Positions 1 to 63,392 of a stretch of 63,392 bases of DNA are shown here, piece by piece. The stretch spans positions 1-63,392 of the forward strand of contig JAFSRZ010000013.1 in the NCBI GenBank assembly GCA_017445875.1. The letters are read 5' to 3'. Position 1 is the stretch's first letter. Every line of letters begins with the position of its first letter. The notes below the pieces were generated by a model that saw only the letters and a list, made by a program, of their open reading frames with translations, made no database searches and was not told the origin of the DNA. Source of the DNA: Oscillospiraceae bacterium. GTDB taxonomy: Bacteria; Bacillota; Clostridia; Oscillospirales; Oscillospiraceae. Made by a program: the position numbers and the translations under genes.

Positions 1-733
1 ACCAACAGGCGGCGGCGCAGTATCCGAAGTCAGATTCGCCGCTTCTCAGGGAGGGCCTAAAAATCCTCTGAAGGGCACATCGATGAAACCCGTGGTGTCT
101 GCTTGGTACGCCCAGTTCCGGGTGGATGCTGGGGGGAAGCGCGGCAGTGTCACGCCCTGTCTGAACGTGCCATCCGTAAGGGCGACCGTACCGGTCAGCG
201 GCACAGTCAGCCGTCGCGGCGGACGGGACAGGCAACGGACACCGGTCCGCTTGCGGACTCAGGGCGCCGGTCAATGGCATGGCCGACCCGACCCTGTTTC
301 CGTGGAGACCCGTTCTTGTGCGCGGACGTACTCCCCGCGTGGTATTTCGGCCCGCGTACGAAACGGATTTGGAACCCGCGTCGCGGTGTAAAAGCTGTGC
401 GCGGTCGTAGCCTGCCTTGCGTGGGACGGGTGGATAGAGGACCTACGCGGCGCTGCTCTGGCCGGAGCGGCGCTGTGATTGCCTCTTGAAACCCGCCCTG
501 CAAAAGAGGCTAAAGAAGCGGACGGACTGGAGTGGAAATCACCTCGGCTGTCCATGACGGGGACGGGGCGGAGATTGCAGTACGGACTCAGTGGCAATCG
601 GGCAGCGCGGAGGGCGACGCCGCGCCGGAACGCTGAAAGGGGAACCGCCTTCACGGCAACGGAAGGCGCGTTCCGGGGAAAGCCAGCCCGACCTAAGCCG
701 TAAGATTAATCTGTCCCGCCGCCGCCGCCTGTT
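1..733 (+). ncRNA. ole: OLE RNA (ornate large extremophilic RNA), probable
   Basis: No believable coding sequence is present: short open frames overlap on both strands without ribosome binding sites. Bases 3-17 are the exact reverse complement of 717-731, a perfect 15-bp helix that closes the whole segment. Inside are further hairpins: 245-258; 450-458 with 465-473; 605-610 with 620-625; and 641-652 with 662-674. The gene order RNA, small polytopic membrane protein, dxs, tlyA, nadK, recN matches the known OLE locus, where OLE RNA (about 600 nt) lies beside oapA and isoprenoid genes. OLE RNA binds OapA at the membrane and is linked to growth under cold, ethanol and magnesium stress. The exact ends and a covariance-model match are not verified, and the promoter must lie left of the window. 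The identity rests on structure and neighbours rather than on remembered consensus sequence. Confidence 0.82.
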
Positions 734-777
734 GACTGTAATGAAATGAACTGTGACATAAAAAGTGAGGTTGCGCT

Positions 778-1341
778 TTGGGAAGTCAGAGACAGCGTAA
801 GAAAAAGGAACCGTCGTCGCCGGTACGCTGGGCGGCGGTCGTGTTCTGTCTGGCGGTAGTGGTGTCGGCGGGACTGAGCCTGACTTCGGAGTTTCTATTA
901 TCGGGGGCGGGACTGGTTTTAGCGGTGTGTGTCCTGCTTCTGTTCATCCTGCTTGGGATTTTGTTTGATATCATCGGCGTGGCGGTGACGGCGGCAGACC
1001 CCCGCCCGCTCAACTCCATGGCGGCGCACAAGGAACGCGGCGCAAAGGAGGCCTTACGCCTCGTCAAGAACGCCAACCGCGTTTCAAGTATCTGTAATGA
1101 CGTTGTGGGCGACATTTGCGGTATCGTCAGCGGCGTGACGGGCGCGGTGATTGTCACGCGGATTTGTCAGAGGTTCGGCGCGGCGTCGATACCGGTTTCC
1201 GTGGGCGTCACGGCGCTGATATCCGGCCTGACTATCGGCGGGAAGGCGTTGTCGAAAACATTCGCAATCCGGCGCGGCACGGATGTCATTTACTGGGTGG
1301 GGCGGTTCCTGTACATCTTCCGCCGCCGCGAAAAACATTGA
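778..1341 (+). CDS. oapA: OLE-associated membrane protein OapA
   Basis: This 187-aa polytopic membrane protein is the probable OapA, which anchors OLE RNA to the membrane. A basic N-terminus (residues 2-11) is followed by hydrophobic segments near residues 18-40, 42-68, 108-128 and 136-155. The central conserved stretch includes NDVVGDICG with a DxxxD motif (D108, D112), a feature reported for OapA. The segment from about residue 63 to 125 looks to me like part of a DUF21/CNNM magnesium-transporter domain; that is inference. Start chosen: TTG at 778, about 8 nt after GTGAGG. It lies 45 nt beyond the end of the RNA and 18 nt before dxs, so it is probably cotranscribed with both. Confidence 0.82.
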   Translation: MGSQRQRKKKEPSSPVRWAAVVFCLAVVVSAGLSLTSEFLLSGAGLVLAVCVLLLFILLGILFDIIGVAVTAADPRPLNSMAAHKERGAKEALRLVKNANRVSSICNDVVGDICGIVSGVTGAVIVTRICQRFGAASIPVSVGVTALISGLTIGGKALSKTFAIRRGTDVIYWVGRFLYIFRRREKH

Positions 1342-1359
1342 CCGTGGGAGGGCTTGTGT

Positions 1360-3288
1360 ATGTTGTTGGAATCCATTCATTCTCCCGCGGACTTGAAGGC
1401 GCTGGACACGCGACAGCTTCCGGCGCTGTGCGCGGAACTGCGTCAATTTTTAGTGAACCGCGTTTCCCGCACGGGCGGACACTTGGCCTCGAATCTCGGC
1501 GTTGTGGAGCTGACAGTAGCCATACACCGCGTGTTCGATACGTCACAAGACCGCCTTGTGTTCGATGTCGGACACCAATGTTATGTCCACAAGGCGCTGA
1601 CCGGGCGTCAGGAACTCTTTTCGACGTTGCGGCAGTTTCAGGGGCTGTCCGGGTTCCCGAAACCTTATGAGAGCGTACACGACGCTTTCATAGCCGGACA
1701 CGCGTCGAACTCGGTATCAGTCGCGTTAGGCATGGCGCGGGCGCGGACACTCTCCGGCATGGATTACAGTGTCTTGGCGCTCATCGGCGACGGCGCTATG
1801 ACCGGCGGTTTGTCCTACGAGGGCATGAATAACGCCGGGGCTTCCGGGGAACCGCTCATCGTGATTCTCAACGACAACGGCATGTCCATCAATCCGAATG
1901 TGGGCGGGGTGTCGGAACATTTAAGCCATTTACGCAGTAAGCCCGCCTACTATCATTTCAAGAAATATTACCGCAAGATGTTCGGGAAACATCCCGCGCA
2001 GAATCCGCTTTACCGTTTCATTCACAGGGGAAAGACGATTCTGAAACAGGTGATTTTTCCGGGCAGTTCGATGTTTGAGGACATGGGCTTTACGTATCTC
2101 GGCCCCGTCGACGGACACGACATTGAACGGCTTTGCACAGTTCTACAGTGGGCAAAAGATTTGAAAGTCCCGGCGCTTGTCCATGTACGGACGCGCAAGG
2201 GGCGCGGATACGTCCACGCCGAACAGAACCCGGACAGATTCCACGGCCCCGGCCCCTTTGACGTGGACACCGGACGCCCCTTGAAAGCGTCGGGCGCGGA
2301 CTTCTCCCGCGTGTTCGGCGACACCCTGACAGCGTGTGCCGCCGAAAATCCGCGTGTGTGCGCCGTGACGGCGGCGATGTCGGACGGGACGGGGCTTTCG
2401 GGCTTCGCAAAGGCGTTCCCGGAACGCTTCTTTGACGTGGCGATTGCGGAGGGACACGGCGTGTCGATGTGCGCCGGACTTGCCGCGCAGGGCATGATAC
2501 CCGTTTTCGCGGTCTACTCCACATTTCTGCAACGCGGCTATGACATGCTCATCCATGACGTGGCGCTCGAAAATTTACACGTTGTGTTCGGCGTCGACCG
2601 CGCCGGGCTTGTCGGCGCGGACGGCGAAACCCATCACGGGTGCATGGACGCGCTGTATCTGTCACAGATACCGGGGTTTACGGTACTGTGTCCGGCGAAC
2701 TTCGCCGAACTCCGTTCAATGTTGCGTCAGGCGCTGTTCGATGTAAAGACCCCCGTGGCGGTACGCTATCCACGCGGCGCGGAAGGCGCGTTCCGGGCGA
2801 ACACGTCCGGGAAAGCGCTTGTCCGCCTCTGGCCTGATGAATCCGCGTCGCGTTCAGAGGGCGAAAACGTCCCCGCGTCCGGCGAACTCTGGGACACCGT
2901 GGAGAATGTCGGCAACGCCGGGAAAATTATGCTCCTGTCCTATGGCATACTGGTCAATCATCTGTTGGAGGCGGCGCGGCGTCTGGACGCGGAACAGATT
3001 CCCGTGGAAGTCTGGAAACTCAACCGTATTTCGCCGCTGGACGCCGACAAACTGTCAAGCGTATTCGGCGGGTGCCGGATACTGCTTGTGCTGGAGGACT
3101 GTTTCCGTACGGGCTGTGTGGGCGAACGCGTGGGGGCGTGTCTGACGGAACGCGGCACGCCGCCGCGAAAGTTGCTTCTCCGCAACGCCGGGGACAAATT
3201 CGTGTCGGCGGGAAGCGTGCCGGAATTGGAACATCAATTGGGACTGGACGCCGACGGCATTGTGTCGGCGGTTCGGGAGGCGCTATGA
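1360..3288 (+). CDS. dxs: 1-deoxy-D-xylulose-5-phosphate synthase
   Basis: The enzyme condenses pyruvate and glyceraldehyde 3-phosphate to DXP with thiamine diphosphate, the first step of the MEP isoprenoid pathway. The 642-aa length is usual for the family. Visible motifs are the N-terminal RTGGHLASNLGVVEL block, the thiamine-diphosphate motif GDGAMTGG near residue 145, DGHD, and the transketolase-type central and C-terminal domains (AEGHGVSMCAGLA, DRAGLVGADGETHHG). Start: ATG 1360, 7 nt after GGGAGGG; a TTG two codons upstream fits less well. Its stop overlaps the tlyA start as ATGA, so translational coupling is likely. Confidence 0.97.
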   Translation: MLLESIHSPADLKALDTRQLPALCAELRQFLVNRVSRTGGHLASNLGVVELTVAIHRVFDTSQDRLVFDVGHQCYVHKALTGRQELFSTLRQFQGLSGFPKPYESVHDAFIAGHASNSVSVALGMARARTLSGMDYSVLALIGDGAMTGGLSYEGMNNAGASGEPLIVILNDNGMSINPNVGGVSEHLSHLRSKPAYYHFKKYYRKMFGKHPAQNPLYRFIHRGKTILKQVIFPGSSMFEDMGFTYLGPVDGHDIERLCTVLQWAKDLKVPALVHVRTRKGRGYVHAEQNPDRFHGPGPFDVDTGRPLKASGADFSRVFGDTLTACAAENPRVCAVTAAMSDGTGLSGFAKAFPERFFDVAIAEGHGVSMCAGLAAQGMIPVFAVYSTFLQRGYDMLIHDVALENLHVVFGVDRAGLVGADGETHHGCMDALYLSQIPGFTVLCPANFAELRSMLRQALFDVKTPVAVRYPRGAEGAFRANTSGKALVRLWPDESASRSEGENVPASGELWDTVENVGNAGKIMLLSYGILVNHLLEAARRLDAEQIPVEVWKLNRISPLDADKLSSVFGGCRILLVLEDCFRTGCVGERVGACLTERGTPPRKLLLRNAGDKFVSAGSVPELEHQLGLDADGIVSAVREAL

Positions 3289-4097
3289 AACAACGGTTGG
3301 ATGTCCGCATGACGGAAGCGGGGTTAGCCGCAAGCCGTCAGAAGGCGCAGGCGCTTATTTTAGCCGGACTTGTCACGGTCGACGGAAAGCGCGTCGACAA
3401 GCCCGGAACACAGGTCGCCGACGACGCCGAAATTGTTGTCAGGCAAACGCTTTGCCCGTACGTCAGCCGGGGCGGCCTGAAATTAGAAAAGGCTATGGCA
3501 ACGTTCCCGGTTTCGCTTGACTGCGCGGTGTGCGCGGATATCGGCGCGTCAACGGGCGGCTTTACCGACTGCATGTTACAGAATGGCGCGGCGAAAGTGT
3601 ACGCCGTCGATGTCGGCTACGGGCAACTTGCGTGGAAACTCCGCACGGACTCCCGTGTGATTTGTCTGGAACGCACGAACGCCCGCTATCTCTCGCGGGA
3701 ACAAGTCCCGGAAGCGCTGGATTTCGCGTCCGTGGATGTGAGTTTCATTTCGTTGCGACTGATTCTCCCGCCGTTGCGCGGACTGTTGCGCGGCGACGAA
3801 AGCCGCGTTGTGTGTCTGGTCAAGCCGCAGTTCGAGGCCGGACGCGACAAAGTCGGCAAAAAGGGCGTCGTGCGTGACAAGGCCGTACACCGGGAAGTCT
3901 TGGAACAGTTCCTTGTGAACGCGTCCGCGTCGGGGTTCGCGGTCGACGGCCTGACTTACTCCCCGATTCGCGGCCCCGAAGGCAATATTGAATATCTGGG
4001 CTTTCTCCGCCCCGTGCCGGACGGAATCCCCGTGGCGCATACGGTTTCCCCCGGCGAACTCCCCGCGCTTGTCGACGCCTCCCACGAGATTGTATAA
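3285..4097 (+). CDS. tlyA: TlyA family rRNA 2'-O-methyltransferase / hemolysin A homologue
   Basis: A 270-aa protein with an N-terminal S4 RNA-binding domain (residues ~1-60, KQRLDVRMTEAGLAASRQKAQ-like start) and a C-terminal FtsJ/RrmJ-type methyltransferase domain (ADIGASTGGFTDCMLQNGA as the SAM-binding motif, then VDVSFIS). In mycobacteria, TlyA 2'-O-methylates 16S and 23S rRNA and confers capreomycin sensitivity. The longer frame back to 3072 overlaps dxs and is not used; ATG 3285 overlaps the dxs stop. The dxs-tlyA-nadK-recN order is standard in Clostridia. Confidence 0.95.
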   Translation: MKQRLDVRMTEAGLAASRQKAQALILAGLVTVDGKRVDKPGTQVADDAEIVVRQTLCPYVSRGGLKLEKAMATFPVSLDCAVCADIGASTGGFTDCMLQNGAAKVYAVDVGYGQLAWKLRTDSRVICLERTNARYLSREQVPEALDFASVDVSFISLRLILPPLRGLLRGDESRVVCLVKPQFEAGRDKVGKKGVVRDKAVHREVLEQFLVNASASGFAVDGLTYSPIRGPEGNIEYLGFLRPVPDGIPVAHTVSPGELPALVDASHEIV

Positions 4098-4147
4098 ATT
4101 CGCCCCGTCCAACACCACGCGCCGCCGACGGGAGAAGGGAACACATC

Positions 4148-5023
4148 ATGAATCCTAAAAAAATCATTCTCTGCCCGAACCCAAGCCGGGACTACGGCAT
4201 GAGGACTACCCACGAGGCCGACGCAATTTTGCAAGATATGGGCTTTCAGACGGTAGTCTGTTCACCGTTCCGGGAAGTCCGTCCGAACATGTTCGCGGAT
4301 TATCAGGTCAGGCCGCTGTTGCAGGAAATCCAGAGCGCGTCACTGCTGATTACGTTCGGCGGTGACGGCACAATTTTACATCTGGCGAAACTGGCCGCGC
4401 TTCACAAAATCCCCGTACTCGGAATCAATATGGGCGGACTGGGCTTCATCGCCGAATTAGAGGCGACACAGTTGGACGTTCTCCGCCGCCTCCGCGACTG
4501 GAATCTCAAAATGGAACGCCGGATGATGCTGGACGTGAATGTATTCCGCGACGGGCGGCAGGTCTACACAAATATGGGTCTCAATGACGCCGTAATCCGG
4601 GAAGGTCCCATTTCCCACGTTATTCACCTGAAAATCTATTCGGACGGACGACACTTGACCGATATCGCCGGGGACGGCGTGATTATCTCGACGCCCACCG
4701 GCTCTACGGCGTACTCATTATCGGCGGGGGGGCCTGTGGTCGAACCTGTGTCACAAAGTCTGCTTGTCTGCCCCATCTGCATTCACAACATGCGTTTCTC
4801 GTCGTACGTCCTCGCGCCGGAACACACATTATGGGTCGAACTCGACCGCAACGGACATAAACCGGTGTTTCTGTTCGTGGACGAAAGCCGCGGTTTCGCG
4901 TTGCTCAGCGGAGACCGCGTGGTAGTCCGGCGCAGTCGGCACGTCATTGAACTGGTACGACTGACCGAAAAGAGTTTCTGTGAAATCTTCGCGCAGAAAA
5001 TGCTACCCCCTGAAACTGTCTGA
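4148..5023 (+). CDS. nadK: NAD(+) kinase (ATP-NAD kinase)
   Basis: This 291-aa cytosolic enzyme phosphorylates NAD to NADP. The family signature GGDGT is present (TFGGDGTILHLA, residues ~75), followed by GINMGGLGF and the conserved block DGVIISTPTGSTAYSLSAGGPV around residue 180. The size is normal. ATG 4148 has a GGGAGAAGGG site 7-8 nt upstream. It lies 50 bp after tlyA in the same direction and belongs to the same operon. Confidence 0.97.
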   Translation: MNPKKIILCPNPSRDYGMRTTHEADAILQDMGFQTVVCSPFREVRPNMFADYQVRPLLQEIQSASLLITFGGDGTILHLAKLAALHKIPVLGINMGGLGFIAELEATQLDVLRRLRDWNLKMERRMMLDVNVFRDGRQVYTNMGLNDAVIREGPISHVIHLKIYSDGRHLTDIAGDGVIISTPTGSTAYSLSAGGPVVEPVSQSLLVCPICIHNMRFSSYVLAPEHTLWVELDRNGHKPVFLFVDESRGFALLSGDRVVVRRSRHVIELVRLTEKSFCEIFAQKMLPPETV

Positions 5024-5038
5024 CAGGAGGCCGACATT

Positions 5039-5503
5039 ATGGGCAACTCGTTCAAAGTACGGCGGCGGAGTTCCTTTCAGGCCGGATTAATGCTGTTAAT
5101 GCTGGCGGTGTTCGGCTACGCCAACGACCTGCAAAGCGCACAAAGTACGATGTTCTGGATATTAGCGGGTATTTTCTGGCTTCTGTTCGCGTTCCGAAAA
5201 CCCAATCCACGCAAGGAACGGGAAAACGCCTTCGGACGCGCCGAATTTTACCGCTACTATTTCGGGTCGCTGGAATCGTTCGCGCCGTGGATTCCGTACT
5301 TGCTGTTACTGCTGGCGTTTCTGTTGATGAAGTTCGTACCGTCGGCGCGGTGGGCTGTCTGGACGCTTCTGGGCGTGACGGCGGTCTATGTCATCGTGAT
5401 ATGGTGCATGCTGACGCGCTTCCTGCGGCGCTGGAAACTGGAAATGTCGAAACGCGTTCCGGCTCCGAAAGAACCGTGGACGGGCGCGGACGGTGTGCTT
5501 TGA
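5039..5503 (+). CDS. Unrecognised four-helix membrane protein
   Basis: I do not recognise this 154-aa protein. It has hydrophobic segments near residues 15-30, 36-51, 82-100 and 104-125 and charged linkers (KPNPRKERENAFGRAEFYRYYFG), ending in a hydrophilic tail. ATG 5039 follows an AGGAGG site and lies 15 bp after nadK, and recN starts 9 bp downstream. In many Clostridia and Bacilli this slot holds argR, so the protein occupies the regulator's usual place, and no ArgR-like sequence is visible. Because OLE RNA acts at the membrane, a membrane protein in its operon is worth noting, but a link is speculation. Confidence 0.75.
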   Translation: MGNSFKVRRRSSFQAGLMLLMLAVFGYANDLQSAQSTMFWILAGIFWLLFAFRKPNPRKERENAFGRAEFYRYYFGSLESFAPWIPYLLLLLAFLLMKFVPSARWAVWTLLGVTAVYVIVIWCMLTRFLRRWKLEMSKRVPAPKEPWTGADGVL

Positions 5504-5512
5504 GGGGAAATC

Positions 5513-7183
5513 ATGCTGGAATTGCTTCACATTGAAAATGTCGCCGTCATCGAGGAAACCGAAATCGACTTCCGCGACGGCTTCAACGCCCTGACCGGCG
5601 AGACCGGCGCGGGAAAGTCGATTGTTATTGACGCTTTAGGCGCGGTACTCGGCGGCCGGACTTCCCGTGACTTAATCCGCACGGGCGCGAATAAGGCGCT
5701 TGTCAGCGCGTCGTTTACGGACGTGCCGCCGGAACTCCCCGGCGGTATCACGCCCGACGAGGACGGACTGTTACTCCTGCAACGCGAACTTTCCGCCGAC
5801 GGGCGGAACGTGTGCCGGGTCAACGGACGCCCGGTATCGGTGTCGCAACTGCGGGCGCTCGGACAGGAACTTGTCAACATTCACGGACAGCGCGACGGGC
5901 AACAACTTCTTGACGAAAGCCGCCACGGGGAATATTTAGACCGTTTCGGCGGCACGGACACGCCGTTGTCGGCGTATCGCCGCGACTACGACGCCATGAA
6001 CGCCTTACGCGCCCGTATCCGTTCCCTGCAAATGGACGAGGCCGAACGCGAACGCAAGTTAGACAGTCTGCGCTACCAGATAGACGAACTCGAACGCGCC
6101 GAACTTGTCCCCGGCGAGGAGGAGACATTAACGGCGCGGCGAAATCTGCTCCGCAACGCGGAGAAGTATTTGTCGGCGCTGTCGGAGGCGGATTTCCTGT
6201 TGAACGGCGACGAGAACGCGTCCGGGGCTGTCAGCCAGTTGCAACAGGCCGAAAACGCGCTGTACTCCATCCGCACACTCGGCGACGATTTAGCGGAACT
6301 GTATCAGCGTCTGGAAACGGTACGCTGTGAGGCGTTAGACCTCGCCGAAAGTGTACGCGACCGCCGTTCGGAGTTCGACTTCTCCCCGGAGGAACTGGAC
6401 GCCGTTGAAAGCCGTTCCGACTTGCTGTACCGTCTCGAAAAGAAGTACGGCTCCAGTGTTGAGGAAATGCTGTCGTATCTGGAAACATGCCGCGCCGAAC
6501 TCGACGCCATAGAGACCGCCGACGATACCTTGAACCGTCTACAGTCTGAATACGACGCCGCGTTACAGGCTGTACGGGAATCGGGCGGGCGTCTGACCGC
6601 CGCACGCAAACAGGCCGCGCAAACCTTGGAAGCGCGTATTCTCCGCGAACTCCGCGACTTGGACATGAAAAATATGCGCTTCTCCATCGACTTTCAGGAG
6701 AAAGCGCCGTCCCCGGACGGCCTCGACACAATCCGCTTTTTGATGTCGGCGAACGCCGGGGAGGCCTTGCGGCCTATCGCCCGTATCGCGTCGGGCGGCG
6801 AACTGGCGCGGATTATGCTGGCGCTCAAGAATGTGTTAGCCGAACAGGAAACCGTCTCGACACTTGTCTTTGACGAAGTCGACACGGGCGTATCGGGACG
6901 CGCCGCGCAGAGAATCGCCGAAAAACTGGCGCAAGTCAGCCGACACAAACAAGTCTTGTGTGTGACACATCTGCCGCAACTCGCCGCAATGGCGGACACA
7001 CATTTTTCCGTCGAAAAGGGCGAGCGCGGCGGGCGGACATTTACCGAAGTGCGTACACTCGACCGCGAGGCGCGGAAGCGTGAACTGGCGCGTATCACGG
7101 GCGGCAACAAGGTCACGGAAACACTCCTGCACAGTGCCGGGGAACTGTTGGACGAGGCCAAGCAATACCGCGACGGACTTTGA
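5513..7183 (+). CDS. recN: DNA repair protein RecN
   Basis: A 556-aa SMC-like ATPase that acts early in double-strand break repair. The N-terminal Walker A GETGAGKS (residues ~32-39) sits in the typical LLHIENVAVIEETEIDFRDGFN start. The middle is coiled coil (residues ~155-370), and the C-terminus carries the ABC signature ASGGELARIMLALK and the Walker B TLVFDEVDTGVSGRAAQ. Length and architecture are normal. ATG 5513 has GAGGGG 5 nt upstream. It is the last large gene of the ole-oapA-dxs-tlyA-nadK run. Confidence 0.97.
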   Translation: MLELLHIENVAVIEETEIDFRDGFNALTGETGAGKSIVIDALGAVLGGRTSRDLIRTGANKALVSASFTDVPPELPGGITPDEDGLLLLQRELSADGRNVCRVNGRPVSVSQLRALGQELVNIHGQRDGQQLLDESRHGEYLDRFGGTDTPLSAYRRDYDAMNALRARIRSLQMDEAERERKLDSLRYQIDELERAELVPGEEETLTARRNLLRNAEKYLSALSEADFLLNGDENASGAVSQLQQAENALYSIRTLGDDLAELYQRLETVRCEALDLAESVRDRRSEFDFSPEELDAVESRSDLLYRLEKKYGSSVEEMLSYLETCRAELDAIETADDTLNRLQSEYDAALQAVRESGGRLTAARKQAAQTLEARILRELRDLDMKNMRFSIDFQEKAPSPDGLDTIRFLMSANAGEALRPIARIASGGELARIMLALKNVLAEQETVSTLVFDEVDTGVSGRAAQRIAEKLAQVSRHKQVLCVTHLPQLAAMADTHFSVEKGERGGRTFTEVRTLDREARKRELARITGGNKVTETLLHSAGELLDEAKQYRDGL

Positions 7184-7201
7184 CGGAAAGGAGAATTTAT
7201 C

Positions 7202-7633
7202 GTGCTGATTTCAACGAAAGGCCGCTATGCCCTGCGCGTACTCGTGGACATGGCGGAACATGAAACAGGAAATTTCCTGCCGCTCCGCGATGTCGCCCGC
7301 AGACAGGATATCTCAGAAAAGTATCTGGAAAGCGTCGTAAAGCTGTTAGTCCGGGGCGGGATTCTGGAGGGCTTGCGCGGAAAAGGCGGCGGTTACTGCT
7401 TACGGCGTCCGCCCGACCAAATCCGCGTGGGCGACGTTCTGCGGCTGTGCGAGGGGAATTTGTCGCCGGTATCGTGCTTGGGCGCGGACGCGGTGCCGTG
7501 CGAACACGCCGCCAACTGCCGTACACTGCCCCTCTGGCGCGGCCTTGACCGCGTGATTTCCGACTATCTCGACGAGTACACCATCGCCGACCTCATGCGC
7601 GGTCACGATACCGGAAACGATTATGTCATTTGA
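7202..7633 (+). CDS. Rrf2 family transcriptional regulator, IscR-like
   Basis: A 143-aa winged-helix regulator of the Rrf2 family. It begins with the family signature MLISTKGRYALRVLVDMA and has an HTH around residues 27-60. Three cysteines (C92, C100, C106) are spaced like the [2Fe-2S] ligands of IscR or NsrR, which suggests an iron-sulfur or redox/NO sensor rather than a cysteine-free CymR type. The GTG start at 7202 is preceded by GGAAAGGAG. It follows recN by 18 bp and may be read from the same transcript. Its target is unknown: no cysteine desulfurase or isc gene is nearby, only the secreted subtilase downstream. Confidence 0.9.
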   Translation: MLISTKGRYALRVLVDMAEHETGNFLPLRDVARRQDISEKYLESVVKLLVRGGILEGLRGKGGGYCLRRPPDQIRVGDVLRLCEGNLSPVSCLGADAVPCEHAANCRTLPLWRGLDRVISDYLDEYTIADLMRGHDTGNDYVI

Positions 7634-7650
7634 GAAAGGAGGCTTCTTTT

Positions 7651-10600
7651 ATGCGAAAACGATTTTTGTTGTACGCGCTGTTACTGCTCACGCTGACACT
7701 GTTCGCGTCCGCCGCGAGCGTCGAAACCAGCGACTGGGACTACAACGACACGGAACATGTCTTTTCCTGTGACCTGAATCTGTCCGGCGCGGACATGGAC
7801 GGGCGGATACTCGCGGCACTGTTCGCGGAATCGGGGCAGATGAAAAGCGTGACCGGATATCCCGCCGCCGACACCGTACACCTTGCCGTACCCGGTACCG
7901 ACACCACCGACTATATCCGCGTCTTTTGGACGGACAGTCACCAAAAACCGCTTGCCGCCCCCGCCGTCCTGCGTATGCGCGACAACGGCAAAAAGGCTTA
8001 TGAGGACTTCGAGAACAGTCTGCGAAACTCCAAACATGAAAACCTGACGCAGAGCGGAGACCCGACACGTCTGCTTGTGTCCAGTTCCAAGGCGCTCCCG
8101 TGGGCGGAATACGGCGTCGAGAACGTCATCGCCGGGGCGGACAATTTCTATGTGCTGGAATTTCTCAATTACGCGGACACAAAAGCCTGTAAGGAGGCGC
8201 TCGAAAAACTCCCCTGTGTGCGCTACGCCGTCTATGACGCCGTCATCAAGGTGGACGTGGACGAACCCGGCGCGGCGCTGTTGGACGGTGCCGCGGACGC
8301 CCCGCCGCTTTCGTGGGGCGTCGCGGAAACCGGAATCGGCGAGTACGCCGCCAATCTCAAAGAACGGGGTCTTGACAAACAGGAAGTCATTGTCGCGGTC
8401 GTGGACACCGGCGTAGACAGCGGACATGAATTTCTGACAGGCTGCGTCCTTGCCGGGTACGACTTCTGGGAGAATGACGACACGCCGCAGGATGAAATGG
8501 GACACGGAACCCATGTCGCGGGGACTGTCGTGGACTGTACGCCCGGCATGAATGTGAAAATTCGCCCGGTGCGCGTGGTGAATGGACACAACTACAGTAC
8601 GCCGCTCATCGTTTACCAAGGCATTATGTATGCCGTAGCGCACGGCGCGAACGTTATCAACCTCAGTCTTGGATTCCCCATCAAAACAGAGGGCATAGAG
8701 GTCATTGAGGATGCAATTCAGGCCGCCATTGACAAAAATATTACCGTGGTCGTCGCCGCCTGTAACAAATACACGGACGCGGCGGAATATTGTCCCGCGA
8801 ACATTGAGGAATGTATCACCGTCGCGGCAATCAAGCAAAATAATACCCGTCTGAAACGCGCCGAATTTTCCAATTACGGCAAAGTGGTCGACATCGCGGC
8901 ACCCGGCGCGAAAATAAACAGTTGCATACCGGGAAACAAGTACATTGCGTACAGCGGCACGTCACAGGCCGCGCCGCATGTTTCCGCCGCCGCCGCGCTG
9001 TTGATGTGCGAACGCGGCACCGGGCAGACCCCGTACCAGATTGAGAACACGTTGAAAAGCGCCGCCGACCCGCTCCCCGAAGATACACAGGACGACGAGT
9101 GGAAATACTACAAACGCGACAACCCCGGCGCGTTATGGACGGATTTTCTGGGCGCGGGCTGCCTGAATGCGCGTCCCTTTATCGGCTTCTATGCCCTGCT
9201 CTACGCCGACGGGGAATTTGTGTTCCAGAAGGGCAACACGCCCAACCCCGACAAAACCCTGTCAGCGACGTACCCGGTATCGGTGGCGGGCGGCGGCGCG
9301 CAGTACGCCGCGTGGTACGACAACCGCGCCGCAATCCGCGTTGTCACCTTTGCCGACACCCTGCAACCGCGTTCCACGGCGACATGGTTTCACAGTTGCG
9401 AAAACCTCACGAAAATTCGCGGCCTCGAACACCTCGACACGTCCAAAGTCACGGACATGAGCCGGATGTTTGCAAACTGTACCGCGCTGACAACGCTGAA
9501 CCTGACCGCGCTGGACACCTCCGGCGTCACGAACACGCGGCAGATGTTCAACAACTGTACCGCGCTGGAAACACTGGACTTGACCGGCTGGAACACGGCG
9601 AACGTCACCAATATGGCGGACATGTTCAAAGGCTGTACGGCGCTGAAAACCGTGTGCGCGTCGGACAGCTTCAAAACGGACAAGGTGTCGAACAGTACCG
9701 GGATGTTCGGCGGCTGTACGGCGCTTCCGAACTATGACCCCGCGCATACGGATAAGGCCTACGCCCGTATTAACAATCCGCCTGACGCGCCGGGTTACTT
9801 CACCGACAAAAACGCGCCCGCTGGTGTTTATGCGATACTCTACGGCGACGGGGAACTTGTTTTCCAGTACGGCGACACGCCCGAATCCGGCAGAACTGTC
9901 ACAAATACGTACAAGGTCGATTTGAACGCAGTTTATACAGATGACCACGCGCCGTGGTTTAGTAAGCGGAAATCTATCCTCGTTGTGAACTTTGTAGACA
10001 AAATCAGTCCGACATCTACGGAACGCTGGTTTTATGAGTGCGAAAACTTGAAACATATATACAATATCCGAAATCTGGATACCGCTAACGTTACGGATAT
10101 GAGTGGTATGTTTTCCGGCTGTAGCACTTTGACGGCATTGGATATGTCCTATTTTGATACCTCTAACGTCATAGATATGGGCGGTATGTTCTCTGGCTGT
10201 AGTGCTTTGACAACGCTGGACTTATCTCATTTTAATACTGCTAACGTTATAAATATGTTCGGCATGTTTTCCGGCTGTAGCGGCTTGACCTCGCTGGATG
10301 TGTCCCACTTCGATACCGCTAACGTCACGGATATGAACCTTATATTTTACTATTGTAGCGGATTGACAGTGCTGGATTTGTCCCGTTTTAATACCGCCAG
10401 TGTTACGGATATGCAAGGAATATTTAGTTGCTGTTTCAACCTGAAAACAATCTATGCTTCCGAAAAATTTACAACCGTACTCGTGATACCGGGGGATTAT
10501 GGTAGCAGTAGAAATATGTTCTTATCGTGTACAGCATTAATCGGCGGCAACGGCACCAAGTACGACAGCGGTCACACCGACAAAGCGTACGCCCGCATAG

Positions 10601-11040
10601 ACGGCGGCGCGGACGCGCCGGGTTACTTCACCCTCAAAGATGATACGGCAAATCTGAGCGCCGAGGAATTGTTTCATCTGGGAGAGGACTATTTCGACGG
10701 CAAAAACGGCAAGACGCAGGATTACCAGAAATCCCGCTACTATTACGAGTTGTCCGCGCAAAAGGGGAATATGTACGCCATAAACGATTTAGGCTACATT
10801 TACCAGAAGGGCTACGGCGTCTCCGTGGATTACGCAAAGGCGTTGCAACTCTATGAGCAGGCCGCCGACATGGGCAACCCGCACGCGGTGAATAATCTGG
10901 GCTATATGTACGAGTACGGCTTAGGCGTGACACAGGACTTTCAGAAGGCCAAGACGTATTACGAACAGGCCGCGAACGCCGGAAGCGATAACGCCGCCGC
11001 GAATCTGATTCAACTGCAAATACGCATGATGTTCTCATGA
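7651..11040 (+). CDS. Secreted subtilisin-like (S8) protease fused to BspA-like repeats and Sel1 repeats
   Basis: The protein is 1129 aa with a signal peptide (residues 1-~22, ending ASA). The peptidase S8 domain spans roughly residues 215-510, with the triad D252 (VVDTGVD), H285 (GHGTHVAGT) and S438 (GTSQAAPH). Two blocks of BspA/DUF285-like repeats (NVTDMSGMFSGCSTL type, about 23-25 aa each) lie near residues 510-710 and 730-990, and Sel1-like helical repeats occupy ~1000-1125. ATG 7651 has AAAGGAGG upstream and is preferred to the TTG at 7630. No anchor or LPxTG motif is seen. Bases ~9985-10550, encoding the second repeat block, are clearly lower in GC with different codon use, which suggests recent repeat exchange. 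Substrate and role are unknown; a surface or secreted protease is inferred. Confidence 0.92.
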   Translation: MRKRFLLYALLLLTLTLFASAASVETSDWDYNDTEHVFSCDLNLSGADMDGRILAALFAESGQMKSVTGYPAADTVHLAVPGTDTTDYIRVFWTDSHQKPLAAPAVLRMRDNGKKAYEDFENSLRNSKHENLTQSGDPTRLLVSSSKALPWAEYGVENVIAGADNFYVLEFLNYADTKACKEALEKLPCVRYAVYDAVIKVDVDEPGAALLDGAADAPPLSWGVAETGIGEYAANLKERGLDKQEVIVAVVDTGVDSGHEFLTGCVLAGYDFWENDDTPQDEMGHGTHVAGTVVDCTPGMNVKIRPVRVVNGHNYSTPLIVYQGIMYAVAHGANVINLSLGFPIKTEGIEVIEDAIQAAIDKNITVVVAACNKYTDAAEYCPANIEECITVAAIKQNNTRLKRAEFSNYGKVVDIAAPGAKINSCIPGNKYIAYSGTSQAAPHVSAAAALLMCERGTGQTPYQIENTLKSAADPLPEDTQDDEWKYYKRDNPGALWTDFLGAGCLNARPFIGFYALLYADGEFVFQKGNTPNPDKTLSATYPVSVAGGGAQYAAWYDNRAAIRVVTFADTLQPRSTATWFHSCENLTKIRGLEHLDTSKVTDMSRMFANCTALTTLNLTALDTSGVTNTRQMFNNCTALETLDLTGWNTANVTNMADMFKGCTALKTVCASDSFKTDKVSNSTGMFGGCTALPNYDPAHTDKAYARINNPPDAPGYFTDKNAPAGVYAILYGDGELVFQYGDTPESGRTVTNTYKVDLNAVYTDDHAPWFSKRKSILVVNFVDKISPTSTERWFYECENLKHIYNIRNLDTANVTDMSGMFSGCSTLTALDMSYFDTSNVIDMGGMFSGCSALTTLDLSHFNTANVINMFGMFSGCSGLTSLDVSHFDTANVTDMNLIFYYCSGLTVLDLSRFNTASVTDMQGIFSCCFNLKTIYASEKFTTVLVIPGDYGSSRNMFLSCTALIGGNGTKYDSGHTDKAYARIDGGADAPGYFTLKDDTANLSAEELFHLGEDYFDGKNGKTQDYQKSRYYYELSAQKGNMYAINDLGYIYQKGYGVSVDYAKALQLYEQAADMGNPHAVNNLGYMYEYGLGVTQDFQKAKTYYEQAANAGSDNAAANLIQLQIRMMFS

Positions 11041-11045
11041 CGCGC

Positions 11046-11073
11046 CGCCCTCCTCCGGCAACGGGGGAGGGCG
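11046..11073. repeat. GC-rich palindrome between convergent genes
   Basis: An 8-bp stem (11046-11053 with 11066-11073) plus inner pairs around a short loop lies between two convergent stop codons (11040 and 11080). It resembles the hairpins at 12104 and 52549, all built on CCTCCC...GGGGGAGGG. It could act as a two-way terminator, but there is no T-run on either side. Confidence 0.65.
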
Positions 11074-11079
11074 TCCATG

Positions 11080-11970
11080 TCAAGCCGCGCAAAAAGCCGC
11101 CGCGAGCAGTCCCGAAAGCGCGGCCTGTACGGCTTTCCCGTACAGACAGGGGCGGACGGACAGCCCGGTGTGTTCGAGTACGGCGGCGGTCTGCGCGAGT
11201 GCCGACACCCCGCCCCATCCGGCGCACAGCGACGCCAGTACAAAGCCGCGGGCGTCGGGCGTCAGCAGGGGCGTCAGCGAGAACAGTTCGAGCAGTCCGA
11301 CGCACGGCGGGGCGGCGCGGAGCGGGTGCGCGAGTACGTAGAAGAACACCACGAAGCCGCAGACACGCAACATCGCCGAGGCGGCGTTTCCGGTGGCGTC
11401 GACGAACGCCGGGAAGAAGCCGGGCGGGGTGTCGGATAGCGCGGGAATGTCGGGCGGGGCGGTACGTGGGGCGTCGCGTCCGCGGAAACACAGTCCGGTC
11501 AGAAACGCCGACAGGACATGTATCAACAGAAGCGCGAGTCCGGCGCGGGTACTCCCGAACACGCCGACGCCTAACACGCTGTAGAGAAACGCGGGATTCG
11601 CGTTGTTGCAGAAGGTAAGGAGGCGTTCTGTTTCGTTTCTGGTGAGCAGTCCGAGGCGGTAGAGGTCGGCGGCGGTACGCGCCCCGACGGGATAGCCGCC
11701 GAGCAGTCCCAGCAGAACGGCGCTTCCGGCGCTTCCGGGGAGGCGGTAGAGCGACATCAACGGCGCGAGTATCGGCGACGCCCACGCCCCGAAGCCTGAC
11801 GACATAAGCAGTCCCGTCACGACCAGAAACGGGAACAGGGCCGGAATGACCGACACGGCACAGAGTTTCAGGGCGTCGGACGCGGTCTGCCGTACGTGTC
11901 CGGCGTCGGCGAGAAACCAGACGAGGAGCGCCGCGCAGAGAAACAGGTTTGTCCGCCGGGAAAGTTTCAT
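11080..11970 (-). CDS. YlbJ-like sporulation integral membrane protein (Gate / nucleoside-recognition domain)
   Basis: A 296-aa multi-pass membrane protein. It carries the block typical of YlbJ and related Gate-domain proteins: FPFLVVTGLLM, LGLLGGYPVGARTAADLYRLGLLTRNE and LTFCNNANPAFLYSVLG. YlbJ is needed for spore cortex formation in Bacillus subtilis, and other family members are uncharacterised. This copy is shorter than the usual ~400 aa, so I keep it as YlbJ-like. The start ATG at 11970 encodes a positively charged N-terminus followed by a hydrophobic segment. The gene is convergent with the subtilase and appears monocistronic. Confidence 0.75.
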   Translation of the reverse strand: MKLSRRTNLFLCAALLVWFLADAGHVRQTASDALKLCAVSVIPALFPFLVVTGLLMSSGFGAWASPILAPLMSLYRLPGSAGSAVLLGLLGGYPVGARTAADLYRLGLLTRNETERLLTFCNNANPAFLYSVLGVGVFGSTRAGLALLLIHVLSAFLTGLCFRGRDAPRTAPPDIPALSDTPPGFFPAFVDATGNAASAMLRVCGFVVFFYVLAHPLRAAPPCVGLLELFSLTPLLTPDARGFVLASLCAGWGGVSALAQTAAVLEHTGLSVRPCLYGKAVQAALSGLLAAAFCAA

Positions 11971-12103
11971 GACACATCACCAGTCGCAATGTATGCGGCG
12001 GCGCGGGAAACCATGTCCGATTGTTCGCGGGACTGGAAGTCCCCTCATGGATGGAAAATGAATAAAAAGCCGCCTCTTGTTTTTACATTTTTCCGACATT
12101 GGC

Positions 12104-12139
12104 AAAACGTCCTCCCCCGATATCGGGGGAGGGCGTTTT
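12104..12139. terminator. Bidirectional Rho-independent terminator
   Basis: A near-perfect palindrome has an 18-bp stem (12104-12121 with 12122-12139, one G-T pair) flanked by A4 on the left and T4 on the right, so it can work in either direction. It lies 30 nt downstream of the minus-strand binding-protein gene that ends at 12169. Confidence 0.88.
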
Positions 12140-12168
12140 GTCGCTATCTCAGAGTGTCACGCACATTA

Positions 12169-14040
12169 TCAGCCGTAAGCGGTGACGACGCAGTGCATGA
12201 AGTATTTGAAGCCCAGCGGGTTGGAGTAGAAGCCTTCCACGCCGTCACTCAACATATACAGGTCGGTGTAGAAGTACAGCGGCGCGATACAGCCCGTGGA
12301 CATCAGCAAATCCTCGGCGACGTGCATGAGCTGATACCGGGTGTCGTTATCGGTGCAGGTCTTAATCGTGCTGATGAGTACGTCATAGGTCTGCGCCCAC
12401 GTCCCGTCCTGTACGGTGATATCGTAGCCGTACGGGGTCAAGTCCATACTGTAGGCCGCCACAGAGGCGTGTTCGCCTTTGCCGAACTGTACGTCATTGT
12501 TGCCGGAAGCGGTTGTCCACATGTCAAGGAAACAAATGGGGTCGTTGTAGTCGGCGAGCCAGCCGTTACGCGCTATGGAGTAGTCGCCGGTTTTGCGGGT
12601 GTTCAGGAACGTTTTCCACTCCTGATTTTCCAGATTGACCGTGATTCCGATTCCCGCTAACGCCGATTGCAGATACTCGGCGATTGCCTTGTGTCCCTCG
12701 TTGGTGTTATAGAGGTAGGTCAGCGTCGGGAAGTCGGTAAAGGCCTGTGTGGCGTCGTCGAAAGCGTAATACTTTTTGAGCGTCTCGACGGCGGTCGTGT
12801 AGTTACTCTCAATGGCGTCCTCGGACACGTCGTAGTAGCCGACAAAGGCGTCACTGTGACCGGCGTTCTTGTAGAACTCGGTGCCGTCGGGTTCGGTCAT
12901 GCCCATTGCCACGAACGACGACGCGGGAACCTGTCCGGCCTGCGTGATGTCGTTGACAATGTAGTTACGGTCGAACAACAGCGCAATGGCGTTACGGATT
13001 TCGGCCTTGGCGTTCTCGGCCTCGACGCCCATTAGTTCACTCGACGCCGGAAGAATGTCCTCGTTGATGTTCCAGCATACGTAATACGTGCCAATCTGCC
13101 CCGTGACAACAAACTGTGTCGGGTACTCCTCTTTGAGCTTCGGGATTTCGTTGGTGGGGACGTTGTCGATTAACTGCCAACTGCCGTTCTGGAAGTTCGA
13201 CAGCATATTATTTTCGTCGTCGGAAAGGTAGAATTCCAGCTTTTCCATCGTGACGGAATCCGCGTCAATGTAGTTCGGGTTCTTTTCCATCGTGATGAGG
13301 CTGTCATGCGCCCAACTGGTGATAGTGTAGGGGCCGTTACAGACAAGTGTTTCCGGCTTGGTCGCCCAGCTCTCGTCGGAGACAACATCTTCCCGCACGG
13401 GCATGTACGCCGGGAAAGCAAGCAGTTCGTTCCAGTAGGCGACGGCGTTGTAGAGCGTGACAGTCAAGGTACGTTCGTCGACGGCCTCCACGGACAATTT
13501 CGCGTCGGGGTTGACGGGGTTGCCGTTGTCGTCGGCCTCCCAGATGTCGTTGTAGCCCTGCACGACCTCGAACATGTAGCCGTAGTCGGCACCCAGCGCC
13601 ACAGAGGCGGCGCGGTTCCACGAGTACACGAAATCAGCCGCCGTCACGGGTTCGCCGTCAGACCATTTGAGGCCGTCGCGGAGCGTGTACGTATAGGTCA
13701 CGGTGCCGTCGTCGTTGGGGACGCCCTCCGGGAGTTCCTCGGCGGCGTCGGGGGAGATAGTCAAAGTGCCGTCGGCGGTCTGGTCCCACTTGGCGAGACC
13801 GGAGAACAAGTGAATAATCAGCGTTGCGCCGTCCACGGACGAGTTGAGGGCGGGGTCAATGGAATCCGGCTCGGACGCCAGACAGGCCGCTAACGCGCCG
13901 GGCGACGCCGCGACGTTTACAGGTTCAGTGTCGGGCATAGCGGTGTCGCCGCCGCCGGACGTTCCCGCGCCTCCGCCGCCGCAGGCCGCCAGTGACAGCG
14001 CCAGACAGAGCGCAAGAAGCAACGCAAGAGATTTCTTCAT
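12169..14040 (-). CDS. Peptide ABC transporter substrate-binding lipoprotein (family 5)
   Basis: A 623-aa extracellular binding protein of the OppA/DppA family. The signal peptide has a lipobox ending LAAC (C20), then a Gly-rich linker. The SBP_bac_5 domain follows, with typical stretches such as YTYTLRDGLKWSDGEPVTAADF (shown only in part here) and DLDR-type hinge regions. It would bind oligopeptides outside the membrane and pass them to the permease. It is the last gene of the five-gene operon (permease, permease, ATPase, ATPase, binding protein), 60 bp after the second ATPase gene, which is an uncommon position for the binding protein. It ends before the terminator at 12104. Confidence 0.95.
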   Translation of the reverse strand: MKKSLALLLALCLALSLAACGGGGAGTSGGGDTAMPDTEPVNVAASPGALAACLASEPDSIDPALNSSVDGATLIIHLFSGLAKWDQTADGTLTISPDAAEELPEGVPNDDGTVTYTYTLRDGLKWSDGEPVTAADFVYSWNRAASVALGADYGYMFEVVQGYNDIWEADDNGNPVNPDAKLSVEAVDERTLTVTLYNAVAYWNELLAFPAYMPVREDVVSDESWATKPETLVCNGPYTITSWAHDSLITMEKNPNYIDADSVTMEKLEFYLSDDENNMLSNFQNGSWQLIDNVPTNEIPKLKEEYPTQFVVTGQIGTYYVCWNINEDILPASSELMGVEAENAKAEIRNAIALLFDRNYIVNDITQAGQVPASSFVAMGMTEPDGTEFYKNAGHSDAFVGYYDVSEDAIESNYTTAVETLKKYYAFDDATQAFTDFPTLTYLYNTNEGHKAIAEYLQSALAGIGITVNLENQEWKTFLNTRKTGDYSIARNGWLADYNDPICFLDMWTTASGNNDVQFGKGEHASVAAYSMDLTPYGYDITVQDGTWAQTYDVLISTIKTCTDNDTRYQLMHVAEDLLMSTGCIAPLYFYTDLYMLSDGVEGFYSNPLGFKYFMHCVVTAYG

Positions 14041-14101
14041 TCTTCATGTTCCTTTCCAAAGATATTTTCAAACCGCGTACGCGGATTTGAACACGGAACG
14101 G

Positions 14102-15085
14102 TCAATTCACCTCGTCGATACGGTGACAGGCGGCGAAATGTCCGGGCGAGACTTCCTTAAATTCGGGCATTTCGGCGGCACAGGCTTCGGTGGCGTGAGC
14201 GCAACGCGTACGGAACGGACACCCCGATGGCGCGTTCAACGGGCTTGGAATGTCACCCGTTAAGACAATCCGCTTGTTGGCGCGTGCCGTCTTGGGGTCG
14301 GGCTGGGGAACCGCCGACATTAGGGACTTTGTGTAGGGGTGTAACGGGCGCTCGTAAATCTCTTCGGCGTCGGCAAGCTCGACCATGCGCCCCAGATACA
14401 TGACGGCAATTCTGTCACTGATGTGCCGGACTACCAGAATGTCATGCGCGATAAACAGGTAAGTCAAGCCCATTTGTTCCTGCAACTCGTCGAACATGTT
14501 GATAACCTGCGCCTGTATGGACACGTCCAGCGCCGACACAGGTTCGTCACACACGATGAAATCCGGGTTCAGCGCGAGGGCGCGGGCGATTCCGATTCTC
14601 TGCCGCTGTCCGCCGGAGAACTCGTGCGCGTAACGCGACGCGTGTTCACTGTTGAGGCCTACGCGGTTCATGAGTTCCAGAATTTTTTCCCGGCGCTCGT
14701 CGGGGTTTGCGTACATTTTATGGATGTCCAGCGGTTCCCCGATGATGTCCGAAACGGTCATGCGCGGATTCAGCGACGAATACGGGTCTTGAAAGACCAT
14801 GGTCGCCTTTTTGCGAAACTCCATAATGTCGGCCTTGGACTGTACCGGCTTTCCGTTGTAGAGAATTTCGCCGCCCGTGGGCTTGTAAAGGTGTAACAGC
14901 GTACGCCCGACAGTCGTTTTCCCGCACCCGGATTCCCCGACAAGGCCTAATGTCTCCCCCTTGCGAATCGAGAACGACACGCCGTCCACGGCTTTCAGGG
15001 GCTTCGTGCGGAACATGCCCACCAGTACCGGGAAATACTCTTTCAGGTTCCGCACTTCGATTAAAGGCTGATTGTTCGCCGCCAT
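14102..15085 (-). CDS. Oligopeptide/dipeptide ABC transporter ATP-binding protein (OppF/DppF type)
   Basis: A 327-aa ATPase. Motifs include Walker [10 protein letters not shown], the Q-loop [13 protein letters not shown], the ABC signature [15 protein letters not shown], Walker [13 protein letters not shown], and the C-terminal oligo_HPY region ([19 protein letters not shown]) with cysteines typical of the Opp/Dpp subfamily, which often carries an Fe-S-like site. Start: ATG at 15085, which overlaps the upstream stop as TAATG and has an AAAGGGGG site. A longer start upstream lies inside the preceding gene and is rejected. Confidence 0.96.
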
Positions 15086-16083
15086 TACGACGCGCCCCCT
15101 TTCGCCGCTTCCATTTCGGCCTTGACATTCATCCAGCACGCCGCTTGATGTGCGTCGTTAATTTCCATACGCTCACAGCGTTGCGACAGGCAGATTTTCA
15201 TAGCGTTGTCACAGCGCGGCGCGAACGGACACCCCTTCGGCATGTTCAACAGGTCAATGGGCGTGCCGCTGATGGGTTGCAGACGCGTTCCGGCGCTTCC
15301 GGCGGTCGGGATGGAGCGCAACAGACCCTTTGTGTACTCGTGGCGCGGATTGTAGAAAATCTCGTCGGCGGTACCCTGTTCGCAAATCGACCCGGCGTAC
15401 ATGACAATGACTTCATCACACAGTTGCGCCACGACGCCTAAATCATGCGTAATCATGATGATTGCCATACCGAGTTCTTCCTGTAGCGATTTCATGAGTT
15501 CGAGAATTTGCGCCTGAATCGTCACATCAAGCGCGGTCGTGGGTTCGTCGGCAATCAGGATATCGGGTTCACAGGCCAGCGCCATTGCAATCATAATCCG
15601 CTGACGCATGCCCCCGGAAAACTCAAATGGATACTGCTTGATACGCTTTTCGGGTTCGTTGATATTCACGAGCCGGAGCATTTCAATGGCGCGTTCCTTG
15701 GCCTGTTCGCGGTTACGGTTCGTGTGGAGCAGAATGGCCTCCATGAGCTGGTGTCCGATAGTGTACGTGGGATTTAACGATGTCATGGGGTCTTGGAAGA
15801 TAATCGAAATGCGGTTGCCGCGAATAGTTTTCAGCACCTTTTCCCCGGCGTTGACAAGTTCCTGTCCGTCGAACTTAATGGAGCCCGACACAATTTTCCC
15901 GGTACGTTCCAGAATCTGCATAATCGAGTACGCCGTGACGGATTTCCCGGAGCCGGATTCCCCGACGATTCCCAGCACTTTCCGGCGGTCGAGGTTGAAC
16001 GATACTCCGTTGACGGCCTTGACTTCCCCGGCGGGCGTGAAAAAGGACGTGTGCAAGTCCCTGACTTCCAGTAACGTTGACAT
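15085..16083 (-). CDS. Oligopeptide/dipeptide ABC transporter ATP-binding protein (OppD/DppD type)
   Basis: A 332-aa partner ATPase. It has Walker [27 protein letters not shown], the ABC signature [15 protein letters not shown], Walker [13 protein letters not shown], and the C-terminal oligo_HPY motif ([19 protein letters not shown]). Start ATG 16083 is placed by the AAGGGAGGG site; the frame upstream of it is not used. It is spaced 13 bp from the permease gene before it and coupled by overlap to the next ATPase gene. The two ATPases form a heterodimer in this family. Confidence 0.96.
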
Positions 16084-16096
16084 GGTAATCCCTCCC

Positions 16097-17149
16097 TTAA
16101 GTCCGAAGTTTTGGGTCAAAGGCGTCGCGCAGGCCGTCGCCGAAGAGGTTCAGGGACAGCACAATCAGCGAAATGACCACAGCCGGAATCACTAACCGGT
16201 AGGGATACGACGTAATACCGTTGAGGGCGTCGGAAGCCAGAGAGCCAAGCGAGGGCATGGGCGCGTTGACGCCCAGTCCAAGGAAGGACAGATAGCTTTC
16301 CGTGAAAATGGCGCTCGGAATCTGTAGCGCCGTCGAGATAATCACGACGCTGATACAGTTCGGCAACAGATGTTTCGTGATAATCCAGTGTCCCCCGGCA
16401 CCGGCGGCGCGGGAGGCAAGTACATATTCCTGTTCCCGCAAGGACAGAATCTGTCCCCGGATAAGACGCGACATCGACACCCAGTACAACACCCCGAACA
16501 CAATAAACAGACTGATAATATTGCTACCAATCCGGGCGAACACCGTTCCGTCGATAACCGGCGCGAGGCCAATTTTCAGCACCGACGCCAGCAGAATGAC
16601 CATGAGCATGTCCGGCAGGGAGTAGATAATATCCACGATACGCATAATAATGAGGTCGACTTTTCCGCCGCAGTAGCCCGCAATGGAACCAATCGTCATG
16701 CCAATGACAAGCACAATGATACTGGCAAAAAATCCCACGGCAAGGGAAATCCGCGTGCCGTACACGACACGGATAAAGTAATCACGCCCGGAGGAATCCG
16801 TACCGAAGATGTGCGGAAAGACCGTCGCGCCGTCCTGAATCTGTTTCTGTTCCGTGCGTCCGTAGGTAAACGGCGCGAGGTTGTTGTAGGACGAATCAAC
16901 AGGCTTCCCCGGCGTGACGCCCAGCATATTGTCGTAGGAGTAAGGCCAGAACACCGGGATAAAAATCGAGGACAGCGTAATCAGCACAATGACAATAAAA
17001 CTTGTCAGCGCGACTTTGTTCTTGACCAGACGCTTTACGCCGTCCTTGAAGAACGTGGACGACGGACGCATTTGTACCATGTAGGCTTTTTCGGCGTCAG
17101 TCGCCGGGAGGAAGGCGTCCACGTCCACATGTAAGCTCATTTTGTTCAT
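16097..17149 (-). CDS. Peptide ABC transporter permease (OppC/DppC type)
   Basis: A 350-aa inner-membrane permease. A cytoplasmic N-terminus (residues ~1-40) is followed by the first transmembrane helix (residues ~41-62), then a BPD_transp_1 domain with five helices in the C-terminal half and the EAA-like loop LASRAAGAGGHWIITKHLLPN, which contacts the ATPase. ATG 17149 has GAGGAGG 6 nt upstream. It is 11 bp from the oppB-type gene. Confidence 0.95.
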   Translation of the reverse strand: MNKMSLHVDVDAFLPATDAEKAYMVQMRPSSTFFKDGVKRLVKNKVALTSFIVIVLITLSSIFIPVFWPYSYDNMLGVTPGKPVDSSYNNLAPFTYGRTEQKQIQDGATVFPHIFGTDSSGRDYFIRVVYGTRISLAVGFFASIIVLVIGMTIGSIAGYCGGKVDLIIMRIVDIIYSLPDMLMVILLASVLKIGLAPVIDGTVFARIGSNIISLFIVFGVLYWVSMSRLIRGQILSLREQEYVLASRAAGAGGHWIITKHLLPNCISVVIISTALQIPSAIFTESYLSFLGLGVNAPMPSLGSLASDALNGITSYPYRLVIPAVVISLIVLSLNLFGDGLRDAFDPKLRT

Positions 17150-17160
17150 GCCGCGCCTCC

Positions 17161-18090
17161 TCATTCCAGATTAATCCGCGGGTCGACGACTTTATATAAA
17201 ATGTCGCTCACCAGATTCATGACCACTATCAGACAGGCCAGTACAATGGTTGTCCCCATGACCATGGGGTAGTCTCTGTTTGTGATACTCTGCACGAACG
17301 CCCGCCCGATTCCCGGCACGGAAAAAATACGTTCCACGACAAGAGAACCCGTCACGATATAAGCCAGCATGGGGCCAAAGTACGTAATGACCGGAATCAG
17401 CGCGTTTTTGAGCGCGTGTCCGAAGATGATTTTCATGCCGGATACGCCCTTTGCCCGTGCCGTGCGGATATAGTCCTGTCCGAGAACGTCCAGCATAGAG
17501 GAACGCGTCAGGCGTGTAATGTAGGCCATCGGGTACAGCGCAAGCGTGATAATGGGCAGAATCAGTCCCGCGCCGGTGGTGCCGTTTGCGGGTAAGACTT
17601 TCAGGCGCACCGCGAACAGTACCAGCAACAGAGACCCCATGATGAATGACGGCATGGACACGAACGCGGTTGTAATGACCATCACGGCGCGGTCAAGAAT
17701 ACTGTTGCGCCGCAACGCCGCCACGGCTCCGAGTACCACGCCCACCGCTAACGCGCTGAACGCCGCCACGACACCCAGTTTGACGGACGTTTTCATACCG
17801 TCGGCGATAATTTCCGTGACGGTGCGGCCTCTCTGTTTGAGGGAGGGGCCGAAATCAAAGCGGGTCAGGATGTCTTTCAGATACGTGAAATACTGTTCCG
17901 AAAGCGGCCTGTCCAGACCGTATTTGGCCTCCAATGCGGCCTGCGCCGCCGGAGAAATCGCCTTTTCGCCCATGAACGGCCCGCCCGGAACCGCCCGCAT
18001 GACGAAAAACGTAATGGTAATGACGACCCACACAGTGAGTACAGCCAGTCCAATGCGTTTGACGATGTAGAGCAGGGTCTTCGAGTTCAT
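17161..18090 (-). CDS. Peptide ABC transporter permease (OppB/DppB type)
   Basis: A 309-aa permease with six predicted helices. It begins with the family pattern YIVKRIGLAVLTVWVVITITFFVMRAVPG (given here in part only) and carries the EAA loop TARAKGVSGMKIIFGHALKNAL. ATG 18090 is preferred over the longer frame starting at 18201, because GAAGAAGG lies upstream and the alternative N-terminus is not family-like. It is the first gene of the operon, with a promoter at 18173-18201. Confidence 0.95.
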   Translation of the reverse strand: MNSKTLLYIVKRIGLAVLTVWVVITITFFVMRAVPGGPFMGEKAISPAAQAALEAKYGLDRPLSEQYFTYLKDILTRFDFGPSLKQRGRTVTEIIADGMKTSVKLGVVAAFSALAVGVVLGAVAALRRNSILDRAVMVITTAFVSMPSFIMGSLLLVLFAVRLKVLPANGTTGAGLILPIITLALYPMAYITRLTRSSMLDVLGQDYIRTARAKGVSGMKIIFGHALKNALIPVITYFGPMLAYIVTGSLVVERIFSVPGIGRAFVQSITNRDYPMVMGTTIVLACLIVVMNLVSDILYKVVDPRINLE

Positions 18091-18172
18091 ATTCAGTATA
18101 CGCCTTCTTCCCCTTTGATTGACAGCACGCCGCGAGGGCATGACGGGCGCGGCGGTTTGTCGTGCGGGAGAT

Positions 18173-18201
18173 ATTATAAGCCATTCGCGGCGCGTTTGCA
18201 A
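18173..18201 (-). promoter_or_regulatory. Sigma-A type promoter of the peptide transporter operon
   Basis: On the minus strand, TTGCAA (18201-18196) is separated by 17 nt from a consensus TATAAT (18178-18173). It lies about 80 nt before the first permease start. Confidence 0.75.
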
Positions 18202-18362
18202 GTGTCACAAGCGCCGGACGGGCATGGACAATGCCTCATCCGGCGCGTTGCGACACGTTTTCAGGCGTCGAAAACGCGGGAAATATGGCGGTTTTTCACA
18301 AAAACAGAAGGCGGTTTTGTGCGGATATACAAAATTTATGTTTGAGCGGTTGAAGTGTTCTT

Positions 18363-18401
18363 GTCGCCTCCCTTTGGTGGGAGATGTTGCCATGAGGCGA
18401 C
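18363..18401. repeat. Intergenic palindromic element
   Basis: GTCGCCTC (18363-18370) pairs perfectly with GAGGCGAC (18394-18401), with a smaller CTCCC/GGGAG hairpin nested inside. It sits between two divergent promoters. The right arm and its flank (GAGGCGACAGA then GGGGCAA) recur at 53966-53985, so this looks like a small dispersed element. It might also terminate transcription leaking from either side. Confidence 0.6.
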
Positions 18402-18419
18402 AGAGGGGCAAAACCGGAA

Positions 18420-18436
18420 GGTCAAAAAAAGTCAAA
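18420..18436 (+). promoter_or_regulatory. CtsR operator, upstream box
   Basis: The heptad repeat GGTCAAA-N4-GTCAAA matches the CtsR consensus exactly. It lies 19 nt upstream of the -35 element of the ctsR operon. Confidence 0.9.
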
Positions 18437-18455
18437 AATATTTTTCAAAAACCCC

Positions 18456-18483
18456 TTGACAAATCCGCAGACCGTGCTATAAT
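18456..18483 (+). promoter_or_regulatory. Sigma-A promoter of ctsR-mcsA-clpC
   Basis: Consensus TTGACA (18456-18461), a 16-nt spacer and consensus TATAAT (18478-18483), about 63 nt before the ctsR start codon. CtsR boxes lie on both sides, so heat-relieved repression is expected. Confidence 0.92.
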
Positions 18484-18498
18484 AGCCCACAGAAAGAA

Positions 18499-18515
18499 GG
18501 TTAAAGAAAGTCAAA
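18499..18515 (+). promoter_or_regulatory. CtsR operator, downstream box
   Basis: GGTTAAA-N4-GTCAAA has one mismatch to the CtsR consensus and lies just downstream of the -10 element, at the expected transcript start. A third GTCAA half-site follows directly. Confidence 0.88.
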
Positions 18516-18546
18516 GTCAAGAACAAATCGGAAAGGCGGTGATTCC

Positions 18547-18999
18547 GTGGGAATCACAGATTTAATTGCCGCGTTCCTGCAAGGTTCCCTCGATGAGGCC
18601 GAAAACGGCGTGTTGGAAATCCAGCGCAGTGATTTGGCGCAACGCTTCAAGTGTGTCCCCAGCCAGATAAACTATGTGGTTTCCACCCGCTTTTCCCCGG
18701 AACGCGGCTATATCGTCGAAAGTCGGCGCGGCGGCAACGGCTACATTCGTATTACCCGCGTACACGTCGACCACGAAACCCTGTTAATGCACGTCATCAA
18801 CAGTATCGGCGCGGAACTCGACTTCCCCTCGGCGCGGGCGATTCTCGGAAACCTGCTCCACGCCGACGCGCTGGACGAACGTACCGCCAGAATGTTACTG
18901 GCCGCCGTTGGCGACAAGTCCCTTATCAGCGTACCCAAGGAAATTCGGAACCGCGTCCGGGCGGATATCCTGAAAAATACCCTCATTTTACAGGTGTAG
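18547..18999 (+). CDS. ctsR: Transcriptional repressor CtsR
   Basis: A 150-aa class III heat-shock repressor. The N-terminal winged HTH (residues ~1-70) shows DLAQRFKCVPSQINYVVSTRF and the tetraglycine-like wing RRGGNGYIRI that senses temperature in the Bacillus protein. The C-terminal domain (~75-150) mediates dimer and McsA/ClpC contacts. The GTG start at 18547 follows AAAGGCGGTG. It autoregulates through the two operators at 18420 and 18499. Confidence 0.96.
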   Translation: MGITDLIAAFLQGSLDEAENGVLEIQRSDLAQRFKCVPSQINYVVSTRFSPERGYIVESRRGGNGYIRITRVHVDHETLLMHVINSIGAELDFPSARAILGNLLHADALDERTARMLLAAVGDKSLISVPKEIRNRVRADILKNTLILQV

Positions 19000-19107
19000 T
19001 CCCCGCGAAAACGCGGAAACTCTCTAACAACGTGGAATCCGTCCCCGTGGCGGCTTCCGTACCGCGAATTGCGCGGCTTGCGAAAATATTTAAGGAGGTT
19101 CTTAGTT

Positions 19108-19617
19108 ATGAAATGCGAACATTGCGGGAAAAATGATGTTACCTTCGTATACCGCAGTAACATGAACGGCAAGGTCGACGAAAAACATCTGTGCGCAGAC
19201 TGCGCGGAGAAACTCGGCTACACGAAACGTGTCGCGGCGCATAACCGCGCCATGATGCGGAATTTCTTCTCGGACGACTTTTTCGGCAACAGTTTCTTCG
19301 GCAACGGCTTCTTTGATACGCCGGTGTCCACGCTCATGGGCAGAATGCTGGAAAGTCCCTTCGACGACTTCTTCTCCGACATGCCCGCCCTGATGGCGGC
19401 TCCCGCCGCACAGCGGACGGAATCCGAAAAGCCGGAAACCAGTCCCGCGCAGGACGCCGAACAGAATCATTACGACCAGTGGCGGCGGCTCAACGCCCTC
19501 AAACTCGAAATGAACCGCGCCGTACAGGAGGAAAATTTCGAGCGCGCCGCCGAAATCCGCGACGAACTCCGCCGCATGGAACAGCAGTCGAACACCAACA
19601 CGGACGAACAGAAGTAA
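19108..19617 (+). CDS. mcsA: McsA-like zinc-finger / UVR-domain adaptor
   Basis: A 169-aa protein with two CxxC pairs at the N-terminus (CEHC, CADC; residues 3-33) that bind zinc. A low-complexity Phe/Gly/Asp-rich middle follows, then a UVR motif near the C-terminus ([23 protein letters not shown]) that usually contacts ClpC. ATG 19108 follows AAGGAGG. In Bacilli, McsA activates the arginine kinase McsB, but no mcsB lies between this gene and clpC, so here it may act as a ClpC adaptor alone or with an McsB encoded elsewhere. Confidence 0.92.
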
Positions 19618-19627
19618 TCCGGCACCG

Positions 19628-19656
19628 CGCCCCGGTTCCGTCCGGGAACCGGGGCG
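19628..19656 (+). other. Strong intercistronic hairpin between mcsA and clpC
   Basis: A perfect 12-bp GC-rich stem (19628-19639 with 19645-19656) has a 5-nt loop and no T-run. It lies in the 68-bp gap where mcsB is usually found. It may act as a weak attenuator or as an RNA-stability element. Confidence 0.7.
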
Positions 19657-19685
19657 GACTTCTCAAAGGAAAGGAAGGTTGCACT

Positions 19686-22139
19686 ATGAACGAAATTCAA
19701 TTCACGGCTGACGCCGAAAGAGCTATGGAGTTATCACAGGAGGCGGCGTCCGAACTCGGACACGGTTATGTCGGCACCGAACATCTGTTGTTAGGCCTGA
19801 TTCGGACAAGTCAGGGACTTGCGCACGAGGTCTTGACCGAAACCGGACTGACCGGTGACATGATTGAGGATATCGTAAAGAAAATCGTTGGGACGGGGCT
19901 TTCGGGGGCGAATCCCTTGCAGGGATGGTCTCCACGCGCACAACACGCCATTCAGATAGCCAACGAGGACGCCCGGCGCGGCGGTACTGTCCAAATCGGC
20001 ACGGAACATCTGTTATCGGGACTTCTCCGCGAGGGAAACAATATGGCTGTCCGCGTTCTGCGTATGGCGGGCGTCGACACCAGAAAGTTGCTCGAAACTT
20101 TGCGGAAGAAAGTCAGCGACGCCCCGAAGGCACAGGCCGGACGTTTCCGCGCCGGAAGCGGTCGGGAGGACGGCGGCGCGTCCGGAAAGACGCTTCAGGA
20201 GTTCACGCGTGACCTGACATCCGACGCACGGAACCACCGTCTTGACCCCGTTATCGGGCGGGAAAACGAAATTCAGCGTGTCATACAGATTCTGTCGCGG
20301 CGGACGAAAAACAATCCGTGTCTGATTGGGGAACCCGGCGTCGGCAAGACCGCAATCGCGGAAGGCCTCGCGGCGAAAATCGCGCTGGGCGACGTTCCCG
20401 AAGAACTGCTTGACAAGCGTATTTTGTCGCTTGACCTCTCCGGCATGGTCGCCGGTACAAAATACCGCGGCGAATTTGAGGAACGTATCAAGAAAACACT
20501 CGAAGAAGTCAAGAAGTCCGGCGACGTGATACTCTTCATCGACGAACTGCACACGATTGTCGGGGCAGGTTCGGCGGAAGGTGCCGTCGACGCCGCCAAC
20601 ATCATCAAGCCCGCGCTCGGACGCGGGGAAATCCGTGTCATCGGCGCGACAACCTTGAATGAATACCGCCGCTATATCGAAAAGGACGCCGCCTTGGAGC
20701 GCCGTTTCCAGCCCGTACAAGTCGGCGAACCGTCGCAGGAGGACAGTCTGATTATCTTGAAGGGTCTCCGGGAGCGCTACGAACAGCACCACAAACTCCA
20801 TATCACGGACGAGGCCTTGGAAGCCGCTGTCACGCTGTCGGCGCGCTATATCAACGACCGTTTTCTTCCCGACAAGGCCATTGACCTGATGGACGAGGCC
20901 GCGTCCCGTGTCCGCATGGAGGAGGAGGAACCGTCCGAGGAGCTGAAAAGTCTGGAAGAAAAGATTTCGGCGCTTTCCCGCGACAAGGACGCCGCCATTT
21001 CCCGGCAGGACTACGAGACCGCCGCGCAGTTGCGCGACATCGAGAAGAATTACCGCGAACAGGTCGAACTCGAACGCGACCGGCGTCGCAAGAACGCCAG
21101 AACACATCGTGACGTAAACGCGGAGGATATCGCGCAAGTGGTCTCCGGCTGGACGGGTATCCCCGTCACGCGTCTGACAGAGGACGAGGGGGAACGCCTG
21201 CTTCACATGGAGGAAACACTTCACAAGCGCGTTGTCGGACAGGATGAGGCCGTGAAAGCGGTAGCACGCGCAATCCGGCGCGGACGTGTCGGACTGAAAG
21301 ACCCCCGCCGCCCGACAGGTTCTTTCCTGTTCCTTGGCCCGACGGGCGTCGGCAAAACCGAACTCTGTAAATCGCTCGCGGAAGTCATGTTCGGCGACGA
21401 AAACGCCATGATTCGGATTGACATGTCCGAGTATATGGAGCGTCACACCGTCTCGCGCCTGATTGGTTCCCCGCCGGGTTACGTCGGACACGAGGAGGGC
21501 GGACAGCTTACCGAAAAAGTACGCCGTAAGCCTTATTCCGTGGTACTGTTCGACGAAATCGAGAAAGCCCATGAGGACGTGTGGAATATCCTGTTGCAGA
21601 TTCTGGACGACGGGCGCGTGACCGATTCGCAGGGGCGGACAGTCGACTTTAAGAATACTATCATCGTCATGACCAGCAACATCGGGGCGCGGAGCCTGAC
21701 CGCCGCCGGAACAAAGTTAGGTTTCAGTCACGAGGGCAACGCGCAACAGGACGCCGAAAGCGCGTTCCAGAAGGCCAAGGAAACCGTCATGAGTGAATTG
21801 CGCCAGACGTTCCGCCCGGAGTTCCTCAACCGCATTGACGACATTATTGTATTCCGGGCGCTGACACAGGCCGATATTCAGGAAGTGGCGCGGCGTATGC
21901 TCAACATCGTTTCGGAGCGTATGGGCGCAATGGGGATTCATCTGGAAGCCACCGACGAGGCCATAGAGGAACTCGCAAAAGAGGGGTTCGATACCAAGTA
22001 CGGAGCGCGACCGTTGCGCCGCGCCATTCAGAACAAGGTCGAGGACGCGGTAGCGGAACGTATGCTTGACGGCACCTTGCACGAGGGCGACACCGCGAAA
22101 CTGGTCTTGAACGAAAATCAGCTTCTTGTCACGAAGTGA
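19686..22139 (+). CDS. clpC: ATP-dependent Clp protease ATP-binding subunit ClpC
   Basis: An 817-aa AAA+ unfoldase that works with ClpP. Two ClpN repeats (residues ~1-145) are followed by AAA-1 with Walker A GEPGVGKT (near residue 216), a UVR-containing middle domain ([19 protein letters not shown], ~430-460), AAA-2 with Walker A GPTGVGKT (near 552), and the ClpB D2-small domain. ATG 19686 has AAGGAAGG upstream; the frame extending back to 19479 overlaps mcsA and is not coding. It is under CtsR control. Confidence 0.97.
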
Positions 22140-22148
22140 CGCAAACGG

Positions 22149-22180
22149 AAAACGCCCTGTCATGCAAGACGGGGCGTTTT
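22149..22180 (+). terminator. Rho-independent terminator after clpC
   Basis: A 13-bp stem (AAAACGCCCTGTC paired with the segment ending GGGGCGTTTT) has a 6-nt loop and ends in T4, 9 nt past the clpC stop. Confidence 0.9.
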
Positions 22181-22216
22181 CATCTACACATACCTATGGC
22201 TTTCGTGAAAAAACGG

Positions 22217-22245
22217 TGGACAGCGCGTGAAAAACATGGTACACT
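22217..22245 (+). promoter_or_regulatory. Promoter of the LRR gene
   Basis: TGGACA (22217-22222), a 17-nt spacer and TACACT (22240-22245), 35 nt before the chosen start codon. Confidence 0.65.
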
Positions 22246-22279
22246 GTCAGTGAAACGTCAAATGGAGGGAGTGGGAGTT

Positions 22280-23497
22280 TTGGCGGAGATTATCAAACAG
22301 GGAGACTGCGGGGACGGCGTGGCGTACGCGCTGGACAGTGACGGACTGCTGACGATTTCCGGCACTGGCGACATGCGCAATTACCAGTACAACCAGAAGC
22401 ACAAGCGCGTCAACGTGCCGTGGTGGAAGGAACGCAAGGACATTGTGCGGATTCGTATGGAACAGGGCGTGACTTCCGTTGGCTTGGAAGCGTTCGACGG
22501 GTGCGAAAATCTAATAGATGTAGTGTTTTCGGACAGCGTGACCTACATCGGGAGCGCGGCCTTCGATGGTTGCGAAAGCCTCGCAAGCGTGACAATTCCC
22601 GACAACGTAACCTATATCGGCACCGGGACTTTCGCCGACTGCAAGTCGCTGACAAGTATCACGATTCCCGACAGCGTGAACTCTATCGAGACAGGCGCTT
22701 TCAACGGTTGCGAAAGCCTGACAAGCATTCGGATTCCGGACGGCGTGACCTTCATCGGGGAATGGGCGTTCCACGACTGCGATGCTTTGACCAGTGTCGT
22801 TTTACCCGACAGTGTACTGGAAATCGGACAGCGTGCCTTTGACGGCTGTAAGGGCTTGACGGAAATCACGCTGTCCAGAAATCTGACGGCAATCAGTCCC
22901 CGGACGTTCCACGACTGCAAGCGGCTCAGAAATGTGACAATTTTCGATGGTGTAGCGTCTATCGGCTATCAGGCCTTCGATGGTTGCGAATATCTGACGG
23001 GCGTCACGATTCCCGACAGCGTGGTGTCTATGGGACAGCAGATTTTCAGCGGGTGCAAATATCTCGAACGCGTACGGCTTCCGGCGCGGCTGACTTCCAT
23101 TGGCTATGAAATGTTCGCGGGTTGCGAACGCCTGTCAGAAGTCACGATTCCCGACAGCGTGACCGCCATTGAGTACGGCGCGTTCAAGGGGTGCAAGTCA
23201 CTCGAAAGCGTGACGATTCCCGAGAGTGTGACTTATATCGGAACGGGCGCTTTTGCGGACTGTAAACGCCTAAACCATGTCACCCTGCCGGGGAAGCTGG
23301 TTTCCATCGGACAGCGGACATTTGCCGACTGTACGGCGCTGACAAGCGTCACGATTCCAGACAGCGTGACTTCTATCGGTATCTGGGCGTTCGAGGGTTG
23401 CGACAATTTGCGGAAAGTCAGCGTACCATCGGGCGCGGAGGTGTGGGCAAACGCGTTCCCGGACAGTGTTACCGTGACGCCGCGGGTAAGCGGTTAA
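22280..23497 (+). CDS. BspA-type leucine-rich repeat (LRR_5) protein without signal peptide
   Basis: A 405-aa protein made almost wholly of 23-aa repeats of the pattern VTIPDSVTYIGTGAFADCKSL, roughly 15 units from residue ~55 to the C-terminus. The first 40 residues (AEIIKQGDCGDGVAYALDSDGLLTISGTG, shown in part) are the usual cap of this family. TTG 22280 follows GGAGGGA by 9 nt; upstream starts are less well placed. No signal peptide, membrane segment or anchor is visible, although most BspA-type proteins are exported. Function is unknown; protein binding is inferred. Confidence 0.85.
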   Translation: MAEIIKQGDCGDGVAYALDSDGLLTISGTGDMRNYQYNQKHKRVNVPWWKERKDIVRIRMEQGVTSVGLEAFDGCENLIDVVFSDSVTYIGSAAFDGCESLASVTIPDNVTYIGTGTFADCKSLTSITIPDSVNSIETGAFNGCESLTSIRIPDGVTFIGEWAFHDCDALTSVVLPDSVLEIGQRAFDGCKGLTEITLSRNLTAISPRTFHDCKRLRNVTIFDGVASIGYQAFDGCEYLTGVTIPDSVVSMGQQIFSGCKYLERVRLPARLTSIGYEMFAGCERLSEVTIPDSVTAIEYGAFKGCKSLESVTIPESVTYIGTGAFADCKRLNHVTLPGKLVSIGQRTFADCTALTSVTIPDSVTSIGIWAFEGCDNLRKVSVPSGAEVWANAFPDSVTVTPRVSG

Positions 23498-23543
23498 GGC
23501 AACAGAGGGAGATTTTCGATTGTCCCGGAAAGGCGGAGTTATG

Positions 23544-24782
23544 ATGAAAAAGAAGCGTTTACAACTGGCATGTGCCGCGCTGGCACTGTGCGCGGCGGTA
23601 CTGTCCGGGTGTGCGTCCGGCGGCGCGGACACCTCCAAAAAGCCCAAAGTATCCGGCAATGCCGTCACCGTCAACAGCATGGAACAACTGCTGGAGGCCT
23701 TCAAGCCCGGCGCGGAAATTGTACTTGCCAAGGGTAACTACAATCTGACCAACTACATTAACGATTTCTGGCTTGCCGACGAGGCGGAATCGTTCAACGT
23801 CGAGCATCAGTACGTGGAAATCGTCGACTGCTACGACGGCGTGGAACTGGTCGTCAAGTACGCGGACAATGTGACACTTCGCGGCGAGGGCGAGACAGCG
23901 GAAACCGAAATCGTGATTGACCCGCGCTACGGCACCGTGCTGACGTTCGAGAAGTGCGACAACCTGAAAGTGTCCAACCTGACAATGGGTCACACGGAAA
24001 TGGGCGAGTGCATGGGCAGTGTACTGGAACTGTCGGCTTGTGACGGCGCGGAACTGCGCAATCTGGACTTGTACGGTTGCGGCGTCATCGCGCTGGAATG
24101 CTCCAACAATACGCAAAATGTGACCGTCTATGACAGCGCGCTCCGTGACTGTTCGTGGGGGCCGCTGGATGTGTACAGCGCCACGGGCAAAGTCGAACTT
24201 CACAATTGTTCCCTGACGGGTTCCGACAGCGGCGGCTTCTACAACTCCGAAAACAGACTGGAACTCGCTTTCTATAACTGCACGTTCGGACAGGCGGAGA
24301 CCAATTACTGGATGTTTACGGAGGGCGTGACGTTCGAGGACTGCGCGTGGAGTGAAATTGACCAGTACCCCGACTATGAGGAGGACATGTATCAAATTGA
24401 AGGCGGCCCCCGTGAAATCGTATTCGACGCCGACGCCCTCTCGGTCACGTCGTTTGACAGTATTTCCGTCGCCGAAGTCTGGTGCGGGTACGCCACCGGG
24501 AACCCCGAAGCGGGTACGCCGTCGGGTATCAGCGCGGGGGAAGTGTCCATGTCCCTGCGCTCGGACGCCACGGGCATTCTGTACGGCTACTATGACGATT
24601 ACGCGGTACCGTTTCTGTGGGAGAAGAACAAGGAGAACCCCGCGAAAGTGGATATCACCACGCTTCACCACGGCGCGTTACAGGCTACCGTATACCAAGC
24701 CCAAAGTGACGCGGTGTCGCCGGGTACATGGCTGTCCCTGACGACCCCGGAAGGCGCGTTGTGGATGTACTTGAACGTATAA
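23544..24782 (+). CDS. Lipoprotein with right-handed parallel beta-helix domain
   Basis: A 412-aa protein. The lipoprotein signal ends LSGC (C23). The body resembles a right-handed beta-helix of the pectate-lyase-like fold (residues ~45-290): runs such as VTLRGEGETAETEIVID, LKVSNLTMGH, LRNLDLYGCG and VTVYDSALRDCSWGPLDVYSA, with regular Asn and Cys positions. No clear catalytic pectate-lyase motif is seen. The C-terminal 110 residues are unassigned. Start ATG 23544 follows GGCGGAG by 5 nt. It lies 46 bp after the LRR gene and probably shares its transcript. A glycan-binding or cell-surface role is a guess. Confidence 0.82.
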   Translation: MKKKRLQLACAALALCAAVLSGCASGGADTSKKPKVSGNAVTVNSMEQLLEAFKPGAEIVLAKGNYNLTNYINDFWLADEAESFNVEHQYVEIVDCYDGVELVVKYADNVTLRGEGETAETEIVIDPRYGTVLTFEKCDNLKVSNLTMGHTEMGECMGSVLELSACDGAELRNLDLYGCGVIALECSNNTQNVTVYDSALRDCSWGPLDVYSATGKVELHNCSLTGSDSGGFYNSENRLELAFYNCTFGQAETNYWMFTEGVTFEDCAWSEIDQYPDYEEDMYQIEGGPREIVFDADALSVTSFDSISVAEVWCGYATGNPEAGTPSGISAGEVSMSLRSDATGILYGYYDDYAVPFLWEKNKENPAKVDITTLHHGALQATVYQAQSDAVSPGTWLSLTTPEGALWMYLNV

Positions 24783-24784
24783 CG

Positions 24785-24814
24785 AAAAGCGCGGCTGACG
24801 AGGCCGCGCTTTTT
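24785..24814 (+). terminator. Rho-independent terminator after the beta-helix gene
   Basis: A perfect 11-bp stem (24785-24795 with 24803-24813) has a 7-nt loop and is followed by T5. Confidence 0.92.
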
Positions 24815-24865
24815 GCATAACCCCGGACGAGCCGCATAAAGTGGAACAGAATGGAGGGATGTTTC

Positions 24866-25759
24866 ATGGAACAGCGGGAGGCGGCGGCGCGTTACCGGGA
24901 GGCGGCGTCGATACTGCCAAGCCGTTTACGTGCGGCGGCGCTGGAAGTGCCGGAGGCGCGACAGGCCATAGCGGAAGAAATCCGCTTGCGCGTCGGACAG
25001 GTCATGACAATACTGTTACCGGACGGGGAAATGTCAACCGACGCGTGGATTGAGCCGGAGGATTTGGAGACGCTGTGCGATATCGCCACGGAGTTTTCAC
25101 GTTACGCGGCGGCGGAGACACTGCGGGAGGGCTTTTTGTCGGTGAAGGGCGGATTCCGCGTGGGACTGTGCGGGACGGCGGTCATGAAAAACGGCGTCAA
25201 CACAAATTTGAAGCAGTTTTCGTCGGCGGTGGTGCGAATCGGGCGGGAGCGGCGCGGCATTGCCAAAGACGTGACGCCGCGACTGTTGCGTGACAATCAG
25301 TTTGTGAATACGCTGTTGCTGTCGCCGCCGGGCGGCGGGAAAACAACCCTGTTACGCGACATTGTGCGGGAGTTGTCGACGGACGGGCGGCGCGTGGCAC
25401 TGATTGACGAGCGCGGGGAAGTCGCCGTAACCGTGCGCGGACAGGCACAAATGGACGTGGGGACGCATACCGACGTACTGGACGCGTGTCCGAAAGCGGT
25501 GGGCATTCCGATAGTATTAAGGGCGATGAACCCGGAGATAATCGCGGTGGACGAAATCACGGTGCCGGAGGATATCCGGGCAATTTCCATGGCGGCGGGT
25601 TGCGGCGTCGGACTGCTGGCGACGGTACACGCGTCGGAGACTGCGGAACTGTCCGAAAAGCCGCTGTATCGGGATTTGCTGGAACGGGGCATTTTCCGCC
25701 TTGCGGTACGGATTGCCCGCGACGGACAGGCGCGGCGCTACGAGGTCGAGGAACTATGA
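24866..25759 (+). CDS. spoIIIAA: Stage III sporulation protein AA
   Basis: A 297-aa AAA-type ATPase related to secretion ATPases. It powers the SpoIIIA-SpoIIQ feeding channel between mother cell and forespore. Walker A LSPPGGGKTTLLRD lies near residue 155, Walker B is IIAVDEITV, and RLRVGQVM and GLCGTAV appear in the N-terminal part. ATG 24866 has GGAGGGA 6 nt upstream. Its stop overlaps the spoIIIAB start (ATGA). Expression in the mother cell under sigma-E is expected; I did not identify a clear sigma-E promoter. Confidence 0.96.
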   Translation: MEQREAAARYREAASILPSRLRAAALEVPEARQAIAEEIRLRVGQVMTILLPDGEMSTDAWIEPEDLETLCDIATEFSRYAAAETLREGFLSVKGGFRVGLCGTAVMKNGVNTNLKQFSSAVVRIGRERRGIAKDVTPRLLRDNQFVNTLLLSPPGGGKTTLLRDIVRELSTDGRRVALIDERGEVAVTVRGQAQMDVGTHTDVLDACPKAVGIPIVLRAMNPEIIAVDEITVPEDIRAISMAAGCGVGLLATVHASETAELSEKPLYRDLLERGIFRLAVRIARDGQARRYEVEEL

Positions 25760-26250
25760 AAGCCTGCGGCGTGGTCTGTATTCTGCTGGGGGCGGTGTAC
25801 GGTACGTATATCAGCGTACGCGAACGGCGGCGGAGACGGGAACTGTTGTCGGACTTATGCGGGGCGCTGTCGCGCTTGGGCGACGAAATCCGGCTGTCCC
25901 GGATACCGTTCCCGGAACTGCTGGAACATCTGTCGGAGACCTGCGGCGCGGACGCCGCAAGGTTTTTCCGGACAGTATCGGGCGGCGTACGTCAGGGGCG
26001 TACGCCGTCCGCGATTTGGATTCAGGAGGCGGACGCGCTGTCGCTGTCGGCGGTTGACCGCGCCACACTCCGCGAGTTTGCGTCTGTCCTGCGCGGCGAC
26101 GAAGAACAGATACGGCGTACTGTGTCCGTACTCTCGGCGCGTCTGGAGCGGAGTTTACAGGAAATGGACGCCTCCGCCGCCGGAGATATCCGGCGTTCCG
26201 CCGCGCTGATTTTCTCCGCCGCCGCGCTGATTGTGATTTTGCTGTACTGA
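25756..26250 (+). CDS. spoIIIAB: Stage III sporulation protein AB
   Basis: A 164-aa protein with an N-terminal membrane segment (residues ~4-19), a helical middle (LLSDLCGALSRLGDEIRLSRIPFPELL) and a C-terminal hydrophobic tail. This matches SpoIIIAB, a membrane platform component of the feeding channel with a GspF-like fold. ATG 25756 overlaps the spoIIIAA stop. In Bacillus the operon goes on with AC-AH; here the next gene, 3 bp away, is on the other strand and is phage-derived. Confidence 0.93.
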   Translation: MKACGVVCILLGAVYGTYISVRERRRRRELLSDLCGALSRLGDEIRLSRIPFPELLEHLSETCGADAARFFRTVSGGVRQGRTPSAIWIQEADALSLSAVDRATLREFASVLRGDEEQIRRTVSVLSARLERSLQEMDASAAGDIRRSAALIFSAAALIVILLY

Positions 26251-26253
26251 CTG

Positions 26254-26781
26254 TCAGACGGGCGCGGCGTTGCTGTTCGAGAGGTATTCGCGGAACAGGA
26301 CGTTGTCGGCTTTGAGCTCGGCGATGTCCTCCTCCATGCTGTCCAGACGCCGCGAGGCCTCAAGAATCGTGTCCAGCAAATTCGGCGCTTCCTGCGGCGC
26401 GTCCGCTAACGCCGCCCCTAAAGCCTCCTCCACGTTGGCCTTGTGGATGTCGCTTTTCACCAGAAATTCCGGCGCGGCCTCCGTGCCGCGATAGTAACGC
26501 AACTCCGCCTTGCTGTGCTGACAGTTGGTGTCGACACTCGTCACGTCCCAGAAAACCAGTGTCCCGGTCGTGTTGTTGACTGTCACCTTGTCCGGGTCGG
26601 TGCGCGTGACGGCGACCGGGTACGGCGAAGTGTCGCTTTGCCGCTGGTTCAGAAGCTGTACCGTACCCGCGCCGAAGTCCTTGACCCATTCGGAAATGTC
26701 AAAGACGATACGCCGGGCGTGATGTTCCCAGCGGTGTCCGAGCCGGATATCCTCTCCGGGTCCCACTCTGTATTCCCGCAT
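26254..26781 (-). CDS. Phage tail-associated protein, unrecognised
   Basis: A 175-aa protein with a beta-rich first two thirds (DISEWVKDFGAGTVQLLNQR, VTVNNTTGTLVFWDVTSVD) and a C-terminal coiled coil (LDTILEASRRLDSMEEDIAELKADNVLFREYL). The N-terminal part recalls phage baseplate or fibre-attachment domains of the BppU type; this is a weak resemblance. It is the last gene of the minus-strand phage block, with GGAGTG before the start at 26781. No terminator is seen after it, and its stop lies 3 bp from that of spoIIIAB. Confidence 0.6.
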   Translation of the reverse strand: MREYRVGPGEDIRLGHRWEHHARRIVFDISEWVKDFGAGTVQLLNQRQSDTSPYPVAVTRTDPDKVTVNNTTGTLVFWDVTSVDTNCQHSKAELRYYRGTEAAPEFLVKSDIHKANVEEALGAALADAPQEAPNLLDTILEASRRLDSMEEDIAELKADNVLFREYLSNSNAAPV

Positions 26782-26809
26782 TGCTCACACTCCTTTTGAA
26801 AATCTGATG

Positions 26810-27301
26810 TTACCGGTAGGTTCTTGTCAGCCAGTCCCGCACGAGTTCGGGGCTTCCCGGATACGATACGGTCTCTCCGTGGTGGGGATAATTGTTAGAG
26901 TACGTATAGGGAAACGCCATGAAGAACGTGTCGAAGCGGATGACCCGCCGCATGGAATCAGTCTCGTACAGGTATATATTGTAATGGTAGTCGGACAGCG
27001 GCACCGCCGCCGGAATCTGCACAGCATGATAAAAGGCCTGCTGTTCCGTGGACGCGCTCACGCGGCGGAACACACGTTCCGGGGCGTTGCTGTCCGGGCC
27101 GTACTCAAAGACAATCGTCACCGCGAACGGGGTTGTAATAAAAAACTGACCGACAAACGTGTCAAACTGCCCTTCCGGAATACGAACAAGTCTGCCCGTG
27201 CCGGTGGTGTAACGCTTGTTAAATACGCCTGTCGGAGACATGGCGGTAGCGGTCAACCCGGCGGCGAGGCCGTTTAAGAAACTCGGTTCGTGGTACGCCA
27301 T
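26810..27301 (-). CDS. Phage protein, unknown function
   Basis: A 163-aa protein with no family I recognise. It is rich in aromatic residues and beta-forming stretches (FFITTPFAVTIVFEYG, YHYNIYLYETD). The start ATG at 27301 shares its A with the upstream stop (TGATG), so translation is coupled. Position between tail genes suggests a virion protein. Confidence 0.6.
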   Translation of the reverse strand: MAYHEPSFLNGLAAGLTATAMSPTGVFNKRYTTGTGRLVRIPEGQFDTFVGQFFITTPFAVTIVFEYGPDSNAPERVFRRVSASTEQQAFYHAVQIPAAVPLSDYHYNIYLYETDSMRRVIRFDTFFMAFPYTYSNNYPHHGETVSYPGSPELVRDWLTRTYR

Positions 27302-27690
27302 CAGACCGCCTCCTCATTGGAGAATACGCCCCACAACGTAAAGTTTGTCAAGTCTGCGGCGTCGTCGGCGAGGTGGAAGCGGAACCACAGGCGGGTACCT
27401 CCCGACAGCGCGGACGGATTGACGCGGAGCAGTTCCGGGAGCGGTACCGGGTTCGTATAGGACACGCCGTCGGAACTGTACGAGGCGGAGACGTTGCCGG
27501 TAAATTCGGCGCTCAACGCGGTCAGCGCCGCCACGCCGGACAAGTCCGCGAACCACTCCAAGTCCGCCGCGATACCCGTCGCGGACATGGACGCGATAAC
27601 AGACGGGTGTGCTTGCGGCGTCCGCAGATGATTGTGTAACGCTACGCCGGTGAAATATCCCTGAATCCAGCTTTCGGCGTCCATATCCAT
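27301..27690 (-). CDS. Phage protein, unknown function
   Basis: A 129-aa protein, beta-rich, with a possible carbohydrate-binding-like or fibre-like character (FTGNVSASYSSDGVSYTNPVPLPE, TRLWFRFHLADDAADLTNFTLWGVF). Start chosen at ATG 27690, about 8 nt after a G6 run. An ATG at 27705 overlapping the upstream gene is possible. Confidence 0.55.
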   Translation of the reverse strand: MDMDAESWIQGYFTGVALHNHLRTPQAHPSVIASMSATGIAADLEWFADLSGVAALTALSAEFTGNVSASYSSDGVSYTNPVPLPELLRVNPSALSGGTRLWFRFHLADDAADLTNFTLWGVFSNEEAV

Positions 27691-27692
27691 GA

Positions 27693-29279
27693 CTAAGCCC
27701 CCCATGTGATGACGGTCTGATGTCCGGCGGCGTCCGTGATTCGGGAGATACGCCCGGAGCCGTCGCGTGTGACAGAGTACGTGTTGAGAATGCCGCCATC
27801 AAGTGTCTCGGAGAAACCGCTTGCGATATTCGAGAAGTCCAGCGCGGTGACTTTCCGCAAGCCGCTGATATCGGTGTAGCCGCTGGCGTCGACGGAGACG
27901 CCGGACGCGGAGCCGTCGGCGTTGACCTGCGTCAAGTCGAGGCCGGCGGACGTACCCTCCCCGCCGCCCGACATTCCCAGCAATGCCCGGATTTTGTCGG
28001 CGTCGTACTCCAAGCCGTCGATTGTGACTTTGCCGTCCGTGGACATGCGGATACCGATTTCCTGATTGGCGGGCGTCAGATAGCGGATGTCGAAGCCGTC
28101 CGCGCTTTTGAGAATCCACGCTTTGTTGTTGCCCTGCTGATTGCCCGCGCCGAAGCGGTCAACCGGGGAGTAAATGCCGTTGACGGGTTCAAACGAAATG
28201 GCGCGCTTGACATCTTCCGTGTAGGTGTACACCTGTACAGGGTAATTTGTGCGGGTGGTTGTCGTGAAAATGCGTTCATTCTGCGCGGTGACGGGATAGC
28301 CGTCCGCGCCGCGTGAGAGGTTCGCCACGTTCACGGGCCAGTACAGCGGAACGCCGTCCGGGTTTTTGGCCTGCGTGGTGCCGCCGCTGGGATGAGCCGT
28401 GACCCATTCGAGAGTCTGCCCTTGGGCGCGGATAAAGTTGTCATCGGATGTGTCGCCCGCCAGATATCGCACGATACGCCGCGACGTGTTGAGGGTGTCC
28501 ACGGCTAAGTTAGCGATTTCCCCGGACGGGGCGTAAATGGTCTCCGCCGACAACTGCCCCGAAACGTCTACATTGCCGTCCAGCTTGATATAACCGTATA
28601 ATTCCTGCTGACCGATTCCAAGCGTGATTTTGGAGTAGACTTCCCCGTGTTCGGTCACGGTGGACACGGAAAGGCTGATTCCGTTCACGGTCTGGCTGAT
28701 TGCGGAAATATCGCCCTCCGCGTTCGTGACACGTGTTTCGATAGCGTCGGCGCGTTGGGAGACTGTGGAAACCTGTCCGCGCAGTCCCGACACCGTGCCG
28801 GAGATTTCGTCGGCTTCCACCTCCAGCGACGCGATACGCCGCCCGTGCGACTGTGTGAGGGTATCCAAGGCGTCGACACTCTGCCCGATTGCGTCCAGAC
28901 TGCCGCTGATATCCGTCGCGGCACTGCTTGCGATTGTGTCGGCGTAATGCTTCGTGGCGGCCTCGGCGTCTAACTGGGGTTCGCGGTACAGGCGCAGAAT
29001 GCCGCGCATGGTGCCGCCGTCCAACGGGAGATAATCCCCGTCCGCGACAGTCCCGCCGCCCGTACCGGTTCCGCCGCCCGTGCCGCTTTCAGATAACAGT
29101 TGTTCGGCGCGGGGGAGCATGACATTGTTGATATACGACGCGATTTCCGTGAAAAGTGACTGTATGTCGCGGCGGTTCTGGATTTCGCTGTGCTGATGGG
29201 TAGCGTAGTCGGCGGGGTCCTCCCAGTTCTTGGAGTAGCGCAGACGCGGGATAAGTTCCGGGGTTTGTTCGTCGGGCAT
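27693..29279 (-). CDS. Phage tail fibre / minor structural protein
   Basis: A 528-aa protein. It has an N-terminal domain (residues ~1-65), a Gly/Thr linker, and a long coiled-coil stalk (residues ~105-210; repeated SLDAIGQSVDALDTLTQSHG and ISQTVNGISLSVSTVTEHG). A receptor-type C-terminal region mentions IKLDGNVDVSGQLSAETIYA. This layout is typical of tail fibres and tail-tip proteins. The start overlaps the preceding stop as TAATG. The C-terminal ~130 residues may set host specificity. Confidence 0.75.
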   Translation of the reverse strand: MPDEQTPELIPRLRYSKNWEDPADYATHQHSEIQNRRDIQSLFTEIASYINNVMLPRAEQLLSESGTGGGTGTGGGTVADGDYLPLDGGTMRGILRLYREPQLDAEAATKHYADTIASSAATDISGSLDAIGQSVDALDTLTQSHGRRIASLEVEADEISGTVSGLRGQVSTVSQRADAIETRVTNAEGDISAISQTVNGISLSVSTVTEHGEVYSKITLGIGQQELYGYIKLDGNVDVSGQLSAETIYAPSGEIANLAVDTLNTSRRIVRYLAGDTSDDNFIRAQGQTLEWVTAHPSGGTTQAKNPDGVPLYWPVNVANLSRGADGYPVTAQNERIFTTTTRTNYPVQVYTYTEDVKRAISFEPVNGIYSPVDRFGAGNQQGNNKAWILKSADGFDIRYLTPANQEIGIRMSTDGKVTIDGLEYDADKIRALLGMSGGGEGTSAGLDLTQVNADGSASGVSVDASGYTDISGLRKVTALDFSNIASGFSETLDGGILNTYSVTRDGSGRISRITDAAGHQTVITWGA

Positions 29280-31339
29280 TACTTGTCCCTCCCCTCGTAG
29301 CGGATTTGCAGTTCCACGGAATACGGCGCTAAATTTTGTCCGGCGGTATTGTTTTCGAGGCGTAATGAGAAGTGCCGGACATGCTTACATTTCGGCTTTC
29401 GCCGGAATACCGCCGCGTGGCGCGGGACACTCAAATCACGCGTTTCTAAGTTCCGGTCGGTCAGACGGTCATACCCCGCGATATGCGGACTGACAAGGTC
29501 GGCGCGGGTCTCGTAGTCGGTTTCGTAAATCACGGCGACATCGGACGGCGTGTCGGCGCGGAACGACAACAGAACTGTGTTCACGTCTTTGAGGCGGTCA
29601 TAGCTTCCGAAGTTCCGCGCCGGGAACTGGTACGCTTTCCGGATAGCGCCGCCGAAGTCGTTGAACGTCGCGCCGAGGCGGACAATTTGCGCGTCGGCGT
29701 CGACCAGACACGGAACCCCGTCCCGTGCGGACAGGGCGCGGGCGTCCATGTCCGTGAAGTGGAACCAGACCGGGCTTTTGTCCGTCGATATGGAGTAGTC
29801 CCAGAGCCACACATGACCGTTGACGGCTAACCAGTAACGTTTCCCGTCGTCGAGGGAGCAGACCGCGCCGTTTCCGGCGATACGCATGTCATAGAGCAGT
29901 CCGGGGCGGGTGTCGGAGCCGTTGACTTTGCCCGACACACAGCGGACATTATTTTCCCGCGCCGCCGACGACGATAATACCTGATACACGCCGCCGGTCG
30001 TGTTGGCGAATGTCAAGTTGTTCCCGATAAGTTGCACGGACTGCGGCAGGTCACAGCCGATTTTGTCATTGACGCCGGAATAGCTGATTTCCACGCGGTG
30101 ATAGCCGTTGACAATCCTGCCGGACAGGTTCAGCTTTCCGATTCTCCGCGACTGGAATACCAGAATGTCACCGTACTGTCCGCCGAATCCGGTAATATCG
30201 CCGCCGATAACGTTTACGGCGTCGGCAGGCCAGTAGGACGCGTCCGCGCCGGATTCCGTGACGCCGGACCAGTACACGGTATCCGCGCCGCCCGCGACAA
30301 CGCACAGTCTTTCCCCGGTGCCGCATGCCGCCGCGTACGGACAGTTCATGATTTCGGCAAGCGCGGCGGCGTCGGACTTGCGGTACGTGATTTCCACACA
30401 AGCCGCGTTGGGCGGCGCTTGTGTGAATACCACGACCCCGGCGGCGGTGTCGGCGGTGTAATCGCGGTTCTCCGCCATGGTCAGACCGTCGACCGTGACG
30501 AGTGTCACGGCCTCGATACTCTCCGCCGGAAGGTAATACTCCCGTTGCCCGATATCCAGCGTGAACGTAATCACGGCGTCCAAGGGCGGGGCGTTGTGGA
30601 AGGTCACGGTACCAGTACGGATATCGGCCTCGTACAGCGCGGGCGTTGTCCGCGTCGTGTTGACGTACACCGCCGACACGCCGCGCAAATTCCCCGATTC
30701 CGTCACGCCCACCCCGAAAACGTTTGACTGTCCGTCCCCGGTACGGATTACGTTTTCCTGTACGTTGGACGGCGTGTAGCGGACGCGTTTGAGCGGTGAC
30801 AGGCGGTTTTCGGGCTGATAGGCGTCGCCGCGCCCGGTAGCGGGGTCGGCGTTGACAAAGATTGTCGGAATGTACGCGGCGTCCGCCACGGACACCAGCG
30901 TGAACGGGGATTCCAAAGAAGCGTGCGCGGCGTTGTACGCGAGACGGTAGAAGCCGCCGACGTTCTTATAGTACAGGTCATTCCCGAAACGGAAAAATGT
31001 CCCGGCGTTGCGGGGTATATCCGTGTCCCCGGACATGCGGCGCAGTTCCTGAAAGTCGCCGTGCCACGTGTACAGGCGGGAGCCGATATGCACCAGCACA
31101 CCTTCCTGAAACTGTGTGGAGGCGTAGACCACATCCGAGGCGTTGAACAGTTGCCCGGAAGAGGAACCCGCGCCCCACCCGGACGTTGCGGTTTCCTGTC
31201 CGGGACGCGACTGTAACAGGCCGTCGTCCCACCAGAGATTCACGATTTCAGGGGATTCGTTGTCTTTCAGATTGATTTCGGCGTCCCGGATATTCAGGCC
31301 GCCGTCGAGCGCCGGGAAACGGTACGTCTTTTGACGCAT
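29279..31339 (-). CDS. Large phage structural protein, unrecognised
   Basis: A 686-aa, beta-rich protein starting RQKTYRFPALDGGLNIRDAEINL and containing NLWWDDGLLQSRPGQ. Proteins with this kind of start are found in phages without long tails, where they form the tail tube or hub; I cannot assign it firmly. ATG 31339 follows GGGAGG. It lies between a head-tail adaptor and a fibre gene, in the spot where long-tailed phages have a tape-measure gene, but the sequence lacks the helical, repetitive character of one. Confidence 0.7.
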   Translation of the reverse strand: MRQKTYRFPALDGGLNIRDAEINLKDNESPEIVNLWWDDGLLQSRPGQETATSGWGAGSSSGQLFNASDVVYASTQFQEGVLVHIGSRLYTWHGDFQELRRMSGDTDIPRNAGTFFRFGNDLYYKNVGGFYRLAYNAAHASLESPFTLVSVADAAYIPTIFVNADPATGRGDAYQPENRLSPLKRVRYTPSNVQENVIRTGDGQSNVFGVGVTESGNLRGVSAVYVNTTRTTPALYEADIRTGTVTFHNAPPLDAVITFTLDIGQREYYLPAESIEAVTLVTVDGLTMAENRDYTADTAAGVVVFTQAPPNAACVEITYRKSDAAALAEIMNCPYAAACGTGERLCVVAGGADTVYWSGVTESGADASYWPADAVNVIGGDITGFGGQYGDILVFQSRRIGKLNLSGRIVNGYHRVEISYSGVNDKIGCDLPQSVQLIGNNLTFANTTGGVYQVLSSSAARENNVRCVSGKVNGSDTRPGLLYDMRIAGNGAVCSLDDGKRYWLAVNGHVWLWDYSISTDKSPVWFHFTDMDARALSARDGVPCLVDADAQIVRLGATFNDFGGAIRKAYQFPARNFGSYDRLKDVNTVLLSFRADTPSDVAVIYETDYETRADLVSPHIAGYDRLTDRNLETRDLSVPRHAAVFRRKPKCKHVRHFSLRLENNTAGQNLAPYSVELQIRYEGRDK

Positions 31340-31353
31340 GCTCACACCTCCCG

Positions 31354-31947
31354 TCAAAAGCCGTACACATCCCGGACGGGCTGGACTTCTGCCACAAGCG
31401 CGGGTGTCAGCCGACTGAGACGCGTTTCGTATTCCTGAAACAGTGTCTTGTGCGCGAACTCGTCCTCAGTGCGCATGAGGCAGGCCGCCGCGTACAGACA
31501 CGCGATACGGATTATTTCCGGGCTTTCGCCGCACTCGTATTCGTCTGACGGCGCGTCGGGAAGTTGTTCCGGGTAACGGTAATACTCGACCATGTGGACG
31601 CCTTCGGGCGTCAGGAGCGTACGCCCGCCCAAAAGCTGATACTCGTTCGTGGGTTGCAAGCCGTCGCCGGAGAGTTTCCGCACGCCGCCCGAACAGAGCC
31701 GCCAGAAATCACCGGGTAACATATGCTGTTTCCAGCCGTTGGACAATGTCTCCCCGTGTTCGAGACGGCAGATGTTGCGTTCCGGACAGGAACCCGTGCG
31801 GATGTCCAAAAGCGCCTGATTCACAAGTCCGGGAATGCGTTGGAGCAAATCCGCCTGATTGTTGTACGCGGGCGACACCGGTTCCCCCGCTACGCTGTAC
31901 TGGTCTATCAGTTCGAGGACAGCCCGTTTGATGTTGCGATACTGCAT
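31354..31947 (-). CDS. Phage head-tail adaptor-like protein
   Basis: A 197-aa, helix-rich protein (RNIKRAVLELIDQYS, LVNQALLDIRTGS, EIIRIACLYAAACLM). It directly follows the capsid gene, the usual place of the head-completion or adaptor protein. AAAGGAGG precedes ATG 31947. The assignment rests on position and character. Confidence 0.65.
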   Translation of the reverse strand: MQYRNIKRAVLELIDQYSVAGEPVSPAYNNQADLLQRIPGLVNQALLDIRTGSCPERNICRLEHGETLSNGWKQHMLPGDFWRLCSGGVRKLSGDGLQPTNEYQLLGGRTLLTPEGVHMVEYYRYPEQLPDAPSDEYECGESPEIIRIACLYAAACLMRTEDEFAHKTLFQEYETRLSRLTPALVAEVQPVRDVYGF

Positions 31948-31970
31948 AGAGCCTCCTTTCCATGACCGCC

Positions 31971-31993
31971 GGGGAACCCGCGAGGGGTTCCCC
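31971..31993 (-). other. Hairpin after the capsid gene
   Basis: A perfect 9-bp stem (GGGGAACCC at 31971-31979 with GGGTTCCCC at 31985-31993) lies 9 nt past the capsid stop. It has no T-run, and may moderate read-through into downstream genes. Confidence 0.6.
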
Positions 31994-32001
31994 GTACGGC
32001 G

Positions 32002-32850
32002 TCAGCCGTTCGAGACCGCCGTGCCGTGATACCAGACCGCGTGAGCCTTCTCTTTCAGGATGAAGCAGTCATACAGAATACGGCCTTCGACGAGCCAGCC
32101 GGAGATTCCCGGCGGGTTGTCGTGAATCTTGTAATCCTCCAACTGCTTCGGGGCGCAGGCGGCGACGGGGTGCGTCAAAATGAACTCCGCGCCGGTCGGC
32201 AGACGCGACGCCGCCACTTTCACGATACGGGTACCGTCGACTTCGCCCATGACGCCCTTTGCAAGCATGAACTGCGACATTTCGCCGTAGCGCATGAACG
32301 CCGGGTCCTGTTTCAGCAGATTGGCGAACCGGTACGAACAGAAGCAGACACGCCCCATGTCCGGCACGTCGTGATTGCCTAACGCCTCCTGCGCGTTCAG
32401 GAACAGTTCATAGGCGTTGTTTTTGGTTGCGGCGGTGCTGGCGGTATTGCCCTTCACGCTGGCGGTCAGCGCCATTGTACGGAAAATGTAGGCGTCGTAC
32501 TCCGGCACAACAACTTCCCGGATTTGCCGGGACAGGGCGCGCCCGGCGTCCATGGTCATTTGAGTCTGATTGCGGTCGGCGCGGTCAATCACGAACGAGA
32601 AAGCGCGGTCACGCGTGACGGTCAGCTCTTGGACGCTGTTTTCGAGGTCGGCGGGGGTGCCGTAACGGGACTGTCCCGAACGGGTGTAGTTATTGAGCGG
32701 CACCGTGGGAATCGAGTAGACGTTGACGGTACGGACACCCGCAAAACGGTAATCCTGATTGAGCGCGAGCGCGGCCTGAGAGGCAATCGCAAAGCGTTCG
32801 TCGACTTTCGCGGAGTAGCGCGAGGCCAGATTTACGGTAGAATTTGGCAT
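32002..32850 (-). CDS. Phage major capsid protein
   Basis: A 282-aa protein with the look of an HK97/P22-like coat protein. A N-terminal arm is followed by DLENSVQELTVTRDRAFSFVIDRADRNQ, a helical spine (AGRALSRQIREVVVPEYDAYIFRTMA) and a C-terminal domain with RIVKVAASRLPTGAEFILTHPVA. It sits downstream of a scaffold-like gene and the portal gene, as expected. ATG 32850 follows AAAGGAAGG. Confidence 0.82.
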   Translation of the reverse strand: MPNSTVNLASRYSAKVDERFAIASQAALALNQDYRFAGVRTVNVYSIPTVPLNNYTRSGQSRYGTPADLENSVQELTVTRDRAFSFVIDRADRNQTQMTMDAGRALSRQIREVVVPEYDAYIFRTMALTASVKGNTASTAATKNNAYELFLNAQEALGNHDVPDMGRVCFCSYRFANLLKQDPAFMRYGEMSQFMLAKGVMGEVDGTRIVKVAASRLPTGAEFILTHPVAACAPKQLEDYKIHDNPPGISGWLVEGRILYDCFILKEKAHAVWYHGTAVSNG

Positions 32851-32873
32851 GAACTATCCTTCCTTTCTGTGAA

Positions 32874-33287
32874 TCAGTCCCAAGTATCGGAGTCGAAACC
32901 GCGGATAAAGTCGTCAACGGGCGCGGCGACGGTTCCGCCGCCCGACACACCCTGTACGGGGGCGTGCCGGGTCACTTCGGCGTTGTGGCGGAGAATTTCG
33001 TTTTCCCGGCGGAGATTTTCGTAGAGTGCGCGGTAGTCCGGCTCCGTGGCGACGGGCGCGGGGTTCGCCGGAACCGTTCCGGCGGCGGTGGGGACGCTTC
33101 CGGGCTGCGCGGCGGGCGAGGGGACGCTTACGGCTTGCGCGGTGTTCGCGGGGACGGTCGCGGCGTTTTGCGGGACAGTTCCCGGCACGGGGACGGGTTC
33201 CGCTTGCGCGGCGGTCACGGTTACAGGTTCCGCAAGCGGCGCGGAAACGCCTTGCGCTTGCGGCGCGGGGGTCTGATGTTCGTTCAT
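32874..33287 (-). CDS. Scaffold-like phage protein with Pro/Ala/Val-rich N-terminus
   Basis: A 137-aa protein. The first ~80 residues are low-complexity PVPGTVPxNxAxVPAN-like repeats. A short helix follows (YRALYENLRRENEILRHNAEV), then an acidic tail. Position between portal and capsid, plus the helical segment, suggests a scaffold or capsid-assembly protein. The start ATG 33287 overlaps the portal stop (ATGA). It is shorter than most scaffolds. Confidence 0.65.
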   Translation of the reverse strand: MNEHQTPAPQAQGVSAPLAEPVTVTAAQAEPVPVPGTVPQNAATVPANTAQAVSVPSPAAQPGSVPTAAGTVPANPAPVATEPDYRALYENLRRENEILRHNAEVTRHAPVQGVSGGGTVAAPVDDFIRGFDSDTWD

Positions 33288-34885
33288 GTGGAAACTCCTT
33301 TCTGACTGTCAAGTGTCTGTACTTGATTGACGGTGCCTGTCGGCACGGAAGCGGCGCGGAGTTCGTCTAAAAGTTCGGCCTTGCGCGGGAAGAAGCGTTC
33401 CGGGAGACGTTCAAAATACTGGATAGCGGTCAAAACACCGTCGCGGCGGAGTGCGTCGAGGGTATCCACTAACGCGGCTTCGTTGTAGGACGTGGTGCCG
33501 CCCACGTCGGCGCGGAGATTCAACCACAGATGCTTAAATGCCCGGAAATCAAAGTCTGCCGTGACGGTTCCGCCGTCGCGCCGGGTTACGACCGGGCGCG
33601 TACCGTAAAACGTCCCCATCATGTCGAGCAAGATGTGTCCGATGTCCTCTATCCACTCGTGAAGTCCGGCGCGGATGTTCTCTAACGGTATTTCGGCGTT
33701 GGTCTGCAGGAGCGCAAGCGCGGACGTATTCTCCGGGCGGGCGTTGCCGAGTTGCACGTCCGACACGCCCAGACATTCCTTGGTGTAGGCCATGGTCTTG
33801 TCAATCAGCGTGAAAATTTGTGCGCTCATCTCCGACGCCGGAAGCGTACCGGCAACGGATGTGACATTCTGACCGGGTTGCAGACCGCGAATGCCGATAG
33901 CCTGTCCGACTTCGTTTGTCCACGCGGAGATTAAATCGGCGTTGTAGACCGTGCGCGGAAACGCCATTAACTGTACGTGGCGCATAGCGGTTGCAAAGAG
34001 CGTGTTAATGAAAATCTGGTTGGGAATCAGTCCCGTAACAAGGGCGCGTCCGTGGTAATTGTTGCGCTGGCGTTCCCAGTTGCCCCACGCGAGCGGGTAC
34101 ACGGACAGTCCCGTGTCGATGTTCTCATAAATGACGGCTTCCCGCGTGGCCTTGGTGACGTGTACGGTTGTCTCGTGGTTGCGTTCGACTTTCGTATAGA
34201 GCAGGACATACAAGGCGGTATCGTCCGCGCCGGGAATGTCGGCGGCTTCGGCGTCGGCGAAAATCGCCTCGACGCCTCTGCCGGACTTGCGGTAACGTCT
34301 GGCCTCCCGGCGGAGATTGTCCACGCGGTCACGACCCGCTAACAGAATCCACGGCTGATTCTCCACGCGCCGGTCGGCGGGGTTGCCGAACATGACATTG
34401 ATTCCGTCGACAAGTTCCATACGGATTTCCCCGCGATAATCCTGAAACGCTCCGGCTCCGCCGTAGGGACGCGCTTCCGGGTCGAACCAGAAATGTGCGC
34501 AATAGTCGCCGGTCTGCGCGCCGTCGAACAGGGCGTCACGGATACGGTACTCAAAGTGGAACTTTTCCAGCAGGTTGGACAATTCCGCGTCGGCGAATGC
34601 GGCGTCGTCGGTGTCGGAGGCGTCGAAAAGCGGCTCCACGCGCATGCGGAACGCGTTCCCGGTCAGCGACGCGATAAACAGGCTTGCGACACGCTTTAAG
34701 ATATTGAACGTGGGTTTCGGTAACGCTCTCATAGCGGGCGTGTCGGGCAGGTTCAGCCACTGATTCCCGATGAAAAATTCCGTGTTCGTCTTGACAAGGT
34801 TGTACTGGTTGGGATTCTGACGGCAGTTGTAATCCCGCCCGGTTTCGTAAAGTGTCCATGCCCGCGTACGGGCGCGAGGTGTCAT
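33284..34885 (-). CDS. Phage portal protein
   Basis: A 533-aa portal that forms the dodecameric DNA-entry ring. Typical features are the N-terminal FFIGNQWLN, PKPTFNILKRVASLFIASLTGN, then YRIRDALFDGAQTGDYCAHFWFDPEAR (shown in part) and the helical C-terminal crown with LGVSDVQLGNARPENTSALALLQTNAE. ATG 34885 follows GGAGGA. It follows the large terminase gene and a 66-aa membrane protein gene. Confidence 0.88.
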   Translation of the reverse strand: MTPRARTRAWTLYETGRDYNCRQNPNQYNLVKTNTEFFIGNQWLNLPDTPAMRALPKPTFNILKRVASLFIASLTGNAFRMRVEPLFDASDTDDAAFADAELSNLLEKFHFEYRIRDALFDGAQTGDYCAHFWFDPEARPYGGAGAFQDYRGEIRMELVDGINVMFGNPADRRVENQPWILLAGRDRVDNLRREARRYRKSGRGVEAIFADAEAADIPGADDTALYVLLYTKVERNHETTVHVTKATREAVIYENIDTGLSVYPLAWGNWERQRNNYHGRALVTGLIPNQIFINTLFATAMRHVQLMAFPRTVYNADLISAWTNEVGQAIGIRGLQPGQNVTSVAGTLPASEMSAQIFTLIDKTMAYTKECLGVSDVQLGNARPENTSALALLQTNAEIPLENIRAGLHEWIEDIGHILLDMMGTFYGTRPVVTRRDGGTVTADFDFRAFKHLWLNLRADVGGTTSYNEAALVDTLDALRRDGVLTAIQYFERLPERFFPRKAELLDELRAASVPTGTVNQVQTLDSQKGVST

Positions 34886-34888
34886 AGG

Positions 34889-35089
34889 TCATTCCTCCTG
34901 TTGATTGCGCCCGTAGGCGTCGTCCACGGTATAGTTTTGCAGTCTGCGGAAGGCGTCGAGTTCGTCACGGGCTTCTGTGTCGGCGGGGTTCGGACGCGTG
35001 CGGCGGTAGATTTGCCACCCGGCAAAAGTTCCCGCCCCGAACATCGCCAGACACGCCAGCGCCCCGCAAAATCCAATTGCAAAGTACAT
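34889..35089 (-). CDS. Small single-pass membrane protein in the phage block
   Basis: A 66-aa protein with one transmembrane helix (residues ~2-24) and a charged tail (RRTRPNPADTEARDELDAF). AAAGGAGCGG precedes ATG 35089. A holin or lipid-associated role is possible, but one helix and no endolysin nearby make this unproven. Confidence 0.65.
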   Translation of the reverse strand: MYFAIGFCGALACLAMFGAGTFAGWQIYRRTRPNPADTEARDELDAFRRLQNYTVDDAYGRNQQEE

Positions 35090-35143
35090 ATCCGCTCCTT
35101 TCGTTGTTGCCCCTCCGGGCGACACGCGCCGGGTGGGGGCTTG

Positions 35144-36610
35144 TCATCCGTATACGTTGTAACAATCGCTGTCCGTCAGGGCGTCGCGGAAATCGTCGGC
35201 GGGATTCGGTTCGACTTCCTCCGGGGGCTTGGGAACTTCCCCGCTTTTGCCGAATAACCAGTGCAAGGCCTGTGTCGAACTGTCTACCATGTCATCGTGA
35301 CGCCCCGACGGGAACGCCGTCCACTGGTCGAGATACTCTTCCAGCCAGTGCGCCGAACGCGGTAAAAAGACATGTCCGCTTTCGATAGCCGGTGACGCGC
35401 CGTAGACACGCGAACGCTTGTCGCCGCGTGGGTCGACGGGTATACAGAACATCTCCCGCTGTAGCACGTCCAGAATGGCGCTTCCGTTGGCCTTGTCCTC
35501 GATGAGTACGGCGCGGGCGGCCGGGAAACGTTCCCGCACGTCCCGTATGACAGCCAGTGTCCCGACAAAATCCAAGTGACGGTTGACGCATTCCAGCAGA
35601 TAATACGATTCGTCGCGGCGTCCCCAGACGGTCACGGCTACAAAGTCGTTGTGTTCGCCGCCCTTGAAAGCGGCGTCCACGCTGACACAACATGTCCCGA
35701 ACGCGTCCGGGGGCGCGTCGTAGAAGCGCCACCAGTCGCGGCGAATCAGGTTCCCGCGTTCGGCGCGGGGGCGACACTGGTACAGCGCAAGCCATGCGCG
35801 TTGTCCGCCCGTGGGGTCGTTCAGATAAGCCTCCCGGAACTGTGACAGCCACGCGGCGTCCTTGCCGAGTTCGGGACAAAGTGCCTGTCCGGGCGTACGG
35901 CCTAACGGGTCGTTGTCCTCCGCCGCCACGGGAAATCGCAACAGGCGGACACTGGTTTCCGTGCGGAGAATCCGCGCCGCTAAATCGTCCTCGTGCCACG
36001 GCGTCATAATCACAATGACTTTCGCTTTCGCCGCCAAGCGTGATTTCAGACTGTTGAGCCACTCGCCCCACAGTTTGTTGCGGTACGTCGGACTGTCCGC
36101 CTCCTCCCGGTTCTTTACCGGGTCGTCGATAATCAGCAGGTCGGCGGCGTTGCCCGTAATCCCCGACATGATACCGCGGCTGATGAGGCGTCCACGGTGT
36201 CCGGCTAACTCGTACTCCGTGGCGCGGTTGACGCCGCCGAGTGTCACGCCGGACAGTATCCCGCCCCAGCGGCTGATTTTCTCGCGGTTGCGCCGTGCGA
36301 AGCGTTCCGCGCTCTCGTCGTTGTACGACGCCAGTATGACACGCGTTTCCGGCTTGCGGACAAGTACCCACGCGGGCAGGGCTTCCGTGACGGTCATGGA
36401 CTTTCCGTGTTGCGGGGGCGTCTCCAGTATCAGGATGTCGCAGGCGTTCCCGGTATCGGCCTCCAGAAACGCTTGAATCTCCCGCGCCAGAAACTCCGAA
36501 AGCCGCGTGGGAATCCACGCCGCGCCGCCCGTCAGACACAGCCACGCCGCGTAACTCCGCCGCGCCAGTTCGCGCCGCAACAGTTCGGCGCGGATATCGC
36601 CGGGTCTCAT
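35144..36610 (-). CDS. terL: Phage terminase large subunit
   Basis: A 488-aa DNA-packaging motor. The ATPase domain has Walker A-like TPPQHGKS (residues ~65-72), Walker B LLIIDDP and motif III VIVIMTPWHEDD. The RNase H-like nuclease domain starts at VSVDAAFKGGEHND and continues with LIEDKANGSAI and HDDMVDS, which carry the metal-binding acids. The start overlaps the small-terminase stop (ATGA). All motifs look intact. Confidence 0.93.
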   Translation of the reverse strand: MRPGDIRAELLRRELARRSYAAWLCLTGGAAWIPTRLSEFLAREIQAFLEADTGNACDILILETPPQHGKSMTVTEALPAWVLVRKPETRVILASYNDESAERFARRNREKISRWGGILSGVTLGGVNRATEYELAGHRGRLISRGIMSGITGNAADLLIIDDPVKNREEADSPTYRNKLWGEWLNSLKSRLAAKAKVIVIMTPWHEDDLAARILRTETSVRLLRFPVAAEDNDPLGRTPGQALCPELGKDAAWLSQFREAYLNDPTGGQRAWLALYQCRPRAERGNLIRRDWWRFYDAPPDAFGTCCVSVDAAFKGGEHNDFVAVTVWGRRDESYYLLECVNRHLDFVGTLAVIRDVRERFPAARAVLIEDKANGSAILDVLQREMFCIPVDPRGDKRSRVYGASPAIESGHVFLPRSAHWLEEYLDQWTAFPSGRHDDMVDSSTQALHWLFGKSGEVPKPPEEVEPNPADDFRDALTDSDCYNVYG

Positions 36611-36966
36611 GGCGTCTCCCCGCCCGCTTCCAGACGCGCCAGCATTGCGGAAAGCTCGATGTCTGTATAGCGGGACAAGTCCCGGTCTCCGGCGGCGGGT
36701 TCCGGCGCGGGTTCCAGCATGATTTCCCGGATGAGTTCAAAGGCGCGAATCACGGTCGCGCCGCCCTTGGGGACACCCGTCTTGGGGTCGGGCTGGCCCC
36801 CGGTGGCCTCGACAATCAGCGCGTCGACAATCCGCCTCCGCGTGTCGGGGTCGTCCAGACGCTCCACGAGTTCCGGGCGCAAATTCAGACACGCCCCGGC
36901 AACCGGGCGCGGGTCTAAACACGCCTCGTTGTCCGGGTTCAAGTCCGAACACGCCCCGGCGGACAT
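36607..36966 (-). CDS. terS: Probable phage terminase small subunit
   Basis: A 119-aa protein starting at ATG 36966, 9 nt after AGAGGAGG. Repeated short motifs (CSDLNPDNEACLDPRPVAGACLNLRP) lead into a helical region (RRRIVDALIVEA, TVIRAFELIREIM, DIELSAMLARLEAG). The Gly/Thr/Pro piece in between reads as a typical TerS-like link. Position directly before terL supports the call; sequence alone does not. It is the first gene of the block, under the LexA-box promoter. Confidence 0.7.
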   Translation of the reverse strand: MSAGACSDLNPDNEACLDPRPVAGACLNLRPELVERLDDPDTRRRIVDALIVEATGGQPDPKTGVPKGGATVIRAFELIREIMLEPAPEPAAGDRDLSRYTDIELSAMLARLEAGGETP

Positions 36967-36994
36967 ATGGCAACACCTCCTCTTTGAAAGAATA

Positions 36995-37006
36995 GAACGA
37001 ACGTTC
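36995..37006. promoter_or_regulatory. LexA/DinR box, downstream of the phage promoter
   Basis: GAAC-GAAC-GTTC matches the Gram-positive LexA core GAACRNRYGTTY. It lies just downstream of the -10 of the minus-strand promoter, about 30 nt before the terS start. Confidence 0.72.
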
Positions 37007-37019
37007 GATTCATGAGTAG

Positions 37020-37049
37020 AGAATAGCACATATGTTCTATTTCTGTCAA
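37020..37049 (-). promoter_or_regulatory. Promoter of the phage block with LexA-like box in the spacer
   Basis: On the minus strand, consensus TTGACA (37049-37044), an 18-nt spacer and TATTCT (37025-37020). The spacer contains GAACATATGTGC (37037-37026), one mismatch from the perfect box GAACATATGTTC. With the box at 36995, LexA repression and induction on DNA damage is the natural reading. Confidence 0.78.
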
Positions 37050-37114
37050 TCAGTGAATTGCACAAAAAATCAACGCGTTTTTTCGCGTTCTGACGGTTTC
37101 CTCGATAAAAAATC

Positions 37115-37143
37115 TTGACATATGGGCGCGGCGGGGGTATCAT
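37115..37143 (+). promoter_or_regulatory. Promoter for the 253-aa membrane-anchored protein
   Basis: Consensus TTGACA (37115-37120), a 17-nt spacer and TATCAT (37138-37143). It is divergent from the phage promoter. Confidence 0.78.
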
Positions 37144-37239
37144 ACGCGTGTCGACTTCGGCGTGAATCTGTCGGAACATGCCTTTTCGGCGCGACGGTGC
37201 CGGAATCTGCCGGAACACGCCTTTTCGGATGGTGCCACT

Positions 37240-38001
37240 ATGAAAACAAGGTTGCAAACGCGGCGCGGCTGGCGTCACTACTGGCTCGCCATGGGGCTGT
37301 TGTGCGCGGTGACGCTGGCGCTCCCGCTCGGTGCGCGGCTGGTTTTCCGCCGCACGGCGCATATCACGCTCCCGGACAGTATCGGCCTGACCGGCGCGGG
37401 CAACGGCGACGGCGCGGGCGGTCTGACGGCGGCGGTGCCGCTGGATGTCACGCCCGACACCGCGCAGGCCGTGATTGCCACGCTCTCGCGGCGTCCGCGC
37501 TACCGCCGCACGGTGACGGTGCGCCGTACATGGAGCGGCGGCGAACAGGACACGCCGCTTGTTGTCACGGTCTCCGGCGACTGGACACGCGTCGACCGTA
37601 CCTTACCGGACGGGACAACCCGCCACGCCGTGACGGATAATGTCACAACGTATCTGTGGTACGGCGACGCCGGAACGATTGTTACCGTTCCGGCGGGTGC
37701 CGTCAGCGCCGACAATGAACAGTTGATTCCCACCTATGAGGACGTGTTGCGCCTTCCCAAAGAACGGATTGCGTTAGCGGACTACCACCGCATTGAATCG
37801 GGGATTGACTGTATCTACGTCGAGACCACGCAGGAGGACAGCAGGAAAGAGCGTTACTGGATAGGCGTTTCCACGGGGTTATTAGTCGCGGCGGAAATGC
37901 TGTTGGATGACAATAGTATTTACTGGATGGAGGCCGCCGAACCGGAGGAACCGCCGCCGGACGCCTTCACGCTCCCGGACGGTACAGTGTTGAGTTCGTA
38001 G
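37240..38001 (+). CDS. Membrane-anchored protein with LolA-like extracellular domain, unrecognised
   Basis: A 253-aa protein with a basic N-terminus, one transmembrane helix (residues ~13-30), then an exported domain. The latter half (DYHRIESGIDCIYVETTQEDSRKERYWIGVSTGLLVAAEM, in part) resembles LolA/RseB-like or DUF4367 proteins of Firmicutes. I place the start at ATG 37240, though it lacks a strong ribosome site. A GTG at 37162 would add 26 residues made of two similar repeats. It lies next to the phage block and may be cargo or a resident gene. Confidence 0.7.
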   Translation: MKTRLQTRRGWRHYWLAMGLLCAVTLALPLGARLVFRRTAHITLPDSIGLTGAGNGDGAGGLTAAVPLDVTPDTAQAVIATLSRRPRYRRTVTVRRTWSGGEQDTPLVVTVSGDWTRVDRTLPDGTTRHAVTDNVTTYLWYGDAGTIVTVPAGAVSADNEQLIPTYEDVLRLPKERIALADYHRIESGIDCIYVETTQEDSRKERYWIGVSTGLLVAAEMLLDDNSIYWMEAAEPEEPPPDAFTLPDGTVLSS

Positions 38002-38016
38002 CCCCGAAACGCGAAG

Positions 38017-38028
38017 GAACATATGTTC
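38017..38028. promoter_or_regulatory. Perfect LexA/DinR box
   Basis: GAACATATGTTC is a perfect palindrome and the exact core of the Bacillus DinR/LexA consensus. It lies 16 nt after the previous stop codon and 89 nt before the next start. Confidence 0.78.
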
Positions 38029-38055
38029 TATTTTTGGTGGATTTCTGTAAAAGAT

Positions 38056-38096
38056 TGTGGAAAACCTTGTGGAAATTGTGGAAAACTTTGTATAAA
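38056..38096 (+). promoter_or_regulatory. Three DnaA-box-like repeats and a weak promoter
   Basis: TGTGGAAAA (38056-38064), TGTGGAAAT (38068-38076) and TGTGGAAAA (38077-38085) are, read on the minus strand, TTTTCCACA, ATTTCCACA and TTTTCCACA, each one or two mismatches from the DnaA box TTATCCACA. They overlap a promoter-like TTGTGG (38067-38072), 18 nt, TATAAA (38091-38096) that would serve the gene at 38117. Confidence 0.5.
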
Positions 38097-38116
38097 GTCG
38101 TGAAAGGAGGCGTCCC

Positions 38117-38614
38117 GTGACCGCGCAGGAAATGTTGGACAAACTGCTCAAAGCCTACGGCGTCTATTACGACGTGGAGCGGAGACACCCCGCGCCGCCA
38201 TTCGCCGCCGAAGCGTCGTTCCGGTCGCACACGGAACAGTATTTTTTAGTGCGGCGGGCGCGTCTGGCGGAGGCCGAATCCAACGAGTATGTATACTTTG
38301 CCTTGGAGGACGCGCTGACGGTGCCGTTACTCCGCGCCTTGGACGGTGCCGCGTGGAACGCCGGAACCGCCCGTATCGCCCCGCACAGAGACCATCGCAA
38401 CAGTGACGTGACGCTACTGGTACTCGCGTCGCGTATCGACCCGGACGCCGCCGCGCTGGTTCCGAAACTGAAGCATTACCAGAGTTATCATTTCGGGTTT
38501 CAGGGCTGGAGCCACTACCGGCTTGCGGTCGTCGAGGCCGACACCGGGAAAATTTACTGTAACCGTCAGGCAAAGACATTACGCGGTTTCCTGAAACGGA
38601 ACTTGAAGATTTAA
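38117..38614 (+). CDS. Hypothetical protein near LexA and DnaA-like boxes
   Basis: A 165-aa soluble protein with no family I can name. Notable parts are an N-terminal helix (TAQEMLDKLLKAYGVYYDVERR), a central VYFALEDALTVPLLRALD, and a basic end with KHYQSYHFGFQGWSHYRLAVVEADTGKIYCNRQ (in part) and RGFLKRNLKI. The GTG start at 38117 follows GAAAGGAGG, an excellent site. The upstream LexA box suggests SOS control. Confidence 0.75.
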   Translation: MTAQEMLDKLLKAYGVYYDVERRHPAPPFAAEASFRSHTEQYFLVRRARLAEAESNEYVYFALEDALTVPLLRALDGAAWNAGTARIAPHRDHRNSDVTLLVLASRIDPDAAALVPKLKHYQSYHFGFQGWSHYRLAVVEADTGKIYCNRQAKTLRGFLKRNLKI

Positions 38615-38684
38615 TTTGGCGCAGTCCGGGCGGGAGACTGTCCGGTGTCGCATATTCACAACCGGAAAGGATGAGACCAATTTT

Positions 38685-40382
38685 ATGCAGGCTGTATTGA
38701 TTATTGCCGCGGCTGTCGCACTGCTCATTATCGGGTATGTGGTCTACGGCAACTGGCTGGTGAAGCAGTGGGGTCTTGACCCCTCGCGCAAGACGCCCGC
38801 CCAAACTATGGAGGACGGCGTGGACTATGTCGCGGCGAAACCCGCCGTCCTCATGGGACATCACTTTTCCTCGATTGCGGGCGCGGGACCCATTAACGGC
38901 CCCATTCAGGCGTCGGTATTCGGCTGGGTGCCGGTATTCCTGTGGTGTGTGCTGGGCGGAATCTTCTTCGGCGGCCTCCACGACTTCGGCTCGCTGTTCG
39001 CGTCCATCCGCCACGACGGAAAGGGCATGGGCGAAATTATCAAGGACAACATGGGCAAACGTGCCGGACGCTTGTTTATCGTGTTTGCGCTGTTGGTGCT
39101 GATACTCGTGATTGCGTCCTTTGTCAACGTTGTCGCGGGTACGTTCGCAAGCGACCATTTCGGAATCAGCGCGAATCCCACCGGCAACGAGACAACGGCT
39201 ATGATATCTCTGCTGTTTATCGCGCTGGCGGTGGTGTACGGTATCGCAACGAACCGCTTCGGACTGGGCATTGTCCCCGCCACGGTAGCCGGAATCGTGT
39301 GCATTTGCCTTATGCTGGTACTCGGCTTGAATGTCGGAATTGCCATGCCGACACTGCCTTGGATTGTCTTTATCTGCGCTTATATCACCGTGGCGTCACT
39401 GGTGCCGGTCTGGATTCTGTTGCAGCCGCGTGATTACCTGTCAAGTTTCCTGCTGTACGGCATGATGATTCTTGCCGTAATCGGCATTCTGATTTCGGGA
39501 TTCACCGGAAGCGCCACATTTGAAATCCCGGCGTTCACCGGCTGGAGTACGAAAATCGGTACCCTGTTCCCGGCACTGTTCATCACGGTGGCCTGCGGCG
39601 CGTGTTCGGGCTTCCACTCTCTGGTTGCGACCGGAACCACGTCCAAACAACTCAACAGTGAAGCGGACGCGAAACCCATTGGTTACGGCTCCATGCTGGT
39701 TGAATCGGCGCTTGGTGTGGTGTCGCTGATTGCCGTTGGCATGGTATTTACAAAGTACGTCAACGGCGAATTTGGCTCGCCGTCGGTGGCGTTCGCGTCG
39801 GGAATCGCAACGATGTTCGGCGACGAAACGTCGTCGATTTACAACACTGTCCGCGCCCTGCTGACACTGGCTGTGTCCGTGTTCGCGCTGACAAGTCTGG
39901 ACACCGCCACGCGTCTTAGCCGCTTCATGTTCTCGGAACTGTTCCTGAAAGAGGGCGAAACGTCTTGGCACGACGCCACCGGCGTTCGGAAGCTCTTGAC
40001 ACATCCCCTGTTCGGCACGCTGATTATGGTTGTTATCGGCGGGACACTGGGCGCGTTGAAGCTGTCGCAAATCTGGGCACTGTTCGGCGCGGCGAACCAA
40101 CTGCTGTCGGGACTGGCTCTGCTGGCTGTGGCGGCGTGGCTCGGCAACGTCGGCAAAAACAATAAAATGTTCTACGTCCCCATGTGCTTCATGCTGGTTG
40201 CCACGCTGTGCAGTCTGTGTCTGACGCTCAAAGCGAAATTCGGCCTCATTGGCGCGGGCGGCGCGATGTGGGGCGACTACTTCCAGCTTGTTTTCGCGGC
40301 GGCTATGGTCGTTTTGGCGGTCATTCTGGCGGTCGAGGGCGTGCAAACAATTATGAAACAGCAAAAGGGCGTCAAGGCCTGA
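38685..40382 (+). CDS. cstA: Carbon starvation protein A (CstA family transporter)
   Basis: A 565-aa transporter with about 16 hydrophobic segments. Signature stretches are HHFSSIAGAGPINGPIQA near residue 65, LGGIFFGGLHDFGSLFASIRH, and ACGACSGFHSLVATGTTSKQL. CstA proteins import peptides or pyruvate during starvation. ATG 38685 is preferred over the longer frame from 38616 because the family begins with this hydrophobic helix. GGAAAGG lies upstream with a rather long spacer. Confidence 0.95.
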   Translation: MQAVLIIAAAVALLIIGYVVYGNWLVKQWGLDPSRKTPAQTMEDGVDYVAAKPAVLMGHHFSSIAGAGPINGPIQASVFGWVPVFLWCVLGGIFFGGLHDFGSLFASIRHDGKGMGEIIKDNMGKRAGRLFIVFALLVLILVIASFVNVVAGTFASDHFGISANPTGNETTAMISLLFIALAVVYGIATNRFGLGIVPATVAGIVCICLMLVLGLNVGIAMPTLPWIVFICAYITVASLVPVWILLQPRDYLSSFLLYGMMILAVIGILISGFTGSATFEIPAFTGWSTKIGTLFPALFITVACGACSGFHSLVATGTTSKQLNSEADAKPIGYGSMLVESALGVVSLIAVGMVFTKYVNGEFGSPSVAFASGIATMFGDETSSIYNTVRALLTLAVSVFALTSLDTATRLSRFMFSELFLKEGETSWHDATGVRKLLTHPLFGTLIMVVIGGTLGALKLSQIWALFGAANQLLSGLALLAVAAWLGNVGKNNKMFYVPMCFMLVATLCSLCLTLKAKFGLIGAGGAMWGDYFQLVFAAAMVVLAVILAVEGVQTIMKQQKGVKA

Positions 40383-40392
40383 TTTCCATAAC

Positions 40393-40427
40393 AAAGCGCC
40401 GATTCCCGAAGCGGGAACCGGCGTTTT
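40393..40427. terminator. Bidirectional Rho-independent terminator
   Basis: A 12-pair stem with one mismatch (40397-40408 with 40412-40423) is followed by T4 on the plus side and an AAAG context on the other. It serves cstA and possibly the convergent DUF1540 gene. Confidence 0.85.
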
Positions 40428-40459
40428 CGCTTACCGGGACAGAATGGACATTGCGCGTG

Positions 40460-40636
40460 TCAGCGTACGCGGAAGCTCATGCAGTCGGTACACTCAACTT
40501 CGGTCGGGTGTTCCTCGTGGGTGCCGACTTGGATACTGTCAAGGGCGCAAAATTCGGCGTCCTCGCAGTGATGGGCGCAGGAATCGACCGTGCAGTGAAT
40601 GCTATGGTTGGGCTTGCAATTGTCGTGCATACTCAT
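40460..40636 (-). CDS. DUF1540 cysteine-rich small protein
   Basis: A 58-aa protein with eight cysteines in the pattern of DUF1540 (SIHCTVDSCAHHCED, FCALDSIQVG, ECTDCMSF). The family is probably metal-binding and is of unknown function. ATG 40636 follows AGGAGGTAG. It is a single small gene convergent with cstA. Confidence 0.9.
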   Translation of the reverse strand: MSMHDNCKPNHSIHCTVDSCAHHCEDAEFCALDSIQVGTHEEHPTEVECTDCMSFRVR

Positions 40637-40829
40637 GATACTACCTCCTGATTTCAGAAACGCGGAGGCGTTTCCAGTGCTTTGAGTATGCCCGTTTTCC
40701 GCGACGCCATACGCAGTCGGCAAAAGTTCTGATTTTTCCGTTTTTTTCCGCGTTTGTCACCAAAATGTTTCTGGTATTCTCCGCGACAACGTGGTAGAAT
40801 GTCCGTGAACACGAAAGGGGGTGTTTTTT

Positions 40830-41249
40830 ATGATGAACGTTGTCTGGATTATCGCTATAGTTGTCTTTGGCATTGTGGAAGGCCTGACGACTGGTTTGGT
40901 GTCCGTGTGGTTTGCCATTGGCTCTATTGCGGGACTGATTGCCAGTGTCATGCACTATGGCGCGTTGAAACAGTTGGCGGCGTTTGTCGTGGTGTCGGCG
41001 GTCGCGCTGGCGGCGACGCGTCCACTGGTGCGGAAGTACGCCGCCCAAGGCTATACGCGGACAAACGCTGACCGCGTTATCGGTCAAATCGGACGTGTCA
41101 CGGAAGCCGTCGACGCCGAAACCGGTTCCGTCTACGCCGACGGCAAGACGTGGACGGCGCGCAGTGCCGACGGAACCGTACTGCCCATGGAAACACCTGT
41201 CCGCGTCGAACGCATTGAGGGCGTCAAACTCTATGTGACAAGGGCGTAA
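40830..41249 (+). CDS. NfeD-like membrane protein, short form
   Basis: A 139-aa protein with two or three N-terminal membrane helices (residues ~3-68), a short linker, and a C-terminal OB-fold NfeD domain (GQIGRVTEAVDAETGSVYADGKTWTARS, in part; VRVERIEGVKLYV). It lacks the ClpP-like protease of long NfeD proteins. Short NfeD genes are usually paired with an SPFH protein, as here, with 17 bp between them. AAAGGGGG precedes ATG 40830. Confidence 0.92.
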   Translation: MMNVVWIIAIVVFGIVEGLTTGLVSVWFAIGSIAGLIASVMHYGALKQLAAFVVVSAVALAATRPLVRKYAAQGYTRTNADRVIGQIGRVTEAVDAETGSVYADGKTWTARSADGTVLPMETPVRVERIEGVKLYVTRA

Positions 41250-41266
41250 CAGAAGGAGGATATATT

Positions 41267-42211
41267 ATGCCGGGATTCGGTAGCACACTGGCCATTTTGC
41301 TGGTACTGATTATCATTCTTGTGATGATTGTGCAGAACATCATCATTGTACAGCAGTCCAAGGCCTTTGTCGTGGAGCGCTTAGGCGCGTTCTACGATGT
41401 CTGGCACGTCGGTTTACACTTCAAGGTACCGTTCATCATGCGCGTGGCAAAGAAAGTCTCCCTCAAGGAACAGGTCGCCGACTTCGCGCCACAGCCCGTT
41501 ATCACCAAAGACAACGTCACAATGCAGATTGATACTGTTATCTACTTCCAGATTACAGACCCCAAACTGTATACGTACGGCGTCGACAATCCCATGAATG
41601 CCATTGAAAATCTGACCGCCACGACGCTTCGGAACATCATTGGCGACATGGAGCTTGACCAGTCCCTGACAAGTCGTGATACTATCAATACGCGTATGCG
41701 GGCGATTTTAGACGAGGCCACAGACCCGTGGGGAATCAAGGTCAACCGCGTGGAACTCAAAAACATCATCCCGCCGCGTGAGATTCAGGCCAGCATGGAA
41801 AAGCAGATGAAGGCCGAACGCGAACGCCGGGAAGCGATTCTGCAAGCGGAAGGACAGAAGCAGTCACAGATTCTGGTAGCCGAGGGCGAGAAGCAGTCGG
41901 CGATTCTGCGGGCGGACGCCGAGAAACAGGCCGCGATTCTGCAAGCCGAGGGACGCCGGGAAGCCCGTATTCTGGAAGCCGAAGCGGAAGCACAAGCCAT
42001 TCTGAAAGTGCAACAGGCCATGGCGGATTCTCTGCGACTGCTCAACGCGGACGCGCCCAATGACCAAGTTGTGAAGCTCAAAGCGCTGGAAGCTATGGCG
42101 AAACTCGCCGACGGCAAGGCGACGAAAATCATTGTGCCGTCGGAAATCCAAGGTCTGGCGGGGCTTGCGGCGTCGGCGCGTACTGTCTGGGAGACCTGCG
42201 ACCCGGAATAA
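41267..42211 (+). CDS. SPFH/stomatin family protein (paraslipin, QmcA-like)
   Basis: A 314-aa membrane-raft type protein. It has an N-terminal hairpin helix (residues ~6-28), an SPFH domain (VERLGAFYDVWHVGLHFKVPF to REIQASMEKQMKAERERREAIL) and a long Ala/Glu-rich coiled coil with the repeats EGQKQSQILVAEGEKQSAIL (~185-250). A C-terminal VPSEIQGLAGL follows. SPFH proteins form oligomeric membrane scaffolds and often modulate proteases. AGAAGGAGG lies before ATG 41267. It is cotranscribed with the NfeD gene. Confidence 0.95.
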   Translation: MPGFGSTLAILLVLIIILVMIVQNIIIVQQSKAFVVERLGAFYDVWHVGLHFKVPFIMRVAKKVSLKEQVADFAPQPVITKDNVTMQIDTVIYFQITDPKLYTYGVDNPMNAIENLTATTLRNIIGDMELDQSLTSRDTINTRMRAILDEATDPWGIKVNRVELKNIIPPREIQASMEKQMKAERERREAILQAEGQKQSQILVAEGEKQSAILRADAEKQAAILQAEGRREARILEAEAEAQAILKVQQAMADSLRLLNADAPNDQVVKLKALEAMAKLADGKATKIIVPSEIQGLAGLAASARTVWETCDPE

Positions 42212-42237
42212 TCGCCCCCTGTTGACCGTTACAGTAC

Positions 42238-42272
42238 AACCCTCTGACACGGCTTTCCGCGTCAGAGGGTTT
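42238..42272 (+). terminator. Rho-independent terminator after the SPFH gene
   Basis: A perfect 11-bp stem (42238-42248 with 42261-42271) has a 12-nt loop and ends in a T3 run. Confidence 0.88.
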
Positions 42273-42308
42273 CCTGTAAGGCGAAAACAGTTCGTCATTT
42301 TGCACAAA

Positions 42309-43298
42309 CTATCCGGGCAAATCTTCGTCAAGCAAGTCTTGCGCCTCCTGTATCTTCTCCTTGACATGCGAAATCAGGCCGGACACATAGGGGTCTGTTT
42401 TCCGGCGCTCGTAGAGTCCCGACAGCGACTGCATAAGCAAATCCAGCGCCTTTTTGGCGTCGCAGTCCACCACTATCCCGTACAGGAACACTTCCCCGAT
42501 ACGTTCCAGAATGTCGGCGCGGCAGAAATCGTCCTCCTCCGGACGGTTCACGGCGTCCAGCGCCCGGAAATACAGCCGCACCGCGTAACGTTCATTCTCC
42601 GCCACGTACAGCCCGAACCGGTACATATCGCCCAATTTGTAAAGACAGTTCGGGTCGTCGTACAGAAGCACGCCCAAATTGTAGTAGTGATACGCTTTCC
42701 CGTAATCGGGCGGCTGATGGCGTCCGTAGTAGTAACAGTAACCGAGATTGCACAGGGCGCGGCGTTCGCCGGCCTCCGCCGCGATTTCGTAGAGTTTCAC
42801 GGCCTGTTCGTAGTCCTGTTTCAGATAGGTGCCGTTATAGTACAGCGTGCCGAGATTCAGCGCCGCGCCGGGGTGTCCGTACTTCATGCAGAGCCGGTAA
42901 CAGCGTATCACGGTTTCCATGATATCGGGGAAGCGTGTACATTCGTGATGTTCGCACGCCCACTCGAACACCGCGTCATAGTTCTGCTCCGACAGAAAAC
43001 CGGACAATTCCTCGATATCGTCCACGAATGTTTCCGCGTAATGCCTCCATTCGGCGTCCTCGTCGGCGTCGTACTCGTCCGCCGTGATAGTCCGGAGGAT
43101 ACTTTTTGTCCGGCTGACCGGAAACGGCGCGGTCTCCTCCGTGTAGAGGCTGACCGCCTCCACGACGCCCTTGTGCAAATGATTGGCGTGTCCGAACGGA
43201 ATCAGTACGTAACTGTTCACCGGTATGTCCTCGTCGGAGAGATAGTAGTACAGTTTGTCTATATTTTTGGGACGCACCAAACAGTAACGGTATTGCAC
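42309..43298 (-). CDS. Sel1-repeat protein with PriA-like N-terminal domain
   Basis: A 329-aa protein. Residues ~1-55 (YRYCLVRPKNIDKLYYYLSD, VNSYVLIPFGHANHLHKGVVEAV) look like the small beta-barrel 3'-DNA-binding domain at the start of PriA helicase. Residues ~145-290 hold Sel1-type helical repeats (GHPGAALNLGTLYYNGTYLKQDYEQAVKLYEIAAEAGE, in part). No catalytic motif is seen. AGGAGG precedes ATG 43298. It is divergent from recJ. Function unknown; nucleic-acid binding is inferred from the N-terminus. Confidence 0.78.
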   Translation of the reverse strand: MQYRYCLVRPKNIDKLYYYLSDEDIPVNSYVLIPFGHANHLHKGVVEAVSLYTEETAPFPVSRTKSILRTITADEYDADEDAEWRHYAETFVDDIEELSGFLSEQNYDAVFEWACEHHECTRFPDIMETVIRCYRLCMKYGHPGAALNLGTLYYNGTYLKQDYEQAVKLYEIAAEAGERRALCNLGYCYYYGRHQPPDYGKAYHYYNLGVLLYDDPNCLYKLGDMYRFGLYVAENERYAVRLYFRALDAVNRPEEDDFCRADILERIGEVFLYGIVVDCDAKKALDLLMQSLSGLYERRKTDPYVSGLISHVKEKIQEAQDLLDEDLPG

Positions 43299-43413
43299 AG
43301 TGTGTCACCTCCTGTCCGAAGCGTCATTATAGCATGTCCACGCGGCGCTTGCAAGGCGTCAAGGCGTTTCCGTCAAATTGACGAAAAAATTTCCCCTGAC
43401 ACGAGATTTTTTC

Positions 43414-43442
43414 TTTACCTCGCGGCGGTTTCGTGATATAAT
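43414..43442 (+). promoter_or_regulatory. Promoter of the recJ-relA operon
   Basis: TTTACC (43414-43419), 17 nt, consensus TATAAT (43437-43442), 39 nt before the recJ start. Confidence 0.75.
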
Positions 43443-43480
43443 AAAATATTATCGTATTGAGCGCGGGAAGGGGGTACAAT

Positions 43481-45574
43481 GTGAAGTTCAGGAAATGGGA
43501 CACCGCCGCGCCGAATCCGGCGGCGGCCTCCGTACTGCGGAAGGCCGGATATCCGTCCCTGCTGGCGCTGGTACTGTCGGCGCGGGGCGTGGGTTCGGTC
43601 GCCGAGGCCGAAGCCGCGCTGGCACAGGAAAGCCGCCTGTCCATTTCGCCACTGCTCATGAAGGACATGGACAGGGCGGTAGAGAGAATCCAGCGGGCAA
43701 TTCACGACGGGGAGACTGTCGCCGTGTTCGGGGACTACGATGTGGACGGCATTACCTCCACCGTGCTTCTGACGGACTATCTGCAAAGCCGGGGCGTACA
43801 TTGTCTGCGGCACATTCCGCGCCGCATTGAGGACGGTTACGGCCTCTCCTCCGAGGCCGTCGGACATTTGCGCGAGCAGGGCGCGTCCCTGATGATTTCC
43901 GTTGACTGCGGCATTACCGGCAACGAGGAAGTAGCGTACGCGAACTCTATCGGGCTGGATGTCGTGATTACGGACCACCACGAATGCAAGGAGACACTGC
44001 CCGACGCCGTGGCGGTTGTCGACCCGCACCGCCCCGACTGTCCGTACCCGTTCAAGTATCTGGCGGGGGTGGGCGTGGCGCTCAAACTCGTTATGGCGCT
44101 GGGCGGCGACGACCACGCCGACGAACTCTTTGCGCGTTACTGCACACTGGCGGCAATCGGGACTATCGCGGATGTCATGCGCATGGAGGGCGAGAACCGG
44201 ACGATTGTCTCCCGCGGGCTGGACGCGTTGCCAAGTACGGACTTTCCGGGCGTACACGCGTTATGTCAGGAGGTGGGACTGTGGGGGAAGCCGGTGTCGT
44301 CCATGCAAATCGGATTCATATTAGCGCCGCGAATCAACGCCGCCGGGCGTATGGGACAGGTCAACTTAGCCGTGGACTTGCTCGAATGCCGCGACCCGGC
44401 GCGGGCTGAGGAACTTGCCAAGGCGCTGTGTGCGCTCAACCGCGAGCGGCAGACCGTCGAACAGGAAATCTTCACCGACGCCGAGCGACAGATTGAACAA
44501 CTCCCGCCCGACCAGCGACACGCGTTAGTATTATCAAGCGTGGACTGGAACCAAGGCGTTGTCGGGATTGTGGCGTCACGGCTGACGGAAAAGTATGGCT
44601 GTCCGACTTTTATGATACAGTTCAGGGATGATGTCGGGAAGGGTTCTTGCCGGACATGCGGCGGATTCAACCTGTTTACCGCGCTGGAATCGTGTTCCGA
44701 CCTGCTGGAAGGTTTCGGAGGCCACGCTTTGGCGGCGGGGTTCACAATCCGAAAGGAGAACCTGTCAGCGTTCCGGGAACGCGTCAACGCGTGTGTGAAA
44801 CAGCGTTTGGGCGCGGAGCCGTGCGGGGCGTCCCTGCACATCGACGCCGTGCTGACCTCCCCCGGCGACGCCACATTGGAACAGGTCGACGCCCTTGACC
44901 GTCTCGCGCCGTACGGCACCGGCAATCCGCGTCCGGTGTTCGCGCTGATGGGCGCGGTGGCGGAGAGCGTCCAGAGTGTCGGACAGGGGCGGCATATGAA
45001 ATTCCGCATTGTCAGGGGAAGGGGCGCGATGCGCTTCGACGGCATTTTCTTTTCCGCCACCGAGGAGGAATGCGGCATTCGGGAACACATGCGCGTCGAC
45101 GCCGCGTTCTACCTGCAACCGAACACGTTTCGCGGCACCACGTCGCTACAGTTACAGATACTCGATATCCGCCCGTCGTTATGCGCGAGCCGGGGCGAAC
45201 AGGAATCGTTAGACCTGTTGAACCGTCTGACGGACGGCGACCGCCTCCACCCGCACGAAATACAGCGCCTGAACGCGTCGCGGGAGCAGTTCGCGGACTG
45301 CTGGCGGGCGCTGGAACGCCTCTTCCGGGTCGCCGAAGCGGACACGGAAATTGAAATCGACACGTTGCCCTGTCTGCGGGAACTGGCGGAGGACATGGGC
45401 GGGTGTGAAAGTTTTTTACGCGCCGCGCTGGCGCTGGCGGTCTTTGAGGAGCGCGGCCTGATTCGCGTCACCGAACACGGGGACAGTATGACCATTGCCA
45501 TGTTACCGCGTCAAGGGAAAGTATCGTTGAACGCCTGTCCCTATTTGGCGCGCCTGAAAACTGACAGAGAGTGA
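43481..45574 (+). CDS. recJ: Single-stranded-DNA-specific exonuclease RecJ
   Basis: A 697-aa 5'-3' exonuclease. It has a DHH domain with FGDYDVDGITST, SVDCGI and ITDHHE (residues ~75-175), a DHHA1 domain with GSCRTCGGFNLFTALESCSDLLEGFGGHALAAGF (in part), an OB domain, and a C-terminal helical region. The GTG start at 43481 is chosen because GAAGGGGG precedes it and the family begins here; a TTG at 43457 is less likely. It overlaps the next frame slightly and is coupled with relA. Confidence 0.95.
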   Translation: MKFRKWDTAAPNPAAASVLRKAGYPSLLALVLSARGVGSVAEAEAALAQESRLSISPLLMKDMDRAVERIQRAIHDGETVAVFGDYDVDGITSTVLLTDYLQSRGVHCLRHIPRRIEDGYGLSSEAVGHLREQGASLMISVDCGITGNEEVAYANSIGLDVVITDHHECKETLPDAVAVVDPHRPDCPYPFKYLAGVGVALKLVMALGGDDHADELFARYCTLAAIGTIADVMRMEGENRTIVSRGLDALPSTDFPGVHALCQEVGLWGKPVSSMQIGFILAPRINAAGRMGQVNLAVDLLECRDPARAEELAKALCALNRERQTVEQEIFTDAERQIEQLPPDQRHALVLSSVDWNQGVVGIVASRLTEKYGCPTFMIQFRDDVGKGSCRTCGGFNLFTALESCSDLLEGFGGHALAAGFTIRKENLSAFRERVNACVKQRLGAEPCGASLHIDAVLTSPGDATLEQVDALDRLAPYGTGNPRPVFALMGAVAESVQSVGQGRHMKFRIVRGRGAMRFDGIFFSATEEECGIREHMRVDAAFYLQPNTFRGTTSLQLQILDIRPSLCASRGEQESLDLLNRLTDGDRLHPHEIQRLNASREQFADCWRALERLFRVAEADTEIEIDTLPCLRELAEDMGGCESFLRAALALAVFEERGLIRVTEHGDSMTIAMLPRQGKVSLNACPYLARLKTDRE

Positions 45575-45585
45575 GGGGATTTTCT

Positions 45586-47868
45586 ATGACGGGCGGAACT
45601 GTCAACACGACGAAGGAACACGAGGCACAAGCAAAGCCGGATGACGTGCCGTCCGGCGTCACGGAAATGACCCTTTCCGTACGGGAACGGTACGAACAGC
45701 TCGAAAAAACAGTGCGGGACTACAATCCACAGGCGGACTTTGACCTAATCCGAAAGGCGTACGAGTTCGCGGAGAAGGAACACCGCGGACAGTTGCGCAA
45801 GAGCGGGGAACCGTACATTATACACCCCATTGCCGTGGCGCAGATTATCGCGGAGTTGAAACTTGACTCGGAATCGCTGGCGGCGGCGCTGCTACACGAT
45901 GTCATTGAGGACACCCCCGCCACACACGCCGATGTTTCGCGCCTGTTCAGCCCGACTATCGCCGACCTCGTGGAGGGCGTCAGCAAACTGACGCGCATTC
46001 AGTACGACACCGTGGAAGACGAACAAATGGAGAACTTCCGCAAAATGCTGATGGCCATGAATCAGGACATGAGGGTCATTATCATCAAAATCTGTGACCG
46101 CCTCCACAATATGCGGACTATGGACTTTCAGCCCCCGGCGAAACAGCGTCAGAAGTCCTTGGAGACCATGGAAATTTACGTCCCGATTTCGTACCGTCTG
46201 GGTATCCGGCGCGTGAAATCGGAGTTGGAGGACTTGTCGCTAAAGTACCTTGACCCTATCGCGTACGAGGAAATTATGGAGCGTACCGAGCGGCGGCGCG
46301 AGTGGTACGAGGAGCAAATGCGGCAGGTCGCCGAACAAATCCACGAATACCTTGCCGCCCAGCATATCGACAATGAAGTGTTCGGACGCATGAAGCACCC
46401 TTATTCGATTTACCGCAAGACGATTATGCAGAACCGCGCCATTGACGATATCTTTGACCTGTTCGCCTACCGGGTTGTCGTCAACACTGTCGGCGACTGC
46501 TACCACGTCTTAGGCCTTATCCACGACTTCTACAAGCCGATTCTGGGACATTTCAAGGACTATATCGGCAACCCGAAACCCAACGGCTACCAGTCCCTTC
46601 ACACAATCGTCATGGGTACGCACGGCTACCCGTTCGAGGTGCAAATCCGCACGAAAGAAATGCACCAAGTAGCCGAATTTGGCGTGGCGGCGCACTGGAA
46701 GTACAAGTACAGTCAGGAAGGCATGAAACTGGGGCCGGATGACCATTACGACGAGGACTATCAATGGGTGCAACGCCTGTTGGAGAATCAGGACGGCGCG
46801 GAACCCGAAGATTACATTCACTCCCTGAAAGTCGACCTGTTCAACGACAAAGTGTTTGTGTTCACGCCGAAAGGAGAGGTGTTAAGTCTCCCGGCGGGCG
46901 CGACCCCGATTGACTACGCCTACGCGATTCACTCCGACGTGGGAAACAAAATGGTCAGCGCCACCGTCAACCGGAAAATTGTCCCGCTGGACTACGTACT
47001 CAAAAACGGCGACCGCGTGGAAGTACGGACTTCCCCGACTTCCAAGGGACCAAGCCGGAACTGGTTGCAGATTGCCAAGTCCAATCAGGCACGGAGTAAA
47101 ATTCGCCAGTGGTTCCGCAGGGAAAAGCGGGATGAGAACATTATCGCCGGGCGTATGGCGTTCGAGGAGGAGTTGAAGCGTTTCAATTTACGTCTGAAGG
47201 ACGCCACCACGCCGGAAATGCAGGAACTGCTTTTCAAAAACACGGACTATCACAATTTAGAAGACCTGTACGCGGCGATTGGCTACGGCGCGTTCACGGC
47301 GCACAAGGCCGCCATGCGCGTCGAAAACGAGTACCGCCGCACACAGAAGCAGAAGCGTTTGGAGGCCGCGCCGCCCGAACAGGAACCTACGCCCCCCGCC
47401 GAACCCGCCCGCACGGAACCGGGTATCATTGTCGGCGGACTGGAAAACTGTCTGGTGAAATTCGCCCGCTGTTGCGCGCCGGTGCCGGGTGACGAAATCC
47501 GGGGCTTTATCACGAAGGGCTACGGCGTATCGGTACACCGTGCCGACTGTCCGAACGCGTCGCCGGAGCGGATGTCGCAAGCGCCGGAACGCTGGGTAAA
47601 AGTGTCGTGGGGGACGAAACTTGAGGAAACGTATCCGGCGGCGGTGGAGGCCGTATGCCGCAACCGTCCGCGCCTGACACTCGATATCGGTTCCGCGCTG
47701 GAGGACACGTTAGCCACGGCGCGGGGCGTACACATTGAGGTTACAAGTGACGACCTTGCCGTGTGCCGTCTGGATTTGCGTGTCCGCGACAAGACGGAGG
47801 TTGACCAAATCATGAAAAAGGTTATGCAGGTTTCGGGCGTGTTGAGCGTGAAGCGTCCGGCAAAGTGA
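45586..47868 (+). CDS. relA: Bifunctional (p)ppGpp synthetase/hydrolase RelA/SpoT
   Basis: A 760-aa stringent-response enzyme. The HD hydrolase domain has LLHDVIEDT and the ED of ICDRLHNMRTM, so hydrolysis appears intact. The synthetase domain has RMKHPYSIYRK and DIFDLFAYRVVV. TGS (VFTPKGEVLSLPAGATPIDYAYAIH, in part), zinc-finger-like (FARCCAPVPGDEIRGFIT) and C-terminal ACT domains follow. ATG 45586 has GTGAGGGG upstream. It sits 11 bp after recJ, the usual Clostridia order. Confidence 0.97.
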   Translation: MTGGTVNTTKEHEAQAKPDDVPSGVTEMTLSVRERYEQLEKTVRDYNPQADFDLIRKAYEFAEKEHRGQLRKSGEPYIIHPIAVAQIIAELKLDSESLAAALLHDVIEDTPATHADVSRLFSPTIADLVEGVSKLTRIQYDTVEDEQMENFRKMLMAMNQDMRVIIIKICDRLHNMRTMDFQPPAKQRQKSLETMEIYVPISYRLGIRRVKSELEDLSLKYLDPIAYEEIMERTERRREWYEEQMRQVAEQIHEYLAAQHIDNEVFGRMKHPYSIYRKTIMQNRAIDDIFDLFAYRVVVNTVGDCYHVLGLIHDFYKPILGHFKDYIGNPKPNGYQSLHTIVMGTHGYPFEVQIRTKEMHQVAEFGVAAHWKYKYSQEGMKLGPDDHYDEDYQWVQRLLENQDGAEPEDYIHSLKVDLFNDKVFVFTPKGEVLSLPAGATPIDYAYAIHSDVGNKMVSATVNRKIVPLDYVLKNGDRVEVRTSPTSKGPSRNWLQIAKSNQARSKIRQWFRREKRDENIIAGRMAFEEELKRFNLRLKDATTPEMQELLFKNTDYHNLEDLYAAIGYGAFTAHKAAMRVENEYRRTQKQKRLEAAPPEQEPTPPAEPARTEPGIIVGGLENCLVKFARCCAPVPGDEIRGFITKGYGVSVHRADCPNASPERMSQAPERWVKVSWGTKLEETYPAAVEAVCRNRPRLTLDIGSALEDTLATARGVHIEVTSDDLAVCRLDLRVRDKTEVDQIMKKVMQVSGVLSVKRPAK

Positions 47869-47920
47869 CGGATAACGCGCAAAGTATCCGGCGAAATGAC
47901 GAACGAAAGGAAGAACAACT

Positions 47921-48367
47921 ATGCGGGCAGTGGTGACACGTGTCAAGAGCGCGTCTGTACAGATTGCGGGGGAGAGCGTCGGCGAAATCGGGACGGGGTA
48001 TCTGATTTTGTTAGGCGTCGCCCCGGAGGATAACGAGGCCACGGCGCGGAAATTAGCCGACAAAATTTGCAATCTGCGCGTTTTCGAGGACGAAAACGGG
48101 AAAATGAATCTCAATCTGGAACAGGCCAACGGCGCGTTGCTGGTGGTGTCGCAATTCACGCTGTACGCCGACACATCGTCACGGCGTCCGGGCTTCTCGC
48201 GGGCGGCGAAACCTGACCACGCCGCGCCGCTGTACGAATACTTTATGCGTTGTTGCCGGGAACGCGGATTCCGCGTGGAACACGGCGAATTTGGCGCGGA
48301 CATGCAGGTTTCGTCTGTAAACGACGGCCCCGTGACTATTCTCTTTGACACAGAACGCGAAAAATGA
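47921..48367 (+). CDS. dtd: D-aminoacyl-tRNA deacylase
   Basis: A 148-aa enzyme that removes D-amino acids from tRNA. Family motifs are SQFTLYADTSSRRPGFSRAA and FGADMQVSSVNDGPVTI (the NxGPVT motif as NDGPVT). GAAAGGAAG precedes ATG 47921. It follows relA by 52 bp in the same operon. Confidence 0.97.
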   Translation: MRAVVTRVKSASVQIAGESVGEIGTGYLILLGVAPEDNEATARKLADKICNLRVFEDENGKMNLNLEQANGALLVVSQFTLYADTSSRRPGFSRAAKPDHAAPLYEYFMRCCRERGFRVEHGEFGADMQVSSVNDGPVTILFDTEREK

Positions 48368-48382
48368 CAGGGGGACATTCCT

Positions 48383-49003
48383 TTGAAAGTGCAATGCTTA
48401 CAGGTGGGAGCGATTGAGACGAACTGTTATCTGCTCTGCGATGAGGCCGCGCAAGTGTGCGCAATCGTCGACCCCGGCGACGAGGCCGCGAGAATCGCGG
48501 CGGCGGTGCGGAAAAGTGGCTGTACGCCGTCGGCGGTTCTGCTGACACACGGACACTATGACCACACGGGCGGCGTCGCCGAACTGCGCCGGATGTGGCC
48601 GGGGATTCCGGTGTACCTGCACCGCGAGGACACCCCCGACATGGGCGCGCCGGAAATGCTGTTCCCGACTGTCCCCGGCACGACACACTATGCCGAGGGC
48701 GATACTGTCAGCGTCGGCGGACTTACTGTGAAAGTCCTGTACACCCCCGGACATTCCAAGGGTTCCGTATCGCTACTCTGTGACAATGTTCTGTTCAGCG
48801 GCGACACATTATTTGCCGGTGACTGTGGGCGTACCGACTTGTGGGGCGGCGACATGGAGCAGATGTTACACTCGTTAGGGCGTCTGGGACTGCTGGACGG
48901 GGACTTGACGGTGTGTCCCGGACACATGGAAACGTCATCACTCGAACTCGAACGGAAGCGCAATCCGTGGGTGCGGCAGGGAATGCGGATGTTGCGGACA
49001 TGA
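48383..49003 (+). CDS. MBL-fold metallo-hydrolase (GloB-like)
   Basis: A 206-aa hydrolase. The zinc motif THGHYDHTGG (residues ~53-62) and the later histidines and aspartate (GHSKGS, FAGDCGRTD, PGHMETSS) are present. The substrate is uncertain; hydroxyacylglutathione-hydrolase-like proteins are common in this relA-dtd context. The TTG start at 48383 follows ACAGGGGGA. Its stop overlaps the hemZ start (ATGA). Confidence 0.93.
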   Translation: MKVQCLQVGAIETNCYLLCDEAAQVCAIVDPGDEAARIAAAVRKSGCTPSAVLLTHGHYDHTGGVAELRRMWPGIPVYLHREDTPDMGAPEMLFPTVPGTTHYAEGDTVSVGGLTVKVLYTPGHSKGSVSLLCDNVLFSGDTLFAGDCGRTDLWGGDMEQMLHSLGRLGLLDGDLTVCPGHMETSSLELERKRNPWVRQGMRMLRT

Positions 49004-50463
49004 AGTTAGAGCTTCGCGGACACGATGAGCGGTACACGGTCGAACAGAGTATGTTAAACCTGTTTCCGGGGGAACTGCCGGTGTATGGAACCGTGACGCG
49101 TGACGAACCGTGCTGGGCGGTCGTGGAACTGTCGGAGGCGGGCGACTGCGCGACGGTGACAGTAGAGTTATCGCGCAACGGCGCGACGGCGCGGCGTACG
49201 TGGTCGGAAATGCTGTCCGGCACGGACTACGAGCGGGAAGGGGTACGGCGTCGGGGAATCGGGCGTTGCTTCTACGAGGCGGCGACGGCTGTCACGGGCG
49301 AGAAACCGCCGTGGGGCATGCTCAGCGGCGTACGCCCCGACAAACTCGTGACGGCGGCGTTACTGTCGGGGCGGAGCGACGCCGACGCCGTGCGGATGTT
49401 GCGGGACACCTACGCGGTCACGCCCGAACGCGCCGCGCTGGCACTCGAAACGGGACGTATCGCCGCCCGTACGGCGTCGGGGCTTGACAGGCGGGATATC
49501 GCGGTATATGTCGGGATTCCGTTTTGTCCGACACGCTGCGCGTACTGTTCTTTTGTCAGTCAGTCGGTGGAAAAGAGTTTCGGACTGGTGGAACCGTATG
49601 TAGAGGCCTTGACACGGGAACTCCGGGAGGGCGGCGCGTTGGCGCGGCGTCTGGGCTTGCGTGTGCGTACGTTCTACATGGGCGGCGGCACGCCTACCAC
49701 GCTGTCGCCGGGACAGTTGTCCGGCGTACTCGACGCCTTTGAAACCGCGTTCGACACCTCGTACTGTGTCGAAAGAACCGTGGAGGCCGGACGCCCCGAC
49801 ACCATCACGCCCGAAAAAATGTCGGTACTCCGGGAACACGGCGTCGACCGCGTGTCGGTGAACCCGCAGAGTATGAATGACCATGTTTTACAGGCAATCG
49901 GGCGGCGACACGCGGCGGCGGATGTCGTGCGGGCTATGGAACTCTCCCGCGGGTTCCGACACGTCAACATGGACATTATCGCCGGACTTCCCGCCGATAC
50001 CCCGGACGGCTTCGCGGAAACGTTGCGGCGCTGTATGGAGTTCGCGCCGGATAATCTGACTGTCCACACACTGGCGTTAAAAAAAGGCAGTCGCGTCTTG
50101 ACGGAAGGCCTGTCGATTCCCGACGCCGACGCGGTGCGGGAAATGCTCGACTTTGCCGCGCCCACGTTGCGCGGTGCCGGTTACGCGCCGTATTACCTGT
50201 ACCGTCAGAAGTACATGTCGGGCAGTTTCGAGAATATCGGCTGGTGCCGTCCGGGCGCGGAATGTCTGTACAACATTGTGATTATGTCGGAACTGTGTAC
50301 CATTTTTTCTTTCGGGGCGGGCGGCTCCACGAAGTTAGTTGACCGCGACACAAACCGGATACAACGTCTTTTTCATCCGAAGTACCCGGAGGAGTACATT
50401 TCGCGTACGGCGGATTTTGAGGCGGTCGCGGCGTTTTACGAGAACAGGAGGCTTTTAACATGA
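49000..50463 (+). CDS. hemZ: Oxygen-independent coproporphyrinogen III oxidase-like protein HemZ
   Basis: A 487-aa radical SAM protein. The cluster motif CxxxCxxC is seen as PFCPTRCAYCSF. Other conserved stretches are FYMGGGTPTTLSPGQL, VNPQSMNDHVLQAIGRRH and MDIIAGLPADTPDGF. The N-terminal ~150 residues are the HemZ-specific extension. HemZ proteins are related to HemN but are not proven to make protoporphyrinogen. The start ATG 49000 overlaps the upstream stop, and the end overlaps the next start. Confidence 0.94.
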   Translation: MKLELRGHDERYTVEQSMLNLFPGELPVYGTVTRDEPCWAVVELSEAGDCATVTVELSRNGATARRTWSEMLSGTDYEREGVRRRGIGRCFYEAATAVTGEKPPWGMLSGVRPDKLVTAALLSGRSDADAVRMLRDTYAVTPERAALALETGRIAARTASGLDRRDIAVYVGIPFCPTRCAYCSFVSQSVEKSFGLVEPYVEALTRELREGGALARRLGLRVRTFYMGGGTPTTLSPGQLSGVLDAFETAFDTSYCVERTVEAGRPDTITPEKMSVLREHGVDRVSVNPQSMNDHVLQAIGRRHAAADVVRAMELSRGFRHVNMDIIAGLPADTPDGFAETLRRCMEFAPDNLTVHTLALKKGSRVLTEGLSIPDADAVREMLDFAAPTLRGAGYAPYYLYRQKYMSGSFENIGWCRPGAECLYNIVIMSELCTIFSFGAGGSTKLVDRDTNRIQRLFHPKYPEEYISRTADFEAVAAFYENRRLLT

Positions 50464-50861
50464 ACGATAAGATTTACGCTTTGCTGGACACGGCGAAGAA
50501 AACGGCGTCGGAACTGCGCCACGCGGCGTCGAGTGTGGGCTATCTGGCGCGGAAGGAGACCCGGAAAGCCGCTTCCAACGCACAGTTGAACTTACAGATT
50601 CTCTCGAAACAGCGCGAGATTCAGTCGGCCTATCAGGAACTCGGCAAACTGATGTACGACAAGCACACCGGCAACGCCCCGGAATCCGACAACCTCATGG
50701 AGAAGTTAGAAGCGCTGGACGCGTTACACTTGGAAGTCGCGGAACTGGAAAAGCAGTCGGGTCGGGTGTTCGTGGTGAAAACGTGTCCGACGTGCGGCGC
50801 GGAACGCAAGGACGGGGACGCCTATTGCCGTACGTGCGGCGAGAAGCTCAAAACGGAATAA
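50460..50861 (+). CDS. Coiled-coil zinc-ribbon protein
   Basis: A 133-aa protein. A helical N-terminal half (residues ~1-100) leads to a C-terminal zinc ribbon with CPTCG and CRTCG. Similar proteins lie after hemZ in other Clostridia; the function is unknown. AGGAGG lies before ATG 50460, which overlaps the hemZ stop as ATGA, so translation is coupled. Confidence 0.85.
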   Translation: MNDKIYALLDTAKKTASELRHAASSVGYLARKETRKAASNAQLNLQILSKQREIQSAYQELGKLMYDKHTGNAPESDNLMEKLEALDALHLEVAELEKQSGRVFVVKTCPTCGAERKDGDAYCRTCGEKLKTE

Positions 50862-50932
50862 AGCTCCCGGCGCTTCCATAAGCTAACGACAAAGAACCGT
50901 CCGACGGACGGCACGGAAAGGGACTCGGCGAC

Positions 50933-52540
50933 ATGGCAGAACCGAAAAAGCAATCATTTTTAGGCGGCGCGGCGATATTGGCGGGCGCGGCGCTGGTGGT
51001 CAAGCTGATTGGCGCGGCCTACAAAATCCCGCTCAATAACATTCTCGGCGCGGTCGGCAAAACCTACTTCAATACCGCTTACTACATTTACAACGTACTG
51101 TTGACGATTTCCACGGCGGGACTGCCGCTGGCGATTTCGCGCCTGACCAGTCAGGCCTACGCGCAGGGACGCGAAAATCAGAAGCGTAAACTCTTTCAGG
51201 TGGCCTTGCGGATGTTCTTTGTGTTAGGCCTTGCGGGGTCACTGTTCATGTTTACGCGGGCGGGCTGGCTCGCGGCGCGGCTCAATAATCCTATGGCGCG
51301 TTTACCGGTCAAGGCACTGGCACCGGCTGTCTTTTGCGTGTGTCTGCTGGCCTGTATGCGCGGCTACACGCAGGGACAGGGCAACATGACCCCGACTGCC
51401 GCTTCCCAAATCTTGGAGGCCATGTGTAAGGTCTTTATCGGTCTCCCGTGCGCGTGGTACGTGATTCATCTTGGGTTCGGACTGGACGCGGGCGCGGCGG
51501 GCGCAATCTTAGGCGTGACTGTCGGCACGGTGCTTTCGATGTGCTTCCTGATATTCTACCTGACCCGCCACAGAAGCCGGGTACTCTCGTCGGATATCCC
51601 AGACAGCGGCGGCGCAATCTTAAAGAGTATCCTTGTCATCGGCATTCCGATTACGCTTAGCAACTCCGCCATGAGCATTATTAACATTGTCGACACAACC
51701 GTTGTCATGGGACGCTTACAGGCGGGGCTACACTTCACCGAGGAACAGGCCGCCGCCCTGAACGGTCAATACGGGTTCGCCATGGACATGATTAACATGG
51801 TTGTGGCGTTCGCGTACCCCGTGACGATGAGCCTGTTACCCACGGCGTCGGCGGCGTTAGCGCGGCGCGACACCGCCGAAGTCGACCGCATTGTGTCGAC
51901 GGCGTTCCGGGTCATTGTGGTACTGGCACTCCCGGCGGGAATCGGGCTTTCGGCACTGTCTACGCCTATCATGCGCGTGATTCTCCCCGCGCAGCAGAGC
52001 GCCGCGTTAGCGGCGGGGCCGCATTTGCGGATACTCGGTATCGCCTGCGTGTTAATTTTCCTGATGATTCTGACAAACGCGATTTTGCAGACCTACGGGC
52101 GGGAATTGATACCCATTTTCACAGTTGTGGCGGGCGGCGTCACGAAAGTGACCATGAACTATTTCCTTGTTGGCACACCCGAAATTAATATCAAGGGCGC
52201 GCCCATTTCCACACTCTGCTGTTACACCGTGATTGTCGTCTTGAACCTGATTTTTGTATGGGTGTACTCCCCGGAGAAACCGCGCTATGTGGCGTTGTTC
52301 CTGAAACCGCTGGCGGCGTCGGCACTGATGGGCGGCGCGGTCTGGGCGGTGTACGGGTTCGCCTCGCGGTTGCTTGGCGGCGTGACATTCGCGCAAAACG
52401 CGCTTTGCACGTTCTTGGCGATTGGCGTCGGCGGGGTTGTGTACGGCGTACTGGTTATCGCGCTGGGCATTCTCCGCGCCGACGACTTACGCGCCATTCC
52501 GCACGGAAAGACACTGATTCGTATTTTGCGCCTGCGCTGA
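50933..52540 (+). CDS. Stage V sporulation protein B-like / YabM-like flippase (MOP superfamily)
   Basis: A 535-aa polytopic membrane protein with 14 predicted helices. It starts with FLGGAAILAGAALVVKLIGAAYKIPLNNILG, the family hallmark (in part), and has GRENQKRKLFQVALRMFF. Members flip lipid-linked cell-wall or spore-cortex precursors. Because mazG, hup, rqcP and yabP follow, this corresponds to YabM of Bacillus. ATG 50933 is preceded by GGAAAGG. Confidence 0.93.
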   Translation: MAEPKKQSFLGGAAILAGAALVVKLIGAAYKIPLNNILGAVGKTYFNTAYYIYNVLLTISTAGLPLAISRLTSQAYAQGRENQKRKLFQVALRMFFVLGLAGSLFMFTRAGWLAARLNNPMARLPVKALAPAVFCVCLLACMRGYTQGQGNMTPTAASQILEAMCKVFIGLPCAWYVIHLGFGLDAGAAGAILGVTVGTVLSMCFLIFYLTRHRSRVLSSDIPDSGGAILKSILVIGIPITLSNSAMSIINIVDTTVVMGRLQAGLHFTEEQAAALNGQYGFAMDMINMVVAFAYPVTMSLLPTASAALARRDTAEVDRIVSTAFRVIVVLALPAGIGLSALSTPIMRVILPAQQSAALAAGPHLRILGIACVLIFLMILTNAILQTYGRELIPIFTVVAGGVTKVTMNYFLVGTPEINIKGAPISTLCCYTVIVVLNLIFVWVYSPEKPRYVALFLKPLAASALMGGAVWAVYGFASRLLGGVTFAQNALCTFLAIGVGGVVYGVLVIALGILRADDLRAIPHGKTLIRILRLR

Positions 52541-52548
52541 TATGTGTC

Positions 52549-52574
52549 ACCCTCTCCCGGCGACGGGGGAGGGT
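52549..52574. repeat. GC-rich palindrome between flippase and mazG
   Basis: ACCCTCTCCC at 52549-52558 pairs with the segment ending GGGAGGGT at 52574 (one G-T pair, GCGA-like loop). It is not followed by a T-run. It belongs with the hairpins at 11046 and 12104. Confidence 0.65.
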
Positions 52575-52611
52575 TCGCCGGACAGAAAAAACTTGCAAAA
52601 GGGGACAAACT

Positions 52612-53409
52612 ATGATACATTTTCCCGATAAGGAGCGCTACAGTTGGGACGACCTGTTACAGATTGTCCGCGACCTGCGTTCGCCGGAGGGCTGTCCGTG
52701 GGACAGAGTGCAGACACACGCTTCCATACGGCGGAACTTTCTGGAGGAAACCTATGAGGCCTTGGACGCCATTGACCATGACGACGCCGACAACATGCGG
52801 GAGGAATTGGGCGACGTGCTGTTACAGGTAGCCCTTCACGCCCAAATGGAACAGGAGCGCGGACGTTTCGACATGTCGGATGTGGTCGACGCGGTGTCGC
52901 GGAAACTGCTGTACCGTCACCCGCACGTATTCGGGGGCGCGGAGACCGCCGCGAACAGTGAACAGGCGCTCAGCAACTGGGAGGAGCGCAAGCGGAAAGA
53001 AAAAGGCTTCGAGCGGGTATCGGACGCCATAGAGGCGGTGCCGCACACACTCCCGGCGCTGTGGCGGGCGGAGAAAGTCCAGAAGAAGGCGGCGAAAGCC
53101 GGTTTTGACTGGGCGGAAGTGTCCCACGCGCTGGAAAAGGTACAAGAGGAAGTCGGGGAACTGCGGGAGGCGTTGGAACTCGGCGAGACGGACGGCGTAC
53201 GCGAGGAGGCCGGAGACGTACTGTTTGCGGCTGTGTCCGTACTGCGGATGTGCGGCCTTGACCCGGAGGACGCGTTACACCGTACCTGCGACAAATTTGA
53301 GCGCCGTTTCCGGGGCGTGGAGGAGACAGCGGACAAGCCCCTTTCGGAGTACACGGAGGCGGAACTTGTCGCGCTTTGGAAGCAAGCCAAACAGGCGGAA
53401 CATCATTAA
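52612..53409 (+). CDS. mazG: Nucleoside triphosphate pyrophosphohydrolase MazG
   Basis: A 265-aa protein with two MazG domains. The first has EETYEALDAIDHDDADNMREELGDVLLQV (EExxE and ExxD metal sites; shown in part), the second EEVGELREALELGETDGVREEAGDVLFAA (in part). It hydrolyses aberrant or excess NTPs. Bacillus YabN carries an extra methylase domain, which is absent here. AAAAGGGGAC precedes ATG 52612; the longer frame from 52258 overlaps the flippase gene. Confidence 0.95.
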   Translation: MIHFPDKERYSWDDLLQIVRDLRSPEGCPWDRVQTHASIRRNFLEETYEALDAIDHDDADNMREELGDVLLQVALHAQMEQERGRFDMSDVVDAVSRKLLYRHPHVFGGAETAANSEQALSNWEERKRKEKGFERVSDAIEAVPHTLPALWRAEKVQKKAAKAGFDWAEVSHALEKVQEEVGELREALELGETDGVREEAGDVLFAAVSVLRMCGLDPEDALHRTCDKFERRFRGVEETADKPLSEYTEAELVALWKQAKQAEHH

Positions 53410-53429
53410 AGCATAACGGAGGACTTACC

Positions 53430-53711
53430 ATGAATAAAAACGAACTTGTCAGCGCGGTGGCGGACGCCGCCGACCTCTCGAAAAAGGACGCCGACGCGGC
53501 AATTACGGCCTTGGTGGATGTCATTACACAGGCGTTACGCGAGGGCGACCGGGTACAGTTAGTGGGCTTTGGCACGTTTGAAGTCCGCAAGCGTGAGGCG
53601 CGTATCGCCCACAACCCCCACACCCACGAGCCGATGGAAATCGGCGCGACGGTGGTTCCGGTGTTCAAGCCCGGCAAGATTCTCAAAGACACCGTGTCCC
53701 ACAGAGGTTGA
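53430..53711 (+). CDS. hup: HU family DNA-binding protein
   Basis: A 93-aa histone-like protein. It begins MNKNELVSAVADAADLSKKD, has GFGTFEVRKREARIAHNPHT as the DNA-binding arm, and ends in VPVFKPGKILKD. CGGAGGA lies before ATG 53430. In Clostridia, hup often sits between mazG and the S4-domain gene. Confidence 0.97.
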   Translation: MNKNELVSAVADAADLSKKDADAAITALVDVITQALREGDRVQLVGFGTFEVRKREARIAHNPHTHEPMEIGATVVPVFKPGKILKDTVSHRG

Positions 53712-53715
53712 GCGT

Positions 53716-53955
53716 ATGCGGCTGGACAAGTATTTGAAAGTGTCGCGTCTGGTGAAGCGGCGCACGGTAGCCAATGAGGCCTGCGACCACGGACTTGTGG
53801 AAGTCAACGGGCGTCCGGCGCGGGCGTCGTACGAGGTCAAGCCCGGCGACCGTATCACATTACGCGTCGGGGCGCGTACGCTGACTGTGGAGGTGCTGAC
53901 GGTACAGGAATCCGTGCGGCGCGAGGACGCCGCCGGAATGTACCGGGAAGTGTGA
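53716..53955 (+). CDS. rqcP: S4-domain RNA-binding protein RqcP (YabO/Hsp15 family)
   Basis: A 79-aa single S4 domain (MRLDKYLKVSRLVKRRTVANEACDHGLVEVNGRPA, in part). RqcP takes part in ribosome quality control, helping RqcH add alanine tails on stalled 50S subunits. It starts 4 bp after hup, so it is translationally coupled. Confidence 0.94.
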   Translation: MRLDKYLKVSRLVKRRTVANEACDHGLVEVNGRPARASYEVKPGDRITLRVGARTLTVEVLTVQESVRREDAAGMYREV

Positions 53956-53965
53956 ACACCGCCGC

Positions 53966-54024
53966 GAGGCGACAGAAGCGGGGCAAGCGTCGCCGTAAGG
54001 CAACGGAGGCGGAAACCCGCTTCT
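53966..54024 (+). other. Structured intergenic segment, possible pseudoknot
   Basis: GGCGAC (53968-53973) can pair with GTCGCC (from 53988), and AGAAGCGGG (53974-53982) pairs perfectly with CCCGCTTCT (54016-54024). The two stems cross, which is a pseudoknot pattern. A GCC-GTAA-GGC hairpin with a GNRA loop lies at about 53992-54001. Its left part repeats the sequence at 18394-18410. Confidence 0.5.
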
Positions 54025-54074
54025 AATCCGTGTCCGCCCGGCATAAGCTGACAGCAAAAAGGGGGCGGCGCGGC

Positions 54075-54350
54075 ATGAGTGAAGTAACAGGCGGGGCGCA
54101 CCGGGTCGAAATTCTGGGGCGGGAAAAGCTGACTGTCTCCGGCGTCGAGGACGTGGAACGCTTTGACGAAGGCGGGATTGTGATGTCCACGGCGGCGGGG
54201 ACACTCATCATCACCGGTTCGGAACTGCACATCGGGAAGTTGTCACTCGACGGCGGGGAACTCCATGTGGACGGAAAAATAGATTCCGTGTCCTACGAGG
54301 ACGCCCCGCCCGAACGCGGCGGCGGCTTTCTGGGGCGGCTGTTCGGATAA
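54075..54350 (+). CDS. yabP: Sporulation protein YabP
   Basis: A 91-aa protein with the YabP fold: HRVEILGREKLTVSGVEDVERFDEGGIVMSTAAGTLIITGSELHIGKLSLDGGELHVDGKIDSVSY (quoted in pieces of the family pattern). It is needed in Bacillus for spore development and is expressed in the mother cell. It starts at ATG 54075, 3 bp before yabQ at the other end. Confidence 0.92.
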   Translation: MSEVTGGAHRVEILGREKLTVSGVEDVERFDEGGIVMSTAAGTLIITGSELHIGKLSLDGGELHVDGKIDSVSYEDAPPERGGGFLGRLFG

Positions 54351-54352
54351 CC

Positions 54353-55033
54353 ATGGAACTGCTCATCACCCGCCAACTGGTACAGTTTCTGCAATCCGTC
54401 CTTCTGGGGCTTTCCGCCGGGGCGCTCTATGACGTGTTGCGCCCGTTCCGCGCCCTGCTCCCGCGTCTGACAGGCCTGCTCGATTTCCTCTACGGCCTGA
54501 CATTGACGCTCACGGTCATTGCCTTTCTGCTCCGCCCCGCCGACGGCGAATTAAGGGGCTACATGCTCTTGGGCGCGGCGGGCGGACTGATTCTGTTTTT
54601 CGGCGTTTTGTCGCGTCCGCTGCGACCGGTATGGGGTTTCTGGGCTGGGACACTCGCCCTGATGGTCAAACTTCTGCTTTCCCCGCTGATTCGCCTGAAA
54701 GATTTTTCAAAAAAATCCGCCCGCGGCGGAAAAAACCTCTTTCATTTTGCGGAGAAATGTTATACAATAAAGAGAGGCTTTCGGCGGCCTCGCGCCGCAA
54801 GGCCGATACGCAAGACAGGAGGTGTCACGCATGGCTCGGAGAAGAAGCAAGGCGCAACGAAAGCCGCGTCATGTAAACATCGTGGTCATCGTGCTGGTCG
54901 TGGTCATTCTGGCGGCGATGGGCTGGCGGCTCAACGGACTGCGTACGCAGTTGGAAACCGCACGCTTCGAGCGCGACCGGTATCAGGACCAAGTGGAGGT
55001 CATGGAGGAAAAAAACGCGTCCATATCCGCTGA
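54353..55033 (+). CDS. yabQ: Spore cortex biosynthesis protein YabQ, with long overlap into divIC
   Basis: The membrane part (residues ~1-120, four hydrophobic segments: LVQFLQSVLLGLSAGALYDVLRPF, DFLYGLTLTLTVIAFLL, MLLGAAGGLILFFGVL) matches YabQ. The frame then stays open to 55033, so the last ~68 codons lie inside divIC in another frame. The tail (GSEKKQGATKAASCKHRGHRAGRG) is basic and unlike a conserved domain. Family members are usually nearer 150-200 aa. The true end may be a genuine extension or a lost stop. Confidence 0.82.
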   Translation: MELLITRQLVQFLQSVLLGLSAGALYDVLRPFRALLPRLTGLLDFLYGLTLTLTVIAFLLRPADGELRGYMLLGAAGGLILFFGVLSRPLRPVWGFWAGTLALMVKLLLSPLIRLKDFSKKSARGGKNLFHFAEKCYTIKRGFRRPRAARPIRKTGGVTHGSEKKQGATKAASCKHRGHRAGRGHSGGDGLAAQRTAYAVGNRTLRARPVSGPSGGHGGKKRVHIR

Positions 55034-55145
55034 CATCGAGGAGGGCGTCACGGAGGAGAAAATTGAGGAAATCGCCCGCAATGACCTTGGCATGGTGCTT
55101 CCGGGCGAGTACGTTTTCTACAACACGGGCAACACAGGCGGCTGA
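54831..55145 (+). CDS. divIC: Septum formation initiator DivIC/FtsB
   Basis: A 104-aa division protein with a basic N-terminus (residues 1-16), one transmembrane helix (VVIVLVVVILAAMGW) and a coiled coil (LRTQLETARFERDRYQDQVEVMEEKNASI), then a conserved EEIARNDLGMVLPGEYVF end. ATG 54831 has AGGAGGT 6 nt upstream. It follows yabQ as in Bacillus and Clostridium. Confidence 0.94.
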   Translation: MARRRSKAQRKPRHVNIVVIVLVVVILAAMGWRLNGLRTQLETARFERDRYQDQVEVMEEKNASISADIEEGVTEEKIEEIARNDLGMVLPGEYVFYNTGNTGG

Positions 55146-55183
55146 CCGCCGCCGCGCAATTACAGGGAAGGAGAACATAACGG

Positions 55184-55645
55184 ATGGAGCCGCAGGCAGA
55201 GACGATTCAGGTCGGAGCCGTTCTGGAGGGCAAAGTAACATCTATCATGAAGTTTGGGGCGTTCGTGGAGCTGGACAATCGCCGGTCGGGACTGGTACAC
55301 ATTTCCGAGATTGCCAATACCTTTGTCAACGACGTGCGCGACTTTCTACAGGAGGGGCAGACCGTCAAAGTGGTCGTGCTGTCCACCGATAACGGGAAAA
55401 TCAACCTCTCCATTAAGAAAGCCCTGCCGCGTCCGGCACCGGGCGGCGAGAGGCCGCGGAATGACCGTCCGCGTCCCGCGTCGGGCGGCCGTACATACGC
55501 CCGCACACAGGGGGAAACACTGCCGCCGTCCGGCGACCAAGCCTTTGAGGACAAATTGAAGCGCTTCCTCACCTCCTCCGAGGGGAAAATGGCTGACCTG
55601 AATCGGAGCGTTGACGGCAAACGCGGCGGACGCAGAAGAAGATAA
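55184..55645 (+). CDS. S1 RNA-binding domain protein, YabR-like
   Basis: A 153-aa protein. The S1 domain (residues ~10-80) shows VLEGKVTSIMKFGAFVELDNRRSGLVHISEIAN (in part). The C-terminal half is a low-complexity Arg/Pro/Gly tail (RPAPGGERPRNDRPRPASGGRT) ending GKRGGRRRR, as in general stress protein 13. Its position after divIC matches yabR. GGGAAGGAG lies before ATG 55184. Confidence 0.92.
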   Translation: MEPQAETIQVGAVLEGKVTSIMKFGAFVELDNRRSGLVHISEIANTFVNDVRDFLQEGQTVKVVVLSTDNGKINLSIKKALPRPAPGGERPRNDRPRPASGGRTYARTQGETLPPSGDQAFEDKLKRFLTSSEGKMADLNRSVDGKRGGRRRR

Positions 55646-55677
55646 CACTACTATAAATCCGGGGGAAATTAATCCTG

Positions 55678-56844
55678 ATGTATCTGATAAAGACATTCAA
55701 CAAAATCGCGCCGGAAGGCCTCGCACGCTTTCCGGAGGAACGTTACCGCTACGGGGAGAACTATACCGGGGAGGACGCTATTTTAGTCCGCTCGGCGAAT
55801 CTGCTGGAATACCCGTTCCCGAAAAATCTGGTTGCCATCTCCCGCGCCGGGGCGGGCGTCAACAATATCCCCGTTGACCGCTGTTCACAGTCGGGCGTGG
55901 CGGTGTTCTCGACGCCCGGTGCCAACGCGAACGCCGTCAAGGAACTTGTCCTTTGCGCCATGCTCATGGGTTCCCGCGACGTGACAGGCGCTATCCGCTG
56001 GGTACGCCGTCAGGCGGCGGCAGGCGTCGAAGTCAGTTCCGTGGTCGAGCGCGGGAAATCGGCGTTCATCGGCCCCGAACTCTACCGGAAAACGTTAGGC
56101 ATTGTCGGACTGGGCGCTATCGGCTCTCTCGTGGCGAACACGGCGATTTCACTGGGCATGGAAGTCTACGGCTATGACCCGTTCCTGTCCGTCGACGCCG
56201 CGCTACGCCTTGACCACCACATCCACGTTGTCACGGACTTGAAAGACCTCTACCGCCGCGCCGACTATATTACCATTCACGTCCATTTCAACGATGACAC
56301 CCGCCACATGATTGACGACGACGCCATTGAGGCTATGAAACCCGGCGTCCGGTTCATCAATCTGGCGCGTGGGGAGATTGTCGACGACAAAGCCATGCTT
56401 TCGGCGCTCGACAACGGCAAAGTGTCCGTGTACGTGACGGACTTCCCGACAAATCAGCTTTTAACATCGCCGCACGTTATCGCAATGCCGCACTTGGGCG
56501 CGTCCACGCCGGAGAGCGAGAAAAACTGTGCCATTATGGCGGTCGACGAACTCAAGGACTATCTCGAAAACGGCAACATCCGCAACTCCGTGAACATGCC
56601 GACCATTGTCATGGAGCGAAGCGGCGCTATGCGGATATGCGTCATGCACCGGAATATTCCGTCCATGCTGGCGAATATCACGGCGTTGCTGTCGAAAGAC
56701 GGCGTGAACGTCGAGAACCTGAGCAACAAGTCACGCGGGGACTACGCCTACACTATGGTTGATATGGCGGCGGCGGTCGAGCAGTCCGTCATCGAACACC
56801 TCCAAACCCTGCCGAACGTCATCCGCGTGCGCGTGATTGCCTGA
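55678..56844 (+). CDS. serA: D-3-phosphoglycerate dehydrogenase-type NAD oxidoreductase
   Basis: A 388-aa enzyme of the D-2-hydroxyacid dehydrogenase family. The NAD site is GIVGLGAIGSLVANTA (near residue 140). The catalytic Arg, Glu and His are at ISRAGAGVNNI, ARGEIVDD and MPHLGASTPESE. A C-terminal ACT domain (ICVMHRNIPSMLANITALLSKDGVNVENLSN, in part) suggests serine feedback, so SerA is the best call. It catalyses the first step of serine synthesis. No serC is nearby. Confidence 0.9.
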   Translation: MYLIKTFNKIAPEGLARFPEERYRYGENYTGEDAILVRSANLLEYPFPKNLVAISRAGAGVNNIPVDRCSQSGVAVFSTPGANANAVKELVLCAMLMGSRDVTGAIRWVRRQAAAGVEVSSVVERGKSAFIGPELYRKTLGIVGLGAIGSLVANTAISLGMEVYGYDPFLSVDAALRLDHHIHVVTDLKDLYRRADYITIHVHFNDDTRHMIDDDAIEAMKPGVRFINLARGEIVDDKAMLSALDNGKVSVYVTDFPTNQLLTSPHVIAMPHLGASTPESEKNCAIMAVDELKDYLENGNIRNSVNMPTIVMERSGAMRICVMHRNIPSMLANITALLSKDGVNVENLSNKSRGDYAYTMVDMAAAVEQSVIEHLQTLPNVIRVRVIA

Positions 56845-56873
56845 TTGACAAACCGGGCGCAAGACGCTATAAT
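56845..56873 (+). promoter_or_regulatory. tRNA promoter
   Basis: Consensus TTGACA (56845-56850), 17 nt, consensus TATAAT (56868-56873). It begins one base after the serA stop and lies 27 nt before the first tRNA. Confidence 0.93.
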
Positions 56874-56899
56874 TAGGGGGACACATGTCCCCCGCTTAT

Positions 56900-56976
56900 G
56901 CCCTCGTAGCTCAGTTGGATAGAGCGTTCGCCTCCTAAGCGAAAGGCCACGCGTTCAAATCGCGTCGAGGGTGCCA
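56900..56976 (+). tRNA. tRNA-Arg (CCT)
   Basis: A 77-nt cloverleaf with encoded CCA. The anticodon stem TTCGC/GCGAA encloses the loop CTCCTAA, giving anticodon CCT. The acceptor stem pairs 7 bases, with a G-T pair at the first position. The T-arm contains the GTTCAAATC loop. Confidence 0.95.
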
Positions 56977-56983
56977 GACATCA

Positions 56984-57059
56984 CCGGGTGTAGCGCAGTT
57001 GGTAGCGCGCCTGCTTTGGGAGCAGGTGGCCGGGCGTTCGAGTCGCCCCACTCGGACCA
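56984..57059 (+). tRNA. tRNA-Pro (TGG)
   Basis: A 76-nt cloverleaf with encoded CCA. The anticodon stem CCTGC/GCAGG encloses TTTGGGA, giving anticodon TGG. The acceptor CCGGGTG pairs with CACTCGG. It lies 7 bp after tRNA-Arg in the same transcript. Confidence 0.96.
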
Positions 57060-57066
57060 TACGCTT

Positions 57067-57101
57067 TCCCGGCGGTCAGCGCGAACCCGCCGGGACTTTT
57101 T
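57067..57101 (+). terminator. Terminator of the tRNA transcript
   Basis: A perfect 9-bp stem TCCCGGCGG/CCGCCGGGA (57067-57075 with 57087-57095) is followed by C and T5. After it comes an AT-rich stretch to about 57300 in which I see no gene. Confidence 0.93.
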
Positions 57102-57302
57102 GATACAATTTTCGAGGGCGGCGGCGGACGTGTTCACACGAATTTGTTACCAAAACGTTAGAAACCAGAATTTGGAAATCGTGTTGACGACTTTTTTTGA
57201 TTTTACGAAAAAATGCCGGATTTTCATCAAAATTCCGCGAATATCAAATATTATGCCTGATATTCTTCCGCCAAGCGAACAACGGCGCGCCCGTGACCGG
57301 CA

Positions 57303-57331
57303 TTGACAAATTTTTTTCGGCGTGGTATAAT
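57303..57331 (+). promoter_or_regulatory. Consensus promoter of the surface-protein cluster
   Basis: TTGACA (57303-57308), 17 nt, TATAAT (57326-57331). It leaves a 5' leader of ~130 nt before the start at 57470. Confidence 0.93.
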
Positions 57332-57469
57332 TTGTGCGGATTCAGGAACAAACTTTTTCGGAGAGTATGCTTTACCAGCGGGAAAGTTGCCGTTCCGGCC
57401 TTTTCCACGCGGATTTCCTTTGTGATGTGGTAAATGCGCTTCCCGCAGAACCGGGGCGGAGGATGTTTT

Positions 57470-60400
57470 ATGAAAGGGAAAATGAAAAAATTACTGTGCC
57501 TTCTATGTGCGCTGACATTACTGCTGGCTTCCTCCGCATTTGCCACAGATGTCGAAAGGGCGTACAACTCTGACGCGGACGGCCTTGCACAAGAGGAATC
57601 TGGGCTTTGTGTCCTCACGGGGTTTGAAAGCGCGTCCGGGCAGGAATCGGCGGAAGAAACGGAACCTCTCCCAAGTTCCATAGGCTACGACGCGCAGTCG
57701 GCGGAAGAAACGGTGTCCACGTCCGGCGAAATCCCGCCTGACGGTGACGCGCTCCTTGCGGACAGTGCCACGCTGAGCGCGTCCCCCGCGCTGACGCTCT
57801 CCGCCACGACGCTTTCAAAAAAGGTGGGGGAAACCGGCTCCGTGACTGTCCGTGTCAGCGGCTACCCGTCCGGGGCGTACCTGCAAGCGTCTAACAGCAA
57901 TTCGCAAGCGTTTTCCTGTGTCTGGGGCGATTGGTACGGCAGCAGCATTCCCATTCGGATTACGGGCAAAAAACAGGGCAGCGGCACTTTGACGGTCAGA
58001 CTGAGAAACGCCAGTCACAAATTACTTGCCTCCGCTACTGTCCGCGTGACCATGGTCACGGAAAAACCGACGCTTTCTTTCAGTCCCGCGAGCCTTAACG
58101 TGAAGGCGGGGGGCAGTCAGAACGCCACGCTGACACTTCGGAATTATTCCGGCGGCGGTTCCGTATCGGCGTCCGTGGCGAACGGTTCCATATGTAGTAT
58201 CCGCTGGGGCAGTTGGTCAGGAAAGACCATTCCCATTACAGTGACGGGAAAATCCGCCGGAAATACCAAAGTTACAGTCCGGCTCTACAACACCGCCAAA
58301 ACGGAACTGACTTCCGTTACCCTCAATGTAGCGGTGGCGGCGGCGGCGAATATGTCTGTTTCCGTCTCCTCCGTGTCGGTCAACGCCGGAGAAAGTGCCA
58401 TGCTGACCGCGACGGCGGACGGCACACTCAATAATGGCGATTACTTCCAGTACACGGCGTCTGATTCCAGTATGTTCGGCGTCACGCGGAGCGGGAACGC
58501 CGGAAAGAGTGTGCGACTGGTCGTCACGGGCAAAAAAGCGGGTTCCGGTACGCTGACCATCACACTGAACAGTCAATCCGGCACGGTGCTGGACCGCAAA
58601 AGCATTGCCGTAAAAGTGGCGGCTAAGCCGAATAATCAGCGCGTGTCCGTGTCGCCCGCGTCTGTCACGACGCAAGCCGGTTCCTCCGTGACGGTCAACT
58701 GCACGGGGCAGAACGTCGACGGGGCTTTCTCCCTGCGGTATGCCAACAACGCGCCCTCTGTGCTTAGTTGCGCGTGGGGCGGCAGTTGGTCGGGCAATAC
58801 GCTTCCCCTGACGATTACCGGTCAAGCCGCCGGAAACGGTTCCGTGACCATAGAACTGCTGGTGGGCGGCGTTGTCCGTTCCAACGCCACGATTCAAGTC
58901 AAAGTGCAATCCGGCGGCGGCGGAAACAGCGGACAGTCTCCCTCCTACAGTTTCGACAACTACTCAAAGCCCGGTATCAGTCTTGCCCTGTGTCAGTACA
59001 TGTTCGGCAACAACCAGAGAGCGCGGACTGTCTACAGTTACGATATCGGAAACGGCGGTGTCTGCTTCGGCCTGTCCGCCACGGCGGGCATGCTGTCCTC
59101 CCCGAACGCGCCCAGCCCCGACGCCTTCTCTAAAACCTCCATGCGCGACCTGCAAAAGTCCAACTACAGCGGCACCTTGAACATGCCCCTGTCGGACTTC
59201 ATTGAGGCTATGCACATTGCGCAGGTTGCCAACACGATGAACGAAGAATCCGGTATCAGTGGCATGGTCAGCGCGGTTCGCAACGGCGGGACAAATCAGC
59301 CGGTCATCATCTGTATGCGCGGCCCCGGCGGCGGACACGCCATTCTCGCCTATGGCCTGACATCTTCCGGCTCTTTGCGCGTCTACGATTCCAACTACCC
59401 CTTGCAGGAACGCACACTCAATATCAGCGGAAACAACTGGTCTTACAACATCTCCTCCAATACCACGTGGAACCAGAACAACGCCCAGATTAGTTACATT
59501 CCCTACGCGACCTATACCAGTGTCTGGCGGAACCGGGGCAGTCTCAACGGCACATTGTCCACGGACGGCACGACGAACCTTTCCCGTTATCTGCTGGCGA
59601 CCACGGCGGACAACTTCTCCCTGATGGTTTTTGACGAACACAGTCAAAATTATGAGCGCGAAGTCGCCGCGTACGAAAACGGCGTCCTGATACGTCACGA
59701 CGACACGGTAGAAGAAGCCTTTGTCAGTAATGTTCCGCTGGACGCCGGAAACCAGACTTCCCCGCACATGCTCTACATTCCGGGCGAGGATTTGTACACC
59801 GTTCACAACCGGGGCGGCAACATGGACGTTACGCTGTCCGGTACCAATCTGTCCATTCGCGTGAATGCCGAGGCGGAGACGTTCGACCTTGCCGTGTCGG
59901 ATAACGAGGAATTTGCCTGCGCCATGCTCAACGGTCTGGAGGAGGGGCAACACTATTCCATTTCGTTAGGAGCCAGCATTCCCGGAATAGCCGACGAAAC
60001 CACCATTGAGGGCAACGGAAACGGACAGCCTGTTTGTCTGGGTCTTGGCGCGTCCGGGGACTTGGGTTTCGGCATGGAAGGGCTTTACGTCAGCGGCGGC
60101 GACAACGGCGCTACGCTTTCCATAAGCGACATGGACGGCGAACGCGAAAACAACCCCTTCAAGCTGGATTTTACCGTCAACTCCACGAATTACGACACCG
60201 AATACCCCTTGACCGCCGAGGCCGGGGAGGGCGGAATCATTCTCGAATCTCCCGATTCCCATAGAAGCGTCAACTCTGTGTTGGAGGGCGGCAATTATAC
60301 TTACCGCGTCCAGCCGGAGGCCGGTTACACGCTCAAAGCGATTTACGTCAACGGCGTGGAAGCGGCTTACGCCCAGTCCGAAAGCGGTCAGCCGGTTTAC

Positions 60401-60997
60401 ACCTATTACGACGGCGCGTACGAATACACGTTCCGCGACGTGCGGGAGCCGGGTTATCTGTACGCCGAGTTCGCCAAGGATATCAGCGCCTGTCAGGTCA
60501 GGGGCGACTACGACGCCGGAAACCCCACCGTCACAGTCACGGACGGCGACAAGATTCTCACGGAGGGCGTCGACTACGAGTGGTCTGTCAGCCGCGTCGA
60601 GGAGAACGGGGAACAGAAAACATTTCTGGTCGTCCACGCCCTGCCCGGCGGCGCTTACAGCGGCGCGTCCCTCACAACGTACGATTTTCACGTAGATATC
60701 AATGACCCCGTTCTGATTCCGGGAACCTGTGACCCGGCAACACGCGAAATCAGTCTGACGGCGCGAAATACGGACAATCCGGTGATTGTCGCGGCGGCTT
60801 ACGACGAAAACGGTAAAATGCTGGCGTTCCTCCCGAATGTACGCACACTCGAAAAAACCGCGGACGGGATTCCGGCGCGAATCTCCCTCGACGCCGCCGG
60901 TCTGCCGGAATCGTACGTTGTCCGGGCGTTCCTGCTCAGCGACATGGACGCTATGCGCCCGCTCTGCGACCCCGTTGAGATTCCCGTGACCACCTGA
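57470..60997 (+). CDS. Secreted Ig-repeat protein with papain-like cysteine peptidase domain
   Basis: A 1175-aa protein. The signal peptide (residues 1-~26, ending SSAFA) is followed by a Ser/Glu-rich linker and four Ig-like repeats (~105-490), each ending in a TVTGKSAGxxxxTVRL-like strand. A papain-like domain (~505-680) has a candidate triad C532 (GGVCFGLSA), H623 (GGHAILAYG) and D640 (VYDSNYP). Further beta-rich domains cover ~690-1175. No LPxTG or SLH is present. ATG 57470 follows CGGAGG. This looks like a secreted protease or adhesin; the exact family is not certain. Confidence 0.85.
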   Translation: MKGKMKKLLCLLCALTLLLASSAFATDVERAYNSDADGLAQEESGLCVLTGFESASGQESAEETEPLPSSIGYDAQSAEETVSTSGEIPPDGDALLADSATLSASPALTLSATTLSKKVGETGSVTVRVSGYPSGAYLQASNSNSQAFSCVWGDWYGSSIPIRITGKKQGSGTLTVRLRNASHKLLASATVRVTMVTEKPTLSFSPASLNVKAGGSQNATLTLRNYSGGGSVSASVANGSICSIRWGSWSGKTIPITVTGKSAGNTKVTVRLYNTAKTELTSVTLNVAVAAAANMSVSVSSVSVNAGESAMLTATADGTLNNGDYFQYTASDSSMFGVTRSGNAGKSVRLVVTGKKAGSGTLTITLNSQSGTVLDRKSIAVKVAAKPNNQRVSVSPASVTTQAGSSVTVNCTGQNVDGAFSLRYANNAPSVLSCAWGGSWSGNTLPLTITGQAAGNGSVTIELLVGGVVRSNATIQVKVQSGGGGNSGQSPSYSFDNYSKPGISLALCQYMFGNNQRARTVYSYDIGNGGVCFGLSATAGMLSSPNAPSPDAFSKTSMRDLQKSNYSGTLNMPLSDFIEAMHIAQVANTMNEESGISGMVSAVRNGGTNQPVIICMRGPGGGHAILAYGLTSSGSLRVYDSNYPLQERTLNISGNNWSYNISSNTTWNQNNAQISYIPYATYTSVWRNRGSLNGTLSTDGTTNLSRYLLATTADNFSLMVFDEHSQNYEREVAAYENGVLIRHDDTVEEAFVSNVPLDAGNQTSPHMLYIPGEDLYTVHNRGGNMDVTLSGTNLSIRVNAEAETFDLAVSDNEEFACAMLNGLEEGQHYSISLGASIPGIADETTIEGNGNGQPVCLGLGASGDLGFGMEGLYVSGGDNGATLSISDMDGERENNPFKLDFTVNSTNYDTEYPLTAEAGEGGIILESPDSHRSVNSVLEGGNYTYRVQPEAGYTLKAIYVNGVEAAYAQSESGQPVYTYYDGAYEYTFRDVREPGYLYAEFAKDISACQVRGDYDAGNPTVTVTDGDKILTEGVDYEWSVSRVEENGEQKTFLVVHALPGGAYSGASLTTYDFHVDINDPVLIPGTCDPATREISLTARNTDNPVIVAAAYDENGKMLAFLPNVRTLEKTADGIPARISLDAAGLPESYVVRAFLLSDMDAMRPLCDPVEIPVTT

Positions 60998-61077
60998 AAG
61001 GATGAACTATTATGAGACGCTGGCTTCCGTCATTGGCGCGCCCCGGCCCGAAATCGACAAAACAAGGAGGTATCTTT

Positions 61078-61710
61078 TTGAGACAATTCCTGACGCTGTT
61101 GTGTCTGCTTGCCGTTCTGACGGGATGTACGTCCGGCGCGTTGCCGGAATCGGAATCGGCGGAACTGTCGGCGGCGGACGGAACGTTTATCGATATCGCC
61201 GGACATCCCATGGAATACGAGATTTTAGAGGGACTGGAACTGGGACTGTACCGTGTCCCGTCCGACGGACGCTTCCGCCCCGATGAACCGGCTACACATG
61301 GCGATTTCCTTTTAGCGCTCTGGAATTTCTCCGGACGCCCCGGCGACAGCGCCAACGAGTTGCAAAACGCGCTCGACTGGGCCGCCGATACCGAATATCC
61401 AGACAATGTCCCCGCCACGCCGGACGACCCTATCACGCGTCAGGAGGCCATGTCCATTCTCTACACCCATAACGGCGGCGTCAGCGGCGTGGAGGCCATG
61501 CTGACCGGAATCTATGACAACGGCTTCCGCGACAGCGCGCAAATACCCCCCGGCGGGAAAGCCGCCCTTTATTGGGGCTTCTACAATGTTCTCATCAGGG
61601 AGACGGAACCGGGCATCATTTCCCCGTCCGGCACAGTTTCCCGTGGAGATATGGCAGACATCATGATTCGCTACGTGAACATGTTCCGGGGCGAATCGCC
61701 GGAAAATTAA
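61078..61710 (+). CDS. Lipoprotein with SLH-like domains
   Basis: A 210-aa protein from TTG 61078, which follows AAGGAGG by 7 nt. The signal ends LTGC (C17). The rest shows S-layer homology features: IAGHPMEYEILEGLELGLYR, GRFRPDEPATHGDFLLALWNFSG, DPITRQEAMSILY, SPSGTVSRGDMADIMIRYVN. An ATG at 61012 would prepend 22 residues and spoil the signal peptide. SLH domains bind pyruvylated secondary wall polymers, so this lipoprotein could bridge membrane and wall. Confidence 0.82.
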   Translation: MRQFLTLLCLLAVLTGCTSGALPESESAELSAADGTFIDIAGHPMEYEILEGLELGLYRVPSDGRFRPDEPATHGDFLLALWNFSGRPGDSANELQNALDWAADTEYPDNVPATPDDPITRQEAMSILYTHNGGVSGVEAMLTGIYDNGFRDSAQIPPGGKAALYWGFYNVLIRETEPGIISPSGTVSRGDMADIMIRYVNMFRGESPEN

Positions 61711-61729
61711 GTGAGGAGGAATCAGTGCA

Positions 61730-62371
61730 GTGAAGAAGATGTTAATTTGCTGCGGCGTACTGTGCATGACCCTGTTACTGTTCTGCGGAACCGCTCTCGC
61801 GGCCGTGGAAGTCCAGCCGGGCGACGACTCCAGCGTCACCGTCACGAAGAAGGACGCGGACGAAAAGGTATTCACAGTCACCAAAAGCAGCGGCGTATCG
61901 GACGGGCAACTCTATCTGGTCATGATTCAGAAGGGCAACGCCAGCGACATGCCCACCGCCGAGAACTTGTATTATCTGAACGTCGAAAAGGCCAGCGGCA
62001 CCACGTTCACCATGGACGCCTATCCGAAGGACTTGGACGGAGGTACGTACGTTGTGTATCTGTCCGACTACGCGGGCGCGAACGGCGGGCGGAACGCGGT
62101 TGCCACACTGCTTGTCGACATTGACGAACCCAAGTACGGCGATGTCAACGGCGACAACGAAGTGACCGGCAAAGACAGAATCATCCTGTCCCGGTATCTC
62201 GCCAAGTGGGCTGACTACGGCGAGGACAAGACCGACGCCAACTATAAAGTAGTCAAGGACAACGCCGACGTAAACAAGGACGGACAATTGACCGGCAAAG
62301 ACAGAATCATTCTGTCCCGGCACCTTGCCAAGTGGGCTGACTACCAGACACTCCCCATGCCGGAATCGTAA
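61730..62371 (+). CDS. Secreted dockerin-domain protein
   Basis: A 213-aa protein with a signal peptide (residues 1-~25, ending ALA). A beta-rich domain (~26-140) is followed by a type I dockerin made of two calcium-loop repeats, GDVNGDNEVTGKDRIILSRYL and ADVNKDGQLTGKDRIILSRHL. Dockerins bind cohesins. The GTG start at 61730 follows GAGGAGG. The downstream cohesin protein is an obvious candidate partner. No enzyme domain is visible in this protein. Confidence 0.93.
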   Translation: MKKMLICCGVLCMTLLLFCGTALAAVEVQPGDDSSVTVTKKDADEKVFTVTKSSGVSDGQLYLVMIQKGNASDMPTAENLYYLNVEKASGTTFTMDAYPKDLDGGTYVVYLSDYAGANGGRNAVATLLVDIDEPKYGDVNGDNEVTGKDRIILSRYLAKWADYGEDKTDANYKVVKDNADVNKDGQLTGKDRIILSRHLAKWADYQTLPMPES

Positions 62372-62458
62372 TTCACGGATATGTTGCGCTGAAACCGGAG
62401 GGACACAGCCTCAGCGCAAGAGCGGATGTTAGGCGCAACGCCTACAGGAGGATTTAAC

Positions 62459-63392
62459 ATGCTGAAAAGATGTTTCGGTGTGCTGTTGGTCATCTGCATG
62501 CTTTTTACGATGACGCAGCCCATCATGGTTACTGCCGCCGATGACGGCACTCTGGTCGTCGGCAACGGCACGGTAGCCGCAGGCGACACGGAGACGGTAA
62601 TTCCTATCACAGTGAAAAAGACCGGCACTGTGGGGGCTATCTCGCTTCAGTTTGACGTGGTATTCCCGGAGGAACTGATTCTCACGGAAAAGCCCGTTGT
62701 CGGAACCCTGTTCGCGGATAAGGGACTTCATCAGGCAGTCTTTACAAGCCCGTACACCATCAGTCTGGGCAATGACACCGCCACTGAGAATGTCACTGCC
62801 GAAGGAGACCTGTTTACTTTGAATTTCAAAGTGAAAGAAGGAACTCCCGCTGGCACATACAACATTGAGATTAACAGCGACAGTCAGGATAACTACAACG
62901 CTGATGTTGACAATGTGGTATTCGGCGTCACCAACGGCGCGATTACCGTTGGTTCCCCCACGCAGGGAGAGCCGGAACAGTTCACGGTGACATTCGATGT
63001 CAACGGCGGCACGCCGACTATTGACCCCGTAAAGGTTGACAAGGACGCCACGGTATCCGCGCCGACGGCTACGCTTACCAAAACCGGGTTCACGTTCGAC
63101 GGCTGGTTCACGGACGCCAACACTACCACCAAGTTTGACTTTGCCACACCCATTACCGCCGACACCACCCTTTACGCCGGTTGGACAGCGGTCACGCCGG
63201 AACAGTTCACGGTGACATTCGATGTCAACGGCGGTACGCCCACCATTGACCCCGTAAAGGTCAACAAGGACGCCACGGTATCCGCGCCGACGGCTACGCT
63301 TACCAAAACCGGGTTCACGTTCGACGGCTGGTTCACGGACGCTAACGCTACCACCAAGTTTGACTTTGCCACGCCCATTACCGCCGACACCA
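62459..63392 (+). CDS. Cohesin-domain protein with Listeria-Bacteroides repeats, incomplete
   Basis: An open frame of at least 311 codons runs off the right edge. A signal peptide (residues 1-~26) is followed by a cohesin-like domain (~30-160; VVGNGTVAAGDTETVIPITV, LFTLNFKVKEGTPAGTYNIEI). Tandem Listeria-Bacteroides (Flg_new) repeats come next (VTFDVNGGTPTIDPVKVDKD, GFTFDGWFTDANTTTKFDF), at least two copies. CAGGAGGAT precedes ATG 62459. It could display dockerin proteins at the cell surface. Type of cohesin and anchor are unknown because the end is missing. Confidence 0.88.
   Translation, partial: MLKRCFGVLLVICMLFTMTQPIMVTAADDGTLVVGNGTVAAGDTETVIPITVKKTGTVGAISLQFDVVFPEELILTEKPVVGTLFADKGLHQAVFTSPYTISLGNDTATENVTAEGDLFTLNFKVKEGTPAGTYNIEINSDSQDNYNADVDNVVFGVTNGAITVGSPTQGEPEQFTVTFDVNGGTPTIDPVKVDKDATVSAPTATLTKTGFTFDGWFTDANTTTKFDFATPITADTTLYAGWTAVTPEQFTVTFDVNGGTPTIDPVKVNKDATVSAPTATLTKTGFTFDGWFTDANATTKFDFATPITADT
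62971..63392 (+). repeat. 225-bp tandem repeats, nearly identical
   Basis: The segment from 62971 recurs from 63196 with a period of 225 bp (75 codons) and only a few base differences. The second copy continues to the window edge, so further copies may follow. Confidence 0.9.

Follow-up and report, generated by a model that had tools for sequence, protein, structure and literature searches.

The locus described here raises two questions: what is encoded by the stretch that precedes a small membrane protein gene at the very start of a contig, and in what respect, if any, does it depart from its counterparts in other bacteria? The DNA analyzed (the whole stretch of 63,392 nt, hereafter the window) belongs to a 1.41-Mb metagenome assembly of a rumen Oscillibacter that was judged to be 77% complete.

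OLE RNA and oapA in a rumen Oscillibacter

Positions 14-741 of the forward strand match the Rfam OLE covariance model (RF01071) with 337.4 bits (E 1.9e-95, gathering cut-off 50), and the genome holds one match to this model only (C40:1-741, model positions 1-616). Bases 3-17 and 720-734 are exact reverse complements, which yields a perfect closing helix (15/15 bp), and because of this exact pairing the RNA (3-734, closing helix to closing helix) appears to be whole, the contig start at base 1 notwithstanding. The identity of the stretch before oapA as OLE RNA is firm; a sequence-only reading of this DNA had proposed both the RNA and its closing helix and had named the covariance model as the check, and on both points it was right. 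Its statement that the segment has no coding capacity stands in substance, in that none of six open frames tested within the OLE stretch matches a Pfam family at E<=0.1, but not to the letter, as the longest open frame in it reaches 129 aa. In comparison with full-length OLE RNAs (RF01071; text of PMC11332333), the window likewise possesses the conserved L4, J4a/5, P5 loop, L6, J6/7, cs regions and 3' domain, and likewise adjoins oapA in the dxs-tlyA-nadK-recN cluster. Both contacts of the OLE dimer described in the text of PMC12286853 have their counterparts in the letters, namely L4 (CCUAAAAAU, 56-64) for the A-A bridge and a GGCC palindrome (460-463) at the position of the L9.3 kissing loop. 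The end of P4a with J4a/5 (GGGCACAUCGAUGAA, 73-87) forms the 5' half of both published k-turns, the P6 stem occupies 255-301 with L6 (AAUGGCAU) at 273-280, and J6/7 (GUGGAGACC, 302-310) is the 3' half of k-turn 1b; all of these lie on the forward strand.

The window's RNA is also distinct from OLE variants 1 and 2 (the TANB77 and RF39 types), which according to the text of PMC11332333 have lost P7-P9 or P7 and P8. Like these, it comes from a gut bacterium in which some protein partners appear to be missing, but it has instead acquired an additional stem between P5 and P6, and its J6/7-to-J8/9 spacing of 106 nt is the same as that of full-length relatives, which assigns it to neither variant. 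Apparent half matches in three other genomes (G184, G234 and G203) were considered as truncated variants and rejected, as all lie at contig ends. More generally, several draft assemblies have contig breaks within OLE or at its edge (the start of the window; L039, L041, L042, L043, L049), which can mimic truncated variants in surveys.

The oapA gene (778-1341, forward strand, TTG start) begins 44 nt past the closing helix and encodes a 187-aa CNNM-like membrane protein with D-x-x-x-D at residues 108-112, a motif described in the text of PMC11332333 as distinctive of OapA. The protein matches the CNNM domain (PF01595) with 34.7-35.4 bits against a cut-off of 28.4, and its motif, D-V-V-G-D, is invariant across 37 aligned relatives, so the earlier assignment of this protein as OapA is borne out. 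A simple hydropathy scan shows overlapping hydrophobic stretches, in keeping with several membrane spans. Full MpfA-type proteins have a CNNM-type membrane domain too, but those of this family score 102-187 bits to it, whereas OapA is a stand-alone protein of 187 aa at 34.7 bits. The closest named relatives are the OapA proteins of four rumen Oscillibacter assemblies (L052-L055; 94, 84, 83 and 86% identity) and that of the isolate Oscillibacter sp. PC13 (L061; 64%). Among 50 fetched Oscillospiraceae loci besides the window, the motif detects OapA in 49, and the exception (L043) ends near its OLE.

Downstream on the same strand follow dxs (1354-3288; TIGR00204, 644.9 bits), a tlyA-family methyltransferase gene (3285-4097; TIGR00478, 267 bits), the NAD kinase gene (4148-5023), a gene for a 154-aa membrane protein in the usual argR slot (5039-5503) and recN (5513-7183; TIGR00634, 532.3 bits). 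The four genes that had been named from sequence as coming next are thus all present, though with the 154-aa protein between nadK and recN. Further along, at 7630-11040, lies a 1136-aa frame that by eye is subtilase-like, with BspA-like "surface protein" and Sel1-like repeats. The spacing between OLE and oapA is expanded to roughly 2.3-2.5 kb in two other loci (L050 3667-6167, genome G029; L042 349-2679, genome G234); in L050 the gap is filled by a 788-aa frame that by eye resembles an ABC solute-binding lipoprotein, and its congener L051 has the usual spacing.

The sequence-only reading had also held that this occurrence would extend the ecological range of OLE. This does not stand, as the text of PMC11332333 already reports OLE in 2,822 Bacillota genomes, with two uncultured gut clades named among them, and as we find OLE in 87 of 300 sampled Oscillospiraceae genomes and as this gene order recurs in Pusillibacter faecalis, an isolate from the human gut. 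Within broader samples, which overlap one another and the family sample by a few genomes, OLE is present in 91 of 295 genomes at the level of the order and in 151 of 391 at that of the class. OLE beside oapA is ordinary for gut Clostridia, and the gut habitat is not new. The P. faecalis MM59 locus (L432 8001-11098) comprises an OLE-like match, a CNNM gene, dxs, tlyA, nadK, argR, recN and tyrS on a 504-kb record labelled plasmid (NZ_AP023421.1); this replicon, annotated as a conjugative plasmid, is a second chromosome or a matter of labelling. A mobile origin of the RNA was considered and rejected, the phage collection having given no match and the single plasmid match being this kind of housekeeping cluster.

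A hairpin arm in place of J5/6

The unusual feature of the window's OLE RNA, and one that is firm, is an extra hairpin arm that replaces the J5/6 joint (usually UUAAGG); it is a structural variant of a known RNA, and one that the sequence-only reading had passed over. The arm spans 116 nt (137-252, forward strand), is closed at its base by AAGCG (137-141) paired to CGCUU (248-252), stands where full-length OLE has UUAA, and accounts for a length of about 730 nt where some 600 are usual. Could such a segment be an artefact of assembly or alignment at a contig edge, with no helix to it? The window does start at a contig start, and the Rfam alignment shows the segment as an unmodelled insert. However, the same segment lies well inside longer contigs of the sister species (L052, L055), and short arms occur in the isolate PC13, which refutes the artefact for the arm as a class and leaves it extremely improbable here.

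The distribution of the arm was established from the region between J4a/5 and L6 (AAYGGCAU), which could be placed in 316 of 331 OLE rows. The spacing between the P5 loop and L6 is 46-50 in ordinary (linear) RNAs and at least 61 in the arm type. By this measure the arm is present in 58 of 82 parsed Oscillospiraceae genomes, in all three genomes of family f8, in 8 of the 12 of family f10, and in 31 of 73 named loci, a count that includes one misplaced row (L110). The same row is counted among the 88 arm rows used below and is absent from the 86 with J6/7 and from the 76 used for covariation. No arm was found in 67 rows from 12 other families of Oscillospirales, nor in 79 parsed rows from 46 families outside the order, for which 80 of 148 OLE matches in the class sample were fetched.

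The arm typically takes the form GGGGG-AAGCG...CGCUU-GC in the place of UUAA. Its best basal stem averages 6.7 bp as against 3.8 in shuffled sequences, and reaches at least 5 bp in 77 of the 88 arm rows (L110 included). The 33 distinct basal stems (76 arm rows from Oscillospiraceae and the named loci) are 91% paired, compared with 72% (sd 1.8) after shuffling. None of 1000 partner shuffles reached the observed pairing and double changes are found at five of the six pairs, a test that related rows inflate. The arm is firm and its helix is supported by covariation. The loop and tip are free in length and in sequence, while the basal stem is conserved.

In a tree built from the OLE RNA minus its junction (182 rows), the state of the arm changes at least five times, two of these within Oscillospiraceae. 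The outgroups are linear, which suggests gains of the arm in f1, in f8 and twice in f10 (one of the latter being a single long-branched genome), together with either one return to the linear state in f1 or two gains in that family. Because a later tree of the arm rows groups all of the f10 arms together, three to five gains is a fair statement. No description of the arm was met with in the passages of text consulted from PMC11332333, PMC12054373, PMC12265935, PMC9723947, PMC12286853 and PMC10898510, and a legend in PMC12265935 that names common OLE variations lists only those from J6/7 to P8.

The P5/P6 junction and the two k-turns

The joint that the arm replaces is one half of a proposed protein-binding site, and the literature on this junction is divided. 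In the text of PMC9723947 the OapC site is proposed to be k-turn 1a, formed by J4a/5 with J5/6; Kretsch et al. (text of PMC12286853) saw the k-turn between J4a/5 and J6/7 (k-turn 1b); and Wencker et al. (text of PMC12054373) treat k-turn 1a, k-turn 1b and the plain P5/P6 fold as three mutually exclusive states of the region from J4a/5 to J6/7. As compared with these published k-turns, the window keeps J4a/5, the 5' half common to both, as well as J6/7 for k-turn 1b, whereas the J5/6 half of k-turn 1a is gone from arm-type RNAs.

We compared the junction across 286 distinct rows (198 linear and 88 arm, with J6/7 located in 186 and 86 of these), with the registers of both k-turns taken from the text of the papers and the general k-turn rule. 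The dinucleotide AA or GA that precedes the P6 shoulder is found in 158 of 186 linear rows and in none of the 86 arm rows, the left shoulder GG in 157 of 186 as against 43 of 86, and both C-helix pairs of k-turn 1a are possible in 170 of 186 as against 32 of 86. The core of k-turn 1b (the G.A tandem and the C85 pair) is retained in every row of either type (186/186 and 86/86), a retention that is partly built in because the J6/7 motif (GGAG-like) helped to place the rows; on a recount, 86 of the 88 arm rows and 185 of the 198 linear rows have GGAG[AG] in position, and all 88 and all 198 have the looser GAG[AG]. The P6 base pairs are likewise retained in 83, 82 and 75 of the 86 arm rows, with varying letters and many pair types. 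The second k-turn 1b pair (U84 with the A or G of J6/7) is possible in 178 of 186 linear rows but in only 47 of 86 arm rows, so that k-turn 1b, too, may have changed. As its 3-nt bulge, GAU is found in 181 of 186 linear rows, and UGU predominates among arm rows (48/86); the window and its genus retain GAU. Speaking against the reading that follows, family f8 combines the arm with OapC and the AUCGAUGA sequence.

That arm-type RNAs have, to judge from their letters, given up k-turn 1a is well supported, and the core of k-turn 1b is kept in them. Mechanistically, the arm would take away the partner strand of k-turn 1a and would release the P6 base to vary like any ordinary helix, so that k-turn 1b would be the k-turn still available, and the junction would presumably no longer switch to k-turn 1a. 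Taken as a whole, we regard it as highly probable that the window carries a complete OLE RNA and oapA in a rumen Oscillibacter, with the J5/6 joint replaced by an arm and k-turn 1b left available. Arm-type RNAs amount to naturally occurring mutants in which the 1a half is gone and the 1b half remains. In vitro, they can therefore discriminate between the two k-turn models, and could show which letters serve which fold.

Protein partners and the enlarged arm

The window's genome encodes OapB as a 94-aa protein between map and infA, which matches PDB 7k9b_A ("OLE-associated protein B") at 2.5e-6; a search with the Pfam KOW model returned L24- and NusG-sized frames only, and the protein was recognized by its infA synteny and the PDB match. 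The sole CNNM match in this genome is OapA. The text of PMC11332333 reports that MpfA-type proteins anticorrelate with OLE, and our counts repeat this within one family: among the Oscillospiraceae genomes examined, an MpfA-type CNNM protein is found in 9 of the 45 with OLE and in 28 of the 30 without it. By analogy with other species, OLE most likely acts here as it does elsewhere, namely as a dimeric RNA that OapA anchors at the membrane and whose 3' domain carries OapB; published work in those species suggests that it takes the place of an MpfA-type exporter in stress and metal homeostasis.

OapC is distributed less evenly. PF01248 and rpsL were searched in the same 80 of the 87 OLE-positive Oscillospiraceae genomes and the tables read by hand; an L7Ae protein stands just before rpsL in 40, is missing from this place in 29, and is undecidable in 2, with no rpsL match in the remaining 9. 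By RNA type, OapC accompanies 20 linear RNAs and is missing beside 1, and accompanies 20 arm RNAs and is missing beside 27, with one genome unparsed (two labels were assigned by hand). In six of the negatives (G266, G177, G227, G181, G111 and G176) rpoC is followed by rpsL and no L7Ae gene intervenes, and among the rest there are some in which rpsL has other neighbors. A profile built from 18 Oscillospiraceae OapC proteins found none in any of the 29 negatives; it scored 72-135 bits in 14 genomes, with one further genome marginal at 20.6. Within f10, no OapC was found in any of the 8 arm genomes or in 3 of the 4 linear ones; f8 is positive in all three of its arm genomes.

The 116-nt arm is common to the window and four sister species (L052-L055). 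The five enlarged arms fold as one long interrupted rod with well-kept outer pairs, double changes at 3 of 61 pairs and a tip that is not retained in L053; the folding energy of the window's arm segment is ordinary (z -1.1). Neither PF01248 beside rpsL nor the OapC profile finds OapC in these five genomes, of which the window's is 77% complete, a figure that applies to it alone. By comparison, OapC is present in 7 of 7 testable short-arm Oscillibacter congeners; five of the seven contributed sequences to the profile, but PF01248 next to rpsL had already revealed all seven. Neither rpsL nor OapC was seen in G947 and G948, two more short-arm relatives, and these were set aside. Across 62 arm rows, long arms (spacing of at least 75) are OapC-negative in 19 of 19, and short arms are positive in 25 and negative in 18 (Fisher 8e-6). 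When corrected for kinship, about two of six independent pairs differ in OapC, both in the expected way (sign test p 0.5). For the presence of the arm as for its length, the independent contrasts with OapC are too few to reach significance. The exclusion of OapC by long arms is a pattern that is suggestive only, its tree-corrected support being weak; if the two do truly exclude each other, growth of an RNA and loss of a protein in one RNP could be traced across species.

How might such a pattern arise? The bolder account is one of functional replacement, in which the arm, above all when enlarged, shapes the P5/P6 junction on behalf of OapC and the protein could be lost. The counts over the 62 rows favor it, and two within-clade contrasts agree (the window's clade with the other Oscillibacter, and G080/G290 with G209). 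However, the genomes are not independent of one another, short arms occur both with OapC and without, OapC is missing beside three of the four linear f10 RNAs, and in some OapC-negative genomes OLE has grown outside J5/6 as well; we consider replacement unlikely.

The cheaper account is one of relaxed constraint, whereby the loss of OapC allows neutral insertions to accumulate in the junction and the outer stems and the long arm has no job. It is cheaper because OapC-negative RNAs grow elsewhere too: the longest Oscillospiraceae OLE RNAs (833-859 nt; G105, at 833 nt, G266 and G008) are all OapC-negative and have gained length at other places. The free variation of loop and tip over a kept basal stem is also consistent with it, whereas the retention of the rod in five species speaks against it, as does the strong covariation of the basal stem also where OapC is present, by which the arm itself is not neutral. 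We place this account at somewhat short of an even chance. On the main reading, the long arm and OapC would probably not share the junction; in the window's clade the arm has grown to a 116-nt rod and OapC is not found.

A similar question attaches to ArgR. An ArgR motif lies between nadK and recN in 57 of the 59 loci that reach both genes (58 OapA loci and the P. faecalis record), the two exceptions being L052 and L055. At the cluster, which is the place that was read, argR is missing from the window as well (L053 and L054 end before it), and these three, the window, L052 and L055, share the same conserved 154-aa membrane protein in its slot, one that has no Pfam or NCBIfam match above the cut-off. 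According to the text of PMC10898510 and PMC12265935, pull-down experiments show ArgR bound to OLE, and the two ole-cluster genes tied to the RNP are argR and oapA. It is conceivable, though we hold it to be quite unlikely, that an RNA domain took over from proteins in this clade, the rod fixing the P5/P6 junction in one state and rendering OapC, and perhaps the ArgR of the cluster, dispensable. Were this so, OLE would exist in a switching form (UUAAGG) and a locked form (the arm).

Growth of the OLE RNA at sites other than J5/6 takes more than one form among these genomes. In G266 (L037) some 120-130 nt have been added in the 3' domain, and the RNA of G008 (L039) is longer by about 150 nt between J6/7 and J8/9, with a further gain of about 65 nt in its 3' domain.
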